Part shown: positions 1-64,000 of the stretch, piece by piece
Layout of the letters: every line of letters begins with the position of its first letter
Position numbering within the stretch: position 1 is the stretch's first letter
Source: Bacteroidaceae bacterium
GTDB lineage: Bacteria > Bacteroidota > Bacteroidia > Bacteroidales > Bacteroidaceae
Direction of reading: 5' to 3'
DNA: 64,000 nt
Assembly (NCBI GenBank): GCA_017451645.1
Contig: JAFTNZ010000021.1
Coordinates: 1 to 64,000 of the forward strand
Notes under the pieces: generated by a model
Databases searched by the model: none
What the model saw: the letters and a program-made list of their open reading frames with translations, nothing else
What the model was told of the DNA's origin: nothing
Position numbers and translations under genes: made by a program

Positions 1-35
1 AGCAGAACCGATAATGTAGTCATCACTTTTCTCAT
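1..35 (-). CDS. 5' end of a gene running off the left edge
   Basis: An ATG on the minus strand at 35-33 opens a frame whose first codons read MRKVMTTLSVL before the window ends. A basic start followed by a hydrophobic stretch is what a signal peptide looks like, so the product may be exported. A perfect Bacteroidetes -7 box (CAAAGATA on the plus strand, 77-84) lies about 40 bases upstream. Only eleven codons are visible, so family and function cannot be judged. Confidence 0.5.
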   Translation of the reverse strand, partial: MRKVMTTLSVL

Positions 36-358
36 GGTTGTTTATTATTCTGAGTTAGTCTTATAGTAAAGTGCGACAAAGATATATAAAAATAGTCATC
101 ACACCCAGTTTATTTTATTCTATTATAAGTGTAGCTTCCTTTTTACATTTAAATCCACTTTTTATGGTGACAGAGTTTGAAGCGTCAAAGGTGGTAGTTC
201 CACTTTCTCGTCCATCCTCATTTGGAATGAGGATGTTTTGCGTATCAGCATCTGCGATGCGTTTTTATGCTTGATAGTGAGTATTACAACCGTTTGTATC
301 ATGTCCCCCTGCTTTTAAAGTGCAGGGGGACAGGTATAAATTCAGAAGGATAGAAAAG
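36..358. other. Intergenic stretch with promoter-like box and hairpins
   Basis: No convincing gene. It holds a -7-like box for the leftward gene (77-84, no good -33 partner seen), a 10-bp stem with a 3-base loop (213-222 with 226-235) followed on the plus strand by TTTTG, a small GCATC/GATGC hairpin near 250, and the strong terminator at 302-332. The short plus-strand reading frame at 71-274 has no family features and overlaps these signals. Confidence 0.5.
302..332 (-). terminator. Hairpin terminator after the lipoprotein gene
   Basis: Perfect 11-bp stem: TGTCCCCCTGC (302-312) pairs with GCAGGGGGACA (322-332) around a 9-base loop. It sits 27 bases past the stop of the 359-874 gene and probably ends the long minus-strand transcription unit. 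Confidence 0.7.
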
Positions 359-874
359 TTACAACTTCTTGACAATCTTCATGGAGAAGTCCTCTTGAGT
401 TACACCATTGAGGGTTATTTCTTCTATAGCATCGTACTCCCATTTTCCCTTCTTTTTTAATTCATGGCTGAATACAATGGTGTCACAATCTCCATTTCCC
501 CAGTTCAGCAGGATCTGTTCATCCTTATAGACTTTGTTACCAAAAAGTTCTCCGAAGTAGATTTGGGTACTGTCACGGTTTGTATATATTCCTCGGAAAT
601 GTGGCATGTAGAATCTTGTTGTTGGTTCTTGGCCAAATTCCAAAGAATCTTTTTCAAAGACGACTCCCCGCCATTCGGCTGTAATCTTCCAATCCTTCAT
701 TTGTTTCATCAGATTGTTGCCTGATTCATCTACCGGTTCGACACTTATTGTTACCGGTGAAAAATCAATTTCATATACTGGATCAGTTTCATCCTCATCA
801 CATGCTACGATGGTTGTCATCGCTAATGCAGCCAACATATATTGCATTCCTGTTGCAATAGTTTTCCTGTTCAT
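359..874 (-). CDS. Putative lipoprotein, unknown function
   Basis: A protein of about 171 residues with a lipoprotein signal peptide: basic start MNRKT, hydrophobic stretch, lipobox TIVAC followed by DEDE, which favours outer-membrane sorting. The mature part is rich in beta-prone and acidic residues and ends in basic KIVKKL. I do not recognise a domain. An alternative ATG lies two codons upstream (880). It is the last gene of the minus-strand run that begins near 9.06 kb and is followed by a strong hairpin, so it is probably co-expressed with the secreted proteins upstream. Confidence 0.75.
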   Translation of the reverse strand: MNRKTIATGMQYMLAALAMTTIVACDEDETDPVYEIDFSPVTISVEPVDESGNNLMKQMKDWKITAEWRGVVFEKDSLEFGQEPTTRFYMPHFRGIYTNRDSTQIYFGELFGNKVYKDEQILLNWGNGDCDTIVFSHELKKKGKWEYDAIEEITLNGVTQEDFSMKIVKKL

Positions 875-892
875 CTCCATAGTTTGTATTTG

Positions 893-1133
893 TTAGTTTT
901 CTATAATTTCAAAATTGTGTATCATCTTTCTTGAAACGTTAAATTTGTAAGTAGATAGAGTCCAATCCTCTGTCAGTGAGTACCATTCTCCATTATACAC
1001 ATTCCCCCATCCCCAATTCATTCCAATCATGTTGATGTTGGGAGACAGATTCCCAAGAGACTGTTTCTTCCAATGAATTGATGCAACCAATCAATATGGT
1101 AGGCAAAATAAATAAAAAAGATAGTTTCTTCAT
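893..1133 (-). pseudogene. Small lipoprotein gene with an apparent +1 frameshift
   Basis: From the ATG at 1133 the frame reads MKKLSFLFILPTILIGC, a textbook lipoprotein signal, then stops at 993 after 46 residues. A second frame overlaps it and continues (NVYNGEWYSLTEDW ...) to a stop at 893. The two join if one base is removed from the five-G run on the minus strand (plus-strand C at 1004-1008), giving a 79-residue lipoprotein that ends 18 bases before the next gene. This may be a sequencing error, a decayed gene or a slippage switch. No family is recognised. Confidence 0.45.
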
Positions 1134-1172
1134 GGTTTTTAATGTTAAAATTACTTTGATTTTGAATAAATT

Positions 1173-1228
1173 AAGAAGACAAGACGCTGCATTCCTCTGC
1201 TGAGGACTGTCTGCGCCTTTGTCTTCTT
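1173..1228. repeat. Inverted repeat between small genes
   Basis: AAGAAGACAA (1173-1182) pairs with TTGTCTTCTT (1219-1228); the loop contains further short pairings (GACGC/GCGCC region and CCTC/GAGG). It lies upstream of the small lipoprotein gene and could be a terminator or an RNA-processing site within the operon. Confidence 0.4.
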
Positions 1229-1257
1229 TCACCTACTGTGTAATAGATGTTTGTTTA

Positions 1258-1349
1258 TTATTCTTCCACTTCAAATTCTCCGTCAACATCTGCAAGAATT
1301 GGGATAGTCAGATTGTAACTCCATATTTGACTTGGAAATAGTCTTTCAT
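1258..1349 (-). pseudogene. Tiny ORF overlapping the ligase stop, possibly frameshifted
   Basis: The stop codon of the ligase-like gene (1348-1346) overlaps an ATG at 1349-1347 in the ATGA arrangement used for translational coupling. That ATG gives only MKDYFQVKYGVTI before a stop. A neighbouring frame then runs through LTIPILADVDGEFEVEE to a stop at 1258. Joined by a one-base shift they would make a peptide of about 30 residues with an acidic tail. This is suggestive only. I cannot exclude that it is non-coding. Confidence 0.25.
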
Positions 1350-2959
1350 GACCATTTTTTTTCTTTTAGTTTTTTGCCGTTTATTTCTCTTTTACGGGTT
1401 GGTATCATGTTGTCCCAAAGTTTAAGAAGTTTTTTTGCTTCTGCTTGTTCTCCTAATCGTTGGTGGCAAATTATCAGATTGTTAATGACGAGAGGAGAAG
1501 AGGTGTATTGCAATGCTTTTTTTAAGGCGAATTTCGCTTCTATATTTCTTTTCTGATGCATGAGTGCAATTCCGTAGATTCTCCAAAAACATTCTGATGT
1601 ACCGGCGTGGTGTTTGTTGCTTTCCAAGAGTTTCAAAGCTGCGGTCGAATTGGTCTTGCTGAGAATGAGTGCATTTTTGACCGTCCGCTGCACTTGATAA
1701 CGATTAAATATAGAATTTGGCTCCATTAGGATAAGTGAAATGGCAAATAGTATGGAAAAAAAACGTATGACAGTTGAATATTTTTGTTTTTCTTTTTCTT
1801 TGGCTGATGTTTGTGCCATAATGATTAGGACTACAAACATTAATGGTGGGGATTGTAGAACGAAATTGACTGAAGACATCCAGAATAGATTAACCATTAT
1901 AACCGTATTTACATAATCTTTTTGTTGGAGACTCCGATGTATGGTCAGTAATATGATAGACAGATAGAATACGGCAGAAAGAATGCCACCTTCAACGGCT
2001 TGTTCCAAATAGTCGTTGTAGCACATAAATATGTGACGGGCATTTTGCTTTTCCTCTTCAGTACCAATATCGGTCTGAAAATAGCTGGCTTGTCGCAGAT
2101 TATATTCTTTCTCAAAGAGACCATATCCATGTCCTATAAAAGGCTTTTGTTTGATAAGTGAAAAAGTCGTTTTCCAAATGAATGTACGGCCATTAGCAGA
2201 TGCTGCTTTCATACGATATAGCCCGAATGTGCCTCCAATCGCTAAAATAATAAGTAGCAATGTTGTATAGACAATTCGTTTTTTCGGCCATTTCTGTAAC
2301 AATTGTTTCCATTGGAAGTGGTGTCCACAAAGAATAACTGTGGAGATTATGAAAGCGATGTAAGCTGTGCGGCAGTTGATGAATAGAAGTGCTGCTATTT
2401 GAATCAGTAATGTTGTAGTTCCTATACCTTTTATATATAGCTTGTGTGCAGATAACATTCGTTCTATGGAGTAAGGTATGCAGAGAGCCATGAACATGGC
2501 TGTCATGTTAGGACTTTCCCATGATCCTGTAACAAGGAATAGGGTAGAGTGGCTTGTTATTATTCTTGTTTGTTGTAGGATGCATACGATGGCTTCGTAA
2601 CCCCCCAAGGCTATAAACAGATTATTGATGGCAGTGGTTGAACTTTCCCCTCGCATCATCCAAACTAATCCTTGAAAAAACATCCATAGGGCCAATAGAT
2701 AGTGTAGGCTGTATTGTTCGTTGGTCCCTAAAATTCCGTGTAAGATAATGAATATAATCCAACCAAAGAACAGCATCTCCAACATTGTGGAATGATGCCA
2801 TCCTTTGATTCTGATAACACGGTACAATCCCATTGTTAATGCCACCAAGCCTGCCACACAAAACACAAAATATTGCGTCATGGATGCATAATGAAACAGC
2901 CCAGTATTTACGAGCATCATACATCCCGTGAGATATAAAATAGTTTTGGTGGCAGACAT
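1346..2959 (-). CDS. O-antigen ligase/polymerase-like membrane protein with TPR tail
   Basis: 537 residues with about ten hydrophobic segments over residues 5-415, then a soluble tail of about 110 residues whose helical pairs (NIEAKFALKKALQY, GEQAEAKKLLKLW) look like tetratricopeptide repeats. The region around residue 275-300 (KPFIGHGYGLFEKEYN) matches the Wzy_C/O-antigen ligase signature, in which a lipid-linked glycan is transferred to an acceptor in the periplasm. The acceptor could be lipid A, a protein or another glycan; the sequence does not tell. It lies within a run of exported-protein genes rather than a polysaccharide cluster, which makes a protein-directed transferase a reasonable inference. 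It begins 11 bases after the upstream gene and its stop overlaps the tiny ORF at 1349. Confidence 0.75.
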   Translation of the reverse strand: MSATKTILYLTGCMMLVNTGLFHYASMTQYFVFCVAGLVALTMGLYRVIRIKGWHHSTMLEMLFFGWIIFIILHGILGTNEQYSLHYLLALWMFFQGLVWMMRGESSTTAINNLFIALGGYEAIVCILQQTRIITSHSTLFLVTGSWESPNMTAMFMALCIPYSIERMLSAHKLYIKGIGTTTLLIQIAALLFINCRTAYIAFIISTVILCGHHFQWKQLLQKWPKKRIVYTTLLLIILAIGGTFGLYRMKAASANGRTFIWKTTFSLIKQKPFIGHGYGLFEKEYNLRQASYFQTDIGTEEEKQNARHIFMCYNDYLEQAVEGGILSAVFYLSIILLTIHRSLQQKDYVNTVIMVNLFWMSSVNFVLQSPPLMFVVLIIMAQTSAKEKEKQKYSTVIRFFSILFAISLILMEPNSIFNRYQVQRTVKNALILSKTNSTAALKLLESNKHHAGTSECFWRIYGIALMHQKRNIEAKFALKKALQYTSSPLVINNLIICHQRLGEQAEAKKLLKLWDNMIPTRKREINGKKLKEKKWS

Positions 2960-2970
2960 GGTGATGTGGG

Positions 2971-3525
2971 CTATTTTTCTCTTATCATGATTACATCAGT
3001 AGGGACTGAGAATCCTAAGTTTTCAAATTTTAATTCTTTTTGTCTAGCCCCTTTCTTTTCATCTAAATACCAGTGAATGGAATCGTTGGATATAGAAACA
3101 ATATGTCCGCCCCCGATACCATTTCCTTTGTTGTGCATTCTTTGTTTGTCGTAAAAGATGGTTTTGATTTTGTCCCTTGTCAAATAGGATTCATCTTCAG
3201 GAAGAGAGTACATAAAGGCATCAATTCCGATGTTATATTTCTCTTCTTCATTGTTTTCACGTATCAAAGAGTCTGGATAAAGACCGATGCAATTGTCAAT
3301 CAGTGTATTGTGAATAGAAATGCTGTATCCACCCCATAAACGGTTGATTATAAGTGCTCTGGAAGTTGTTATAATAGGTTTGAGATTAATTCTGAATATC
3401 GTGTCATTATTTTGATATATCCATGTTCCGATGAAAGGAGTATAATCAATACTGACAGTCTTTTTCTGTGCCATGCACAATGTAGTACATAAGGCCATGA
3501 TTGTTATAAATGCGTTTTTTTTCAT
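2971..3525 (-). CDS. Small secreted protein, unknown
   Basis: 184 residues beginning with a signal peptide (MKKNAFITIMALCTTLCMAQ). The mature part has alternating polar and hydrophobic strands (FIGTWIYQNNDTIFRINL, IVSISNDSIHWYLDE) resembling a small beta-barrel, but I do not recognise a family. It is 11 bases downstream of the JAMM protein gene and 11 bases upstream of the ligase-like gene, so it is almost certainly in the same operon. Confidence 0.7.
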   Translation of the reverse strand: MKKNAFITIMALCTTLCMAQKKTVSIDYTPFIGTWIYQNNDTIFRINLKPIITTSRALIINRLWGGYSISIHNTLIDNCIGLYPDSLIRENNEEEKYNIGIDAFMYSLPEDESYLTRDKIKTIFYDKQRMHNKGNGIGGGHIVSISNDSIHWYLDEKKGARQKELKFENLGFSVPTDVIMIREK

Positions 3526-3536
3526 ATTTTTTATTA

Positions 3537-4724
3537 TTATTCGTCGCAGTCGTTATATTCTCTGATTTGATTTACAATACTTATTGGTCTAAGTCGTGAA
3601 ACACTTTGTAAAATGCCATTTTCATTAGAAGTGTAATCTATTTCATGTTCTGAATAGGAGAAGTTGAGGCCAGATCCCATTCTATCAAGTTCTTGAATTA
3701 GAATGTTTAACATTGTTTCGGAATTATTTGATAAACTTAGAAGATCATTTATGGTATTCTCGTTTTTACTATTTGCGTTACATTCTGATATGAACGTTTT
3801 AAATGCCGTTTCATCTCCTATTGTAATTAATAAAATACTACGATTGTCTATAATTCCGAAATTGTAGGAATTGATGTCAACATTTCCATTTGTATAATTA
3901 TCCATAATTACAGCAAAATCGGAGTAAGAAGGAACAGCCCCTCCTGTTGGATGTGTGTGGAAACGCTCCGTGATTTGCTCACCTTCAAGTCTTGAATTAA
4001 TGTCATTTCCATAATCAATACTTCCTGCTATATTATTGGATGGAGTAAAACTTTTGCCACTTTTTGTTTTCATCCATCCTTTTTCTGGGTAATTATTCCC
4101 AGGCCAGTGAGCACGTAAATCATTGACCATTTTTTCAACGCTGTCTTTAAAGGCTTGATTGTCATATAATGCTTTTGCCTTTTCACATGGATCTGTTATT
4201 CCACTTTGTCCTCCGATTACGATTGAACCACCATTAATGGGAGGAATGGAAATTGTCCCGTTATTGTTTCCATTATTGTTCCCATTCCCATTTCCATTGT
4301 TACCTCCTGATCCAGAATCGCTTCCACCTCCAGAATTATTCCCTCCGGAATTGCCTCCTCCACCATTACATTGGTGTCCCAGTGCAATGATGTATTCTAT
4401 TTGACATGTGAGGCATGTCTGTTTGGCACAGGTATGACTCGTCCCTTTTGTATAATCTTCCAAGCATGTCTTACAACTTTCCGTTGGGCACTCATGGTCA
4501 TCTTTGCAAATGTTTTGTGCTCCACAGGTCGTGCATGCCTCGATGCAAGGAATATCATCACAAGGAATATCTGACTCAAATTCCCCCCATTCATCTTGGC
4601 AGACAAATTCACTGGAACGCATTTGTGCAAACAATTGTGACATTGTTGTCAAAGCAATTTTGTCATTAATCATATTCGGAGCCAAATTTAGCAAGAATAT
4701 CAATATCATCCAAATTTTTTTCAT
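3537..4724 (-). CDS. Secreted JAMM/MPN-type metalloprotease with three CCHC modules
   Basis: 395 residues with an N-terminal export signal. Residues 64-119 form three modules on an exact 20-residue period, each C-x2-C-x9-H-x-C (C64/C67/H77/C79, C84/C87/H97/C99, C104/C107/H117/C119), which look like small zinc-binding knuckles. A Gly/Asn/Ser-rich linker follows (about 121-155). The C-terminal domain carries HTHPTGGAVPSYSD, the H-x-H-x7-S-x2-D signature of JAMM zinc isopeptidases (H256, H258, S266, D269). JAMM enzymes cleave isopeptide or peptide bonds, and bacterial ones also occur in RadC and toxin-like proteins. The start overlaps the upstream Sel1 gene by four bases, so the two are probably translationally coupled. 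The substrate is unknown. Confidence 0.75.
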   Translation of the reverse strand: MKKIWMILIFLLNLAPNMINDKIALTTMSQLFAQMRSSEFVCQDEWGEFESDIPCDDIPCIEACTTCGAQNICKDDHECPTESCKTCLEDYTKGTSHTCAKQTCLTCQIEYIIALGHQCNGGGGNSGGNNSGGGSDSGSGGNNGNGNGNNNGNNNGTISIPPINGGSIVIGGQSGITDPCEKAKALYDNQAFKDSVEKMVNDLRAHWPGNNYPEKGWMKTKSGKSFTPSNNIAGSIDYGNDINSRLEGEQITERFHTHPTGGAVPSYSDFAVIMDNYTNGNVDINSYNFGIIDNRSILLITIGDETAFKTFISECNANSKNENTINDLLSLSNNSETMLNILIQELDRMGSGLNFSYSEHEIDYTSNENGILQSVSRLRPISIVNQIREYNDCDE

Positions 4725-6124
4725 TGTTTGCCTCCTTTCTTGATTACAATGACTTGATAGGTTCGTTTTCCCGCAAAAGCCTTGACAATATAGACACCTT
4801 GTGAAAGATTAGGGGTCAGCACGAAGCGCTGTTCCCCTACAGCCACATCTCCCATATCTGTCATATAGACATTGCGTCCGGAATAGTCGTAGATGGCAAT
4901 CTGTACATTGCATGATTCTTGCAAAGTGAGAGCTAAATTGAGCTTGTCTGAAAATGGATTCGGATATGCCTTGACAACAGTATGCGCCTCTTTGTCCTCT
5001 GCAACAGTGGTTGTTCCTACCTTATGCAGGCTGATGTACATAGGGCGTTGTGGTTCCATGGTCTGAGGTGAAAACATACGTAAATTGCCTGTTAACGAAG
5101 AGGCAAAGGCTGATATTTTAGCTTCTGTAAATTCATACAGGACAGGAGCCGTAGGTGAATAATGGTCATAAGTTTTCATTTGTGTATTCTCAAAATGTAA
5201 AATCCCGTCTTTGAACGTTGCATTCAGTTGTACGGTATCTGTTTCTGTTTGCCATTCACCTTGTACACGTTCTCCGTCTGTTTGCAAAATCAATTGTAGT
5301 GGAGTCTCGCTGAGTATGTGTTGGCCGCTCCAGTCGTAAGTAACCAATATTCCTTGGTAAATACCAGCCAGATCAGAATCCTTCTGTACGGGCTTGATAC
5401 GAGCATAAACTGTAGGTACATTGATGGCATCAGATGTTTGCATTGGTCTTCCTTCCAAAGAATTTTCAGGAGTTTCAGCTTCCAACTCATTTGAGGCAAA
5501 AGCATATCCGAGCTTTTCGGCTTCAGTAAGCCAATAATTGGCTTCTGCAGCATTAGCTTCTACGCCATATCCGTTTCGATAGCATAATCCCAACATATAC
5601 ATGCAAGGAGAGTGTTCATTTCCTGCTCCTTTTACGAAATATGCAAATGCTTTTTGGTAATCTTGGGTACATCCTAATCCCTTATAAAGCATATAACCTG
5701 CATCATAAAGTGCTCCGATACCTCCAGCTTGCACTCCCTTCTCAAAATAATTATATGCTTTTATGAAATCTTGTTGGACTCCACCGTGAGCATAAAAATA
5801 CATCAAACCTAAATTTTGCCATGCACGTGCATATCCTGCTTCTCCAGCTCTGGTCAGCCAGTCAATGGCTTTGCTGCTGTCTGCTTGTACTTCATGGCCT
5901 TGTAGATACATCAGCCCCAGGCCGTTCATGGCCTTGGGATGCCCCAATGTTGCATATTTCTGAAATATTTGTAATGCTCCATTTCGGTTGATTCTTCCTC
6001 CCGAACCTGTGGCCCATGCAACAGCTTTACCAATCTCTTTATTTATTTCATCGTCAGGTTGATAAGCTCCTACGGATGTTGTATATAATACACATCCAAT
6101 GAAGAATAATAATTTGTATTTCAT
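4721..6124 (-). CDS. Sel1-repeat protein with T9SS-type C-terminal sorting tail
   Basis: 467 residues. A signal peptide (MKYKLLFFIGCVLYTTSVGA) is followed by about five Sel1-like repeats (residues 50-215; for example AMNGLGLMYLQG and AWQNLGLMYFYAHG), a beta-rich middle part (250-380), and a C-terminal domain starting KAYPNPFSDKLNL that matches the type A sorting signal of type IX secretion cargo. Sel1 repeats usually bind protein partners. The stop codon overlaps the start of the JAMM gene, suggesting that scaffold and protease are made together. If the genome lacks a type IX system, as many Bacteroides do, the tail must do something else. Confidence 0.8.
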   Translation of the reverse strand: MKYKLLFFIGCVLYTTSVGAYQPDDEINKEIGKAVAWATGSGGRINRNGALQIFQKYATLGHPKAMNGLGLMYLQGHEVQADSSKAIDWLTRAGEAGYARAWQNLGLMYFYAHGGVQQDFIKAYNYFEKGVQAGGIGALYDAGYMLYKGLGCTQDYQKAFAYFVKGAGNEHSPCMYMLGLCYRNGYGVEANAAEANYWLTEAEKLGYAFASNELEAETPENSLEGRPMQTSDAINVPTVYARIKPVQKDSDLAGIYQGILVTYDWSGQHILSETPLQLILQTDGERVQGEWQTETDTVQLNATFKDGILHFENTQMKTYDHYSPTAPVLYEFTEAKISAFASSLTGNLRMFSPQTMEPQRPMYISLHKVGTTTVAEDKEAHTVVKAYPNPFSDKLNLALTLQESCNVQIAIYDYSGRNVYMTDMGDVAVGEQRFVLTPNLSQGVYIVKAFAGKRTYQVIVIKKGGKQ

Positions 6125-6135
6125 TGTTGTAATAA

Positions 6136-6978
6136 TTACCAGTTAAAACTTCCTTTATATCCTTGCTTCTTTGCATAGTTTTTACGGTCAATAGAATAGA
6201 CACGGCGCATTTCCAATGGAGCATAATAGTCTATTGCTTTCCATGCTTCGCGTTTCTTCGCTTCATTGTTCCAGTAAAGGTCTGCGGCTTGCATAATTTT
6301 TAATCGATGTACGAAGATTTTTGCTACGGCAACAGTGCTGTCAAGGTCGTTGGTCATGCCTGCATCTTTCAATCGTTGCCAAAATATTTTTGTATCACGT
6401 GTAGCAATACGGGCATTTTTTGCGCGGAAATATATGTCTATTTGTTCGTTGTCTAATGTTTCTTGCAAGGCTTTCAGTTCTTCTCCCCACAAGCTGTTAT
6501 AGGAACGTTCGGCAACAGGCTTCAGGCGTATCATGTTTGTTACGATATCATTATATTGTGTATCTGTCAGGCCAAGGCCTTTACGGTTCAGAATGGCTGT
6601 ATAAAGATTGGGTAGTCCCATGTTCCAATAAGGAGCCATAACCCGACAGATAGTGTCTTCATACTCTTGATCAATCGAAGACTTTTTCTCATACCTATAA
6701 TTCAGATTGTCTTTTAGATAGATGTTACACATCTGTTTTCGTAATTCACGTTCGTAGATGAGTTGGTACAACCGTTTGGAATCTTCTGCTTCAGCATTCA
6801 TGTTGAAACTTTTGACGTTTTTGTACCATAATTCCTCTGCAATGAGGGCTGTACTCTTTGTCAGTTCTTCATTGTGGATTCGTAACAAGTTCTTTTCCTG
6901 CGGATTGAACTCTTTGTATTGGGCGTTTCCCAATACAGCCACTCCTAAAAAGGTGGCCATCAAAAAAACTTTTTTCAT
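6136..6978 (-). CDS. Secreted helical protein, unknown
   Basis: 280 residues with a clear signal peptide (MKKVFLMATFLGVAVLGNAQ). The rest is rich in charged and aromatic residues and predicted-helical stretches with no cysteine cluster or catalytic motif that I can identify. It starts 35 bases after the transglutaminase-like gene and ends 11 bases before the Sel1 gene, so it belongs to the same operon. No family is recognised. Confidence 0.7.
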   Translation of the reverse strand: MKKVFLMATFLGVAVLGNAQYKEFNPQEKNLLRIHNEELTKSTALIAEELWYKNVKSFNMNAEAEDSKRLYQLIYERELRKQMCNIYLKDNLNYRYEKKSSIDQEYEDTICRVMAPYWNMGLPNLYTAILNRKGLGLTDTQYNDIVTNMIRLKPVAERSYNSLWGEELKALQETLDNEQIDIYFRAKNARIATRDTKIFWQRLKDAGMTNDLDSTVAVAKIFVHRLKIMQAADLYWNNEAKKREAWKAIDYYAPLEMRRVYSIDRKNYAKKQGYKGSFNW

Positions 6979-7013
6979 TGATGTAATTTATTAATGTTAA
7001 TACTCGGTGGATA

Positions 7014-8570
7014 TTACCACCATTCTCTTAATCCTTGGTTATTTATAGTGAAAGGACGTTCTTTTTGTTCGCTGTATTCAGGAATGAGTCTCATCAAAGC
7101 ATTATCAGGTACATTATCAAAGACTAAGGGGGTAAAAGAGCCATCATCATTTTGAGTAGGTATCAATGTCTTTATAGCTTGCCATCTTCCATGTTGAATG
7201 TTCCAATAATAAAGAGTATATCTTTTTCCTGAACGGAATTGTAGGTATCCTTTTTGCTCTTTTATGGTGACTTTTCGTGTGTGCATCATGTTTGGGGCTA
7301 ATTCTTGTACACTACCGTCCATTCGTAATAATTGGGGAGGGGCTGCGGGGATTTTTTTTCCTTGGCTGTAGCAGATAGGTAGATAGACGACTCCACAACT
7401 CATTTGTTGAAAATTTGTCAATCCGTTCCGATTGTAGCTCCACCAGACTGGTTGCCATTTCCCTCCATTCAGAACGCATAGATAGGTTGCTTGATAGGAG
7501 TTGAATTTATGGGGTAGAGTTACTTGAATGTTTCCTACACGCCAATATTCTCCAGTGACATCTATCAGGTTTGGGCTTCGTAAAACACCTTCAGGAATAG
7601 ATTCTTCTTCCAAAATGGTAGCTGGAGTCTCATGTTGAATGGAGTAAGTTACTCGGAAAACTTTAGAAGGCTCACGTCGCATGAAAAACTCTGCTGGTGT
7701 GTCATCGCCCATAAAGAATGGTATGGTCTTTCCCGTTTCATCAAATGCGCATTGCCAAAAATGGCCATTGGTACTTGTACCCCAAAAAGGGGTGAAATCT
7801 ACACAGGATGCTATACCTTTGGAACGTAACATATAAACTCCCCAGTTTGCCATATCTTCACAGTATCCTTGACGCCGGAAAAGTATTTGACGGGCAGAAA
7901 GTACATGTTGTGGCTCTTTTTGGACTTCATGCTCAAAAATATCAGAAAACCATAATTTCAAGTCTTCACATAATGAAGTGCAAACTTGCCTGACAGTTTT
8001 GTTATGGCATTTATCCCATTGTGACGCAAACTCTTTCCTATATTCATTCCTCCAATTACTAAGTGGTTCATCCATGATACGATACGGCAGTAAGTATTCG
8101 CAAAATAGCGTGAAGGGTAATCGGGCAGACCATTTGTTTTCCCATAAAGAGAATGCATCATCAATATTATGAATTAGGTAATCAGCTTTGATCGTTTGTA
8201 AATCCCACGTGTAGGTTTTTACAGGAGATAGTTTTTGCTGTTTTGATAAGGTGTTGAATTCCGTCACAGCCTGTTCGTAGGTAGAATAATCAAATTCATT
8301 AAAAGATATATGTTGATGTGAGGTGTTTTCCCAATAATAACTTTGGCCACAATGAATAGGCATATTACTAATAAGAAAACATGCTGCCTGAAATTTTTTA
8401 GTATTTGTTATTTTGTAGTGTTTCAATACCTTTTCAAGTTCTGAGGCATTAATTCCAGCTTTATGAAGAGCTTCGTTGACATTTGTAGGATAATCATTTG
8501 CCACACTGGGGGTAGCAAATGTTAAAGATGCTGACAAGAGGATCTTGATTGTATAATTTTTTATATGCAT
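7014..8570 (-). CDS. Secreted transglutaminase-like protein
   Basis: 518 residues with a signal peptide (MHIKNYTIKILLSASLTFA). The central part contains FRRQGYCEDMANWGVYML and TNGHFWQ, the Cys and His boxes of the transglutaminase/peptide N-glycanase fold, with likely catalytic C237, H270 and D277. Bacterial members act as cysteine proteases or amide hydrolases, or crosslink Gln to Lys. The C-terminal part (330-518) is beta-rich and ends in NQGLREWW. It is the second gene of the operon, 95 bases after the DUF3244 gene. An isopeptide-forming fold next to an isopeptide-cleaving JAMM fold is noteworthy. Confidence 0.8.
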   Translation of the reverse strand: MHIKNYTIKILLSASLTFATPSVANDYPTNVNEALHKAGINASELEKVLKHYKITNTKKFQAACFLISNMPIHCGQSYYWENTSHQHISFNEFDYSTYEQAVTEFNTLSKQQKLSPVKTYTWDLQTIKADYLIHNIDDAFSLWENKWSARLPFTLFCEYLLPYRIMDEPLSNWRNEYRKEFASQWDKCHNKTVRQVCTSLCEDLKLWFSDIFEHEVQKEPQHVLSARQILFRRQGYCEDMANWGVYMLRSKGIASCVDFTPFWGTSTNGHFWQCAFDETGKTIPFFMGDDTPAEFFMRREPSKVFRVTYSIQHETPATILEEESIPEGVLRSPNLIDVTGEYWRVGNIQVTLPHKFNSYQATYLCVLNGGKWQPVWWSYNRNGLTNFQQMSCGVVYLPICYSQGKKIPAAPPQLLRMDGSVQELAPNMMHTRKVTIKEQKGYLQFRSGKRYTLYYWNIQHGRWQAIKTLIPTQNDDGSFTPLVFDNVPDNALMRLIPEYSEQKERPFTINNQGLREWW

Positions 8571-8665
8571 TTGGTTTGAAGTTTAATTGAGAAGGTGTAA
8601 GTGGTTTTGAACAGAGCCAAGAAACCACATTACATCCTTCAATTTGCAATCTCAAATATGTATTC

Positions 8666-9061
8666 TTACTCCTCCACGTCCACCACTCCGCTTACAGATA
8701 CTCCGTTCTGTTCGTTGGTTACGTTCAGCACGTATGTACCTGAAGAAACGGGCACTCGACATAAGCTGCCGGACATGGCCGTGATGCTCTGCTGTGCGAC
8801 GGTAGCCCCTGTGAGTGCATTGCTGACCGATACGGTGGCTGCGGGAACAGTTCCCGTGAACTGTACATTCAGTACATTGTTGGCCAAGGTTGCGGTGACG
8901 GGAATTTTGATGGTTTTGTCGTTCACTGCTCCGTTGTTGTCATTTGTCAATTCAATGACTTTTTCCTCGTCGGGTGTGTTGTCATTGGCCACCATGATGG
9001 AACTGAATGGGATGATGCTTGCAGCCATCACCATACATGCTAATAATGTTTTTCTGTTCAT
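8666..9061 (-). CDS. DUF3244-family secreted protein
   Basis: 131 residues from the ATG at 9061, chosen because MNRKTLLACMVMAASIIPFS begins a good signal peptide; the longer open frame upstream runs through promoter sequence. The mature part is a small beta-sandwich with motifs typical of DUF3244 (short strands such as SGTYVLNVTNEQ near the end). These proteins are common in gut Bacteroides and often sit beside TPR regulators. Their function is unknown. It is the first gene of the minus-strand operon, with a promoter at 9124-9154. Confidence 0.8.
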   Translation of the reverse strand: MNRKTLLACMVMAASIIPFSSIMVANDNTPDEEKVIELTNDNNGAVNDKTIKIPVTATLANNVLNVQFTGTVPAATVSVSNALTGATVAQQSITAMSGSLCRVPVSSGTYVLNVTNEQNGVSVSGVVDVEE

Positions 9062-9123
9062 TTTTCTAATGATTAAAAGTGTTATTAATATTTTTCGTTG
9101 CACAACTTTCAACTTTGATGTTG

Positions 9124-9154
9124 CAAAGTTAAGGAGGCTTTTTGAAGCAGTCAA
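9124..9154 (-). promoter_or_regulatory. Promoter of the DUF3244 operon
   Basis: Read on the minus strand: TTG (9154-9152), a 20-base spacer, then TAACTTTG (9131-9124), a full Bacteroidetes -7 box. This gives a leader of roughly 50 bases before the ATG at 9061. Confidence 0.6.
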
Positions 9155-9202
9155 TAGTTCTTTGTCCAAAGGGGCTTGCACAAGCTTGTCAGATGTTCTT
9201 CC

Positions 9203-9222
9203 GGGGGGGGGGGGGGGGGGGG
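9203..9222. repeat. 20-base G homopolymer
   Basis: An uninterrupted run of 20 G on the plus strand, between the two divergent promoters. It lies about 50-70 bases upstream of the -33 element of the DUF3244 promoter and about 140 bases upstream of the regulator's -33 element. Such tracts change length by slippage. It is also a place where assemblies go wrong. Confidence 0.9.
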
Positions 9223-9359
9223 TAAATTGTTGATAATCAAAGATGATTAGAGTTTCTTACTTTTCGAGAAGTACCAAATATAAGTTGGGGTTTGAGGCTG
9301 TTTTTGGAGCATTTTTTTGAGAATAGATATGTGAGAACATCTGTTTGGGGCATCTGGGA

Positions 9360-9391
9360 TTTGCTGATTACAGGATTTATGTGTTACTTTG
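9360..9391 (+). promoter_or_regulatory. Promoter of the TPR regulator gene
   Basis: TTTG (9360-9363), 20 bases, then TTACTTTG (9384-9391), one mismatch from the -7 consensus. The transcript would start near 9398, leaving a leader of only about 18 bases to the ATG at 9416. Confidence 0.55.
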
Positions 9392-9415
9392 CAACAAAGA
9401 AAATGGCGGAGCGAT

Positions 9416-11296
9416 ATGAAACAAATGATGAAAATAGGATTGTTGGTAGCTGTATGCCTGATGGTGACAGCTTGTAAGAATGACCAAGTGGAGCAATGGC
9501 TGACCCGTGCAGAGGGATGTATGGAGACCCGTTCGGACAGTGCTTACAGATGTCTGTTGCATTTGGGAAATACGGTTGGTATGTCTGGCGAACAGCAGGC
9601 GCGCTATGCCCTGTTGAGGACTCAAGCCATGCACAAGTGCAAGATGCCTTTGGAGGATGATTCGCTCATCAATGTGGCAGTGGCATATTATACGGAAAGT
9701 GGTGACCGGCATCGGTTGGCTTTATCCTTATTATATAAGGGACTTGTACACAAGCAGAACCATCAGGTGGAGCAGGCCGTGGAGGCTTTTGTGGGCAGCG
9801 AACAGGCGTTTGATGGGGTGGAGGACAATCAATACAAGGCATTGCTGTACAATCATTATGGTGCGTTGCTGATGGAACAAGGGGTATATGAAGAGGCATT
9901 GGTGTATTATAAAAAAACATATCAATACGAATCAAAAGGAGATTCAGCTCATTATGTAGTATCAACTTATGGGCAAATTGCACGTATATATAAACTGCTT
10001 GATATGAAAGATAGTGCTGAGACCTATTACGAGCGTGGTTTGTTGTATAAAGACAGTTTGAGTGGTGGGAAAATGAAGGTTTATTATTTGTTGTTACAAA
10101 ATTATGCCGCGTTTTTGATAAATAGGAGAGAGTATGCCTATGCCGAACGTCTGTTGCAGGAATGTTCATCACAGATGACGGATTCCATATATAGCTATCC
10201 CCTCTATTCTGTCTTGACAACCCTCTATTACGAGAAAAAGGAGTTGGAGAAAGCTCTCGATTATGGAAAGAAGATTTTGGGAAGTAATGACAGCCTGACA
10301 TTGTGCGGCGGATATTTGAGGCTGTACAATATATATAAAGGTATGGGGGAAATGGATTCGGCACTTCACTACCATAATCTGTATCGTCGGTATCACAGTG
10401 ACATCGTTATGCGGCAGCAGACGGCCAAAGTGGTTGCTGTACCCCACAGGATGCAGAACGTGCAATTGGCTACAGAGAATCAGGCTCTGACGGGATGGAG
10501 GCTTTGGTTGGCGGTGGCTCTTGCCGTTGTGTCATTGACGGCGATGGCAATATATATCAGCATCAAACGAAAGCACCGCCTTGAACGGGCTGAAAAGGAG
10601 CGGAAACTGACGGAGTCTCAGACTTCATTGTCTGACACAAAAAATCTGTTGGTTGAGACAAAGGTGAATTTGGGGCGGATAAAAGGGACCTTGGCTCACC
10701 AGTCCAATGCTGTCAATCGGATGAAAAACAATTTGGAAGAGGTGAAGAAAAAACGTAAGGAGGATATCAGACGATTGAAGGAGAGTATCAAGAAACTGGA
10801 GGACGATATTCAGGAACTGAAGGCGGACAACCGTAACAGGAAGCACACCGAATCGGAGTTGAATCGGAGCGTGAAGGGGTTGGAAGGAGCATTGAAAAAG
10901 CAAACAGACCGGTTGCAACTTGCCGAAGACCAACGTATGTTGGACCGTCGGATAGAACACTTCATGCTGTGTGGGCGCGATGCTGTGGCTGTGGATATGC
11001 TGTTGCAGCTGCGCCAGACAGAGGAGACCGTGTCGCGCTTCGACATCAAGCCATCGGAGTATCTTTCTTTGCTGAAGACTTTACTGGAGCAGGAAAATCC
11101 GGCATTGCATGAACGGTTGGAAAATTGCGGGTTGGAATGGAAGAAGCTGACGATGTGCTATCTGATGGCACTCGGTCTGGACGATGTGGAGATGATGGCA
11201 CGTGCCTCCTGCTTGTCTCCCAACTCAGTGAAAGCCTACCGAGCCCAGGTGAGGGCGGCTCTGAAGAAAACAATATATACTGCACCGGCAAAGTAA
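9416..11296 (+). CDS. Membrane-spanning TPR regulator with C-terminal HTH
   Basis: 626 residues from the ATG at 9416; an earlier TTG in frame falls inside the promoter. The start MKQMMKIGLLVAVCLMVTAC is a lipoprotein-like signal. Residues 20-340 contain TPR units (ALLYNHYGALLMEQGVYEEA, YYLLLQNYAAFLINRREYAY). A transmembrane segment (about 358-380) is followed by a long coiled coil (about 385-515) and a C-terminal part with LGLDDVEMMARASCLSPNSVKAY, which resembles the helix-turn-helix of LuxR or sigma region 4 proteins. This layout suggests a one-component regulator that senses in the periplasm and binds DNA inside. The obvious target is the divergent DUF3244 operon. Its stop codon lies inside a 24-bp stem. 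Confidence 0.75.
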   Translation: MKQMMKIGLLVAVCLMVTACKNDQVEQWLTRAEGCMETRSDSAYRCLLHLGNTVGMSGEQQARYALLRTQAMHKCKMPLEDDSLINVAVAYYTESGDRHRLALSLLYKGLVHKQNHQVEQAVEAFVGSEQAFDGVEDNQYKALLYNHYGALLMEQGVYEEALVYYKKTYQYESKGDSAHYVVSTYGQIARIYKLLDMKDSAETYYERGLLYKDSLSGGKMKVYYLLLQNYAAFLINRREYAYAERLLQECSSQMTDSIYSYPLYSVLTTLYYEKKELEKALDYGKKILGSNDSLTLCGGYLRLYNIYKGMGEMDSALHYHNLYRRYHSDIVMRQQTAKVVAVPHRMQNVQLATENQALTGWRLWLAVALAVVSLTAMAIYISIKRKHRLERAEKERKLTESQTSLSDTKNLLVETKVNLGRIKGTLAHQSNAVNRMKNNLEEVKKKRKEDIRRLKESIKKLEDDIQELKADNRNRKHTESELNRSVKGLEGALKKQTDRLQLAEDQRMLDRRIEHFMLCGRDAVAVDMLLQLRQTEETVSRFDIKPSEYLSLLKTLLEQENPALHERLENCGLEWKKLTMCYLMALGLDDVEMMARASCLSPNSVKAYRAQVRAALKKTIYTAPAK

Positions 11297-11350
11297 GTAT
11301 ATATCCGTTGGCACTTGGAGTATATATTACTTTGCCGGTGCAGTATATAT
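11273..11350. terminator. 24-bp inverted repeat, probable bidirectional terminator
   Basis: Arms 11273-11296 and 11327-11350 are perfectly complementary (centred on ACTGCACCGGCAAAGTAA) with a 30-base loop. The left arm includes the last eight codons of the regulator gene. It separates convergent genes. A 13-base direct repeat (AGTATATATCCGT at 11296-11308 and 11342-11354) overlaps it, which is unusual for a simple terminator. Confidence 0.6.
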
Positions 11351-11426
11351 CCGTGGGGAGGTCAACTCCCTGAAAAATGTCAGAAGTCGATGTCTATCTT
11401 GATTTTGTCGGTATCTTCGCTACTTT

Positions 11427-13271
11427 TCACCTCTTGTCGTCGTAATAAATGGGCCGTTCGCGGATGTAATCGACTTTGGCCTGACTTTCGGGGGAGAGTT
11501 CTCCATTGATGTACTGCTCCATGATGAGAGCACCGATGGGCACACCGAAGGTGGCACCGAAACCTCCGTTCTCCACATAGACAGCGACGGCTATCTGGGG
11601 GTCATCCTTGGGTGCGAAGCCCATGAAGATGGAGTGGTCTTTGCCACGGTTCTGTGCCGTACCCGTCTTGCCACATACCTCGATGCCCGGCAGGTTGGCG
11701 CCACGGCAAGTACCGTTCAGTACAGCTTGTCGCATACCTTCGACCACAATCTCGTAATTCTTCTGCGAAGCCATGGTGTAGCGGCGGGTGGTGTAGAGTG
11801 AGTCAAGAGGTTCTCCCTCAATCTCCTTCACCACGTGGGGGGTAATGAAGTAACCACGGTTGGCGATGGTGGCTCCGAGATTGGCTATCTGGAGAGGAGT
11901 GAGATTCACCTCGCCCTGCCCGATGGAGATGCTGATGATGGTCATGCCATTCCACGAGCCGCGATAAGCCTTGTCGTAGAATGCGGCATTGGGGATGAGG
12001 CCACGCTTTTCGCCCGGCAGATCGACTCCAAGGGGATAGCCGAAGCCCATGGAGACCATGTAGTCGCGCCAACGGTTCATGGCATTCTGCACTGAGCCGT
12101 ATTTGCTGCGTGAACCTATCATGTAGTAAAGGCCCCAGCAATAGAATGCATTGCACGAAGTGGCTAACGACGGTACGACAGGGATGGGTGAGCCGTGAGC
12201 ATGGCAACCTACACGCAAGCCGCGGTGGACAAAACCTCCGTGGCAGGGATAGACAGTGTGTTCGGTGATGATGCCTTCCTCCAAAAAGGTGAGGGCTTGC
12301 GAGGTCTTGAAGGTGGAGCCGGGCGGATAGGTACCCATGATGGCCCGGTTGAGCAACGGTTTCCAACCGTCGCGCGAGAGCTCCAGATGATTGTTCCCAC
12401 GTTGGCGACCCACCATCAGATGCGGGTCAAAGGATGGGGCACTGACCATGCATAGAATCTCACCAGTCTTGGGTTCAATGGCTACAATACTGCCAATCTT
12501 TCCCTCCAACAGGTGTTCGCCCAAGGCTTGCAGCCTGATGTCGAGTCCCAACCGCAGGTTTTTTCCGGGTGTGGAGCGTATATCCATTGCCCCATCCATA
12601 TATTTTCCTTGGATGCGGCCATGTACATCGCGTAGCAGAATCTCTACTCCTTTTTCACCGCGTAATTGCTTTTCGTACGATCGCTCGATTCCTTGTTTGC
12701 CGATATAGTCTCCCCGTTTGTAATACTCGTCGTTTTCCATTTCTTTTTTCGACACTTCAGCAATGTCTCCCAGCACGTGGGCACCTACATCGCAAGTGTA
12801 TTGGCGGATGCTGCGCCGTTGGATGTGAAAGCCCGGGAAGCGGAACAGCTTTTCCTGAAATAGGGAAAACTCCTCTCCTGAAAGTTGGGTGAGGAATACC
12901 TGGTGTGTGTAATGTGAGTAACCCGGATTCAAGTTGCGGTTGCGGATGTCCTTCATCCGCTTGTCGAAATATTCGCGTGTGATGCCCAGTGCGTTGCAGA
13001 GAGCCAATGTGTCGAGATCCCTTATCTCACGTGGAACGAAAGTGACATCATAGGCCGGCTGGTTGTAAACCAGCAAACTGTCGTTGCGGTCGTAGATGAT
13101 TCCTCGTGAAGGGTATTGGATTTTATTGAGGAATGCGTTGCTGTCGGCATGGCGTTTGTACTCATCACTTACAATCTGCAGGGCAAACAACCTCAGGATA
13201 TAGACGAGCACGATACCCACCGCCACTCCGCCAATCACGTATTTCCGTCTTTCCAGATTATAGTTGTTCAT
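11427..13271 (-). CDS. mrdA: Penicillin-binding protein 2 (MrdA)
   Basis: Transpeptidase that crosslinks peptidoglycan during elongation, working with the MreBCD complex. From MNNYNLERRKYVI (start 13271; the longer frame to 13355 overlaps mreD) it has a membrane anchor (about residues 12-35), a PBP dimerisation domain, and a transpeptidase domain with all three boxes: STFK (in PPGSTFKTSQ), SCN (in ATSCNAFYC) and KTG (in CGKTGTAQNRG). 614 residues is normal for the family. It is the last gene of purH-mreBCD-mrdA. rodA, usually next in related genomes, is not present downstream. Confidence 0.93.
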   Translation of the reverse strand: MNNYNLERRKYVIGGVAVGIVLVYILRLFALQIVSDEYKRHADSNAFLNKIQYPSRGIIYDRNDSLLVYNQPAYDVTFVPREIRDLDTLALCNALGITREYFDKRMKDIRNRNLNPGYSHYTHQVFLTQLSGEEFSLFQEKLFRFPGFHIQRRSIRQYTCDVGAHVLGDIAEVSKKEMENDEYYKRGDYIGKQGIERSYEKQLRGEKGVEILLRDVHGRIQGKYMDGAMDIRSTPGKNLRLGLDIRLQALGEHLLEGKIGSIVAIEPKTGEILCMVSAPSFDPHLMVGRQRGNNHLELSRDGWKPLLNRAIMGTYPPGSTFKTSQALTFLEEGIITEHTVYPCHGGFVHRGLRVGCHAHGSPIPVVPSLATSCNAFYCWGLYYMIGSRSKYGSVQNAMNRWRDYMVSMGFGYPLGVDLPGEKRGLIPNAAFYDKAYRGSWNGMTIISISIGQGEVNLTPLQIANLGATIANRGYFITPHVVKEIEGEPLDSLYTTRRYTMASQKNYEIVVEGMRQAVLNGTCRGANLPGIEVCGKTGTAQNRGKDHSIFMGFAPKDDPQIAVAVYVENGGFGATFGVPIGALIMEQYINGELSPESQAKVDYIRERPIYYDDKR

Positions 13272-13293
13272 GCATTTGTCGTTCTGCGTGTTT

Positions 13294-13791
13294 TTACTTC
13301 CTGATGCTTTCGATTGCTGCGATACAGAGGGCTGTGAGCAACGTGCTTCCCACAATCTTCAATGCCATAGCACCGGGGTGTGCAAAGGAAAATGTGACCA
13401 ACAGGATAAGGGTCGTCTGATGAATGAGCAGGCTGACTGTGGTGTAGCGCATGAACGGGCCGGCTCCCATATCGCGGAAACCCGGCTCCATGTCATCCGG
13501 ACTTTCGCGTGGTGCAAAGAGTTTGATGAGGAAGGGACGTGCCAATGCAAGCAAAGTGGCAGCTGCGGCATTGACTCCGGGGGTATTGGAGAAGATGTCT
13601 ATGGAGAGTCCCATGAAGAAGCCCCAAAGGAGCAATGCATAGCGGGAGATGTTTGCATCGAACTTCAGCAAGAGGTAAACATAGAGGAAAGGAGTGGCAT
13701 AGCCGAAGAAATGGATGTTGTTGAGTATCAGTGCTTGAAGCAGTACCGACACCCACATCCATCCGAATCGTTTGAGAAATGTGAACAACAT
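13294..13791 (-). CDS. mreD: Rod shape-determining protein MreD
   Basis: 165 residues with five or six hydrophobic segments and the pattern FGYATPFLYVYLLLKF seen in Bacteroidetes MreD. It is an inner-membrane part of the elongasome. It is spaced 35 bases from mreC and 22 bases from mrdA, so the set is one operon. Confidence 0.88.
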   Translation of the reverse strand: MLFTFLKRFGWMWVSVLLQALILNNIHFFGYATPFLYVYLLLKFDANISRYALLLWGFFMGLSIDIFSNTPGVNAAAATLLALARPFLIKLFAPRESPDDMEPGFRDMGAGPFMRYTTVSLLIHQTTLILLVTFSFAHPGAMALKIVGSTLLTALCIAAIESIRK

Positions 13792-13826
13792 CTGTCTGTG
13801 TATATTACCCTCCTTTGTGGGGAATC

Positions 13827-14681
13827 TTATGGTTCTTCTTTGGTTATATGTTCCAACCGGTCCAGCTCTTCAGCATGCCTGTTGGCGAGAACGAGGACGT
13901 TGTCGAGACTGGCAAAATTGGTGGAAAGTCTGATGCCCAACTGGTAGGACATGCCGTCCGGAGAGTCTTCTATCTCTTCTACGGTGCCGACCATCAGCCC
14001 TTTGGGGAAAACGGAAGAGTGGCCACTGGTGACAACGGTGTCTCCCTGTTGGAACAATGCATGCCGGGGAACATCTTCGAGATGGGCATACCGACTGTCG
14101 CCTTCTTCCCACTTCAGATAGCCGAAATAGTCGTTATGCTTGAACTTGCAGCTGATGCTCGACTTGCTGTTGAGCAGTGAGATGACAAGTGAATAGTGCT
14201 CGGAGACCATATAGACAATACCTACCAGACCGTTGCCACAGATAACCCCCATCTCGGGACGTATGCCATCGATAGCCCCCTTGTTGAGTGTCAGGTAGTT
14301 GTCCCGATTGTTCAACGAGTTGCTGATGATGTTGGCCGGCACAGTGTGGAATACTTCATCTTGTCGCAGTTCCTCCAACTGCTGTACGATGATGCTGTCG
14401 TCTGTCGTGAGGTTGCGCAAGACTTTCCGTAGCATCTCGTTTTCTGTTTCCAGAGTCAGATTGTACTGTACCAGACTCTCGTTGGCCTCCTTCAGTGTGA
14501 AAAAGGAGGAAACTTGAGCAGAAAGCGCATGAATATCCCCTACTATCCGATTGGCTGAGGTGAACCCGATGCTCCCTTGATAGTTGTTGAATCGGAAAAG
14601 GAGCAACAGACTGATACTCTCTAAAGCAATGAACAGAAGCCAATAGCCATATTTGAACAGGAAATCCAACAAGTTCCGCAT
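13827..14681 (-). CDS. mreC: Rod shape-determining protein MreC
   Basis: 284 residues from MRNLLDFLFKYGYWL (start 14681; the upstream in-frame ATG at 14717 lies in repeat-like sequence). A transmembrane helix (about 12-35) is followed by a coiled coil (60-100) and a periplasmic beta-barrel with NLTL..TENEMLRKVLRNL and GINGxVG-like motifs (EMGVICGNGLVGIVY). MreC links MreB to PBP2. It sits between mreB and mreD. Confidence 0.9.
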   Translation of the reverse strand: MRNLLDFLFKYGYWLLFIALESISLLLLFRFNNYQGSIGFTSANRIVGDIHALSAQVSSFFTLKEANESLVQYNLTLETENEMLRKVLRNLTTDDSIIVQQLEELRQDEVFHTVPANIISNSLNNRDNYLTLNKGAIDGIRPEMGVICGNGLVGIVYMVSEHYSLVISLLNSKSSISCKFKHNDYFGYLKWEEGDSRYAHLEDVPRHALFQQGDTVVTSGHSSVFPKGLMVGTVEEIEDSPDGMSYQLGIRLSTNFASLDNVLVLANRHAEELDRLEHITKEEP

Positions 14682-14698
14682 AGTCTCGTTTACAAACC

Positions 14699-14768
14699 GG
14701 CATTCACAATTTACCAATCATTGTACGGAACTTTGAATCTGTACTTTGCAAATGGTAAATTGCAAATG
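14699..14768. repeat. AT-rich inverted repeat, copy A
   Basis: CATTCACAATTTACCAATCATTGTAC at the left and GTACTTTGCAAATGGTAAATTGC at the right form an imperfect inverted repeat between mreB and mreC. A similar element occurs at 27604-27748, so this is a small dispersed family. Confidence 0.5.
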
Positions 14769-14771
14769 CGT

Positions 14772-15797
14772 TCATCTCATCAGGTATGCCACATTCTCTT
14801 CAGCTTTCTTCAAAGCGATGCCGGTACCCCGGGCTACACTGTGTAGAGGATCTTCTGCTATATGGAACTGGATGTTTATCTTATCAGTCAGACGCTTGCC
14901 CAATCCGCGCAGGAGTGCACCACCACCAGCCAGCCAGATTCCATTCTTCACGATGTCGGCATAGAGTTCGGGCGGAGTCTTTTCCAATGCATTGAGAATG
15001 GCTGTCTCTATCTTTGCCACAGTCTTGTCAATGCAGTGCGCGATTTCCTGATAGCAGACCGGCACCTCCATCGGGAGAGCCGTCACTTTGTTCGGACCAT
15101 ATACGACGTAATCTTCCGGCGCCTCTTCTCCCAAATCGGTAAGGGCTGAACCTACATGAATCTTGATACGTTCTGCCATGCGTTCGCTGACTTTGACGTT
15201 GTGCTGCCGGCTCATGTACTCCTGAATGTCTGCCGTCAGGTCGTCTCCTGCTGTACGGATAGAGTTGTTGGAAACGATACCACCCAATGAAATGACTGCA
15301 ATCTCGGTAGAACCTCCACCTATATCTACTATCATGTTTCCCTCGGGAGCCTCTACATCAATACCTACACCGATAGCGGCAGCCATCGGTTCAAAGATGA
15401 GATAGACATCCCGTCCGCCTGCATGTTCGGCAGAGTCGCGCACGGCACGTAATTCCACCTCGGTACTGCCCGAAGGAACACCAATAACCATACGCAGGGA
15501 GGGAGAAAACAGCCGGCGTCCCTTATTGACCATCTTAATGAGGCCGCGCATCATCTGCTCGCAGGCATAGAAGTCGGCTATCACTCCATCTCGTAGCGGA
15601 CGGACAGTCTTGATGCTGTCGTTGGTCTTTTCGTACATCATTTTGGCTTTGGTGCCTACCGCAATCATTTTGTTGGAACTGCGGTCGAGAGCCACAACGG
15701 ACGGTTCATCGACAACAATCTTTCCGTTGTTGATGATGATGGTATTGGCAGTGCCAAGATCCATCGCTATGTTTTGTGTAAAAGAGAATAATCCCAT
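14772..15797 (-). CDS. mreB: Rod shape-determining protein MreB
   Basis: Bacterial actin that directs sidewall synthesis. 341 residues with the actin-fold phosphate loops: DLGTANTIIINNGK (residues 11-25), VDIGGGSTEIAVISLGG (about 167-183) and WLAGGGALLRGLGKRL near residue 289. The start MGLFSFTQNIAMDLG is typical. It is the first mre gene, about 105 bases after purH with a dispersed repeat in between. Confidence 0.96.
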   Translation of the reverse strand: MGLFSFTQNIAMDLGTANTIIINNGKIVVDEPSVVALDRSSNKMIAVGTKAKMMYEKTNDSIKTVRPLRDGVIADFYACEQMMRGLIKMVNKGRRLFSPSLRMVIGVPSGSTEVELRAVRDSAEHAGGRDVYLIFEPMAAAIGVGIDVEAPEGNMIVDIGGGSTEIAVISLGGIVSNNSIRTAGDDLTADIQEYMSRQHNVKVSERMAERIKIHVGSALTDLGEEAPEDYVVYGPNKVTALPMEVPVCYQEIAHCIDKTVAKIETAILNALEKTPPELYADIVKNGIWLAGGGALLRGLGKRLTDKINIQFHIAEDPLHSVARGTGIALKKAEENVAYLMR

Positions 15798-15814
15798 GTT
15801 TCTTACATATAAGA

Positions 15815-15899
15815 ATTGACGAGCTGACGGGGTGACAAGTTGACGAGGTAGATTGGGGCAAATGGCCTCGTCAACCCGTCAACTTGTTCCTTGTCAACT
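15815..15899. repeat. GTCAAC-rich palindromic repeat between purH and mreB
   Basis: The sequence contains repeated GTCAAC/GTTGAC words, including TTGACGAGG (15840-15848) against CCTCGTCAA (15866-15874). It can fold and may attenuate transcription from purH into mreB. Confidence 0.5.
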
Positions 15900-15904
15900 C
15901 TGCA

Positions 15905-17431
15905 TTAGTGTTTGAAATGACGGAAACCGGTGATGACCATAGCCATATCATGCTTGTTGCAGTATTGGAACGAGAGCTCGTCCTTTACAGAACCACCGGG
16001 TTGGATGACAGCCTTGATTCCTTCGTTGCCTGCAATTTCTACACAATCGGGGAAGGGGAAGAAGGCATCGCTGGCCATTACTGCGCCATGAAGATCGAAA
16101 CCGAATCCTTTGGCTTTCTCAATTGCATGCTTCAGGGCGTCCACGCGCGATGTCTGTCCTACACCACTGGCGCAAAGTTGTTTGTTCTTGGCCAAAACAA
16201 TGGCATTGCTCTTGCTGTTCTTTACAATCTTGTTGGCAAAGAGCATGTCCTCGATTTCTTGAGCCGTAGCCAGTTTGTCTGTTACCGGTTTCAGGTCTTC
16301 GGGAGTCTCTGTCTTCAAATCGCGGTCTTGTACCAACACACCATTGAGTACAGAACGGTATTGTTTCTTTGGTAGCTGTACACCTTCTTTGCGGACAAGG
16401 ATGATGCGATTTTTCTTCTGTCCGAGGATTTCCAGTGCATCGACATCGTAATCGGGAGCAATAATGATTTCGAAGAAGATTTTGTTGACTTCCTCTGCTG
16501 TGGCCTTGTCGATGGGTGTATTGGTGATGAGTACGCCTCCAAATGCAGAAACAGGGTCACCGGCGAGGGCATCTTTCCAAGCATCGACAAGCAGAGGACG
16601 CGAAGCCAGACCGCAGGCATTGTTGTGCTTGAGGATGGCAAATGTGGTTTCATCGAATTCGTCAATCAGGTCAACAGCTGCATTAATGTCGAGCAGGTTG
16701 TTGTATGAAATCTCTTTGCCATGAATCTGGTCGAACATGGCATCGAAATCGCCAAAGAAAGCACCCTGCTGATGAGGATTCTCACCATAGCGGAGTGACT
16801 TGGGAGACTCTACAGATGCACGGAAAGCTGAACCGCTCTCGCCATCGAAATAGTTGAAGATGGCAGAATCGTAGTGTGATGATACAGCAAAAGCTTCTTT
16901 GGCAAACCAACGGCGCTCTTCAAGGGTGGTCTCTGCTCCACGGTCGTTCAGGATGTCTGCCAACGGCTGATATTGCGTCTTGCTGGCTACAATGACCACA
17001 TCTTTGAAGTTCTTTGCACCTGCGCGGATGAGTGAAATGCCGCCTATGTCTATCTTTTCGATGATGGCAGACTCTTCGGCACCTGAAGCTACTGTATCTT
17101 CGAAGGGGTAAAGATCTACAATGACCAAATCTATTTCTGGAATTTCGTATTGTACTGTTTGTTGGATATCTTCTTCAAGATGGCGCCGGCAGAGAATGCC
17201 GCCGAACACTTTCGGGTGTAGGGTTTTCACACGTCCTCCCAAGATAGAGGGGTAGGAAGTGAGATCTTCCACTGCTTGGCAAGGAAACCCTAATGATTCA
17301 ATGAACTGGCGGGTTCCTCCTGTAGAAAGGAACTGTACACCTTCTCCGTGCAGTTTGGTAATAATTTCATCCAAACCTTCCTTGTGATAGACCGAAACAA
17401 GTGCGGTCTTTATTCTTTTCGTTTCAGACAT
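15905..17431 (-). CDS. purH: Bifunctional AICAR transformylase/IMP cyclohydrolase
   Basis: Last two steps of IMP synthesis. 508 residues. The N-terminal MGS-like cyclohydrolase domain (1-190) has ALVSVYHKEGLDE, STGGT and GRVKTLHPKVFGGIL. The C-terminal transformylase domain carries SLRYGENPHQQ, LKHNNACG (the catalytic Lys-His region) and a glycine-rich IQPGGSVKD near the end. It is the first gene of the purH-mreBCD-mrdA run. A -7-like box (17466-17459) lies about 30 bases upstream. Confidence 0.96.
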   Translation of the reverse strand: MSETKRIKTALVSVYHKEGLDEIITKLHGEGVQFLSTGGTRQFIESLGFPCQAVEDLTSYPSILGGRVKTLHPKVFGGILCRRHLEEDIQQTVQYEIPEIDLVIVDLYPFEDTVASGAEESAIIEKIDIGGISLIRAGAKNFKDVVIVASKTQYQPLADILNDRGAETTLEERRWFAKEAFAVSSHYDSAIFNYFDGESGSAFRASVESPKSLRYGENPHQQGAFFGDFDAMFDQIHGKEISYNNLLDINAAVDLIDEFDETTFAILKHNNACGLASRPLLVDAWKDALAGDPVSAFGGVLITNTPIDKATAEEVNKIFFEIIIAPDYDVDALEILGQKKNRIILVRKEGVQLPKKQYRSVLNGVLVQDRDLKTETPEDLKPVTDKLATAQEIEDMLFANKIVKNSKSNAIVLAKNKQLCASGVGQTSRVDALKHAIEKAKGFGFDLHGAVMASDAFFPFPDCVEIAGNEGIKAVIQPGGSVKDELSFQYCNKHDMAMVITGFRHFKH

Positions 17432-17519
17432 TGATATGATGAATTAAAATATTTGCAGCAAATGTAGCGAATTTCGTGCTAACATAAGACATCTCAAAGC
17501 CTGAAAAATGAATATTTTG

Positions 17520-18536
17520 TTATTTTAACGGATAAGTGATGGTGATATTTCCTGAATCGATACCAAATTGGCCTCCAAAATGCTCTATGAAGTGTTGAGC
17601 TATCTGTAGTCGGATAGAGCCCAATGAATCTTTGTCAGTGTCGTACAAGATGGGCGCATGATAAATCCTGATGCATGCAGTTTTGTCATTTTCTTTACAA
17701 TTTGACAAATGGATGCGGGGTTCCTCTCCGTTGCTTTTGCCTATTGTACCGGCGGTTTCTTGCAGTAAACCTGAGATAATCTGCGTCAGGCGGGATACAT
17801 CGGTGTTTATCCGGTCGTAACCGATAGCAATGCTGTTGCTGAAACCAACGTGCTGGTCGTTGTCGCTGTGCAGGCAGACAATGCTCACGGCATCTTGGCA
17901 GACTTGTCCGATGCTGTAGTCCGAGAGTTCGAATTTCATCATGCCTGATTCCAGTCGTGAAAGGTCGAGCACGGCATTGACCAATTGTTGCAGCTCCTGA
18001 GAATTGCTTTGGATGCTTTCCGAAATAGTACGCAGGTCTTCGGGTTCTATCAACTCCGGATTCTCTGCCAATATTTCAGAAAATCCCATGACGGTATTCA
18101 GTGGAGTGCGTATCTTGTAGCTTACCTCTTTCAGGAAACGTGCTTTGGCCGTGTTTATGTCTTCTGTGTTTTCGAGCAACAGGCGGGTCTGTTCCTGATT
18201 CTTCCGTAGTCTTTTATAGATGTTCTGCGATTTGTAGATGATGAAGATAAGAAAAAAGATGCATCCGGCCAACCCTATCAACAAACAGCAGTAGAAGAGA
18301 GTTTTCTGCTTGTTATGGTTGGTCTGTATGGTCTTGTTCTGAAACGAATTGCTCAGTTGGTTGATATACTCGTGGTAGGTGGTGGATTTTTCTTTTTTTT
18401 GTTGCTTGAGCTGTTGGTGATACAGTTCAAGCAATTCGTCAGTCGGAAGTTTTTCCAATGAATCCGTTTGGGCGAAACTTGCAGTGGCGAAAAACCAACT
18501 GGCAGAGATTAACAGTATGATATAAATAGTTTTCAT
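17520..18536 (-). CDS. Degenerate sensor histidine kinase (pseudokinase)
   Basis: 338 residues from MKTIYIILLISASW (start 18536; the longer frame overlaps the upstream kinase). A signal sequence, a short periplasmic part, a transmembrane helix (about 90-112) and a histidine kinase core follow. The phosphoacceptor box reads FLKEVSYKIRTPLN, with Tyr140 where the neighbouring kinase has His in FLSNMSHEIRTPLN. The ATPase part lacks a recognisable N box, the DxGxG box and the GxGLGL box (only SLGSIRLQIAQH remains). It should not autophosphorylate or bind ATP normally. It begins 11 bases after the intact kinase and may act as its partner or inhibitor. Confidence 0.75.
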   Translation of the reverse strand: MKTIYIILLISASWFFATASFAQTDSLEKLPTDELLELYHQQLKQQKKEKSTTYHEYINQLSNSFQNKTIQTNHNKQKTLFYCCLLIGLAGCIFFLIFIIYKSQNIYKRLRKNQEQTRLLLENTEDINTAKARFLKEVSYKIRTPLNTVMGFSEILAENPELIEPEDLRTISESIQSNSQELQQLVNAVLDLSRLESGMMKFELSDYSIGQVCQDAVSIVCLHSDNDQHVGFSNSIAIGYDRINTDVSRLTQIISGLLQETAGTIGKSNGEEPRIHLSNCKENDKTACIRIYHAPILYDTDKDSLGSIRLQIAQHFIEHFGGQFGIDSGNITITYPLK

Positions 18537-18547
18537 ATGTCGGACAT

Positions 18548-20392
18548 TTATGGTATGGGGTGAGAAAATACGAAACGTGCACCTGCCGTGTAGGAGGAGT
18601 CTATCCAAATGTTGCCTCCCAAACGATGGACGATGGATTGGCAGATAGAGAGTCCCAAACCGGTGCCACTGACCTGTTCGTGAAGTTTTTCGAAACGGGA
18701 AAACACTTTCTTCTGTTTCTCTAAGGGAATGCCACATCCTGTGTCTGTCACGGAGAATATTGCATGGTTGTTTTCCTTGTCAATGCTGATTGCTAATGTG
18801 ATGGAGCCCTCTTTGGTGAATTTGGTAGCGTTTATCAACAAATTGATCAGCAGTTGCCTCAGGCGGTTCTCATCGGTATGCAGTGTGAGTTCATCTAATG
18901 TGGTCTGGAAACGGATGACGGCATTGCTCGTATGTTTGATGCTTTGTAGCATGTTGATTATTGAGCGGCTGATTGACACTACATCGGCTTTCTTGAAACT
19001 GAAATTCATTTTATCAATGTCCAGATTGGACAGATCGAGCACATCGTCCAGCAACTTGAGCAGTAACAAAGAGTTCTCGCGAATAATCTTATTGCATTCG
19101 CTTCGCATTTCTTTGTCCATATCCGGCTGTGATATCAGGATTTCTGAAAAACCGGAGATGGCATTCAGCGGTGTGCGTATCTCATGACTCATGTTGGAGA
19201 GGAAAAGGCTCTTGGCCTGAATGCTCTCTTCTGCTCTTTTTTTGGCTATGGCCAACTGCTTGGTTGAACGTTTCAGCTTGTGGTTGGCATATATGAGGAA
19301 GATAACTCCCAAGGTGATGATGCAAATAGCTACAATGCCATATATCAAAGCATTCTGCAATAACCTTTGCCTTGATTGCCAAAGTTTGAAGTTCAATTCG
19401 TCGGCTTGGAGCTCTTTCTTTAGGATGACCTGTTGCTTGTTGAGGTTGCTTGTTTTCAATGAATCCTGCAGTGTCAATGCCTTTTGGAAATAGGCGACAG
19501 CTTCTTCCTTTTTTCCTGCAGCCTCCAAGATATATCCTGCGCGCTCGTATCCATTGACTTCCCATTGTCTGTTTTCCATCTTCTTACATTCGTTGATGTA
19601 TGCTTGCGCATGAATGTTGGCCTGCGGATAATCTTGTAAGGCTGTGTAGTAGTTGCGCTCCAGCAGATGTCTGATAGCTTCATAACCGACCGAGTTGCTG
19701 AAAATGTGGTTGGCTGCATAAGCATCTATCATTTGTCTGCTTCTTTCCAATGCACCGGAATAGAGGTAAAAGAGGGTTTGCCAAGCATGATAGCGTATCT
19801 GTATGTTCAGAGGAAGATTCTTTTTCCCTTCTGCAGTATTCAGCCGTTCAATCTTATCCATCTTCAATAAGGCTTGTTCGAAGTTCTGACGGATAATATC
19901 CAATTCCAATTCATGCAGATAGATGCGTGTCAGTAGGGTGCGGTTTTCCTTCAGTCCGTTAATTGCATCATGCAATCTGTCGTGGGCTTTGTCAAATAGG
20001 TTCAGTTCTGTATCAATGTTTGACAATGTAAGGAAGTAGATGCCATTGTCATATTCCGTTTTTGCCAAATCCAACAATTTGCTTGCTTCGTAAAAGGCTA
20101 AGGCATAGTGTCCTTGCTGAATGTGCAAATCAGACATGATGTGCTGCAACATGACCCGATTGGAATTGTCTCCTTGTTGGGCGCATAGCCGGTCTATGCT
20201 ATCGAGCTTCAACTGTATCTCCTGAATGTCATGTTGCCTTGGCAGAAAAAACAGACTGTCATCCAATGCTACCAGTTGGTCGCGTCGGGATATATGGACA
20301 TCTTCCTGTGAACAAGCCGTCAGCAAGATGCAAAACAGGAAGTATATAGGTAATCTATATTTGCAATGACGTAAGTGTCTTATATTTATCAT
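18548..20392 (-). CDS. Lipoprotein-type TPR sensor histidine kinase
   Basis: 614 residues. The lipobox LLTAC (residues 23-27) is followed by TPR-like helices (45-320), a transmembrane helix (about 342-365) and an intact kinase core: H box MSHEIRTPLN (H403), N box LLINLLINATKFT, G1 DTGCGIP, F box FSRFEKL and G2 GTGLGLS. No receiver domain or response regulator gene is nearby, so its partner is elsewhere or is the pseudokinase. It follows the DUF4954 gene by four bases. Confidence 0.88.
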   Translation of the reverse strand: MINIRHLRHCKYRLPIYFLFCILLTACSQEDVHISRRDQLVALDDSLFFLPRQHDIQEIQLKLDSIDRLCAQQGDNSNRVMLQHIMSDLHIQQGHYALAFYEASKLLDLAKTEYDNGIYFLTLSNIDTELNLFDKAHDRLHDAINGLKENRTLLTRIYLHELELDIIRQNFEQALLKMDKIERLNTAEGKKNLPLNIQIRYHAWQTLFYLYSGALERSRQMIDAYAANHIFSNSVGYEAIRHLLERNYYTALQDYPQANIHAQAYINECKKMENRQWEVNGYERAGYILEAAGKKEEAVAYFQKALTLQDSLKTSNLNKQQVILKKELQADELNFKLWQSRQRLLQNALIYGIVAICIITLGVIFLIYANHKLKRSTKQLAIAKKRAEESIQAKSLFLSNMSHEIRTPLNAISGFSEILISQPDMDKEMRSECNKIIRENSLLLLKLLDDVLDLSNLDIDKMNFSFKKADVVSISRSIINMLQSIKHTSNAVIRFQTTLDELTLHTDENRLRQLLINLLINATKFTKEGSITLAISIDKENNHAIFSVTDTGCGIPLEKQKKVFSRFEKLHEQVSGTGLGLSICQSIVHRLGGNIWIDSSYTAGARFVFSHPIP

Positions 20393-20396
20393 GATG

Positions 20397-22049
20397 TCAA
20401 AAAATGTTGTGGTCTGTCGCTTCTACTTTGCGAATGAAATCGGAGAGCAACTCCTTTTTCATGTCGCCGAGCCCATATTCTTTGTGGGCATCAGCAACAA
20501 CCAATGCTTTCCATTCTGACAAAGCTTGTCTGGCAGATTCCTGTATTTTCTCAAAAGAGAATTCCGTGTTGTAATGGCGGACGAGCATTGCCATACCCCA
20601 CTGTTGCATCTGCTCTTTATACTCTTGATTGATTGCAACAGTATCGGAAGGATTGTCGAGCCGTCTGATATTTCCAGCCAGAAACTCGAGAACCAAAGGA
20701 AGTCCGGCTGCATCAATCCAATGCCATTTGTCAGCTTCATTATGATGGATATTACCTGTAGAGCTGATTTTTCCTGCGAATAGGCGAATTGCCAATTCAT
20801 ATCGGTCAATTCCTCTCAATAGAGCATGACGACGGATGCTGACCCCGTTATAGGTATATTCTTCTGTTTCCGTTCCTTGTTCTTGTTGCAGCTTCTTCAA
20901 GATTCTGATTCCTTTAAACACCGTCTGCATTACCCAAGGTGAAAGGAAATCGTATTCTCCTATGTAATCAGATTTTCCACGCTGTTTCCATTTTGACACA
21001 TCACGGAACGTGCCGGCTGTTCCCAAGTTTACGCCTGGTGCAACATATACATTCTCTCCTTCGGCAATAACGTAGGAAAAAGGCAGGGAAGAGAGGTCTG
21101 GATGCGTTTTGACTTTTCCCATTACCATGGTGAATGGAGCTGTTTGCATGGGCCAGAGGATATGACATCCTGAAGCAGTCTTCGAACCTCGGGAAAGTGT
21201 GCCGTAGTGGATTGGCCCTAACTTGTATGCATGGTTGCTCTGATTGGTATTTGAACCGGCATTGTAGAATGAGAATTCTCCACCAATGAGAAGGGTCGAT
21301 TTGTGGTGGCTGACAGTATGAGGACCGGCAAAAATAGCGCAGGCTTCTCCACAGAAGAGTTCGCAGTGATGACTGAAGTAGCAATTTTCAGCCATGAAGC
21401 CTTTTCCTATTTTACAGTCGTTAGTGGTAATGACGTGATACAACTTTGCTCCGTCTGTCACTCGGGTACGAGGGCCGATGCTGAAGGTGCGGACGATGAC
21501 TTGTGCCCCGATACAGCTTTCTTTGTGTAGGATACCGTTCTCCAAATGAGCGGCTCCATCTACTGTAACGGAGGAATGAATGATGACATTACGAACGACA
21601 CCACTGTTTTTGATCACACAATGGTTGCCGATGGTGCATAATGAGGGATTTTCCGATGCTTCCTCCTTCTCTGTTGACAGAAGATGGGGATAGTGTATGC
21701 CTAACCAATCTATTCTTTCGTTGGAGTGGAGAGAGAATCGGATATTAGGCTCTCCAGCTTCGTTACCCACAGTGATGCCTTCATTGAATAATTCATTGGT
21801 TATGTTCTTATCAGACACCAATTCGTTTACCCGACAAACGGTCACGTTGTCTCCCAACCAAGAGTTCCCTATCTCGCCCACATGATTGAGGCTGACGTTT
21901 TTCCCGATGCTTACGGTACCGCTGAAATGTGTGTGTCGTATGAGAGATATATCAAAGTCCTCGTCCACCTCGACCGTCGAGTTTGGTCCGAAGGTACATC
22001 CTTGTACTTCAAGCATCCTTATTTCTTCTGCAGCTAAGAGCCTTCTCAT
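20397..22049 (-). CDS. DUF4954-family left-handed beta-helix protein
   Basis: 550 residues. The first 350 residues have hexapeptide-like repeats (GNSWLGDNVTVCRV, IHSSVTVDGAAHLENG, IGAQVIVRTFSIGPRTRV) typical of a left-handed beta-helix, as in sugar nucleotidyltransferases and acyltransferases. This matches the DUF4954 family of Bacteroidetes. The C-terminal 200 residues are helical. The enzymatic activity is not established. The start overlaps the hflX stop by four bases and its stop is four bases from the kinase start. Confidence 0.8.
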   Translation of the reverse strand: MRRLLAAEEIRMLEVQGCTFGPNSTVEVDEDFDISLIRHTHFSGTVSIGKNVSLNHVGEIGNSWLGDNVTVCRVNELVSDKNITNELFNEGITVGNEAGEPNIRFSLHSNERIDWLGIHYPHLLSTEKEEASENPSLCTIGNHCVIKNSGVVRNVIIHSSVTVDGAAHLENGILHKESCIGAQVIVRTFSIGPRTRVTDGAKLYHVITTNDCKIGKGFMAENCYFSHHCELFCGEACAIFAGPHTVSHHKSTLLIGGEFSFYNAGSNTNQSNHAYKLGPIHYGTLSRGSKTASGCHILWPMQTAPFTMVMGKVKTHPDLSSLPFSYVIAEGENVYVAPGVNLGTAGTFRDVSKWKQRGKSDYIGEYDFLSPWVMQTVFKGIRILKKLQQEQGTETEEYTYNGVSIRRHALLRGIDRYELAIRLFAGKISSTGNIHHNEADKWHWIDAAGLPLVLEFLAGNIRRLDNPSDTVAINQEYKEQMQQWGMAMLVRHYNTEFSFEKIQESARQALSEWKALVVADAHKEYGLGDMKKELLSDFIRKVEATDHNIF

Positions 22050-23305
22050 GCCAGTTCCTCCGTGTCATAGGTTTGGTAAAGAAAATCGTTGTACGGATAC
22101 TTCTGCACGTGCAGTTCCTTTACCTTATTATATATAAGCGTCTTCATCTCTTCCAAATGGGTCCGTTCGCGGGCGGAGATGAATAGGCAGTTGTCGTTCA
22201 TCTTGGCCATCCAAGTTTGCATCAGTTCGGGCAGAGTGATGTTTTCCTTGGTGCGCGGTGTCAGATCATCTTCTGCTTTCTCGATGTAAGTGTAAGCATC
22301 TATTTTGTTGAAAATGACCATACTTGGTTTGTCGCTACATCCGAGGTCGCCCAATGTGCGTTCGACTACTTGTATCTGTTCTTCAAAATCGGGATGTGAG
22401 ATGTCTACAATATGCAACAACAAGTCTGCCTCGCGCACTTCATCCAATGTGCTTTTGAACGACTCTACTAACTCTGTGGGCAATTTACGGATAAAGCCTA
22501 CTGTATCACTGAGTAAGAAAGGCAGATTGTCGATGATGACCTTGCGTACGGTAGTGTCCAATGTGGCAAACAACTTGTTTTCAGCAAACACTTCACTTTT
22601 GGCTAACAAATTCATTATGGTGGATTTGCCTACGTTGGTATATCCTACCAAAGCTACGCGGATGAGTCGTCCACGGTTTTTCCGTTGCGTTGTCTTTTGC
22701 TTGTCTATTTCGGCCAATTGTTGTTTTAATAGAGCCATCCGGTTGAGAATGATACGACGGTCCATTTCCAACTGAGTCTCGCCTGGCCCACGAAGTCCCA
22801 CCGAACCACCTTTGCCGCTTCCTGAGCCTCCACCTTGTCTTTCGAGATGTGTCCAAAGGCGCTGCAGGCGTGGAAGCATATAGCGGTTTTGTGCCAGTTC
22901 CACTTGTGTTTTTGCATGAGCAGTTTGTGCCCGCATGGCAAATATATCAAGAATGAGTGATGTACGGTCTAAAATCTTGATTTGAAGTTCCTTCTCGATA
23001 TTCCGCATCTGTTTGGCTGACAATTCATCATCGAAAATTACCATGCCGACTTCGCGTTCAGCTTCGGTTTCTTGAAGAATGTATTCTCTGATTTCTTGTA
23101 GCTTGCCTTTCCCTACATAGGTGACCGAACTGGCTCCATCCAATTTCTGTGTGAACCGTTTCACCGTTTTGGCACCGGCTGTTTCGGCAAGAAATTCTAA
23201 TTCGTCAAGATATTCATTCGTTTTCCGCTCATTTTGTGTGGGAGTAATGATTGCTACCAGAATGGCGGTTTCGGCTTGCGCTTCTGAAATTATAAATTCT
23301 TTCAT
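22046..23305 (-). CDS. hflX: Ribosome-associated GTPase HflX
   Basis: 419 residues. The N-terminal HflX domain (1-180, including YVGKGKLQEI and the glycine-rich GGGSGSGKGGSVGLRGPGE) is followed by a GTPase domain with G1 GYTNVGKST, G3 DTVGFIRKLP and G4 NKID. HflX splits stalled or hibernating ribosomes. It leads a four-gene operon with overlapping or near-contiguous genes. Confidence 0.94.
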   Translation of the reverse strand: MKEFIISEAQAETAILVAIITPTQNERKTNEYLDELEFLAETAGAKTVKRFTQKLDGASSVTYVGKGKLQEIREYILQETEAEREVGMVIFDDELSAKQMRNIEKELQIKILDRTSLILDIFAMRAQTAHAKTQVELAQNRYMLPRLQRLWTHLERQGGGSGSGKGGSVGLRGPGETQLEMDRRIILNRMALLKQQLAEIDKQKTTQRKNRGRLIRVALVGYTNVGKSTIMNLLAKSEVFAENKLFATLDTTVRKVIIDNLPFLLSDTVGFIRKLPTELVESFKSTLDEVREADLLLHIVDISHPDFEEQIQVVERTLGDLGCSDKPSMVIFNKIDAYTYIEKAEDDLTPRTKENITLPELMQTWMAKMNDNCLFISARERTHLEEMKTLIYNKVKELHVQKYPYNDFLYQTYDTEELA

Positions 23306-23333
23306 TCAATTCTTGTTCTTATTCTAATGTCTG

Positions 23334-23365
23334 CAAAGATACAGCATGGCGGAAGAATGACCAAA
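23334..23365 (-). promoter_or_regulatory. Promoter of the hflX operon
   Basis: On the minus strand TTTG (23365-23362), 20 bases, TATCTTTG (23341-23334). Both boxes match the Bacteroidetes consensus perfectly. The leader is about 20 bases. Confidence 0.75.
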
Positions 23366-23456
23366 CAACTTGGCTTAAATTTTATTGTCTCGTTATCTGT
23401 TTGTATATTTAATCATCATGAATGGAACTTTGCACCCATGGATAAAGATTTCAATT

Positions 23457-25784
23457 CTATTTTATGACTATTTTCTTCGAGACGGTAGCATTTCCGACTG
23501 TCAGCCGACAGATATAAAGGCCAAAAGGCAATCGCTCATCTATGATGGGCACTTGGTGTGTGCCGGCAGGATACTCCTTGTCACGTATCGGATGGCACAT
23601 GGCTTGTCCCTGCAGATTGAATATGGTCAATGATACTTTGGCCTTCGATGTGGTTGTATATTTTAAGGTAATTGTTCCGTCTTTATTGCAGTATGGTTGT
23701 AATTGGGGCAATTGTACATTGGCAACCGCTATACCGTCACTTTCTTGTGTATGTACGGAAAAATGCCGTTTGCGCACAGCGCTCCATTGCTTATCCTGAT
23801 AGGCGATGGCTTTCAAAGTGAAAGAACTGTCTGCCGTAATTCTTTCTCCCTCATATAGGATGGCGCTCTTGTTAGTTATTCCTGTTGAGCCATCTGTCCA
23901 TGACACGGGGTCATTTCCGTCTGTGGTATAATAAATCTTTCCTTCTCCGGTTAGTGTCAGTCCTTCTTCGGCATCAATGGTGTCAGTTCCGATAGCAGGT
24001 TCGTTTCCGTAAAGAATAATGGGGGACTCTACGTCCGGAAACCAACCTTTTTCCTTTAGCTGAGAAATGAATGCGGTTGTCCGTTTGGGGAAATATTCAT
24101 CCAAAAGGAATGTGCGTTGACTATCGTAATAATCCTCTTTAGTGTAAAGCGCTCCCTTTTTGGTATATGGATGTACATCGCGTCTGTAGTCTCCCCATCT
24201 GGCTTGTTCGCAATACAAGGCCGTATCGATGATTGCATCCAATGCCAACCAACGGTCGGCATTTCGTTGTGATGTCAGGATGCCATTGTCGAAACAGTGC
24301 TCCTGTACCTTGTCCATGAAATAACGTTTGAAAGCTGCGTTCTTCATCAACTTGTGGAAAAGATAAGTAGGGCTGAGGCTGGTTTTCTTGCTGAGAACAT
24401 TTCTGTCAACCTCTTTCAGTATGTGTTCACTGTCCCAGCAAATGAAATAAAATCCTTTATCATTCTTTGAATGATTGCGTACGGCTAACCAATTGTGGCT
24501 GTCCCAATCGGTATTTCCTCCATAATAGTTGATTAGCATATAATCAATAAAATTGTCCACGTCAAGCAGTGGAGTGTATTCTGTCACATATTCACCCTTG
24601 CGGTCAAGCCCCTGCATTTGGTAGTAGATGTCCATGTCTTCGGCTTTGTCTGCCAAGGCAAAAAGTTCATTCCATTGTTCCATGTCACCTGCATCGGCTA
24701 TTACCACATGACCTGTGCCATACTCTTCAACTTTGATTACATTGTAGTCCTCTTTGTCATCTCCCAAATGGGCCTCGCAGAAATCGTCATCAATACGCTC
24801 TGTGGGATTATACATTCCCCAATACAGTCCGTTGATGAAAAGATGGGCATAAATGCCGTTGGTTGTCAGATGCCCCATCTCCTTTTGAGTCTGTTTGGCC
24901 CACATGTCTCGACTGTAAACGGCTATTTCCCGCTGGCTGTTTTCTTGGTGATGCCATGAATTGCAGAAAGCCGTACGCAAAACTACGGCATTGAATTTGG
25001 ATGGTTCTTTCTCACCGAATAAAGGGTATTTTAGTTTTTTCTCGCCGAACTCTTTGCGGAAGACTAATCGGAAGGAGTGTTTGGGACTCTTCTCTGGTAA
25101 CCGACTGTGGCCGCCATGAATTTTTATGCCGCAATCGATTTGTAAATCATGCTTCCCTTCTGCATCAAAGAGCTCAAACGATACAGGTCTTTCCCAACCA
25201 CGCCCAGGTTGACCACTTCCTGACGGAGCTCCCGTGTAAATGTAAATGCCTCCTGTGTTTTCATCTTCTTCGGGATTGAATAGATGGCCAGGGTCAGTGA
25301 CAATGGAGACAATGGGTAGAGAAAGAAAACCCTCTTTTAACAAGTCGCGGAATTGTTCGTCGTTTGTCATTTCCGGATCCATTTCGTAGTCGGCAACAGC
25401 TCGCCCTGACCGGGTAGCATATTTCCCCCATTCTGAAGGGTAGCCTGTGGGATTATTGCCTTGGTTTATTACGTCTTCCAGAAAAATGTATGTAGAAGTT
25501 GACACTTTGCCGACAAATCCGGTTGTATCGACAGCTATAGCCCTTATGATGTTGGTTCCCGTGATGGGTATCGGTGTAGTGTAGATCGTACTGTTTTCTG
25601 TTGTCGGCCATTTTCCGTCCGTGGTGTAATAGATGGTGGCAGTAGAGTCTTCACAGGTAATATCCAACATGAATGGATTCTCGTATATCCCATGTGGCAT
25701 GCTTAGTGTCGGGAGCAGCTCTTGGGCAGACGAGATGAGCAGACAGAGGCTGGATAGGAGGAACAATAGAATGCTTTTTCTCAT
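23457..25784 (-). CDS. CotH-family secreted protein with T9SS-type tail
   Basis: 775 residues from MRKSILLFLLSSLCLLISSAQ (start 25784). Order: signal peptide; chitobiase C-terminal-like domain (about 25-95, TIYYTTDGKWPT); CotH kinase-like domain (about 170-530, with HGGHSRLPEKSPKHSFRL, TDWDSHNWLAVRN and CWDSEHIL); a second chitobiase-like domain (about 590-690, KIYYTTDGNDP); and a C-terminal sorting-like domain ending LYICRLTVGNATVSKKIVIK. CotH proteins can be atypical protein kinases. The substrate here is unknown. It has its own promoter. Confidence 0.85.
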   Translation of the reverse strand: MRKSILLFLLSSLCLLISSAQELLPTLSMPHGIYENPFMLDITCEDSTATIYYTTDGKWPTTENSTIYTTPIPITGTNIIRAIAVDTTGFVGKVSTSTYIFLEDVINQGNNPTGYPSEWGKYATRSGRAVADYEMDPEMTNDEQFRDLLKEGFLSLPIVSIVTDPGHLFNPEEDENTGGIYIYTGAPSGSGQPGRGWERPVSFELFDAEGKHDLQIDCGIKIHGGHSRLPEKSPKHSFRLVFRKEFGEKKLKYPLFGEKEPSKFNAVVLRTAFCNSWHHQENSQREIAVYSRDMWAKQTQKEMGHLTTNGIYAHLFINGLYWGMYNPTERIDDDFCEAHLGDDKEDYNVIKVEEYGTGHVVIADAGDMEQWNELFALADKAEDMDIYYQMQGLDRKGEYVTEYTPLLDVDNFIDYMLINYYGGNTDWDSHNWLAVRNHSKNDKGFYFICWDSEHILKEVDRNVLSKKTSLSPTYLFHKLMKNAAFKRYFMDKVQEHCFDNGILTSQRNADRWLALDAIIDTALYCEQARWGDYRRDVHPYTKKGALYTKEDYYDSQRTFLLDEYFPKRTTAFISQLKEKGWFPDVESPIILYGNEPAIGTDTIDAEEGLTLTGEGKIYYTTDGNDPVSWTDGSTGITNKSAILYEGERITADSSFTLKAIAYQDKQWSAVRKRHFSVHTQESDGIAVANVQLPQLQPYCNKDGTITLKYTTTSKAKVSLTIFNLQGQAMCHPIRDKEYPAGTHQVPIIDERLPFGLYICRLTVGNATVSKKIVIK

Positions 25785-25813
25785 TTTGCAGTCTTTTAGA
25801 GTGTTAGTGCGCT

Positions 25814-25845
25814 GCAAATATATAAAGAATAATCCGTTTGCCAAT
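25814..25845 (-). promoter_or_regulatory. Promoter of the CotH-family gene
   Basis: On the minus strand ATTG (25845-25842), 20 bases, TATATTTG (25821-25814). It gives a leader of about 25 bases. Confidence 0.65.
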
Positions 25846-25863
25846 GTCTTTGTGCATCTTTAA

Positions 25864-26796
25864 TCATGTTGGGCAGGTTGAACCGATGTATAGGAATAGC
25901 ATACCTAAAAGGACAAGCAGGAGATCGACTATTTTGCTTTTCAGATTTTTTTCGTGGAAGAACATGGCACCGCAGAGGAAAGAGACAATAACACTTCCCC
26001 GACGTATCATGGACACGATGGAAATCATGGCTCCATCGAGGCTGAGCGAATAGAAATAGACAAAATCTGCAGCAGAAAGAAATATAGAGATAAGGATAAT
26101 GCACCAATGCCAGTGAAAAGGAGTAGTGGTTTTCCGTTGTGGGTACCATAAGAGTATCATCACGATTCCCATCATGAAAAACTGGTAGATGTTATACCAC
26201 GCTTGCACCACCATACGGTCGAGTCCTAAACCGCCTTCTGTAGCAGATGCCATCAGATATTTGTCATACAATCCGCTGACGGCTCCCAATAAGGATGCCA
26301 ATACCACGAAATAAATCCATTTGTCGTGTTTGAAATCTATTCCCTCCTTACGTCCGCTGTGGCTTAGCATAAAAAAGGAGATTATGGCTAAAATGACACC
26401 CGTCCATTGCCAAAGATTGAGCCGTTCGCCGAATACCAGCAAGGCACCCAACAGTACCATGACGGGGCGTGTGGCGTTGATAGGCCCTACAATAGTGAGG
26501 GGAAGATGTTTCATGCCGAAATAGCCGAATGTCCATGAAGAAAGAACGATAAGCGACTTCAATACTACATACTTGTGTACCTCCCATCCTGCAGTGGGGA
26601 CGTAGAAAATACTTCCATCCAGAGGACTCCCCTCCTTTAGTGAGAAAAGAATGAACGGAAGAAAAATCAAACTGGAAAACAATGTATTGAGAAAAAGTAC
26701 AGGTATCACTGCATTTTCCTTTAACGATTGTTTCTTGAACACATCATAGAATCCCAGCAATGTAGCTGAGAGAAAAGCTAATCCTAACCAAAGCAC
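25864..26796 (-). CDS. EamA/DMT-family transporter
   Basis: 310 residues with about ten hydrophobic helices arranged as two EamA halves (for example GPINATRPVMVLLGALLVFGERL in the first half and SMIRRGSVIVSFLCGAMFFHEK in the second). DMT proteins export small metabolites; the substrate is not predictable. It begins 22 bases after truA and is probably co-transcribed with it. Confidence 0.85.
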   Translation of the reverse strand: MLWLGLAFLSATLLGFYDVFKKQSLKENAVIPVLFLNTLFSSLIFLPFILFSLKEGSPLDGSIFYVPTAGWEVHKYVVLKSLIVLSSWTFGYFGMKHLPLTIVGPINATRPVMVLLGALLVFGERLNLWQWTGVILAIISFFMLSHSGRKEGIDFKHDKWIYFVVLASLLGAVSGLYDKYLMASATEGGLGLDRMVVQAWYNIYQFFMMGIVMILLWYPQRKTTTPFHWHWCIILISIFLSAADFVYFYSLSLDGAMISIVSMIRRGSVIVSFLCGAMFFHEKNLKSKIVDLLLVLLGMLFLYIGSTCPT

Positions 26797-26818
26797 TTGT
26801 TGAATGAAATATTAAGAG

Positions 26819-27601
26819 TTAGAAACTTAAGAGAGAATCCTCGTCCTTATCAAGGAAAATATCCTCCGGGTATCCTATATCTTCCAAAAAGAGAGCATGT
26901 CCTGGGGCTGAGGTTCCGGCCTTTCCACGATCTTTCAGTTCAATGATTCGACGAAAACCTTCAATGGAGAGTTTCCTCCTTCCGACTTCGAAAAGTGTAC
27001 CTACAATGGCGCGCACCATGTTGCGCAGGAAGCGGTCGGCTTGAATGGCAAACACCCACTCTGTCTCTTTGACCTGTTCCCATTTGGTATGCATGATACG
27101 GCAATTGTTGGTCTTCACATCGGTGTGCAATTTGCTGAAACTGGTGAAGTCCGTATAGTCGAAGAGCGTTTCCGCCGCACGGTTCATGGTTTCGAAGTCC
27201 AACGATTTGCCGATGATACGGTGCATATATTGTCTGCTGAAGGGAGTTTTACGGGTTGTCACATAGTACCGGTAGGTGCGGTAAGTGGCATCGAAGCGTG
27301 CATGTGCATCGGGCCTTACCTCACGAACCTTATATATACAGATGTCTTGGGGGAGAATGCGGTTCAATTTCTCGGTCACGGCATCGGTATCCAGCGGTTC
27401 TTCCCAATCGAAGTGTGCCACCATCAGGCGTGCATGTACTCCGGCATCGGTTCTTCCTGCACCCGTCACTTCCACCCTTTTTCTCAAGAAAGTGGTCAGT
27501 GCTTCCATCAATGTCTGTTGTACACTTCTGCCGTTTGGTTGGATTTGCCAACCGTGATAGTTGGTTCCGTCGTATCCTAAATAGATGAAATACCTGTTCA
27601 T
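26819..27601 (-). CDS. truA: tRNA pseudouridine synthase A
   Basis: Makes pseudouridine at positions 38-40 of tRNAs. 260 residues from [19 protein letters not shown] (start 27601). The catalytic Asp is in [11 protein letters not shown]. Further family motifs are FHARF-like [16 protein letters not shown] and [13 protein letters not shown]. Length and motifs are normal. Confidence 0.95.
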
Positions 27602-27603
27602 GT

Positions 27604-27748
27604 ACGATTTACAATTTACAAAGTACAATTCATTTACAATTTACAAAGTACAATTTCAAGTGCCATATACTCCATATACAAGGTCCTTGTCGGTTAGTTG
27701 ATGACTGACAAATGGATTTGTACATTGTACATGGTAAATTGTAAATGT
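27604..27748. repeat. AT-rich repeat cluster, copy B
   Basis: A 25-base direct repeat (ATTTACAATTTACAAAGTAC... at 27607-27630 and again at 27632-27655) is followed by an inverted relative, GTACATGGTAAATTGTAAATG (27727-27747). It resembles the element at 14699-14768. The fill between truA and the DUF5715 gene is otherwise empty. Confidence 0.65.
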
Positions 27749-27750
27749 AT

Positions 27751-28425
27751 TTATCTTGCCGTGATGTGGAAGCAACCTTGTTTCAGTTCATATTTTACGT
27801 AGCAATCACCCTGTTTCTTCAAGTCGCGCAGACACTCGGCCAACACCATCTTCAGAGTATCTGTCCCCACCTCTTGCATCGGACGACCTTCCGGGTCAAG
27901 TATTTGTTCGAAGCGTTTATAGCTGATGTCGAATGTCGTACCGTAGCGGTGAGCTGACTTGGAGGTGGCATTGACATTTCCTCTTTGCAACCGCTTCACA
28001 TCTGCGTTTGTGCGCAACACAGAGGTGACGATGAACTTGTACGGATTCAGTCCTTTGTTGGCTAACGAATCTCTGAATCCGGTTGCTAAATTTTCCAACA
28101 GAGTGTTCGCTTTAGGCACTAAGTAAGGAATAGAGTGAGTCAGTGAATCGAGCCGGTAGGTGTCGCAAGTCTTCACCAAGGTCAGTGAACGGGTCATCAT
28201 TTCAGCCGCTTCACGATTTTCTATAGGATTGATACCTATAGATCTTGCTGCTGCCAAATGGGTATCATTCAAATCGTTGAAACTTCGCTTGTAGCTGACC
28301 ACCCCGTGAATGTTTCGTGGCTCATTCATCTTCATGGATTTCTCTTTCTGTTTACAGCTTTCTGTCAGACCAACGGCCATAAAGAGGCTTACTCCTAACA
28401 GAATGTATTTTGTTAATTTTCTCAT
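27751..28425 (-). CDS. DUF5715-family protein, LAS peptidase-like
   Basis: 224 residues from MRKLTKYILLGVSLFMAVGL (start 28425), with a lipoprotein-like ESC after the hydrophobic stretch. The C-terminal half contains SAHRYGTTFDISY and GCFHITAR, which fit the SxHxxGxxxD and final His ligands of LAS (VanY/D,D-carboxypeptidase type) zinc peptidases. A peptidoglycan substrate is likely by analogy but unproven. A -7 box (28452-28445) lies just upstream of the start. Confidence 0.75.
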   Translation of the reverse strand: MRKLTKYILLGVSLFMAVGLTESCKQKEKSMKMNEPRNIHGVVSYKRSFNDLNDTHLAAARSIGINPIENREAAEMMTRSLTLVKTCDTYRLDSLTHSIPYLVPKANTLLENLATGFRDSLANKGLNPYKFIVTSVLRTNADVKRLQRGNVNATSKSAHRYGTTFDISYKRFEQILDPEGRPMQEVGTDTLKMVLAECLRDLKKQGDCYVKYELKQGCFHITAR

Positions 28426-28500
28426 ATTGCCATTCAATTTGGTGCAAAGATAGTATTTTAAACCGATATAGACACTCTAAATGAGCAAGTTTCTGTCTCT

Positions 28501-29898
28501 TCACGCATAACTATGCATTCCTCCGAGGAAAAAGTTGACACCGAAGTAAGTGATGAGTACCGAGAGAAAAGCCACAATCAGATAGATATGAAAAAATCTC
28601 GGTTGTCTGAACCATGGTAGGGAGACTCCGTGCAGAGGCAAGGCATAGATGAGCAAGGTGATGAGCGCCCACACCTCTTTGGGGTCCCATCCCCAATAAC
28701 GCCCCCACGAGACATTGGCCCACACGGCACCGATGAAAATGCCTGCCGTCAGAAGGAACACGGCCGGATAGAGCAACAGGCGGCTATAGGTCATCAATTG
28801 CTCCGCCTCGCGTGGCAGACAGAGTGCCCACACACCATTCAACAGGATGAAGGCAAACAAGGCATACGCCATCATGATGACCGACACATGAAGACTCAGC
28901 CACGGAGAGACGAGCACAGGCATGAGTGGGGTAATCTGTGGATTCATCTGTCCCAAGTAGGCTACCAATAACGTAAATCCCGAAAGCAGGAAACCGAAGC
29001 CCAATGCCGGACGAAAACGGCGGGACATGAAGAGGGCAAATATCATGATACAGAGAGCCAGGAATTGCATTGTTTCATACCCATTGCTCAAAGGGATGCG
29101 CCCGCCTATGTACCACCTGAGCAGATAGCCGGTAAGGTGGAAAAGAAGGGCGGTCCCCATCCCAACCTTCCCCCAGGGGAAGGAGCAGATACTCAGGTAT
29201 AAAGGACATTTTACGCCCCTCCCTTGTGGAGGGGTATGGGGGAGGGTCCGGAAAGCCAGTAAAAGTATCCCCATCGTCAGGTTGAACATGAAGAGGATTT
29301 TCGTGAATGGGATAGTGTTGTAGAGCAATTCTGCCTTCAGTTCTGTATCGCTCAGTGGTTCGACACTTCCGTCCGTGGGAAGCGGGTGGATGAGAGTGCC
29401 GTTTTGCAACATCATCACCAAAGCTACCTTTTCATCCGTTTCGATGATGGCTTTTTGGAGGGGTGTTGGTTTTCCTCCGTCGGTATTTGGCTTCCACCAT
29501 TTCCTCAGGCGATAGTCATCCTGAACAAACAGGTCCACCATGCGGGCATAGTTCCCCCTTACCCCTAATTTTGACCTCAATTCAGCATTCTTTATCTTGA
29601 TGGCCGGCACGTATGCCCACTCTTTGGGATAGCGTTGCCAACTGAGGAGTATCTGTTCGGGTGTAAGGCCGCTGAAAGAATCCTTGCCATAGAGTTTCTT
29701 CACAAAATCACGGGCTAAGGTGTTCAGAGGCACCACACGGTCGTGGTAAATCACCTGCATCCCGACTTTTTCTTCTGCTTCCTCGAGGGGGACGATGCTG
29801 AGTTTCTTTGTGCCTTGGGCAAAGGCCGTGGTGGCAAGAACTATAAGAGCTACGAGTAACGAGTAACGAGTGATAAGTGATTTTTTGTTTCCTTTCAT
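28501..29898 (-). CDS. ccsA: Cytochrome c biogenesis protein CcsA
   Basis: 465 residues. A signal-like start and a periplasmic domain (25-190) are followed by a polytopic CcsA domain with the haem-handling motif WGRYWGWDPKEVWAL and conserved His residues (MNP...LHVS, PLHGVS). It joins haem to apocytochromes at CxxCH together with the ResB/Ccs1 partner encoded seven bases upstream. Residues about 217-249 (with TPPQGRG and SFPWGKVGMG) come from an in-frame palindromic repeat, located in a loop between membrane helices. The cytochromes of this cluster are the likely clients. Confidence 0.9.
   Translation of the reverse strand: MKGNKKSLITRYSLLVALIVLATTAFAQGTKKLSIVPLEEAEEKVGMQVIYHDRVVPLNTLARDFVKKLYGKDSFSGLTPEQILLSWQRYPKEWAYVPAIKIKNAELRSKLGVRGNYARMVDLFVQDDYRLRKWWKPNTDGGKPTPLQKAIIETDEKVALVMMLQNGTLIHPLPTDGSVEPLSDTELKAELLYNTIPFTKILFMFNLTMGILLLAFRTLPHTPPQGRGVKCPLYLSICSFPWGKVGMGTALLFHLTGYLLRWYIGGRIPLSNGYETMQFLALCIMIFALFMSRRFRPALGFGFLLSGFTLLVAYLGQMNPQITPLMPVLVSPWLSLHVSVIMMAYALFAFILLNGVWALCLPREAEQLMTYSRLLLYPAVFLLTAGIFIGAVWANVSWGRYWGWDPKEVWALITLLIYALPLHGVSLPWFRQPRFFHIYLIVAFLSVLITYFGVNFFLGGMHSYA
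29152..29249. repeat. GC-rich two-hairpin element inside ccsA
   Basis: Two hairpin units, CCTTCCCCCAGGGGAAGG (29166-29183) and CCCCTCCCTTGTGGAGGGG (29216-29234), joined by about 30 AT-rich bases and bounded by GGTCCCC and GGAGGGTCC. It aligns almost end to end with the copy at 40478-40580 and stays in frame with ccsA. Confidence 0.8.
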
Positions 29899-29905
29899 AA
29901 TTTTG

Positions 29906-30745
29906 TCATTTCTTATCTGCGCAATCTGTATCTGAGAAATCAGTGCCGCATGGTCTCCCCTCCCTTCTGGGGAGGGTCAGGGAGGGGCCACTCGTAGCTT
30001 TCTTCAATAATCTTCTGAATCCTCCGTGCGGATGCACCATCACTCCTATCATGGCTATGAGCAGCAGGAGGTAGCCTGTATAGGTGAGGCCCGTCCCCCA
30101 CGGATCGTAATTTACACTCAGCCATGTGCCCCGTCCGTCCTCGTCGTAGGACGATTGATAGAAACGGTATCCTTGATGGTCGAGGGGCGTGTTCATGGAG
30201 ATGAGCAGACCCTCCCCATCCCTCCCTGTGAGGGAGGGAGATTGAATGTGTTGACTACCCACAAGTCCTCTCTTGTAGGGAGGATTTAGGTGGGTCTCTA
30301 TCTCCACCCTGCTCACATAATCTGCCGGAGCCTCTGTGCCTGGATAATACTCGATGTAGAAGGTGTCGAGTGTGAGGGTAAAAGGGATATTGTGCATCAA
30401 ACGACTCTCCCCCTCCATGTATTGGAAGGAGCGTTCGCCTTGGCGCAGGTGCATGATTCCTTTGCTACTTGTCAGGTAGGTGGTCAGTGCTCCTGCCAAG
30501 ATGACGAGGAAGGAAAAGTGCAGAAGAAATTTTGGCCACGGTTGAAAAATCTTTTTCTCTGATAAGGAAAAAATCACAAGCACTCCAAGTACCCCCCACA
30601 ATACCATGAAGGGTACAGAGTGATAGATGTGCTCCGTCACAAAGGCGATGCCTTGCGCGTACTCTACCAGAGTGGCTACGGCCAACACCATGGTGAGCAG
30701 GATGTAGAGGGCGAGGATTGTTGTTTTGAGTATAGCTCTTGCCAT
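29906..30745 (-). CDS. ResB/Ccs1-like cytochrome c biogenesis protein
   Basis: 279 residues from MARAILKTTILALYILL (start 30745, four bases after the Rid gene stop). Three N-terminal membrane helices, a periplasmic part and a last helix (TGYLLLLIAMIGVMV) followed by HPHGGFRR fit the short Bacteroidetes ResB form. It partners CcsA in haem attachment. Two repeat elements are inserted in frame: residues about 150-180 (NPPYKRG..., SPSLTGRDGEG) and 253-265 (SGPSLTLPRREGR). Confidence 0.82.
   Translation of the reverse strand: MARAILKTTILALYILLTMVLAVATLVEYAQGIAFVTEHIYHSVPFMVLWGVLGVLVIFSLSEKKIFQPWPKFLLHFSFLVILAGALTTYLTSSKGIMHLRQGERSFQYMEGESRLMHNIPFTLTLDTFYIEYYPGTEAPADYVSRVEIETHLNPPYKRGLVGSQHIQSPSLTGRDGEGLLISMNTPLDHQGYRFYQSSYDEDGRGTWLSVNYDPWGTGLTYTGYLLLLIAMIGVMVHPHGGFRRLLKKATSGPSLTLPRREGRPCGTDFSDTDCADKK
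29952..29989. repeat. GC-rich palindromic element in the ResB gene, half copy
   Basis: GGTCTCCCCTCCC...GGGGAGGG...GGAGGGGCC, a single hairpin unit of the same family, encoding PSLTLPRREGR near the C-terminus. Confidence 0.7.
30206..30296. repeat. GC-rich two-hairpin element in the ResB gene
   Basis: AGACCC (30206) and GGGTCT (30291-30296) bound two hairpins (CCCTCCCTGTGAGGGAGGG near 30220 and CCTCTCTTGTAGGGAGG near 30266). It is more diverged than the ccsA copy but has the same layout and is in frame. Confidence 0.75.
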
Positions 30746-30749
30746 TTGG

Positions 30750-31877
30750 TTATAATGCCGCAAAGTTTGCATTCTCTACCTGCTTCACCGCCATACACTC
30801 CATCTCGATGAGCCAACCGGGTCGGCAGACGGGGGCAAGGAGAAAGACGGTGGGGTGGTTAGGGAAGCGCTCTTCGTACATTTGGCGCACCACGGCATAA
30901 TCGGCTACATCACGCAAATAGACGATAAGGTGTGCGACATCGTCGTAGGTACATCCAGCCTCGGCCAGCAGCATTTCTACATTTTCCCACATGCGGAGGG
31001 TCTGTTGGCGGATGTTGCCCGGATGCATCACTTCGCCCCGGTTGTTGATGCTGGCAGTGCCCGAGATGAACACATGGCGGCGGTCGCCATAGTCGATGCG
31101 TGTGCCCCGTTCGAAGCTGACACCGTACTCATAGGTAGGGTTGAGGTGTGTGGGGGCATAGAGGTAGCTCATTTGGCCTGGTTGCAAGCCACTGATGGCA
31201 TAGGCATCCATTTGCACCGTCACATTCGGGTCGGCGTGGCGGCCTGCAATGCCTGTGCTGGAAATGAAGTGGGTCTTATCCGTAAGGTTTTGTGTCACAA
31301 ACACCTCGTTGCGTGCTTTTACCAGGCCTGCATAGTTGACGTCCACATTCTGTACGAAAAACCATGTGCGTACACAATGGTCGGCCAAACGGCATCCTTG
31401 CTCGGTAAGGCGCAAAACGTAGTCATTGAGTAAAAGCCGTGTCTGATACTCCGAAGTGGCTGCACGGTTGAAGGAACTTCCTGTCCAGAGGTGACGATAG
31501 GCGCCATGGGCGACTTCATGGATACCTCCAGGGTACGAGCGCGTAGTCACATCTGTCATCAGGTAAGCCCATAGAGCAATCTTTGTCCCATCCAACGGAG
31601 GTTGTTCCACTAAAGAGAGGGCGCAGTCTGTCGTTTCCATCAGGAGTGCCATCAGATAATCGGCCTGATTGGCCGCGTCGCTCAGAAAAAAGCGTTTGAA
31701 GACGGCCACGGCTCCGGCGGCCTTCGTCTGCAACAGTTCCTCATAGGCTGTCAATAGGGCTGCCACCTGCTCCTCGTAGGTGAGTGTGGGGTCGGTGATA
31801 TGAATCATAGCATGATACTCCGCAACCTGTCCGTGCTCTCCAAACTTGAATAATTCTATTGATGTCTTTTTCTGCAT
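30750..31877 (-). CDS. Large Rid-family (YjgF-like) protein
   Basis: 375 residues, much longer than a single Rid domain (about 130). The C-terminal 130 residues (DRRHVFISGTASINNRGEV, TLRMWENVEMLLAEAG, YEERFPNHPTVFLLAPV, IEMECMAV) match the YjgF/YER057c fold. The N-terminal part with an inserted WFFVQNVDV...ARNEVF region resembles the two-domain chorismatase/FkbO-like architecture. Rid proteins hydrolyse reactive enamines or imines; this one's substrate is unknown. It sits between the cytochrome lipoprotein and resB genes (12 and 4 base gaps). Confidence 0.75.
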   Translation of the reverse strand: MQKKTSIELFKFGEHGQVAEYHAMIHITDPTLTYEEQVAALLTAYEELLQTKAAGAVAVFKRFFLSDAANQADYLMALLMETTDCALSLVEQPPLDGTKIALWAYLMTDVTTRSYPGGIHEVAHGAYRHLWTGSSFNRAATSEYQTRLLLNDYVLRLTEQGCRLADHCVRTWFFVQNVDVNYAGLVKARNEVFVTQNLTDKTHFISSTGIAGRHADPNVTVQMDAYAISGLQPGQMSYLYAPTHLNPTYEYGVSFERGTRIDYGDRRHVFISGTASINNRGEVMHPGNIRQQTLRMWENVEMLLAEAGCTYDDVAHLIVYLRDVADYAVVRQMYEERFPNHPTVFLLAPVCRPGWLIEMECMAVKQVENANFAAL

Positions 31878-31889
31878 ATCCTTTTGTTT

Positions 31890-32594
31890 CTATCGCTCCT
31901 TTTCTTCGTTTATCCAATCTCTTACCACACCCTTCAGTGTTGGCGACATCACCATATTCGAGTGGTCTTGCCTCCACGTAGTGCTGATGTCTGTGTCTAT
32001 TGTCTGGTAGAGGAGGCTGGAAGCCGCTTTTCCTGGGTTGACCAGCAACATTCCCTCTACCAGTTGCGAGGGTTTCCCCATCAGGGCATCGTAGCTTTTC
32101 CCACTTGTCAGGTAGAGTCCGCCTCCGGCAAAAGTGCTGGCTCCGTGGCAACTGACGCAGGTGGTGTTGAACAATTGCTCTTGTATGGTGGCATACATGC
32201 CCACATCCATTGTGCCCACTTCCAGACGGATTGTGTCCGTGGTGTTCAGGTCGGCTTGCCGGAAAGTGAGGATACGCTTGCGCAGACGGTTGGTCACGCA
32301 AAATTCCACTTCGGTCACTTCATCAGGAATCCCCGACAATATGGTGGAAACCTGTCCGTCTGCCGACACCTGCACGTCTTTGGTGATGATGGCAAAGTCA
32401 TTGTTTTCGGCAAATCCGGCCACTACCACATCATAGCCTTCCGCCCAATTGCCGACACCGGTCAGTTGCCCGGTCAGTTTGGCCACACGCCCTGCTTCGG
32501 GGATGGCTATCTGGTCTTCATAGAGGCGTCCGTCGTCGCACGAAACCCCTGCCATCCCTAAGAAAAGGAGACCTGTTATATATTGTTTCTTCAT
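31890..32594 (-). CDS. Cytochrome c-type lipoprotein
   Basis: 234 residues. A lipobox-like GVSC (residue 19) follows the signal MKKQYITGLLFLGMA. One haem site CVSCH (residues about 146-150) lies in a C-terminal cytochrome-like region with a candidate axial Met in NMVMSP. The N-terminal half is beta-rich. It probably hands electrons between the envelope and the di-haem protein of this cluster (inference). It has its own promoter in the gap after the porin gene. Confidence 0.82.
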   Translation of the reverse strand: MKKQYITGLLFLGMAGVSCDDGRLYEDQIAIPEAGRVAKLTGQLTGVGNWAEGYDVVVAGFAENNDFAIITKDVQVSADGQVSTILSGIPDEVTEVEFCVTNRLRKRILTFRQADLNTTDTIRLEVGTMDVGMYATIQEQLFNTTCVSCHGASTFAGGGLYLTSGKSYDALMGKPSQLVEGMLLVNPGKAASSLLYQTIDTDISTTWRQDHSNMVMSPTLKGVVRDWINEEKER

Positions 32595-32607
32595 TATTTT
32601 AAGCTTA

Positions 32608-32639
32608 CAAAATTACACAATATCTTGGAATTCTACAAA
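32608..32639 (-). promoter_or_regulatory. Internal promoter for cytochrome-Rid-resB-ccsA
   Basis: On the minus strand TTTG (32639-32636), exactly 20 bases, TAATTTTG (32615-32608). It lies between the porin stop and the cytochrome gene, so the downstream four genes can be expressed apart from the imelysin genes. Confidence 0.7.
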
Positions 32640-32642
32640 CTT

Positions 32643-33854
32643 TTAGAACGAATATTGCAACTGTACGATGCCCGTGTGGGTGGAAAGCCCCAAATTGTCG
32701 TTGTCACGGTCGAGCTGGTCCTCATGTCCCGTGCGGCCAATGTACTGGTACATGGCCTGTAACTTCAGGTTGCAGTTCTTGAAGAAGTAGTTCACACCCA
32801 CGGCGGGCATATTCAGGAAACCGTCGGTGTCGATGCCGTTTCGGTTCATGAAGTCGTAGCGCAAGGCGGCTTGCACGCGGGGAGCCACGAAGTATCCGCC
32901 TTGTACGTATCCGCCAAGGAAGTCGTACGTGTCGTCAATCTTCTGGCGGTCGGTGAAACTCACGTTCATATAATAAACCTCGGCGGCCAGATAGAGCTTG
33001 TTCTTGAGCATGGCAAACTCAAGTCCTGCACGATAGTCGTTGGTGCTTTCGCTCTCGCTCTCCACATTCATGGAGGTAGAGACACCCAGCATCCATTTGT
33101 CTTCGTTCAGGCGGTTGGGGTTACCCTGTGTGGCGGGCATCACTCCCTTGGGCATGAAGGTCAGGCGTCCGGCATAGAGGAGCGAGGGGATGTGCCAGTC
33201 GTCGCTCAGCGTCTTGGTGGCCGAGTTCACCGATGCGCCCGTGCCATTCCATATTCCCACCTGATAGCCGAACTTCTTTGACATCATACCATGAAGTTCT
33301 ACACCCAGGTCGAAGCCCATACCTATGCTGGGAGTGACGGCATTGAGCGAGTGGGGGAGGATGACCGATGAGGTGAGCGACGTGGGCAGGGCCGGCATCA
33401 GCGTCTCGCCCAACGTGGTGAGGTAAGCGTGGCTGAAGGGTGTCTTGAACTTACCCGCACGGATGGCCATGCTTTTGCTCAGTTGTACATCAAACCACGC
33501 CTGTTGGAGCATGCCTCCACCCGAAGAAGAGGCATTGATGCAGAGGTTGAAAGTCACCCGTCCGAAGGCTTTACCCGTAAATCCCAACACGGCATACGGG
33601 ATGGCAAATCCGGAGTTGGCCACATTGTCCTGATTGTAGGCTTTGTCCAATCCCTCATCGTCGTACCAGCGGTAGTTGGCCGATGTCTGTACCAGCAGGT
33701 AGGGTTTGAACACAAAATCACCTTTCTTTGTCTCGATGGCGAATCCTTCACGTCCGGCCAGCGACACTACGCCATTCTCCGTGTCGGCCTCGTATTGTGC
33801 CATGGCACCCGTAGCGAGGGTGGCGAACATGGCTGAAAGCAGTATTTTTTTCAT
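32643..33854 (-). CDS. Outer-membrane porin of the cytochrome/imelysin operon
   Basis: 403 residues: signal peptide (MKKILLSAMFATLATGAMAQ), alternating beta-strands, final residue Phe (VQLQYSF) as in outer-membrane barrels. Motifs such as RAGKFKTPFSHAYL resemble the phosphate-selective porin O/P family. The substrate is uncertain; its neighbours suggest an iron- or metal-related ligand. It is 9 bases after the di-haem gene. Confidence 0.8.
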   Translation of the reverse strand: MKKILLSAMFATLATGAMAQYEADTENGVVSLAGREGFAIETKKGDFVFKPYLLVQTSANYRWYDDEGLDKAYNQDNVANSGFAIPYAVLGFTGKAFGRVTFNLCINASSSGGGMLQQAWFDVQLSKSMAIRAGKFKTPFSHAYLTTLGETLMPALPTSLTSSVILPHSLNAVTPSIGMGFDLGVELHGMMSKKFGYQVGIWNGTGASVNSATKTLSDDWHIPSLLYAGRLTFMPKGVMPATQGNPNRLNEDKWMLGVSTSMNVESESESTNDYRAGLEFAMLKNKLYLAAEVYYMNVSFTDRQKIDDTYDFLGGYVQGGYFVAPRVQAALRYDFMNRNGIDTDGFLNMPAVGVNYFFKNCNLKLQAMYQYIGRTGHEDQLDRDNDNLGLSTHTGIVQLQYSF

Positions 33855-33863
33855 ATTTTTTTC

Positions 33864-35294
33864 TTACAATGATTCCAAAAACTTTATCAACGCATCGCGG
33901 TCTTTCTTGGGCATCTGCTTGAAGAGGTTCTTCGATGCCTCTCCTTCGCCACCGTGCCACATGATGGCCTCCAGCAGGTTGCGTGCACGTCCGTCGTGCA
34001 GGAAGTAGGTGTGTCCGTTCACCTTCTCCTGAAGTCCGATGCCCCACAGGGGAGTGGTGCGCCATTCGTTGCCTCGTGCAAGCCCGCTCACATAGTTGTC
34101 GTTGAGGCCCACACCCATAATCTCCGACCCCATGTCGTGGAGCAGGAAGTCGCTGTAGGGGTGTATCGTCTGTCCGCCCAACCAGGGGAGTCCTGTGCCA
34201 TTCAGCAGATTGGTGCCTCGTGGTTTGGTGTGTAGGGTCGTCACATGGCAGAGGTGGCATTTGGCCTGATAGAACATCTCCTCGCCACGCTTCACCGTAG
34301 GGTCGTTCACGTTTCGGCGGGCAGGCACTCCCAAGGCTTGCATGTAGAGGTCCACATCCTCCATGTCTTCGGTGTTGATGTCCAGCTGGTCGTAGGCGAG
34401 CCCCATCATACTTCCGCCTTGCATCTGGCTTTGTCCTTCGCAGATTTCTTCAGGATAGCGGCTATTGGTGACACCCATGTCGCTACTGAATCCCAACTCC
34501 ACGGTGAGGTCGGCATGTTGCGCCTTGTTGCCCGAAAGACCGAGCGAGAGCACTCCGCGCTCCATGATGTAGTTGGCCCGTCCGCTGATGCCATATTCGG
34601 GATAGTTGCTTTGTGCGGCCAGCTTTTCAATCTCTTGCGGATCGACGGCCATCATCTGCCCCATACCCACGTGACGGAGGGGGATGCGCACCGTGCAGAA
34701 GAGGTCTTCCGGAGCTACCGAGTCGGCATACCATTCGGTGATTTCATACTCCGGATAACAGAGTTCATACTCTTCTCCATCGGGGAAGGCGAAGGTCTCA
34801 TATTTGAGCGAAGTTTTCAGTTTTCCTTCGGCTTCTATTCCGTAGATGGCCTGGTCGTGAATCACACGCCCGTAGTCTTGGAAGAAGGCTCCGTTCTTGC
34901 GGGTGACATAAATGAGCATGGCCGAGAAGCCATAGCTGCCCGACCCGCCTTCGCTCCACAGAGCCGGACGCGTACGTCCCGCATTGCGATGGCAACTTCC
35001 ACAAGAATATCCCGCATACACCGGACCCAGTCCTCCACCTTCGCCGTTGGAGGTGGTGCGTATGTCGTCGTAAAGTCCGTCGCCCGAATAGAAACGGCTC
35101 AGGTAAGAGCCCGATAGCCAGTCGGCGGGCGAGTCGTATGCTTTGGAGGAGTTGACGAAAATGGTAGCCGTGCCGGCAGACAGGGCATATCCGTCGGGTA
35201 CTACGATGTCCCGTACATCCATTCCGTCGTCCTCGCAGGCAGTCAAGGCCATCAGTGCGGCCAAAGCAGTCAAGTTTAACAGTTTTCTTTTCAT
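33864..35294 (-). CDS. Di-haem oxidoreductase (thiol oxidoreductase-like, DUF1111)
   Basis: 476 residues with a lipoprotein signal (ALMALTACEDDG). Two haem-binding sites are visible: CGSCH (residue about 98) and CHLCH (about 346). The ends GGEGEASKNLFKQMPKKDRDALIKFLESL and DAFLLHDMGSE-like text match the putative thiol oxidoreductase/peroxidase family that often travels with imelysins. It should need CcsBA for haem attachment, which is encoded downstream. Confidence 0.88.
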   Translation of the reverse strand: MKRKLLNLTALAALMALTACEDDGMDVRDIVVPDGYALSAGTATIFVNSSKAYDSPADWLSGSYLSRFYSGDGLYDDIRTTSNGEGGGLGPVYAGYSCGSCHRNAGRTRPALWSEGGSGSYGFSAMLIYVTRKNGAFFQDYGRVIHDQAIYGIEAEGKLKTSLKYETFAFPDGEEYELCYPEYEITEWYADSVAPEDLFCTVRIPLRHVGMGQMMAVDPQEIEKLAAQSNYPEYGISGRANYIMERGVLSLGLSGNKAQHADLTVELGFSSDMGVTNSRYPEEICEGQSQMQGGSMMGLAYDQLDINTEDMEDVDLYMQALGVPARRNVNDPTVKRGEEMFYQAKCHLCHVTTLHTKPRGTNLLNGTGLPWLGGQTIHPYSDFLLHDMGSEIMGVGLNDNYVSGLARGNEWRTTPLWGIGLQEKVNGHTYFLHDGRARNLLEAIMWHGGEGEASKNLFKQMPKKDRDALIKFLESL

Positions 35295-35427
35295 CGTTTC
35301 CTTTTTTTACTTCAATAGGCACATCCCATGTTACCCCGAGGGGGGAGACACAGGATGCGCCCAACCTTTATGTTTTTTCTACTGACAGGTATGGATGCCC
35401 GTCAGGAATCCGAGTCGAGTCGTTCCC

Positions 35428-36618
35428 TCAATTCACCTTGCGCGGATTTCCGTCTTTGAACAGGAGGTACTCCAAGGTGTGGAAGCCACGCACGCTCTGT
35501 GCGGCCTCGATAGCCTCGTCGCCATCCTCATCGCTCCAGCTGAGATTATCGAAATTGCCTGAAGTCAGAATCTGCACGATGGCATCCTGATCGAGCGGCC
35601 AGCTGTCCATGTTGGGGTCAAGACCGAGGGCATCTACAGGGCCGAAGAGGAAAGCCTCGCTCTTTTCCCATGGTTCGCGTGATGCCAACCATGCATCGCA
35701 GGCAGCCTCAAAGGCTTCGTTCGAGGGGTTGGAAGCCAAAGCTACAATTTCATTATAAAGCGTGCTGTTCTTTTCCATCAGGTCTTTGTAGGTGGGCAGT
35801 ACCACAGCATCTACATAGTTATCAACTACGGCATCGAGTGTCTCTTCGCTGAGGAGTTCCGAATTGGTGACAACGCTTCGCAAGTTGACGTCCATCACCT
35901 CTACAAGTTCTGCGCAAGCTGCCATGGCTTCGCGTGCCTCGTTGCTGTTGATGTGGTTGCGGAAGGGTTGGGGGATGGCCTGAATGGCGCTGGCTGCTTT
36001 GTTGATGGCAGCTATCACTTCTGCGTCCAACTCGGCATTTGCACCTTTTACTACGGCAGAGAGTGAGTTGGCATTGACGGTGCCGTCGAGTGATCCGAAG
36101 TAGGCATTACGGATAGACCAGATGTTGTTGGTATAGTCGTCGCGTGAATGCCAGCTGTACCATGATTCTACGGCATAGAGAGCGCTGGTGACGTCGCCAC
36201 TGACGTAGAGATTGTAGGGCTCACCAATCTTGGCATTTCCTACCTCGTCGGCAATGGTCACACATCCGTCGAGGAGCTCTTCCACGCAGTTGCGTGCCGA
36301 CTGGTAGTAGCGTGTATGGTTCTTGAAACTCTGTGCATAGGCTTCGCCTCCTTCATAGCTGGTGTTCCAGGCCTCATAGAGTGTGGTGGCATCGGCTTTG
36401 AGCAGGTAGGCCACCTGCTTCATGTAGTTGTGCCAGCTGTTGGCATTGGCAGCGCTGTAGTCGAGGTCAGCCGATGAACTACTTCCTCCTTCATCCTCAT
36501 TTCCTCCAACATTCTCTGTGGGGTCCTTTACAGGTTCATCATCGTCTCCGCATGATGTCGCTCCCACTGAGAGGGCTACGGCCACGAAGGCCATCCAAAA
36601 GATGTTCTTTGCTTTCAT
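35428..36618 (-). CDS. Imelysin-family lipoprotein (M75)
   Basis: 396 residues. A lipoprotein signal (ALSVGATSC), an acidic/Ser-rich spacer (25-55) and a helical imelysin domain with the GxHxxE signature in RGFHTLEYLLF near residue 381. Imelysins are envelope proteins linked to iron uptake (EfeO/IrpA relatives); peptidase activity is doubtful for most. It is the first gene of the cytochrome-porin operon. The 133-base gap to the di-haem gene has no gene. Confidence 0.9.
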   Translation of the reverse strand: MKAKNIFWMAFVAVALSVGATSCGDDDEPVKDPTENVGGNEDEGGSSSSADLDYSAANANSWHNYMKQVAYLLKADATTLYEAWNTSYEGGEAYAQSFKNHTRYYQSARNCVEELLDGCVTIADEVGNAKIGEPYNLYVSGDVTSALYAVESWYSWHSRDDYTNNIWSIRNAYFGSLDGTVNANSLSAVVKGANAELDAEVIAAINKAASAIQAIPQPFRNHINSNEAREAMAACAELVEVMDVNLRSVVTNSELLSEETLDAVVDNYVDAVVLPTYKDLMEKNSTLYNEIVALASNPSNEAFEAACDAWLASREPWEKSEAFLFGPVDALGLDPNMDSWPLDQDAIVQILTSGNFDNLSWSDEDGDEAIEAAQSVRGFHTLEYLLFKDGNPRKVN

Positions 36619-36699
36619 TTTCTTTTTCCTATTTATTATTATTCATTTGTTATAGTTCTCTTCAAACCGGCTCCGGATTTACCGTTTGTTTTCCGAGTG

Positions 36700-36742
36700 C
36701 AAAATTACGCCGGTTTTTTCGTCGCTACAATACCTAAAAATT
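36700..36742 (-). promoter_or_regulatory. Imelysin operon promoter with operator-like sequence
   Basis: On the minus strand ATTG (36731-36728), 20 bases, TAATTTTG (36707-36700). The -33 box lies in ACAATACCTAAAAATT (plus strand 36727-36742); its first 15 bases also cover the -33 box of the next porin gene. Here it extends into TACC-N9-GGTA, and TTTTTAGGTAAAAA follows at 36783-36796. Confidence 0.65.
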
Positions 36743-36798
36743 GGGTAAATGGCGGATTCCCCCCTGTGCCCGCTTCATTATTTTTAGGTAAAAAGGGG

Positions 36799-38097
36799 CT
36801 ATTTTTTGAAAAACCACCCTACGTAGGCAATGCCGATGGCGAATTCATTCTCGCTATTGTAGCGTCCGGAACCGAACACTTTGGAGGTGCCTATCTGGCG
36901 GGTTGTGTAATCGGCTTTCACCACCAGGTTGGGCAGGGCAAACCAGTTGAGACCCACCGTCCACATGCTTGTCTGCAAGCGCTTGTCCATGGTCTGCCCC
37001 TGCTCGCCCTTCTCTTGCGGGTTGTAGTACTCGTAGCGGGCGAAGGGGTAAATGACGGGTGCTTTCTTCTCGGGGAAGAAGGCGCTCAGATTGATGCCTG
37101 CTTCCGCGCCGTAGCTGATGACATTCTTGGCTATGGGTGTCAGCTTGCTGTAGGGTGCCTTGTTCGATTGGTAGATTTTTCCGATGGCCGCTGATTTGCC
37201 AAGGTCTCCGTAAAGAATGTTGCCTCGTGCGGTGACGTATTTGTTGCGGAATTGTGCATCAGCAGAGAAGATCTTTACGGGGATTTCTCCTACCGATGAG
37301 TAGGTCTGCGCCTTGTCGGCGTTGGCTCCCGCGTCGGCGCAATAGTAGGCCGAGAGCCCCACGCGTAACCCCTTCACTCCCTTGTAGTCGAGGCGTGCGG
37401 CATAGCCGGGTGAGGTGAAGTTGTCTTCTTCAAAGAAACCCTGTTTGCCACCGGCCACCCATCCGTTGCGGTCGAAGCCGTTGGCATTCAGTCCTGCCAC
37501 CACCATGGCCTGATAGTCGAAGCGGGCATAGCCCTTTCCGAATGAGCCGAACAGTTCCAACCCCGTCTCGTGCCAGGTGCAGGGGATGAGGGCGCTTTCT
37601 CCTTCGGGGCGCACGGTGCCGAAGAAGTTGATGGGCTCATGATGGGCATTGGTCAGCCCCACTGGTACGATGATATGTCCCGCGCGCACGTTGATGGCCG
37701 GATGTATCAGCCGGGTGATGTGGAACTGCTCCAGCACCACTTCGCCCCCTTTTTCTATCTCGGTTTCGTATTCACCGTTTTCGGTATTCTCCAGCTCCAT
37801 GGCCGATCCTGTACCCCCCGATTCAAACTCAATCTCGGCACCCAGTATCCACTTGCTGTTGAACTTATAGTCCAAAGCCAGAATGAAACGTGGTATGCTG
37901 ATGGTGTTGCGGTCGGTTTTGGTGTTGCCGTCTGTGCCTCCGTTGAAGCGGTTGATGCCATAGTCCTTGAAGGCTGCCACGGCCTCGCCATAGCCACCAA
38001 TGCGGAATTGGGTATATTCTTCCGATTGGTCTTGAGCCTTTGCTGCCGGGGCTGCAATCAGCAGTCCTGCGGCCATAATCTTTGCCACTTTTTTCAT
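36799..38097 (-). CDS. Porin of the OprO/OprP-like family
   Basis: 432 residues from MKKVAKIMAAGLLIAAPAAK (start 38097; a second ATG 7 codons upstream is possible). Beta-strands throughout, with RAGHIIVPVGLTNAHHEP and a C-terminal aromatic WFFKK. It fits the phosphate-selective porin family, though its last residues are atypical. It is monocistronic with a promoter of the same design as the imelysin operon, so the two are probably co-regulated. Confidence 0.8.
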   Translation of the reverse strand: MKKVAKIMAAGLLIAAPAAKAQDQSEEYTQFRIGGYGEAVAAFKDYGINRFNGGTDGNTKTDRNTISIPRFILALDYKFNSKWILGAEIEFESGGTGSAMELENTENGEYETEIEKGGEVVLEQFHITRLIHPAINVRAGHIIVPVGLTNAHHEPINFFGTVRPEGESALIPCTWHETGLELFGSFGKGYARFDYQAMVVAGLNANGFDRNGWVAGGKQGFFEEDNFTSPGYAARLDYKGVKGLRVGLSAYYCADAGANADKAQTYSSVGEIPVKIFSADAQFRNKYVTARGNILYGDLGKSAAIGKIYQSNKAPYSKLTPIAKNVISYGAEAGINLSAFFPEKKAPVIYPFARYEYYNPQEKGEQGQTMDKRLQTSMWTVGLNWFALPNLVVKADYTTRQIGTSKVFGSGRYNSENEFAIGIAYVGWFFKK

Positions 38098-38137
38098 TGT
38101 GTTATCTTTCTTTTGCATTATGCTATTTTAACGGGTG

Positions 38138-38179
38138 CAAAATTACTGCCATCAGTCGGATGTGACAATACCTAAAAAT
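38138..38179 (-). promoter_or_regulatory. Porin promoter sharing the imelysin operator
   Basis: On the minus strand ATTG (38169-38166), 20 bases, TAATTTTG (38145-38138). The plus-strand 15-mer ACAATACCTAAAAAT (38165-38179) is identical to that at 36727-36741 and in the same place relative to the promoter. Confidence 0.65.
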
Positions 38180-38340
38180 GAGTGTTTTCCTGCTTTTCAA
38201 AGCGTGTTTTCTAATCAGTTGTAGGTATCTTTTCTCTCTTCCCCTGCGACTCATGAAGCTTTGCGGGTGGGGAATTGGCTGACAGAAACTGCCGGTAAGC
38301 CTTAAAGAAATGGAGAAATGGGCTTTTAAAAAGAGTAGAT

Positions 38341-38452
38341 TGCCTAAATATTCTTTATCCCAAGCTTTGGGATAACTAAACCAAGCCTTGGGATAATTAA
38401 ATCAAAGTTTGGGATAACTAAACCAAAGCTTGGGATAAGTTTTCTTTAGGCA
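38341..38452. repeat. 21-base tandem repeats within an inverted repeat
   Basis: Units at 38360-38380, 38381-38401, 38402-38422 and a partial one at 38423-38439, each near CCAAGCTTTGGGATAACTAAA. The outer ends TGCCTAAA and TTTAGGCA, and the inner arms CTTTATCCCAAGCTTTGG and CCAAAGCTTGGGATAAG, are inverted. The 21-base period keeps the units on one face of the helix, as in iterons or clustered operators. Confidence 0.85.
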
Positions 38453-38637
38453 TTTTCATAAAAATCAGTTGCGGTTCGGATATTAAGGTTTCCCTATCCA
38501 CATGATTACTTTTTGCAGTTTTCGGTGTGGTGTATTAAGAGACCCAAACGGCAACTGTCGTGTAAGTTATCTGTCATATCAGTTTAGAATGGTTCAGGTA
38601 ATTTCAATTATCTTTCACTTTATAGGCACTTAAGAAC

Positions 38638-38708
38638 CAATCTTCAGAAGATTGCATTGGAAATACTATAAGAATAGCATTCTTCTGCAGAAGAATGCTA
38701 TTCTTATA
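38638..38708 (-). terminator. Palindromes after the ABC-F gene
   Basis: A perfect 42-base palindrome (arms 38667-38687 and 38688-38708, centre CTGCAG) and a nearby 17-base one (CAATCTTCAGAAGATTG, 38638-38654). They start 54 bases past the stop of the ABC-F gene and are likely its terminator. Confidence 0.55.
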
Positions 38709-38762
38709 ATGTCTCAACTATATTGGTATTGGGCTACCAGTAGCTCATCACTCGCATCCTAC

Positions 38763-40451
38763 TCACTTTTTCCTCTCCAACTCCTGCAGGTTCTCCATCT
38801 TCTTGGTTTCGAGGAATTCGTAGATGCCGCAGAGGTGTTCGCGCACGCGCTGGTTTCCGAACTCATAGACTTTGGTGACGAGGCCGTCGAGGAAGTCGCG
38901 GTCGTGGCTGACGACGATGAGCGTGCCGTCGAAATCGATGAGGGCCTGCTTGAGGATGTCCTTGGTCTTTATGTCGAGATGGTTGGTAGGCTCGTCGAGG
39001 ATGAGGAGGTTAACGGGCTCGAGGAGGAGCTTGAGCAATGCCAGTCGGGTGCGCTCGCCTCCGGAGAGTACCTTCACCTTCTTCATGGATTCCTCAGGGC
39101 CTCCGAACATGAAGGCACCAAGCAGGTCGCGAATCTTGTTGCGCACATCGCCCTTTGCCACATCGTCGATGGTTTGGAAGACGGTGAGGTTCTCGTCGAG
39201 CAGGGATGCCTGATTTTGGGCAAAGTAGCCTATCTGCACGTTGTGTCCGAGGGTGAGGGTACCATCGTGCTCCAGCTCGTTCATGATGCACTTGACGAGG
39301 GTACTCTTTCCTTCACCGTTACGCCCCACGAAAGCCACTTTGTCGCCTCGCTCGATGGTGAGGGAGACGTTTTGAAAAACGATGTGGGGACCCTCCCCCT
39401 TGCCCCTCCCTTGTGGAGGGGTGAGGAGGAGGGTCCGTTCATACGTTTTCCCCACCCCTTCCATAATCACCGGATAGTTTCCGCTACGGGGCGAAGGGGG
39501 GAACTTGAGGCGCAGGCGTGAGGTGTCTTCCTCATCCACTTCGATGATTTCGAGTTTCTCGAGCATCTTCACACGGCTCTGTACTTGTAGGGTTTTGCTG
39601 TATGTGCCCTTGAAGCGCTCGATGAAGTCCTTGGTCTCCTGAATCATCTTCTGTTGCTCCTCGTACTGCTTCTGTTGCTGTTCGCGGCGCTCCTTGCGAA
39701 GTTCGAGGTAATGGCTATAGGTGGCCTTGTAGTCGTAGATGCGCCCCATGGTGACCTCGATGGTGCGGGTGGTGATGGAATCGACGAACTTACGGTCGTG
39801 GCTGATGACGATGACGGCCTTGGCACTGTTGATGAGGAACTCTTCGAGCCATTGGATACTTTCGATGTCGAGGTGGTTTGTCGGCTCGTCGAGCAGGAGC
39901 ACGTCGGGGTTCTGGAGGAGCAGTTTGGCCAACTCGATGCGCATGCGCCATCCGCCACTGAAGGAGGAGGTGGGCTTGTCGAAGTCGGTGCGCTCGAAAC
40001 CAAGGCCGAGCAGGGCTTTCTCCACATCTTCCTCGAAGTGGGTGAGGTCGATGGCGTAGAACTTCTCGCTCATGGCAGACACCTTCTCGATAAGCTCCAT
40101 GTAAGAATCGCTCTCGTAGTCGGTGCGCTCGGCCAGTTCCTTGTTCATGGCTTCAATCTCGGCCTCCATGGCATGGAGGTGGGCAAAAGCCTGGCTGGCC
40201 TCTTCGAAGACGGTGCGCCCGTCCTCGGTCATCAGGTGCTGGGGCAGGTAGGCAATGACGCAATCCTTCGGAGCAGAGACCTTTCCGCGGGTAGGTTGGC
40301 GTACACCGGCCAGGATTTTCAACAAAGTGCTCTTGCCGGCACCGTTCTTTCCCATGAGGGCGATGCGGTCCTTCTCATTGATTTGAAACGAAATGTCGCT
40401 AAAGAGGGTAGTGCCTCCGAACTCTACGGTGAGGCCGTCAACTGAAATCAT
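38763..40451 (-). CDS. ABC-F family ATP-binding protein
   Basis: 562 residues with two ABC domains and no membrane part. First domain: Walker A GKNGAGKST, signature FSGGW, Walker B LLLDEPTNHLD. Second: GRNGEGKST, LSGGERTR, LLILDEPTNHLD. A charged linker (about 245-315) lies between. ABC-F proteins act on the ribosome (Uup/EttA-like housekeeping or antibiotic protection); which applies here is not decidable. Residues about 339-355 (LLLTPPQGRGKGEGP) derive from an in-frame palindromic repeat between the linker and the second domain. Confidence 0.92.
   Translation of the reverse strand: MISVDGLTVEFGGTTLFSDISFQINEKDRIALMGKNGAGKSTLLKILAGVRQPTRGKVSAPKDCVIAYLPQHLMTEDGRTVFEEASQAFAHLHAMEAEIEAMNKELAERTDYESDSYMELIEKVSAMSEKFYAIDLTHFEEDVEKALLGLGFERTDFDKPTSSFSGGWRMRIELAKLLLQNPDVLLLDEPTNHLDIESIQWLEEFLINSAKAVIVISHDRKFVDSITTRTIEVTMGRIYDYKATYSHYLELRKERREQQQKQYEEQQKMIQETKDFIERFKGTYSKTLQVQSRVKMLEKLEIIEVDEEDTSRLRLKFPPSPRSGNYPVIMEGVGKTYERTLLLTPPQGRGKGEGPHIVFQNVSLTIERGDKVAFVGRNGEGKSTLVKCIMNELEHDGTLTLGHNVQIGYFAQNQASLLDENLTVFQTIDDVAKGDVRNKIRDLLGAFMFGGPEESMKKVKVLSGGERTRLALLKLLLEPVNLLILDEPTNHLDIKTKDILKQALIDFDGTLIVVSHDRDFLDGLVTKVYEFGNQRVREHLCGIYEFLETKKMENLQELERKK
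39388..39436. repeat. GC-rich palindromic element inside the ABC-F gene
   Basis: 49 bases bounded by GGACCCTCC (39388-39396) and GGAGGGTCC (39428-39436) with a core hairpin CCCCTCC/GGAGGGG (39403-39409, 39415-39421). It keeps the reading frame. Confidence 0.85.
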
Positions 40452-40477
40452 ACTACTATATAATAATAAAAGAAGAA

Positions 40478-40580
40478 GACCCTCCTCCTTGCCCCTCCCA
40501 AGGGAGGGGAGTAGAGTGTTTTGCTATACTATCTACTCCTTCCCCTTGGGGAAGGCCGGGATGGGGTCTGTGGAGGGTCC
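40478..40580. repeat. GC-rich two-hairpin element upstream of the ABC-F gene
   Basis: Bounded by GACCCTCC (40478-40485) and GGAGGGTCC (40572-40580). Hairpins GCCCCTCCCAAGGGAGGGG and CTTCCCCTTGGGGAAGG are joined by about 30 AT-rich bases. This is the intergenic version of the copy in ccsA and shows the whole element. Confidence 0.85.
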
Positions 40581-40597
40581 GCTGTTATATGTTTTTT

Positions 40598-42115
40598 TTA
40601 TCCAAAGAATCCGACGTTGCCCAACAGAATCAACATGCCATAACCCAAAATCAAGCCGATGAAGCCCATGATGAGTCCGGCCTTGGCCATGTATTTCTGT
40701 TCAATCATACCTGTACCGTGAGCCAATGCATTCGGCGGGGTAGAGATGGGCAAGCACATAGCCACAGATGCGGCGATGGCGATACCGATCAGCAAGCAGG
40801 CTACACCACCCAGAGGAGCCAGCTCGGCGGTCATACTCTTACCAACTACGGCAAGGATGGGCACCAAGAGGGCGGCAGTAGCGGTGTTGGAGATGAAGTT
40901 TGAAAGTGTGTAGCAGATGATTCCACCACCAATCAATATCAGCAATGCAGGCCATGTGTTGAACGGAATGGCGTTGATAAGGTTGTTGGCCAATCCTGTC
41001 TCGTTCAGGGCTACACCGAGGGCGAAACCACCGGCTACCATCCAGAGTACGGCCCAGTTGATTTCCTCCAAGTCGCGACGGGTCAAGACTCCGATACCGG
41101 CAAACACGGCGATGGGGAGCAAAGCTACAACGTTAGAGTTTACACCTGTTACTTTATCGGTAATCCATAACAGGATGGTGATGCAGAATGTGATGTAAAC
41201 GATGATTGAACGCCAGTCTTTCTTGGCCTCACCTTCAATCTTCAACTCGATATTCTTCTGCTTGAAGGGGAACATCTTCAACAAGAGCACCCAACCGATG
41301 ATGAGAATCAGGATGGTGAAAGGCAACATGAACATCATCCATTCTCCGAATCCGAGGTTCAGATTAAGACCTTCGGGGTCGTTCAAGTACTTCAAGGCGA
41401 TGGCATTGGGAGGTGTACCGATAGGAGTACCAAGACCACCCACGTTGGCACCGATAGGAATAGCCATGGCCAAGGCAATCTTACCCTTACCGTCGGCAGG
41501 GAGAGCCTTCAATACGGGAGCAAGGAAGGTGAGCATCATGGCGGCAGTAGCGGTGTTGCTGAGGAACATGGAGAAGATACCTGTCACCAACACGAAGCCG
41601 AGCAACACGAAGCGTGACTGGGTGCCGAAGGGCTTCAACATCACCTTGGCCAGGAATGAATCCAAACCTGTCTTGGTGGCGGCAATAGCCAGTACGAAAC
41701 CACCCAAGAAGAGCATGATGATGGGGTCGGCAAAACAGTAAACGATAGACTTGTACTTGATGAGTGTGCCCAATTGCTCGGCATTGTAGCCCTCGCGGAA
41801 GAGCCAAAGGGCACTGTCCGAAGCGGTGAAGAGCAATACCACCATGACGATAACTGAAGTTACCCAAGCGGGTACGGCCTCGAAAATCCACATCAGGGTG
41901 GCAAATGCGAACACGGCGATAACGCGTTGCTCAACATAAGTCAAACCCGGGATGCCGAAAGATTCGGTGGGGAGCAACCACAAAAGCAGGGATACACCTA
42001 CTGCTACAAGAATTTTGATTGTCTTTGAAAGGGTCTGGTCATCAGACAGACGTCTCTCTTTTCGTTTCTTCTGGTATTCTTCAACCAAATGAAAACCTGG
42101 AAAAATCTTAAACAT
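40598..42115 (-). CDS. SLC13/DASS-family anion symporter
   Basis: 505 residues with about twelve membrane helices. The two Ser-Asn-Thr signature loops are present: FLSNTATAAMM and FISNTATAALL, each followed by a helix-turn with GTPPNA (GTPIGTPPNAIAL, PISTPPNALA). Such transporters take up dicarboxylates or sulfate with sodium. The C4-dicarboxylate role fits the neighbouring AspT-type gene, but this is inference. Confidence 0.9.
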   Translation of the reverse strand: MFKIFPGFHLVEEYQKKRKERRLSDDQTLSKTIKILVAVGVSLLLWLLPTESFGIPGLTYVEQRVIAVFAFATLMWIFEAVPAWVTSVIVMVVLLFTASDSALWLFREGYNAEQLGTLIKYKSIVYCFADPIIMLFLGGFVLAIAATKTGLDSFLAKVMLKPFGTQSRFVLLGFVLVTGIFSMFLSNTATAAMMLTFLAPVLKALPADGKGKIALAMAIPIGANVGGLGTPIGTPPNAIALKYLNDPEGLNLNLGFGEWMMFMLPFTILILIIGWVLLLKMFPFKQKNIELKIEGEAKKDWRSIIVYITFCITILLWITDKVTGVNSNVVALLPIAVFAGIGVLTRRDLEEINWAVLWMVAGGFALGVALNETGLANNLINAIPFNTWPALLILIGGGIICYTLSNFISNTATAALLVPILAVVGKSMTAELAPLGGVACLLIGIAIAASVAMCLPISTPPNALAHGTGMIEQKYMAKAGLIMGFIGLILGYGMLILLGNVGFFG

Positions 42116-42180
42116 AATTGGTTAGATGATTATTTGTTAATGGTAATTGATAATTTCTTTCCTTTAGTGTCTTTGATTTT

Positions 42181-42204
42181 TTTAGGATTCTCGAGAATCC
42201 TAAA
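42181..42204. terminator. 24-base perfect palindrome between the two transporter genes
   Basis: TTTAGGATTCTC/GAGAATCCTAAA with no loop, just after the AspT-type gene. It may terminate that gene, although no T tract follows in its direction. Confidence 0.45.
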
Positions 42205-42208
42205 AGTC

Positions 42209-43879
42209 TTATCCGCAGAGCACCAATATAATCACTTGTGCCGTCAGGATACGGAGGAACATGGCTAACGGATAGACCGTGGTGTAGCCTACGGCCGGTG
42301 CATCGTTGCCTGCCGTCTGATTAGCATATGCCAAGGCGGGAGGGTCGGTGGTCGAGCCGGCAATGAGTCCCATCAGGGTGAAGTAGTTGAGCTTGTACTT
42401 CAAACGGGCTACCAACCCCATGATGAGGATGGGGAGCACCGTGATGAGGAATCCGCAACCCACGTAAAGCAATCCGTCACCCTCGACCACCGTGTTCACA
42501 AAGTTGGCACCGGCCTTGATGCCTACGCTGGCAAGGAAAAGGGCAAGGCCTATTTCTCGCAACATCAGGTTGGCGCTCATGGTGGTGTAAGTGACGAGTT
42601 TAAGTTTGTATCCGAAGCGGGCAATGAGGATGGCTACGATGAGCGGGCCTCCGGCCAATCCGAGCTTTATGGGGGTGGGCATGCCCGGGATGGCTATGGG
42701 CAGGCTACCGAACAGGATGCCGAGAAAGACTCCTACAAAGATGGTGACGATATTGGGATGGTCGAGCCGCTTGAGCGAATTGCCCATCTTGTGTGCCACA
42801 CGCTCTACGGCATCTTGCGGACCTACTACCATCAGGCGGTCGCCCACTTGGAGCTTCAAGTTGCGACTGGCAAAGAGATCCATTCCCGAACGGTTTACCC
42901 GAGTGACATTCACACCATAGATGCTGCTGAAATGGAGTTGTCCTAATGCTTTTCCGTTCATTTTGGGTTGGGTCACCAGGATGCGGCGTGAAACCATGGG
43001 GACATCCTGTTTTTCCCAATCCACCTGTATTTTTCGTCCGATGAAGGCTATGATGGCTTCGGCATCGTCTTCGGCGCAAACGATGAAGAGCTGGTCGCCT
43101 GCGTGGAAAATGGTGTCGCGGGTAGGGATGCTTACATGGCCGTGTTGCAGGATGCGTGAACATACGAATTCCCGATTGAGGAACTCCTTCACTTCCATCA
43201 AACTTTTGCCGTTGAGAGCTTCGTTGTGCACCTCAACATGCATCAGATGGGGCTTGATATGAGGATTGGCCTCTTCTTCTTGTTTCAATTCTTCCTCCTC
43301 GTTCTTCAAGTTTACGCGGCATAGGTGACGGAGCAGGATTGTGGCTCCGATGATGCCTACCACTCCAAGCGGATAGGCGCAGGCATATCCGTTGGCAATG
43401 TCGGGGCCTGTATATCCCATTTGGCTCAGAGCCTCGTTGGCGGCACCAAGGCCGGGGGTGTTGGTCACCGCCCCGCAGAGTACGCCCACCAACATTGGCA
43501 AATCACAGGGGTCGAACAGGACGAGCCACAACCCCAGCATCGCTACAATGTTGAGCAATATCACACCTGTGGCAATGAGGTTCATTGTCACACCGCCTTT
43601 CTTGAACGAAGAGAAGAATGAGGGACCAACCTGAAGACCGATGCAGAAAACGAATAGAATCAACCCGAAATCCTGTACGAAGTTCAGAATTTCGCGATTG
43701 CCTGTGAAACCGAAGTGTCCCAACAGAATGCCGACAAACAGGATGAACGTCACTCCTAAAGAAACTCCGAAAATTTTCAACTTGCCCAACATCACTCCAC
43801 AAGCGATGACGGATGAATAAAGTAGCACGATGTGTGCTATCGAATCGGGGTTGAACAACAAATTCTCTAACCAACTCAT
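42209..43879 (-). CDS. AspT/YidE-type transporter with two RCK_C domains
   Basis: 556 residues. Two membrane blocks (about 1-185 and 385-556), each with a VGxxxG-rich start and a GLGAAN or [12 protein letters not shown] loop, flank two cytoplasmic RCK_C/TrkA_C domains (about 210-375; for example [15 protein letters not shown] and [15 protein letters not shown]). The family includes the aspartate:alanine exchanger AspT; most bacterial members are of unknown substrate. It has its own promoter. Confidence 0.88.
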
Positions 43880-44012
43880 ATTGCCAAATTCGGATTATGG
43901 GCACAGACAAACAAAGACATGAAGGCTTCAGTAAGCGAACCGGGGGATTGTTCCTCTGCGTTTTTTTGTGTCTCTACATGTGCCTTTCGAGCCGTGCCGA
44001 TGAAAAACGCTG

Positions 44013-44043
44013 CAAAGTTAGGCAAAATGAAGATGTCCCCAAT
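44013..44043 (-). promoter_or_regulatory. Promoter of the AspT-type transporter gene
   Basis: On the minus strand ATTG (44043-44040), 19 bases, TAACTTTG (44020-44013). Confidence 0.6.
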
Positions 44044-44068
44044 GTTTCCTTTCTTATTTTTATAAAGA

Positions 44069-44105
44069 AAATATGCGGAAGCGACAAACGCTTTTCCGCA
44101 TATTT
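44069..44105 (-). terminator. Terminator after the carbonic anhydrase gene
   Basis: AAATATGCGGAA (44069-44080) pairs with TTCCGCATATTT (44094-44105) around a loop that can extend the stem by GCG/CGC. Read on the minus strand it is followed by a T-rich run. Confidence 0.65.
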
Positions 44106-44193
44106 ATAAATAGGTGTCCGATTGTAAGGTCGATATTGCAAAAACTTCTTTATGGGGTGTCGTGGCTTCTTTACAATCGTTTTTTCGGTTACC

Positions 44194-44727
44194 TTAATTC
44201 TCTTGGGCAGAGGGCGAAGTGTACCATGAGGCGTACATGATGTAGCCGTTAGCTATCTTCTCGTTAATTTCTTTGGATTGTTCGGGTGCTACCTTTTTGA
44301 TGAATTTGGCGGGCACACCTGCCCATAGTTCGCCCGGCCCTATCTGTGTGTTGGCCAAGACAAGTGCTCCGGCTGCTACGATGGCACCACGTCCTACGTG
44401 GGCATGATCGAGCAGGGTGGCTCCCATGCCGATGAGGGCGAAGTCATCTATGTCCGCTCCGTGGACGGTGACGTTGTGTCCGATGGATACATCATCGCCG
44501 ATGCAGATGGTGGACTTTTCGTAAAGTGTGTGGAGTACGCTTCCGTCTTGGATGTTTACACGGTTGCCGATGCGGATGCTGTTCACATCGCCGCGCAACA
44601 CGGTGTTGAACCAGATGCTGCACTGGTTGCCCATCACCACATCGCCTACGATGGTGGCATTTTCGGCCAGATAGCAGTCTTTTCCTATTTGTGGGGAGAA
44701 TCCCCTTACTGATTTGATGAGAGCCAT
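44194..44727 (-). CDS. Gamma-class carbonic anhydrase family protein
   Basis: 177 residues of hexapeptide repeats making a left-handed beta-helix (IGKDCYLAENATIVGDVVMG, VHGADIDDFALIGMGA). The three zinc His positions are in SVLHT, IGHNV and TVHGA. It is YrdA-like. Some members hydrate CO2, others show no activity. It starts 21 bases after the aminopeptidase gene. Confidence 0.88.
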   Translation of the reverse strand: MALIKSVRGFSPQIGKDCYLAENATIVGDVVMGNQCSIWFNTVLRGDVNSIRIGNRVNIQDGSVLHTLYEKSTICIGDDVSIGHNVTVHGADIDDFALIGMGATLLDHAHVGRGAIVAAGALVLANTQIGPGELWAGVPAKFIKKVAPEQSKEINEKIANGYIMYASWYTSPSAQEN

Positions 44728-44748
44728 GTCGGTTGGATTGTTGATAAT

Positions 44749-46557
44749 TTAATAGTAAATTGTGGTTTTTTCTTTCAGCCATTTCGTCTCTTCCTCCGTG
44801 AGGTGTGGCGAGAGCGATTCGTAAACCTGATGGTGGTAGGCGCGTAACCAGTCGATTTCCTCATCGGTCATCATCTCCCATACGATGGGGCGCAGGTCGA
44901 TAGGGCAGAGGGTGAGCACTTCGAACCGGTAGAAGGCACCGAATTCCGTCTCCCGGTCGGGTACGACGAGTAGCATGTTCTCTATGCGTACACCGTGTTT
45001 GCCTGCCCGATAGATGCCGGGTTCGTTGGTTACCGTCATCCCAGGAAGCAGAGGAGTAGGGATGTGGTTCATGCGTATCTGGTGGGGACCTTCGTGTACG
45101 TTGAGGTAAGAGCCAACACCGTGTCCGGTGCCATGCAGGTAATTGATGCCTGCCCGCCACATGGCTTGTCGGGCAAGTACATCCAACTGGGTACCGCAAG
45201 TGCCATGCGGGAAGTGGGCTTTGCTCAAGGCAATATTTCCCTTGAGTACAAGCGTGTAGTCGAAGCACTCTTCTTCCGTGAGTTTCCCCAACGGGATGGT
45301 GCGGGTGATGTCTGTTGTGCCGTCCGCATATTGTGCTCCGCTATCGAGCAATAGAAGGCTTTCGGGTTGGAGGATGGCATCGCTTTCGGGGGTGGCTTCG
45401 TAGTGTACAATGGCTCCGTGTTCGCGATAACCGGCTATCGTGTCGAAACTTATGTCGCGAAAAAGAGGGTGGAGCGAGCGCAGACGTGTCAACTCCGCAT
45501 CAGCACTCAATTCCGTCACCTTATCGCCTTTCCCCATTTCCTCCTCTAACCAACGGAGGAAGCGCACGAGGGCTATTCCATCGCGTATCATAGCCTGGCG
45601 GAAGCCCTTGATTTCTGCTTCGTTCTTTATAGCTTTCATCATCGGGACGGGCGATGGGATAAAGGTGCATAGCCCTTCATCAACGAGTCGTTGGCAACGG
45701 GTGCTTGTTTCTGCGTTGCAATCGGTGGGAAGCAGGAGAGGGTAACTGTCATATCCGGCCACCTCGTTGTAAAATTCTTCATAGGGGCGCAAGGCTACTT
45801 TGTGCTCGCGTAAATATTCCTCAATCTGAGAAGATATTTTTTCAGCTTGGGCGAAAAAAACGGCTTCGTCGGGAGTGACAATCAGGTAGCTTACCACTAC
45901 AGGATTGCAATGCACATCCCGCCCGCGGAGGTTCAGCGTCCAAGCTATGTCGTCGAGGGCGGAGATGACAAGAGTCTTCTCTCCGATAGTCTGGCGGATG
46001 CGCGTCAATTTCTCGGTGCAACTTTCGCCTGCAAATGAAACAGGTTGAATCTCTATCCCCCCGCCCGGCAGGTGGGGGCGGAGCGGCCAAAGTTCATTCC
46101 ACCATTCTGTGGGGATGTGAGTCAATGAAATACCGAATCTCCCAGTCAGTTTTCCTGCCCAAGCCTCCGCTTGGTCACGATTATTCACCGTGGGGTCAAT
46201 CCCTACCGTATCGCCGGGCTTCAGCACTGCTCCCAACCAATCGGTGATGGAGGGTGTGTCAGGCAATTTTTCCTTCATCAAGCGGATGCCAGTGCCGGTC
46301 AGTTGCTCTTCGGCTTGCAAGAAATAGCGTGAATCAGTCCATAAAGCGGCATCATCAAGCGTGATGACCACTGTACCTGCTGACCCGTTGAAACCCGAAA
46401 TCCATTCGCGGATTTTCCAATGGTTGGGCACGTATTCGCTTCCATGTGGGTCGGTACTGGGGATGATAATTGCTTGCAACTTGTTGCTTGACAGTGCCTT
46501 GCGTAGTGCTTCTATGCGCCTGCATACGGCGAAGTTCGTGAGGTGCTCTGTAGTCAT
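44749..46557 (-). CDS. Xaa-Pro aminopeptidase (M24B)
   Basis: 602 residues from MTTEHLTNFAVCRRIEAL (start 46557; the longer frame to 46608 lacks support). Two N-terminal creatinase-like domains and a C-terminal pita-bread domain with metal ligands in DSGAQYADGTTDITRT (two Asp), GTGHGVGSYLNVHEGP (His), TNEPGIY (Glu) and GVRIENM (Glu). It removes N-terminal residues before proline. This is the long three-domain form, similar to eukaryotic aminopeptidase P. Confidence 0.92.
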   Translation of the reverse strand: MTTEHLTNFAVCRRIEALRKALSSNKLQAIIIPSTDPHGSEYVPNHWKIREWISGFNGSAGTVVITLDDAALWTDSRYFLQAEEQLTGTGIRLMKEKLPDTPSITDWLGAVLKPGDTVGIDPTVNNRDQAEAWAGKLTGRFGISLTHIPTEWWNELWPLRPHLPGGGIEIQPVSFAGESCTEKLTRIRQTIGEKTLVISALDDIAWTLNLRGRDVHCNPVVVSYLIVTPDEAVFFAQAEKISSQIEEYLREHKVALRPYEEFYNEVAGYDSYPLLLPTDCNAETSTRCQRLVDEGLCTFIPSPVPMMKAIKNEAEIKGFRQAMIRDGIALVRFLRWLEEEMGKGDKVTELSADAELTRLRSLHPLFRDISFDTIAGYREHGAIVHYEATPESDAILQPESLLLLDSGAQYADGTTDITRTIPLGKLTEEECFDYTLVLKGNIALSKAHFPHGTCGTQLDVLARQAMWRAGINYLHGTGHGVGSYLNVHEGPHQIRMNHIPTPLLPGMTVTNEPGIYRAGKHGVRIENMLLVVPDRETEFGAFYRFEVLTLCPIDLRPIVWEMMTDEEIDWLRAYHHQVYESLSPHLTEEETKWLKEKTTIYY

Positions 46558-46882
46558 GGTTGGATTGATAATGTTTTTTGGATGCCAAATGTAAAACTTA
46601 AATTTCAAATGTGGAAATCTTTAGGGACTTTTTAGATAAAAAACTGTTTTTGCCATATCGGAAAAGCAAATTGTACGCTATACTTTGAAAGTTGGGGCAG
46701 AGGAATGAAGATTTGAATCCTTTGATGGAGAATTAACTAACTTTATGATTTTTCATTGGTGCGCGTATAAAAGATAATGACTACCTTTGCCTACGATTTC
46801 AGAACAAACTGGATGGGCTCTGAAAGAAAACGGGAAACAAGAAAATAATTGTAATATTAATAGATTTAAGGAGAAAACGATT
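46558..46882. other. Divergent intergenic region between aminopeptidase P and mdh
   Basis: Holds a -7-like box for the aminopeptidase gene (46593-46586) without a correctly spaced -33 partner, and the mdh promoter (46756-46789) with a leader of about 85 bases containing AAGGAG shortly before the ATG. No small gene seen. Confidence 0.5.
46756..46789 (+). promoter_or_regulatory. Promoter of mdh
   Basis: TTGG (46756-46759), 22 bases, then TACCTTTG (46782-46789), a full -7 consensus. Confidence 0.65.
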
Positions 46883-47884
46883 ATGGAATTTTTGACTAAT
46901 GACAAGCTGACGATTGTAGGTGCAGCCGGTATGATTGGTTCTAACATGGCTCAATGTGCAGCTATGATGCGTCTGACCCCGAACATCTGCCTGTACGATC
47001 CTTTCGCTCCTGCTTTGGAGGGAGTGGCAGAAGAAATGTTTCATTGCGCTTTCGAAGGAGTGAACATCACTTTTACTTCTGACATCAAGGAGGCGTTGAC
47101 GGATGCCAAGTATATCATTTCTTCAGGAGGTGCTGCCCGCAAGGCTGGTATGACCCGTGAAGATCTGTTGAAAGGCAATGCCGCCATTGCTGAACAGCTT
47201 GGTAAGGATATTAAAGCATATTGCCCCGATGCAAAGCATGTGGTGGTTATCTTTAATCCTGCAGATATTACCGGTCTTATCACATTGCTCTATTCAGGCC
47301 TGAAACCTTCACAAGTGAGCACTTTGGCCGCTCTCGACAGTACTCGCCTGCAGAGTGCGTTGGCAAAGCATTTCGGTGTACTCCAAAGCAAGGTGGAAAA
47401 TTGCCGTACTTACGGAGGTCATGGTGAGCAAATGGCGGTATTCGCATCGACCGCAAAGGTAGATGGCACTCCGTTGACTGACCTTATCGGTACCGACAAG
47501 TTGACCGATGAGCAATGGACAGCTATGAAGCAGGATGTAATCCAAGGAGGCAAGAAGATTATCGACCTGCGTGGACGTTCTTCTTTCCAGAGCCCCTCAT
47601 ACGTGTCAGTTGAGATGATTCGTGCCGCTATGGGTGGCGAGGCGTTCAAATGGCCTGCAGGTACATACGTACACTCTGAAGGTTTTGACCACATCATGAT
47701 GGCTATGGAAACTGAAATCACTAAGGATGGTGTTTCTTACAAAGCAGTGAATGGAACTCCCGAAGAAGTTGCCAACCTTCAGGCAAGCTACAAACACCTG
47801 TGTGCATTGCGTGACGAGGTGATAGGTATGGGTGTGCTTCCTCCCACAGAAGAGTGGCACAAACTGAATCCGAATATCCAATAA
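46883..47884 (+). CDS. mdh: Malate dehydrogenase
   Basis: 333 residues from MEFLTNDKLTIVGAAGMIGS (start 46883, preceded by AAGGAG; the earlier in-frame ATG at 46787 falls within the promoter). A Rossmann fold with GAAGMIGS, catalytic His in TYGGHGEQM, and substrate-binding Arg in KAGMTRED. It interconverts malate and oxaloacetate in the reductive branch to succinate, a main fermentation route in Bacteroides. It is transcribed alone. Confidence 0.92.
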   Translation: MEFLTNDKLTIVGAAGMIGSNMAQCAAMMRLTPNICLYDPFAPALEGVAEEMFHCAFEGVNITFTSDIKEALTDAKYIISSGGAARKAGMTREDLLKGNAAIAEQLGKDIKAYCPDAKHVVVIFNPADITGLITLLYSGLKPSQVSTLAALDSTRLQSALAKHFGVLQSKVENCRTYGGHGEQMAVFASTAKVDGTPLTDLIGTDKLTDEQWTAMKQDVIQGGKKIIDLRGRSSFQSPSYVSVEMIRAAMGGEAFKWPAGTYVHSEGFDHIMMAMETEITKDGVSYKAVNGTPEEVANLQASYKHLCALRDEVIGMGVLPPTEEWHKLNPNIQ

Positions 47885-47906
47885 TTACGAAGAAAAATGT
47901 CAAATG

Positions 47907-47940
47907 TTTCAGCGGAGTTCCTGAGGGTGCTCCGCTGAAA
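47907..47940 (+). terminator. Terminator of mdh
   Basis: TTTCAGCGGAG (47907-47917) pairs with CTCCGCTGAAA (47930-47940), 12-base loop, followed by TTTG. Confidence 0.75.
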
Positions 47941-48032
47941 TTTGATGTGTGTATATAATAAGGTGTATTCTTTGTTTTAGGAATTCGCCGAGGGCTTTTT
48001 ACATAAAAATTCGATAAATAACCTCCGAAAGT

Positions 48033-48063
48033 TTTGTGGTTAAAGAAACAATGTGTAATTTTG
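48033..48063 (+). promoter_or_regulatory. Promoter of rpsU
   Basis: TTTG (48033-48036), 19 bases, TAATTTTG (48056-48063). The leader is about 48 bases. Confidence 0.75.
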
Positions 48064-48117
48064 CGCCCTGATTTAGTGGAAATTACTGTTTAACTAACAT
48101 AAAATTAATAAAAACAA

Positions 48118-48309
48118 ATGATTGTAGTACTTGTAAAAGAAGGCGAGAACATTGAAAGAGCGCTGAAGAAATTTAAGAGAAAATTTGAGAAAACTGGTGT
48201 AGTGAAAGAGCTGAGAGCTCGTCAGCAGTTTGACAAACCGTCTGTGAAGAACAGATTGAAGAAAGAGCGCGCAATCTATGTTCAGAAGCTCCAGCAAATA
48301 GAGGAATAA
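48118..48309 (+). CDS. rpsU: 30S ribosomal protein S21
   Basis: 63 residues, basic, starting MIVVLVKEGENIERALKKFK, a clear bS21. It helps anchor the start of mRNA on the 30S subunit. In Bacteroidetes, which rely little on Shine-Dalgarno pairing, this protein contributes to masking the anti-SD region of 16S rRNA. It leads the translation gene block. Confidence 0.96.
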   Translation: MIVVLVKEGENIERALKKFKRKFEKTGVVKELRARQQFDKPSVKNRLKKERAIYVQKLQQIEE

Positions 48310-48323
48310 TCAACGTGTAGAAA

Positions 48324-48350
48324 AATAATCCCGCAAATCTTTGGATTATT
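48324..48350 (+). terminator. Hairpin after rpsU
   Basis: AATAATCC (48324-48331) pairs with GGATTATT (48343-48350), followed after a few bases by CTTTTT. Confidence 0.55.
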
Positions 48351-48398
48351 GAATTCTTTTTCGTATTTTCGTCGCTGAAATGAAATGAGGCGACTCTT

Positions 48399-49280
48399 AT
48401 GTTGATAAACTCTTTTTTGAACTATCTTCGGCAGGAGCGTGCCTATTCTGAATGTACGGTGATTGCTTACAGGACGGATTTGGTTGGCTTTGAATCTTAT
48501 TTTTCCGAAGTGGATGAAGCATTAGGGTGGGAGTCTGTTGATGCGGATATTGTTCGCCGATGGGTGGTTTCCTTGATGGATAGAGGATATACGCCTTCTT
48601 CTGTCAACCGTAAACTGAGTTCGTTGCGCTCCTTTTATAAGTATTTGTTGCGCAGGAGGATTGTTGAGGTGGACCCAATGTTGAAAGTAAAGGGGCCGAA
48701 AAGAGAAAAGTCTCTTCCTTGTTTTGTGAAAGAAGCGGATATGGACCGCTTGCTTGATGAAACAGATTTTGGGGAAGGATTTGCCGCATGTCGCGATAAG
48801 ATGGTTGTCGAAATGTTTTATGCGACAGGTATTCGCTTGGCTGAGTTGGTTGGAATGGATGACAGGGATGTTGATTTTTTCTCCCGGCGGATAAAGGTAA
48901 CAGGAAAGAGGAATAAGCAACGGATGATTCCGTTTGGTGATGAACTTTACCGATCATTGCAGGCTTATGTCGATATGAGGGACAGATGTCTTCCTCGGTT
49001 AAGTGAAGCGCTCTTTGTGAATGAACAAGGGCGACGGATTAGTAGGAAGAAAGTTTCGAACTTGGTAAGAAGAAGTCTTTCGAAGGTCGTGAGTATGAAA
49101 AAACGAAGCCCTCATGTGCTCAGGCATACGTTCGCTACTTCGATGCTCAACAATCAAGCTGAGCTGAGTGTTGTGAAGGAATTGTTGGGGCATGAGAGTC
49201 TGACAACAACGGAGGTTTATACCCATACGACGTTTGAAGAGCTAAAAAAAGTTTATAAACAAGCTCATCCAAGAGCATAA
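48399..49280 (+). CDS. Tyrosine recombinase XerC/XerD family
   Basis: 293 residues. N-terminal SAM-like domain (1-85) and catalytic domain with the tyrosine recombinase set: Arg in ATGIRLAE, Lys in VTGKRNKQR, HxxR in SPHVLRHTF, His in LGHESLTTT and Tyr in EVYTH. Its position between rpsU and hpf is conserved in Bacteroides and suggests a housekeeping Xer that resolves chromosome dimers, not a mobile-element integrase. Whether it is the C or D partner cannot be told. Confidence 0.88.
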   Translation: MLINSFLNYLRQERAYSECTVIAYRTDLVGFESYFSEVDEALGWESVDADIVRRWVVSLMDRGYTPSSVNRKLSSLRSFYKYLLRRRIVEVDPMLKVKGPKREKSLPCFVKEADMDRLLDETDFGEGFAACRDKMVVEMFYATGIRLAELVGMDDRDVDFFSRRIKVTGKRNKQRMIPFGDELYRSLQAYVDMRDRCLPRLSEALFVNEQGRRISRKKVSNLVRRSLSKVVSMKKRSPHVLRHTFATSMLNNQAELSVVKELLGHESLTTTEVYTHTTFEELKKVYKQAHPRA

Positions 49281-49294
49281 CGAAGGAGGTATTT

Positions 49295-49594
49295 ATGGAA
49301 ATTAGAATTCAATCAATCCATTTCGATGTGGCAGAAAAGCTGCAGGCGTTTGTTCAAAAGAAAGTTGGCAAACTCGAAAAGTTTTGCGATGAAATAAGAA
49401 AGGTAGAGGTGTCATTGAAAGTCGTGAAGCCTGAGACCGCCAAAAATAAGGAGGCGGATATCCGCGTTTTCGTTCCTGGAGAGGAACTTTTCGTGGAGAA
49501 GGTGTGCGACACTTTTGAAGAAGCAGTGAACGAAGGAGTGGAAGCACTCGAGAAACAATTACAGAAATACAAAGAAAAACAGCGCAACAAGTAA
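49295..49594 (+). CDS. hpf: Ribosome hibernation promoting factor
   Basis: 99 residues, the short HPF/RaiA form (beta-alpha-beta-beta-beta-alpha), with MEIRIQSIHFDVAEKLQ and a Lys-rich C-terminus. It blocks the tRNA sites and favours inactive ribosomes in stationary phase. It begins 14 bases after the recombinase gene. Confidence 0.92.
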   Translation: MEIRIQSIHFDVAEKLQAFVQKKVGKLEKFCDEIRKVEVSLKVVKPETAKNKEADIRVFVPGEELFVEKVCDTFEEAVNEGVEALEKQLQKYKEKQRNK

Positions 49595-49611
49595 AAAAGT
49601 TGCCAAAAGTC

Positions 49612-49642
49612 TTGTGTAATTCAAAATAAACCTCTAAATTTG
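49612..49642 (+). promoter_or_regulatory. Promoter of the tRNA-tuf unit
   Basis: TTG (49612-49614), 20 bases, TAAATTTG (49635-49642). It precedes the first tRNA by about 50 bases and probably drives tRNAs and tuf. Confidence 0.6.
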
Positions 49643-49692
49643 CAGCCGTTTTCGCACCGAGCTTAGTGCAAGGCTGCAAATTTTTAGAAAAC

Positions 49693-49766
49693 GCCTCTTT
49701 AGCTCAGTTGGCCAGAGCACGTGATTTGTAATCTCGGGGTCGTTGGTTCGAATCCGACAAGAGGCT
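49693..49766 (+). tRNA. tRNA-Thr (TGT)
   Basis: GCCTCTT acceptor pairs with AAGAGGC, with T as discriminator. The anticodon loop TTTGTAA gives TGT. The T arm GGTTCGAATCC is standard. No CCA is encoded. Confidence 0.92.
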
Positions 49767-49787
49767 CTCCTGAAAAAGGAAAACGTT

Positions 49788-49870
49788 GGGCAAATACCAG
49801 AGTGGCCAAATGGGGCAGACTGTAAATCTGCTGGCTTACGCCTTCGGTGGTTCGAATCCATCTTTGCCCA
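49788..49870 (+). tRNA. tRNA-Tyr (GTA)
   Basis: GGGCAAA acceptor pairs with TTTGCCC. The 83-base length, with a long variable arm (TGGCTTACGCC), marks a class II tRNA. Anticodon GTA lies in GACTGTAAATC. Confidence 0.94.
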
Positions 49871-49877
49871 CAAAATT

Positions 49878-49950
49878 GCGGAAGTAGCTCAGTTGATAGA
49901 GCATTAGCCTTCCAAGCTGAGGGTCGCGGGTTTGAGCCCCGTCTTCCGCT
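49878..49950 (+). tRNA. tRNA-Gly (TCC)
   Basis: GCGGAAG acceptor pairs with CTTCCGC. The anticodon loop CTTCCAA gives TCC. D and T arms are regular. Confidence 0.93.
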
Positions 49951-49959
49951 CTTTTTAAT

Positions 49960-50031
<72 letters not shown>

Positions 50032-50077
50032 CAAGTGTGAAACAGATTATTCATTATTATAATAAATAAGTAAAGCT

Positions 50078-51262
50078 ATGGCTAAAGAAAAATTTGAACG
50101 TTCAAAACCGCATGTTAACATTGGTACGATCGGCCACGTTGACCACGGTAAGACCACTTTGACTGCCGCTATCACTACGGTATTGGCTAAGAAGGGTTTC
50201 TCAGAAGTAAAGTCTTTCGACCAGATTGACAATGCTCCTGAAGAAAAAGAGAGAGGTATCACTATCAATACTTCTCACGTAGAGTATGAAACTGAAATTC
50301 GTCACTATGCTCACGTAGACTGTCCGGGTCACGCCGACTACGTTAAGAACATGGTAACTGGTGCTGCTCAGATGGACGGTGCTATCATCGTTTGTGCTGC
50401 TACAGACGGTCCGATGCCTCAGACTCGTGAACACATCCTCTTGGCTCGTCAGGTAAACGTACCTCGCTTGGTTGTATTCTTGAACAAGTGTGATATGGTT
50501 GACGATGAGGAAATGCTCGAACTCGTTGAGATGGAAATGCGTGAGCTTCTTTCTGCTTATGAGTTTGACGGTGACAATACTCCTATTATCCGTGGTTCTG
50601 CCCTTGGTGCGCTGAATGGTGTTGCTCAGTGGGAAGATAAGGTAATGGAGTTGATGGATGCTGTTGACAATTGGGTGCCCCTGCCTCCTCGTGATGTAGA
50701 TAAACCTTTCTTGATGCCCGTTGAGGACGTATTCTCAATTACTGGTCGTGGTACTGTTGCTACTGGTCGTATCGAAACTGGTGTTATCCATGTAGGTGAC
50801 GAAGTAGAAATCCTCGGTCTTGGAGAGAACAAGAAATCAGTTGTAACTGGTGTTGAAATGTTCCGTAAATTGCTTGATGAGGGTCAGGCTGGTGATAACG
50901 TAGGTCTGTTGCTCCGTGGTATCGACAAGAACGAAATCAAGCGCGGTATGGTATTGTGTAAGCCCGGTCAGATTAAACCTCACTCTAAGTTCAAAGCTTC
51001 TATCTACGTTTTGAAGAAAGAGGAAGGTGGACGTCACACTCCGTTCCACAACAAGTATCGTCCTCAGTTCTACCTCCGTACTATGGACTGTACCGGTGAA
51101 ATCTCTTTGCCCGAAGGTGTAGAGATGGTAATGCCTGGTGATAACGTAGAAATCAATGTTGAGTTGATTTACGAGGTAGCCTTGAACGTAGGTCTCCGTT
51201 TCGCAATCCGCGAGGGTGGACGTACAGTTGGTTCAGGTCAGATTACTGAAATCCTTGACTAA
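50078..51262 (+). CDS. tuf: Elongation factor Tu
   Basis: 394 residues. GTP-binding motifs [20 protein letters not shown] and NKCDM, the RGITI effector region, and domains II/III of normal length. It delivers aminoacyl-tRNA to the ribosome. Codon use is strongly biased, as expected for a very highly expressed gene. Confidence 0.98.
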
Positions 51263-51273
51263 TTAAAATAGTC

Positions 51274-51301
51274 ATCGGCTCTTGGGTAACCGAGAGCCGA
51301 T
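51274..51301 (+). terminator. Hairpin after tuf
   Basis: ATCGGCTCT (51274-51282) pairs with AGAGCCGAT (51293-51301). It lies directly before tRNA-Trp and may act as a terminator or as a processing signal. Confidence 0.6.
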
Positions 51302-51305
51302 ATTT

Positions 51306-51378
51306 ACGGGAATAGCTCAGTTGGTAGAGCACCGGTCTCCAAAACCGGGTGTCGGGAGTTCGAGCCTCTCTTCCCGTG
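51306..51378 (+). tRNA. tRNA-Trp (CCA)
   Basis: ACGGGAA acceptor pairs with TTCCCGT, with G as discriminator. The anticodon CCA lies in GTCTCCAAAAC. It is 15 bases upstream of secE. Confidence 0.94.
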
Positions 51379-51393
51379 CTAATCTTGAAATTT

Positions 51394-51585
51394 ATGTTTA
51401 AGAAATTGATAAATTATTGTAAGGAATCTTACGAAGAACTTGTTCATAAGGTCTCGTGGCCTACTGGTTCTGAGCTTTATGGTCATGCGGTGGCTGTTTT
51501 ATGTGCTTCCCTGCTTATCGCATTGGTCGTATTTGCTATGGATTCGGTCTTTAAAGCTATTATGGGCTTTGTCTATCCCAATTAA
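51394..51585 (+). CDS. secE: Preprotein translocase subunit SecE
   Basis: 63 residues from MFKKLINYCKESYEELVHKV (start 51394; the longer frame would overlap tRNA-Trp). An amphipathic helix with KVSWPTGSEL and one transmembrane segment (about 33-55), the short single-helix form. It stabilises SecY in the inner membrane. Confidence 0.93.
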   Translation: MFKKLINYCKESYEELVHKVSWPTGSELYGHAVAVLCASLLIALVVFAMDSVFKAIMGFVYPN

Positions 51586-51596
51586 TTGAAGTAGAG

Positions 51597-52142
51597 ATGT
51601 CTGAGATTGAGAAAAAGTGGTACGTGTTGCGTGCTATTAGTGGTAAGGAAAGCAAGGTAAAAGAATATCTTGAGGCTGATATTAAGAATAACAGCCACCT
51701 TGGTGAGTATGTGTCTCAGGTGTTGATTCCTACTGAGAAGGTTTATCAGGTTCGAAATGGTAAGAAAATTCTAAAAGAAAGAACTTATCTTCCTGGTTAT
51801 GTTTTGGTAGAGGCTGCTTTGGTGGGTGAGGTTGCTCATCATTTGAGGAATACACCGAATGTTTTGGGCTTTTTGGGCGGATTGGATAATCCTACTCCGT
51901 TGCGCCAGATTGAGGTGAATCGAATCTTGGGTACGGTGGATGAACTTCAAGATATTACGGAAGATGCAAGTATTCCGTTTGAAGTGGGTGAAACCGTGAA
52001 AGTGGCAGAAGGACCGTTCAGCGGATTCAATGGTGTCATTGAAGAAGTGAACAACGAAAAGAAAAAGTTGAAGGTCATGGTGAAAATATTCGGTCGGAAG
52101 ACTCCGCTCGAATTAGGCTTTATGCAAGTTGAAAAGGAATAA
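51597..52142 (+). CDS. nusG: Transcription antitermination factor NusG
   Basis: 181 residues. The N-terminal NGN domain (KKWYVLRAISGKESKVKEYL, LPGYVLVEA) and C-terminal KOW domain (VAEGPFSGFNGVIEEVN) are intact. It binds RNA polymerase and couples transcription to Rho or ribosomes. It starts 11 bases after secE. Confidence 0.96.
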   Translation: MSEIEKKWYVLRAISGKESKVKEYLEADIKNNSHLGEYVSQVLIPTEKVYQVRNGKKILKERTYLPGYVLVEAALVGEVAHHLRNTPNVLGFLGGLDNPTPLRQIEVNRILGTVDELQDITEDASIPFEVGETVKVAEGPFSGFNGVIEEVNNEKKKLKVMVKIFGRKTPLELGFMQVEKE

Positions 52143-52202
52143 CACATTTTGTTACGTGTGCTGTTCTTTTCTTATAAATGTTCAAATATAAAATTAAAAG
52201 AA

Positions 52203-52646
52203 ATGGCTAAAGAAGTTGCTGGATTAATCAAATTACAGATTAAAGGAGGCGCTGCAAATCCATCACCTCCCGTAGGACCTGCTTTGGGTTCAAAGGGTAT
52301 TAATATTATGGAATTTTGCAAGCAATTCAATGCCAGAACCCAGGATAAGGCTGGTAAGGTATTGCCGGTCATTATCACTTACTATGCTGACAAGTCTTTT
52401 GATTTCGTAATCAAGACTCCTCCCGTAGCTATTCAACTCATGGAGGTTGCTAAGGTAAAGACAGGTTCTGCTGAGCCTAATCGTAAGAAAGTTGCCGAGA
52501 TTACTTGGGAGCAGGTTCGTACGATTGCTCAGGACAAGTTGGTTGACTTGAACTGTTTCACAGTAGAGGCTGCTATGACGATGGTGGCAGGTACAGCTAG
52601 AAGTATGGGTATCGCTGTAAAAGGTGAGTTCCCCGGTAACAATTAA
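52203..52646 (+). CDS. rplK: 50S ribosomal protein L11
   Basis: 147 residues from [20 protein letters not shown] (start 52203; the longer frame from 52149 opens with a TTG in the gap after nusG). The [20 protein letters not shown] motif binds 23S rRNA at the GTPase centre. Confidence 0.97.
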
Positions 52647-52661
52647 TAAACTTCAATTAAA

Positions 52662-53363
52662 ATGGGTAAACTGACAAAAAATCAAAAGTTGGCTGCAGAG
52701 AAAATTGAAGCAGGGAAAGCATACTCACTGAAAGAGGCTGCAGAATTGGTGAAGGAAATTACTTTTACCAAGTTTGATGCCTCGTTGGATATTGACGTAC
52801 GTTTGGGTGTCGATCCTCGTAAGGCTAACCAGATGGTTCGTGGTGTGGTTTCACTGCCTCATGGAACCGGTAAGGTGACTCGCGTGTTGGCTCTCTGTAC
52901 ACCTGATGCTGAAGCTGCTGCTAAAGAAGCTGGTGCCGACTATGTCGGTCTTGACGAATATATCGAAAAGATCAAAGGTGGATGGACGGATGTGGATGTA
53001 ATTATCACTATGCCTTCTATCATGGGTAAAATCGGTGCTCTCGGTCGTGTGCTCGGTCCTCGCGGTTTGATGCCTAATCCTAAGAGTGGTACCGTAACTA
53101 TGGACGTTGCTAAGGCTGTACGCGAGGTTAAGCAGGGTAAGATTGATTTCAAGGTTGATAAGACTGGTATTGTACATGCTTCAATAGGCAAAGTGTCATT
53201 CTCTCCTGAGGCTATTCGTGACAATGCAAAGGAATTTATTTCTACCATCATCAAGTTGAAGCCTGCTGCTGCTAAGGGTACGTACATTAAGAGTATTTAT
53301 CTTTCAAGTACTATGAGTAAGGGTATCAAGATCGACCCGAAGTCCGTTGAGGAAAATGTTTAA
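52662..53363 (+). CDS. rplA: 50S ribosomal protein L1
   Basis: 233 residues with the L1 stalk-binding motifs [20 protein letters not shown] and [14 protein letters not shown]. In many bacteria L1 also represses its own operon. It is 15 bases after rplK. Confidence 0.97.
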
Positions 53364-53377
53364 ATTGGAGGAAAATC

Positions 53378-53893
53378 ATGAGAAAGGAAGATAAAAATAC
53401 AATTATTGCTCAGCTGGCTGAGACTATCAATGAATACGGACACTTCTACTTAGTTGACGTAACAGCTATGAATGCTGCTGCTACTAGTGCACTGAGAAGA
53501 GAGTGTTTCAAGTCTGAAGTGAAGATGGTTTTGGTAAAAAACACTCTTCTCCAAAAAGCGCTTGAGAGCCTTGAGAGTGATTACTCTCCTCTTTATGGTT
53601 GCTTGAAAGGTACTACTGCTGTTCTTTTTTCAAACACGGCAAATGTTCCTGCCAAGTTGATTAAGAAAGTTGCTAAGGATGGTATTCCTGGTCTCAAAGC
53701 TGCGTATGCAGAGGAAAGCTTCTATGTAGGAGCAGAACAATTGGATGCTCTCACAAGCATCAAGAGCAAGAATGAAGTTATTGCTGATGTTATTGCTTTG
53801 TTGCAATCTCCGGCCAAAAACGTTGTTTCGGCTCTTCAATCAGGTGGAAACACCCTTCACGGAGTTCTTAAGACTTTAGGTGAAAGAGAATAA
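53378..53893 (+). CDS. rplJ: 50S ribosomal protein L10
   Basis: 171 residues. N-terminal domain MRKEDKNTIIAQLAETIN and VKNTLLQKALE, C-terminal helix that holds the L7/L12 dimers. It begins 14 bases after rplA, so no long L10 leader exists between them. Confidence 0.95.
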   Translation: MRKEDKNTIIAQLAETINEYGHFYLVDVTAMNAAATSALRRECFKSEVKMVLVKNTLLQKALESLESDYSPLYGCLKGTTAVLFSNTANVPAKLIKKVAKDGIPGLKAAYAEESFYVGAEQLDALTSIKSKNEVIADVIALLQSPAKNVVSALQSGGNTLHGVLKTLGERE

Positions 53894-53932
53894 ATAAATT
53901 AAGTAAAAAATAAACATTAAAATTATACGAAA

Positions 53933-54310
53933 ATGGCAGATTTGAAAGCTTTTGCAGAACAATTGGTTAACTTGACAGTTAAGGAAGTTAATGAACTTGC
54001 AACTATCCTGAAGGATGAATATGGTATTGAGCCTGCTGCTGCAGCTGTTGCTGTAGCTGCTGGTCCTGCTGCTGCTGGTGCAGCTGCTGCTGAAGAAAAG
54101 ACTTCTTTCGATGTGGTATTGAAGAGTGCTGGTGCAGCTAAGTTGCAGGTAGTTAAGGCCGTTAAAGAGGCTTGTGGCCTTGGTTTGAAAGAGGCTAAGG
54201 ACATGGTAGATGGTGCTCCTAGCGTAGTTAAGGAAGGTCTTGCTAAGGACGAAGCTGAATCTTTGAAGAAAACATTGGAAGAGGCTGGAGCTGAAGTTGA
54301 ACTTAAGTAA
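53933..54310 (+). CDS. rplL: 50S ribosomal protein L7/L12
   Basis: 125 residues: an N-terminal dimerisation part, an Ala-rich hinge (about residues 37-52) and the C-terminal factor-binding domain with [15 protein letters not shown]. It forms the ribosomal stalk. Confidence 0.97.
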
Positions 54311-54335
54311 TAACAGCCTGGTTTCCAGGTTATAC

Positions 54336-54373
54336 GGTTAGGAATCCTCATTAGGAGGATTCTTAACCTTTTT
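54336..54373 (+). terminator. Attenuator between rplL and rpoB
   Basis: GGTTAGGAATCCTC (54336-54349) pairs with GAGGATTCTTAACC (54355-54368), 5-base loop, then TTTTTG. An intrinsic terminator here would let the ribosomal genes be made in excess of RNA polymerase, as with the rplL-rpoB attenuator of E. coli. Confidence 0.75.
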
Positions 54374-54416
54374 GTGTCTATATTAAATTTAAGTTCTCCT
54401 CAAATCTCATAAACAG

Positions 54417-57400
54417 ATGTCTTCAAATACTGTAAATCAAAGAGTTAATTTTGCCTCCATCAAGAATCCGATGCCTTATCCGGATTTTTTGGAAGTGCAA
54501 TTGAAGTCATTCCAAGACTTTTTGCAACTGGACACTCCTCCTGAAAAACGTAAGAATGATGGTTTGTATAAGGTATTTGCTGAAAATTTTCCCATTGCAG
54601 ATACACGAAACAACTTTGTTCTTGAATTTTTGGACTATTATATTGATCCGCCTCGTTATACTATCGAAGACTGTTTGGAGCGTGGATTGACTTATAGTGT
54701 ACCTTTGAAAGCAAAGTTGAAATTGTATTGTACAGATCCCGATCATGAGGATTTTGATACGGTGATTCAAGATGTTTTCTTAGGACCTATTCCTTACATG
54801 ACTAATAACGGCACTTTTATCATTAATGGTGCTGAACGTGTTGTGGTGTCTCAGTTACATCGTTCGCCAGGTGTATTTTTCGGTCAGAGTATACATGCTA
54901 ATGGAACTCAACTCTATTCCGCTCGTATTATTCCTTTTAAGGGATCGTGGATAGAATTTGCTACTGACATCAATAATGTGATGTACGCTTATATTGACCG
55001 TAAGAAAAAATTGCCCGTAACGACTTTGTTGCGTGCTATAGGTTTTGAGAATGATAAAGATATTCTTGAAATATTCAATTTGGCCGAAGAGGTTAAGGTC
55101 AGCCGAGCTTCTTTACAGAAATATATCGGTCGTAAGTTGGCTGCCCGTGTTTTAAAAACTTGGGTAGAAGATTTCGTTGATGAAGATACCGGTGAAGTCG
55201 TTTCTATTGAACGTAATGAAGTAATCATTGATCGTGAGACTCCGTTGGAAGAAGAACATATTGATGAAATTATAGCATCAGGAGTACAAAATGTGTTGAT
55301 TCATCGTGAGGGAGCCAATCAGTCAGATTACTCAATCATATTTAATACGTTACAGAAAGACCCGAGCAATTCTGAGAAAGAGGCAGTACTTTTTATCTAT
55401 CGCCAACTGCGTAATGCTGACCCTGCGGATGATGCTAGTGCCCGTGAAGTTATTAATAATCTTTTCTTCTCGGAAAAGAGATATGATTTGGGGGATGTTG
55501 GACGTTACAGAATTAATAAGAAGTTAGGCCTGACGACGGATATGTCTGTGAAGGTGCTGACTAAAGAAGATATAATCGAAATCATCAAATATTTGATTGA
55601 GTTAATCAATTCTAAAGCAGTAGTTGATGATATCGACCATTTGAGTAACCGCCGTGTGCGTACTGTTGGTGAGCAACTTTCCAACCAATTCGCTATCGGT
55701 TTGGCTCGTATGTCACGCACGATTCGTGAGCGAATGAATGTGCGCGACAATGAAGTGTTCACTCCGACTGATTTGATTAATGCCAAAACTATTTCTTCGG
55801 TAATTAATTCATTCTTTGGAACGAATGCACTTTCTCAATTCATGGATCAGACCAATCCATTGGCTGAAGTGACTCATAAGCGTCGTCTTTCGGCCCTCGG
55901 CCCTGGCGGCTTGTCACGTGAACGCGCAGGTTTCGAGGTTCGTGACGTACATTATACACATTATGGACGTCTTTGTCCGATTGAGTCTCCAGAAGGTCCG
56001 AACATCGGTTTGATTTCGTCTTTGTGTGTGTATGCAAAGATTAATGATTTGGGCTTCATCGAAACTCCATATCGCGAGGTGAAAGATGGAGTTGTTAACT
56101 TGAATAATGATGAAGTCGTTTATTTGACGGCAGAGGAAGAAGAAAATAGGATTATCGGTCAAGGAAATGCCCCCTTGAAGGATGACGGAACATTTATCCG
56201 TACCAAGGTCAAGTCGCGTCAGGATGCTGACTACCCGGTAGTAGAACCTGCACGAGTGGATTTGATGGATGTGGCTCCTCAGCAGATTGCTTCAATTGCG
56301 GCTTCGTTGATTCCTTTTTTGGAACATGACGATGCTCATCGTGCGTTGATGGGGTCGAACATGATGCGTCAGGCCGTTCCTCTGTTGCGTACTGAGGCTC
56401 CTATTGTAGGTACTGGCATTGAGCGTCAGGTGTGCGAGAACTCACGTACTCAAATTACAGCAGAAGGCAATGGTACTATAGAATACGTAGATGCCACTAC
56501 TATCCGCATCTTGTATGACCGCACGGAGGATGAAGAGTTCGTAAGCTTTGAACCTGCTTTGAAAGAATATCAGATTCCTAAGTTCCGTCGCACGAATCAG
56601 AATATGACCATTGACCTTCGTCCTATCTGTGAGAAGGGGCAACGTGTAAAGGCTGGCGACATCCTTACAGAAGGATATTCTACAGAGGATGGTGAGTTGG
56701 CATTGGGTAAAAACCTGTTGGTAGCTTATATGCCTTGGAAAGGATATAACTATGAGGATGCTATCGTGTTGAATGAACGTGTTGTACGTGAAGATCTATT
56801 GACTTCTATCCACGTGGAGGAACTTTCTTTGGAAGTTCGCGAAACTAAGCGTGGTATGGAGGAATTGACATCTGATATTCCTAATGTAAGCGAGGAAGCT
56901 ACCAAGGATTTGGATGAAAACGGTATCATTCGTATCGGTGCTCGTGTACAGCCTGGTGATATCTTGATTGGTAAGATTACGCCGAAGGGCGAATCAGACC
57001 CTTCTCCCGAAGAAAAACTGTTGCGTGCCATCTTTGGCGATAAAGCTGGTGATGTGAAGGATGCCTCATTGAAGGCTTCCCCTTCATTGAGTGGTGTTGT
57101 TATCGGCAAACGTTTGTTCTCTCGTGCAATCAAGACCCGTAGCTCGAAATTGGCTGACAAGGCTTTGATGCCCAAGATTGACGAAGAATTTGAGGCTAAA
57201 TTCCAAGCATTGAAGAATATCTTGGTAGATAAACTGTTGGTTCTGACCGAAGGCAAACCTTCGCAAGGTGTTAAGGACTATTTGGGAACTGATGTTATTC
57301 CGAAGGGTGCAAAGTTCACTAAAAAAGATTTGATGATGTTGGATTATACCACCATTCAGTTGAGCAAGTGGACTGCTGATGCACATAAGAATGAAATGAT

Positions 57401-58229
57401 TCATGACCTTGTCATCAACTTCCTCAAGAAGTATAAGGAAGTAGATGCTGAACTGAAACGCAAGAAGTTTGCTATCACTATCGGTGACGAGTTGCCTTCA
57501 GGTATTATTCAAATGGCTAAGGTATATATCGCCAAGAAGCGTAAAATTGGTGTGGGTGATAAGATGGCGGGTCGTCACGGTAACAAGGGTATTGTGTCGC
57601 GAGTTGTACGTCAAGAAGATATGCCGTTCTTGGCTGATGGAACTCCGGTTGATATTGTGTTGAACCCGTTGGGTGTGCCTTCACGTATGAACCTTGGTCA
57701 GATTTTTGAAGCTGTGTTGGGTGCTGCTGGTGCCAAGTTGGGTGTGAAGTTTGCTACGCCTATTTTTGACGGTGCTTCGTTGGATGACCTTTGTGAATGG
57801 ACAGACAAGGCTGGATTACCTCGTTTCGGCAAGACCTATCTGTATGATGGTGGAACAGGCCAACAGTTTGACCAACCTGCAACTGTAGGTGTGACCTATA
57901 TGTTGAAACTTGGTCACATGGTCGAGGACAAAATGCATGCTCGTTCTATCGGTCCGTATTCATTGATTACCCAGCAACCTTTGGGTGGTAAAGCCCAATT
58001 CGGTGGTCAACGTTTTGGAGAGATGGAGGTTTGGGCACTTGAGGCCTTCGGTGCAGCACACGTATTGCAGGAAATTCTGACTATCAAGTCTGATGACGTT
58101 GTCGGACGTTCCAAGGCTTACGAGGCGATTGTTAAAGGTGAGCCTATGCCTACACCGGGAATCCCTGAATCACTCAATGTGCTATTGCACGAATTGAGAG
58201 GCTTGGGACTGAGTGTCACATTGGATTAA
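54417..58229 (+). CDS. rpoB: RNA polymerase subunit beta
   Basis: 1270 residues, the usual Bacteroides length. Conserved parts include the rifampicin region ([21 protein letters not shown], with [12 protein letters not shown]), the GRHGNKG motif near residue 1050 and the C-terminal clamp ([18 protein letters not shown]). The residues that are mutated in rifampicin resistance look wild type (for example DQTN and HKRR). It starts about 45 bases past the attenuator. Confidence 0.98.
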
Positions 58230-58261
58230 TCATACAACTCTTTACAATATAATATAAATTT

Positions 58262-61200
58262 ATGGCTTTTAGAAAAGATTCAAAGATAAAGAGTAACTTT
58301 ACGAAGATTTCGATTGGTCTCGCATCACCTGAAGAAATTTTGGAGAATTCTAGTGGTGAAGTGTTGAAGCCCGAAACCATCAACTATCGTACTTACAAGC
58401 CTGAGCGTGACGGCTTGTTCTGCGAGCGTATCTTCGGTCCCGTAAAAGATTATGAATGCCATTGCGGTAAGTATAAACGTATCCGTTATAAGGGTATTGT
58501 TTGCGACCGTTGCGGTGTAGAGGTTACAGAGAAGAAAGTGCGTCGTGAGCGGATGGGACATATCCAGTTGGTTGTGCCTGTGGCCCACATTTGGTATTTT
58601 CGTTCACTTCCTAATAAAATAGGTTACTTGTTGGGTGTTCCCAGCAAGAAGTTGGATATGGTTATTTACTATGAGAGATATATTGTAGTACAACCAGGTA
58701 TTAAGGAAGGTGAAATCAATACTTACGATTTGCTTTCAGAGGAAGAATACCTTGATATCATGGATTCTCTTCCTTCAGATAATCAGTATTTGGAAGATAC
58801 TGATCCTAATAAGTTCATTGCCAAAATGGGAGCAGAAGCTATATATGATCTTTTGACTCGCCTTGATTTGGATGCTCTTTCATATGAGTTGCGTGACAAG
58901 GCAGGCAATGATTCCTCACAACAACGTAAAAATGAAGCTCTGAAGCGTTTGCAGGTTGTTGAGTCGTTCCGTTCTTCACGTGGCCGCAACAAACCCGAGT
59001 GGATGATAGTCCGCATTGTACCTGTGACACCTCCGGATCTTCGTCCGTTGGTACCTCTGGATGGCGGGCGTTTTGCTACATCTGACTTGAACGACCTTTA
59101 CCGTCGTGTCATTATCCGTAACAATCGTTTGAAGCGTCTGATTGAAATCAAGGCTCCCGAAGTTATTCTTCGTAACGAGAAGCGTATGTTGCAGGAAGCT
59201 GTAGATTCACTCTTTGACAATTCTCGTAAGAGCAGTGCGGTGAAATCAGATGCTAATCGTCCGTTGAAATCACTCTCAGATTCGTTGAAAGGTAAGCAGG
59301 GACGTTTCCGTCAGAATCTTCTCGGTAAGCGTGTTGACTATTCTGCTCGTTCTGTTATTGTTGTTGGTCCTGAATTGAAGATGGGTGAGTGCGGTTTGCC
59401 CAAACTGATGGCTGCAGAACTTTACAAGCCGTTCATTATCCGCAAACTCATTGAGCGTGGTATCGTGAAGACCGTGAAGAGTGCCAAGAAGATTGTGGAT
59501 CGTAAGGAGCCTGTTATCTTCGACATTCTTGAACATGTGATGAAGGGACATCCGGTATTGCTCAACCGTGCACCGACATTGCACCGTTTGGGTATCCAGG
59601 CATTCCAGCCTAAGATGATTGAAGGCAAGGCTATCCAGCTCCATCCGTTGGCTTGTACTGCGTTCAATGCCGACTTTGATGGTGACCAAATGGCTGTTCA
59701 TTTGCCTTTGAGCAATGAAGCAATTCTGGAAGCACAGATGTTGATGCTTCAGTCACACAATATTCTGAATCCCGCTAACGGTGCTCCTATTACTGTGCCT
59801 TCACAGGATATGGTACTTGGTTTGTACTATATCACCAAGTTGCGTAAGGGGGCTAAGGGTGAAGGTCTCACTTTCTATGGTCCTGAAGAGGCTTTGATTG
59901 CTTACAACGAGGGTAAAGTGGACATTCATGCTCCAGTAAAGGTGTTGGTGGACGATCTTGTAGATGGAAAGATTCAGAAGGTGATGCGCGAAACTTCTGT
60001 GGGTCGTGTTATTGTTAATGAAATTGTACCTGTTGAAGCTGGATACGTCAATACCGTTATCTCTAAGAAATCATTGCGGGATATTATCAGCGATGTTATT
60101 AAGATTGTCGGTGTGGCTCGCGCTGCAGAATTCCTTGACGGAATCAAGAATCTCGGTTATCAGATGGCCTTCGAAGGAGGTTTGTCCTTCAACTTGGACG
60201 ATATTATCATTCCGAAAGAGAAAGAAGAACTGGTTAAGCGTGGTAATGAGGAAATTGAGCAGATTACCATGAACTACAATATGGGTTTCATTACCGACAA
60301 CGAGCGTTACAACCAGGTTATTGATACATGGACACACGTCAATAACGACCTTTCCAATGTCCTCATGAAGACTATTTCTTCTGACGACCAAGGTTTCAAT
60401 GCCGTGTACATGATGTTGGATTCAGGTGCCCGTGGTTCTAAGGAACAGATTCGTCAGCTTTCCGGTATGCGTGGTTTGATGGCCAAGCCCCAGAAGGCGG
60501 GTGCCGAAGGTGCACAGATTATCGAGAACCCGATTCTTTCTAACTTCAAGGAAGGTTTGAGCGTGCTTGAGTACTTTATCTCTACCCATGGTGCCCGTAA
60601 GGGTCTTGCCGATACCGCCTTGAAGACAGCCGATGCCGGTTATCTGACCCGTCGTCTGGTGGACGTTTCTCACGATGTTATCATTAACGAAGAAGATTGT
60701 GGAACACTCCGCGGACTCGTATGTACAGCGTTGAAGAACAACGACGAGGTAATTGCTTCACTGTATGAGCGTATCTTAGGACGTGTTTCTGTACATGATA
60801 TCGTTCACCCCACTACAGGCGAGCTTATTGTCGCTGGTGGTGAAGAGATTACAGAAGATATAGCACAGAAGATTGAGGAGTCTCCTATTGAAAGCGTTGA
60901 AATTCGTTCAGTGCTTACTTGCGAGAGCAAGAAGGGTGTCTGCATGAAGTGTTACGGCCGCAACTTGGCAACCAGTAAGATGGTGCAGAAGGGAGAGGCT
61001 GTCGGTGTTATCGCAGCCCAATCTATCGGTGAGCCGGGTACGCAGTTGACTCTTCGTACATTCCATGCCGGTGGTACGGCAGCCAATATTGCTGCCAATG
61101 CAACTATCGTGGCTAAGCACAATGCACGTCTTGAGTTTGATGAACTCCGTACCGTAGATAGTGTTGAAGAAACAGGTGAAGCAGTAAAGATTGTTGTCGG

Positions 61201-62539
61201 ACGTTTGGCCGAAGTTCGCTTCATTGACATCAACACCGGCATTATCATCTCTTCTCAACTTGTTCCTTACGGATCTAAGCTTTATGTCAATGATGGAGAA
61301 ACAGTAGAGAAGGGTACGCTTATTGCCAAGTGGGATCCGTTCAATGCTGTTATCGTTACAGAAGCCGCCGGACGCATTGAGTTCGAGAATGTGATTGAGG
61401 GTGTCACTTACAAGGTTGAGTCAGATGAGGCTACTGGTCTTCGCGAAATCATTATCACAGAGTCTAAGGATAAGGGTAAAGTGCCTTCTGCACACATCCT
61501 TACTGAGGACGGTGAACTCATCCGCACTTATAATCTCCCCGTGGGTGGTCACGTCGTGGTAGAGGACAAGCAGGCTGTCAAGTCTGGTGATATCATTGTG
61601 AAGATTCCTCGTGTGGCCGGTAAGGCTGGTGATATCACCGGAGGTCTTCCCCGTGTTACCGAGTTGTTCGAAGCCCGTAATCCGTCTAACCCCGCTGTGG
61701 TTTCTGAAATCGATGGTGAAATCACTATGGGTAAGGTGAAACGTGGTAACCGCGAAATCATCGTTACCTCTAAGACTGGCGATGTGAAGAAGTATCTTGT
61801 AGCCCTCTCCAAGCAGATTCTGGTACAGGAGAACGACTACGTTCGTGCCGGTACTCCGCTCTCTGACGGTGCCATTACTCCGGCTGACATCTTGGCTATC
61901 AAGGGTCCCACCGCTGTACAGGAGTATATTGTGAACGAGGTTCAGGATGTATATCGTCTGCAGGGTGTGAAGATTAACGACAAGCACTTCGAGATTATCG
62001 TACGCCAGATGATGCGTAAGGTTGAAATCAATGAGCCGGGTGACACCCGCTTCCTCGAGCAGCAGGTGGTGGATAAACTCGACTTCATGGAAGAGAACGA
62101 CCGTATCTGGGGCAAGAAGGTGGTTATTGATGCCGGTGACAGCGAAACGCTCCATGCCGGACAGATTGTTACCGCCCGTAAGCTGAGAGACGAGAACTCA
62201 ATGTTGAAGCGTCGTGACTTGAAGCCTGTCCAAGTGCGTGATGCAGTGCCTGCTACATCTACCCAGATTCTTCAGGGTATTACACGTGCCGCTCTTCAGA
62301 CCAGTTCGTTCATGTCGGCAGCCTCGTTCCAGGAGACCACTAAGGTGCTTAACGATGCCGCAATCAATGGCAAGGTTGACCGTCTTGAAGGTATGAAGGA
62401 GAACGTTATCTGCGGTCATCTCATCCCAGCAGGTACCGGTCAGCGTGAGTTTGACAAGATTGTGGTTGGTTCACGCGAGGAGTATGATCGCATCCTTGCC
62501 AATCGCAAGAATGTGCTCGACTATAGCGAAGTTGAATAA
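58262..62539 (+). CDS. rpoC: RNA polymerase subunit beta'
   Basis: 1425 residues. An N-terminal zinc ribbon ([20 protein letters not shown]), the catalytic magnesium loop [12 protein letters not shown], the bridge helix and trigger loop region ([20 protein letters not shown]), and a second zinc site ([13 protein letters not shown]). It begins 32 bases after rpoB and ends the block. Confidence 0.98.
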
Positions 62540-62579
62540 GATAGACGCATAGCGTAAGATAATTTATCCCCCATTAAAG

Positions 62580-62616
62580 AGGCTGTGTCACTTCATTGTG
62601 GCACGGCCTTTTTTTA
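62580..62616 (+). terminator. Intrinsic terminator after rpoC
   Basis: AGGCTGTGTCAC (62580-62591) pairs with GTGGCACGGCCT (62598-62609) with two G-T pairs, followed by a T7 run. Confidence 0.88.
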
Positions 62617-62642
62617 TTTTCCCCCTTCTCCTGCCCAAGCGT

Positions 62643-62661
62643 GTGTCCAATAATTGGACAC
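62643..62661. promoter_or_regulatory. Perfect 19-base palindrome upstream of the ABC permease gene
   Basis: GTGTCCAAT-A-ATTGGACAC. It lies 127 bases before the ATG and about 60 bases upstream of a -7-like box (TAAATTTG, 62721-62728) that lacks a -33 partner. This is the arrangement expected of an activator site. Confidence 0.6.
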
Positions 62662-62788
62662 TTTTAGGGGTAGAAATGCGAATTAACGGAATTTAAGTAT
62701 CCTGTATCTGTAAAATCTGATAAATTTGTAGCAGGAGAAATCGGTAAACTATAGAACGAGGACTCAGCAACATCTAACAAATCAAGAT

Positions 62789-64000
62789 ATGATATATCAT
62801 AACCTGACCATCGCCTGGCGGAACATACACAAGTATCTTTCGCAAAACATCATCAGTGTGTTCGGCCTCTCGGCCAGTCTGGTCTGCTTCAGCCTGTGTA
62901 TGCACTTCAGCCGCTACATCATGGGTATGGACAAACATTTCCCGAACTACGATCGCATTGCGGAGGTGGTGATGAAACAACCTGACGGCACTCTCCGTTC
63001 TGTCTCCGCCATGGAGGCTGAGAAGATGAAGACACTCTCCATAAACACATTGGAAGATATCTGTACTCTTTTGGGAGGTAGGCCCTTTGCCTGCAGTTAC
63101 GAGGATGAATCGGGAAAACTCACTCCGGCATACTTGCAGAGCATAGACACGGATGCCAGCTTTGCCAAAGTGTTCAGCGTGAAGGTGGTTGCCGGAAGCT
63201 GGGAACATGCGAGCCACACACCCAACTCGTTGGTGCTTGCAGCTTCGGTAGCCCGCCGCATGTTCGGTTCTGAGACAGAGGCCGTAGGGCGAGTGTTCAA
63301 CGGTAGCCGCCAAAACGGAGCTCCTTACACGGTGCAAGCTGTGATGGCTGATTTGCCAAAGAACATCAGTTTCTTTGAAATGGGAATAGAAGCTCTGGTG
63401 CTGAATGACGAGGGCACACCTCGAAAGAGCCAGTACGCCTATAATTATACAGGCAGCATTTATGGATTGATGCCCGAAGGAGTTGACTTGGATGATGTCA
63501 ATCACGAACTGGCGACCTCCATTCTTCCAAACTTCACTCATTTCTTTGGAGAAGAGCGCGGTGAAAGGACTTTGGTTGCCACCCGCATGGGGGAGTATGT
63601 ATCCGACGGTATGACAATGGTCAACAGTGTCATCATCACCTTTGCCACCCTCATCCTGTTGGTGGGTTTGCTCAACTTCTTGCACTTCATGGTAGGAAGC
63701 ATTCTGAACCGCACACACGAATACAGCCTGCGCCGCATGTTCGGATGCCGCTTGCGCGATCTCTTCTTCATGCTGCTTACCCAAGTGGTGCTGATGCTGT
63801 TGGCTGCCAGCTGGCTGTGCTACTATCTGGTAGAGCTGACAGTTGCCCACATCACACTGCCGGTACAACTCGGCAGATTCCTTGAATTGGATTCTGCCCG
63901 TCTGATGAGCGAGTCGATGGGGTACCTTGGTTGGCTCTTCCTCCTTTGTACACTCATCTGCTTTGGGGTGAGCCTCTACATCCAACACATAACCATCCGG
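62789..64000 (+). CDS. FtsX/MacB-type ABC transporter permease, 3' end off window
   Basis: 404 codons open from the ATG at 62789 to the window edge without a stop. MIYHNLTIAWRNIHKYL is typical of Bacteroidetes permeases of this type. One membrane helix (about 20-40), a periplasmic MacB_PCD-like domain (about 45-270) and three C-terminal helices (TMVNSVIITFATLILLVGLL, LFFMLLTQVVLMLLAASWL, GWLFLLCTLICFGVSLY) are visible, so either the gene ends soon or this is the first half of an eight-helix protein. Such permeases act in export or stress resistance with an ATPase and an MFP, not seen here. The long minus-strand frame over the same region is its shadow. Confidence 0.85.
   Translation, partial: MIYHNLTIAWRNIHKYLSQNIISVFGLSASLVCFSLCMHFSRYIMGMDKHFPNYDRIAEVVMKQPDGTLRSVSAMEAEKMKTLSINTLEDICTLLGGRPFACSYEDESGKLTPAYLQSIDTDASFAKVFSVKVVAGSWEHASHTPNSLVLAASVARRMFGSETEAVGRVFNGSRQNGAPYTVQAVMADLPKNISFFEMGIEALVLNDEGTPRKSQYAYNYTGSIYGLMPEGVDLDDVNHELATSILPNFTHFFGEERGERTLVATRMGEYVSDGMTMVNSVIITFATLILLVGLLNFLHFMVGSILNRTHEYSLRRMFGCRLRDLFFMLLTQVVLMLLAASWLCYYLVELTVAHITLPVQLGRFLELDSARLMSESMGYLGWLFLLCTLICFGVSLYIQHITIR

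Follow-up and report, generated by a model that had tools for sequence, protein, structure and literature searches.

A JAMM-domain gene and its DUF6705 neighbour in a Bacteroidaceae genome, a probable polymorphic toxin with its immunity gene

Genes and features of the locus

The window analysed in this work is a stretch of 64,000 nucleotides from a Bacteroidaceae bacterium. The likely genes from position 8570 down to 1346 are all encoded on the minus strand, in the order transglutaminase-like gene, a 280-aa gene, Sel1-repeat gene, JAB gene, DUF6705 gene and O-antigen-ligase-like gene. The stop of the Sel1-repeat gene overlaps the start of the JAB gene by 4 nt, and the gap between the JAB and DUF6705 genes is 11 bp. 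The features discussed below are:

4721..6124, minus strand: Sel1-repeat protein with a type IX secretion tail, directly upstream of the JAB gene
3537-4724, minus strand: whole JAB gene, 395 aa; putatively exported protein with a C-terminal JAMM (JAB) domain
4623..4724, minus strand: residues 1-34, signal-peptide-like start ending ...LFAQ, without lipobox (read by eye)
4368..4535, minus strand: residues 64-119, three C-x2-C-x9-H-x-C modules of period 20 (pattern match)
4197..4367, minus strand: residues 120-176, Gly/Asn/Ser-rich linker (from the sequence)
3546..4187, minus strand: residues 180-393, JAMM domain bounded by Cys180 and Cys393 (profile score, identity to the G831 relative)
4083..4085, minus strand: E214, the JAMM glutamate (invariant in alignments A1 and A5)
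3951..3959, minus strand: H256-T-H258, predicted metal ligands (invariant in A1)
3918..3929, minus strand: S266-x-x-D269, predicted catalytic serine and third metal ligand (A1, A5)
2971..3525, minus strand: DUF6705 (PF20448) gene, 184 aa, signal-peptide-like start (E 7.6e-27)

The start of the JAB protein, as read by eye, combines MKK, a hydrophobic stretch and ...LFAQ. The Sel1-repeat gene had no match at E 1e-20 in five genomes of the same genus, a search without a positive control that shows little. Elsewhere in the window (49693-51379), a tRNA cluster Thr-Tyr-Gly-Thr is followed by a 394-aa ORF and then by the Trp tRNA.

The three CCHC modules and the Gly/Asn/Ser-rich linker had been described in the first-pass annotation of this DNA, and the pattern match confirms the modules, which start at residues 64, 84 and 104 with an exact 20-residue period. 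Residues 42-120 hold 13 Cys and 3 His; among 200,000 shuffles of this segment, none yielded three modules and seven yielded two. At the DNA level, the window has two occurrences of the two-module pattern where 0 are expected. The spacing differs from that of the retroviral-type CCHC zinc knuckle, C-x2-C-x4-H-x4-C. Pfam gives the segment a single match, to an EGF-like model, and this is below threshold. The search for the repeat in other Bacteroidetes proteins that the annotation had proposed came back empty, with no convincing module relative in 29 related genomes, plasmids, viral contigs or Pfam. Genomes G884 and G878 and the genome of the window itself have pattern matches in other genes, and these seem to be unrelated. 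In 10 viral contigs with the module DNA pattern, a single open frame per contig was read and contained no module, and the plasmid matches, with E values no better than 1, were IS91-family transposases. The modules occupy the position of the lipoprotein N-terminal domain of the relatives described below, many of which also have a Gly-rich linker before the JAB domain, and several of which carry other Cys-bearing segments ahead of it. Outside the cytoplasm, the module cysteines could make disulfides rather than bind zinc.

An intact JAMM domain with relatives in several Bacteroidota genera

The C-terminal ~215 residues of the protein form an intact JAMM domain, which belongs to a family spanning several Bacteroidota genera. 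Its motif is HTHP-x6-S-x2-D (residues 256-269), in agreement with the H-x-H-x7-S-x2-D signature noted earlier, and the set is completed by E214, which aligns with the invariant JAMM glutamate and with the glutamate of named relatives. In alignment A1, whose relatives are 12-34% identical to its first row, the glutamate, both histidines and the aspartate are invariant in 26/26 members and the serine is kept in at least 90%; thus H256, H258 and D269, on which the first-pass annotation had staked its JAMM assignment, are conserved. The glutamate, serine and aspartate are likewise all invariant in the three sequences of alignment A5.

General models recognise the domain at low significance. Pfam Prok-JAB (PF14464) stays below its cut-off (E 0.021 for the whole protein, 0.01 for the domain alone), and the PADLOC JAB model matches with E 0.0018. 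A JAB profile built without the window domain assigns it a modest 15.5 bits, more than any of 2000 shuffles (best 10.7 bits). Searched against 101 genomes of the same family, the profile that includes the window domain found one further match, in genome G831 (E 5.6e-17), which is 30% identical to the window JAMM domain over 187 aa. When the window domain was aligned with named relatives by MAFFT, S266 and D269 remained unaligned, and hence a relative was folded; the fold evidence is a model of this relative rather than of the window domain. The predicted structure aligns best with JAB/MPN chains, while Foldseek alone gave no hit with E <0.001 and ranked a cytidine deaminase first. Membership in the JAMM superfamily is therefore indicated by the glutamate and the H-x-H-P-x6-S-x2-D motif of the window protein together with the MPN fold predicted for its relative. 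Of the secreted JAMM protease of the first-pass annotation, the JAMM part is borne out by this fold and by the invariant residues, and the export part rests on the signal-peptide-like start read by eye. The JAB domain has a cysteine in its last 6 residues in 49/49 sequences and in its first 22 residues in 41/49, the counterparts in the window being C393 and C180; such terminal cysteines would suit an oxidising compartment.

The family is patchily distributed. Across the order, the JAB profile hit 12/388 genomes at E 0.01, including several weak cases, and within the window's family 2/101. A search of 393 genomes of the order with the whole protein returned, apart from the query itself, a single match (G281, E 2.9e-4), a 539-aa lipoprotein-like protein with a similar C-terminal domain that is followed by two DUF6705 genes. 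Whole-protein relatives were found in none of the plasmids, phages, genome contigs and viral contigs searched, neither the G831 domain nor the window DUF6705 had a match in viral contigs, and the PDB sequence search with the whole protein returned low-scoring matches only, mostly to linker-like stretches. The middle of the G281 lipoprotein (L044:6573-8192) matches Pfam Fer2 above the cut-off (E 4.7e-5), an unexpected feature in an exported toxin. G281 also has a low-scoring hit to the final portion of the JAB profile (L119, G281:C20:41725-41853; E 0.009, profile positions 163-210) in the interval between its two DUF6705 genes, which may be left over from an earlier cassette.

The relatives are mostly lipoprotein-like proteins, and the JAB domain makes up their variable C-terminal portion. 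In genome G487, five genes agree in their N-terminal parts (94-99% identity across 101-222 aligned residues), while a comparison of their C-terminal domains gives 22-33% identity for 9/10 pairs and 61% for the remaining pair; L091 and L103, which belong to this set of five, are shorter ORFs lacking the signal. A gene pair of G655 shows the same arrangement at a coarser split (87% N-terminal versus 26% C-terminal identity). For the N-terminal part of the window protein no relative was found, and the evidence for a variable C-terminus comes from the relatives. Locus L139 contains short JAB ORFs (308, 209 and 142 aa), each followed by a DUF6705 gene.

JAB genes are tightly coupled to DUF6705 genes

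To describe the surroundings of DUF6705 genes, we applied our own gene calls and a DUF6705 profile to 32 regions, comprising 28 that cover every DUF6705 site of the phylum scan except that of the window and 4 from the order scan. The 53 DUF6705 genes obtained include 31 runs with a readable upstream gene, and 27 of these begin directly after a JAB-domain gene, a proportion that is partly circular since the JAB profile was made from those upstream genes. The other four are found in L077, where the JAB gene lies one gene further up and is followed by a different small gene, in L078 (one run), in L093, and in L094, which has a JAB-like motif only. Near the DUF6705 gene of L093, a lipoprotein has a C-terminus that by eye resembles an M23 peptidase (L093:6890-8146), and other envelope toxins may share the same design. 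Two DUF6705 genes were detected by Pfam and missed by the profile; one directly follows a JAB gene (L102) and the other does not (L101). The DUF6705 protein of L077 resembles that of L079 (65%) whereas their JAB domains do not resemble each other (25%), as if the former were an inherited orphan.

The reverse scan used five JAB domains (A3) as queries against named genomes and reaches mainly one subtype. It identified 27 loci in Flavobacterium, Chryseobacterium, Aureibaculum, Cellulophaga, Winogradskyella and other Flavobacteriaceae, in which 30/30 JAB genes are directly followed by DUF6705 with a median gap of 12 bp (range -104 to 24); L128, L136, L138, L142 and L153 repeat loci of the first set, and 25/25 are adjacent without them. 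The association extends to the window's own family, as the JAB gene of G831, which appears to have its lipoprotein-like start in a different frame, is followed 5 bp on by a 33%-identical relative of the window DUF6705. Taken together, these data show a tight coupling of the JAB domain to DUF6705 genes. Distances among JAB domains correlate with those among their partners (r 0.90, 0/2000 permutations, 49 pairs), a correlation confounded by descent, and the nearest neighbours of the two agree in only 21/49.

Other JAB subtypes may differ in their downstream gene, as is the case for L077 and L121. Directly downstream of the L121 JAB gene, a different family of small exported proteins takes the place of DUF6705. 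This second family (PYK..F..DT..YL.YN...YKGKTV) occurs in several copies after JAB genes (L120:4061-5974, L121:8175-8946; shared between the two loci at E 7e-10) and may be another immunity family. The 136-aa gene of L077 was considered as a member and rejected (BLASTP E 3.7). A JAB-domain ORF at L122:4743-7865 has neither DUF6705 nor the L121-type family and is preceded by three similar small lipoprotein genes.

DUF6705 itself exceeds the Pfam cut-off in 3/295 genomes of the order and 17/395 of the phylum. The match in G062, one of the three, covers positions 1-42 only; this match and those in G066 and G089, all confined to the first 42-58 positions, look like signal peptides and were rejected, and scanning of their neighbourhoods revealed neither DUF6705 nor JAB. 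Judged by their sequences, DUF6705 proteins look exported: loose regular expressions find [AG]Q within residues 11-40 in 93/104 and a lipobox-like S-C-x-x-Q pattern in 71/104, counts that take five repeated loci twice. The predicted structure of a DUF6705 relative is a lipocalin-like (calycin-like) beta-barrel. The genes also form tandem arrays of up to five (L150). No paper on DUF6705 was found in the open-licence literature.

A putative toxin-immunity pair and known systems

A constant N-terminus with an exchanged C-terminal domain, as found in the relatives, together with arrays of DUF6705 genes is the layout typical of polymorphic toxins and their immunity genes, and the partner gene is located directly downstream, where an immunity gene would be expected. 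We therefore consider it likely that the JAB gene and the downstream DUF6705 gene constitute a toxin-immunity pair of the polymorphic-toxin type. By analogy with its relatives, the putatively exported JAB protein probably serves to attack neighbouring bacteria, with the antidote probably encoded by the small DUF6705 gene. The first-pass annotation was right in its observations and, in outline, in its reading of the enzyme; its functional proposal of an isopeptidase or processing protease gives way to a polymorphic toxin with an immunity gene as the more likely function, to which the DUF6705 adjacency (30/30) points.

In the proposed mechanism, the JAB protein would be exported and reach the envelope of a competing cell, with the CCHC modules serving, at a guess, as a disulfide- or metal-stabilised segment for presentation or delivery. 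The JAMM domain would cut an envelope target, most likely by hydrolysing a peptide or isopeptide bond, with one Zn held by H256, H258 and D269 and with E214 as the base. The exported DUF6705 protein, a predicted calycin-like beta-barrel, would stay in the periplasm or outer membrane of the producer and block the JAMM domain in kin. Since DUF6705 looks exported, protection is expected outside the cytoplasm.

A reading without antagonism, in which an exported JAMM protease serves the producer itself, for example by processing surface proteins, and DUF6705 inhibits it, assists it as a chaperone or is its substrate, is unlikely in our assessment. The fixed adjacency would be equally compatible with protease-inhibitor pairs, and calycin barrels include secreted inhibitors. 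However, the constant N-terminus with its exchanged C-terminus fits conflict better than housekeeping, and so do the partner arrays, the short stand-alone JAB ORFs with DUF6705 and the patchy presence of the domain (12/388 genomes of the order, 2/101 of the family). We regard as the least probable of all a protein whose main function is ligand binding by zinc knuckles and whose JAMM domain is inactive; the modules are indeed exact and beyond chance, but they are found in no other protein, whereas the glutamate, histidines and aspartate are kept in the window protein and its relatives.

It is also rather improbable that the JAB domain is a toxin acting as a nuclease in the target cytoplasm, as proposed for Tox-JAB clades in the accessible text of Zhang et al. 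2012 (PMC3482391). Against that proposal, an exported immunity protein would point to an envelope target; DUF6705 looks exported by both sequence patterns (93/104 and 71/104), and the terminal cysteines of the JAB domain (49/49 and 41/49) would suit an oxidising compartment.

Returning to the polymorphic toxin with its immunity gene, there is perhaps an even chance that these proteins form a third, hitherto undescribed clade of JAB toxins in Bacteroidota, made up of exported or surface-anchored JAMM peptidases directed at the envelope instead of nucleic acid, with exported lipocalin-like DUF6705 immunity proteins, to which the window adds a new triple CCHC segment. No title on the JAB-DUF6705 pair, Toxin-JAB1 / PF15659 or lipocalin immunity was found in the open-licence literature. 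If true, this assignment would provide a candidate function for DUF6705, a family of unknown function, and likewise for a JAB clade that is represented in the window by a protein below all Pfam cut-offs; it also raises the question of which substrates a JAMM enzyme might cleave beyond the cytoplasm.

Among known systems, Rpn11, AMSH, PfJAMM1 and Cap3 resemble the window domain in the motif and, through the relative, in the predicted fold; they work inside cells, unlike the exported JAB protein described here. According to the accessible text of Zhang et al., the prokaryotic JAB domains known in 2012 likewise work inside cells (PMC3482391). The likeness to Tox-JAB-1, as that text presents it, comprises occurrence in Bacteroidetes, an HxH/S/D JAB domain as C-terminal toxin and an exported lipoprotein immunity partner, Imm65, which is given as the sole lipoprotein-like immunity protein of the collection (PMC3482391). 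The two differ in that Tox-JAB-1 has N-terminal RHS repeats and Imm65, whereas the present proteins have lipoprotein-like or CCHC N-termini and DUF6705. The window protein has no RHS match in Pfam, and neither a Tox-JAB-1 model among the Pfam matches of 26 JAB members nor an Imm65 model among those of 21 DUF6705 proteins was found, although the library may contain neither. Tox-JAB-2 / DUF4329 (PF14220), in the same partial source, shares the E, H[ST]H, S, D set and has an NTF2-fold immunity protein in place of DUF6705 (PMC3482391); PF14220 is matched by 2/26 JAB members (best E 3.9e-5) and not by the window protein. Finally, in the accessible description of TANFOR/BaCT (PMC7073777), a common N-terminal domain with varied C-terminal toxins, an immunity gene <=50 bp downstream and type IX secretion substrates nearby parallel the organisation seen here, whereas the N-terminal domain is another one and BaCT is a DNase.
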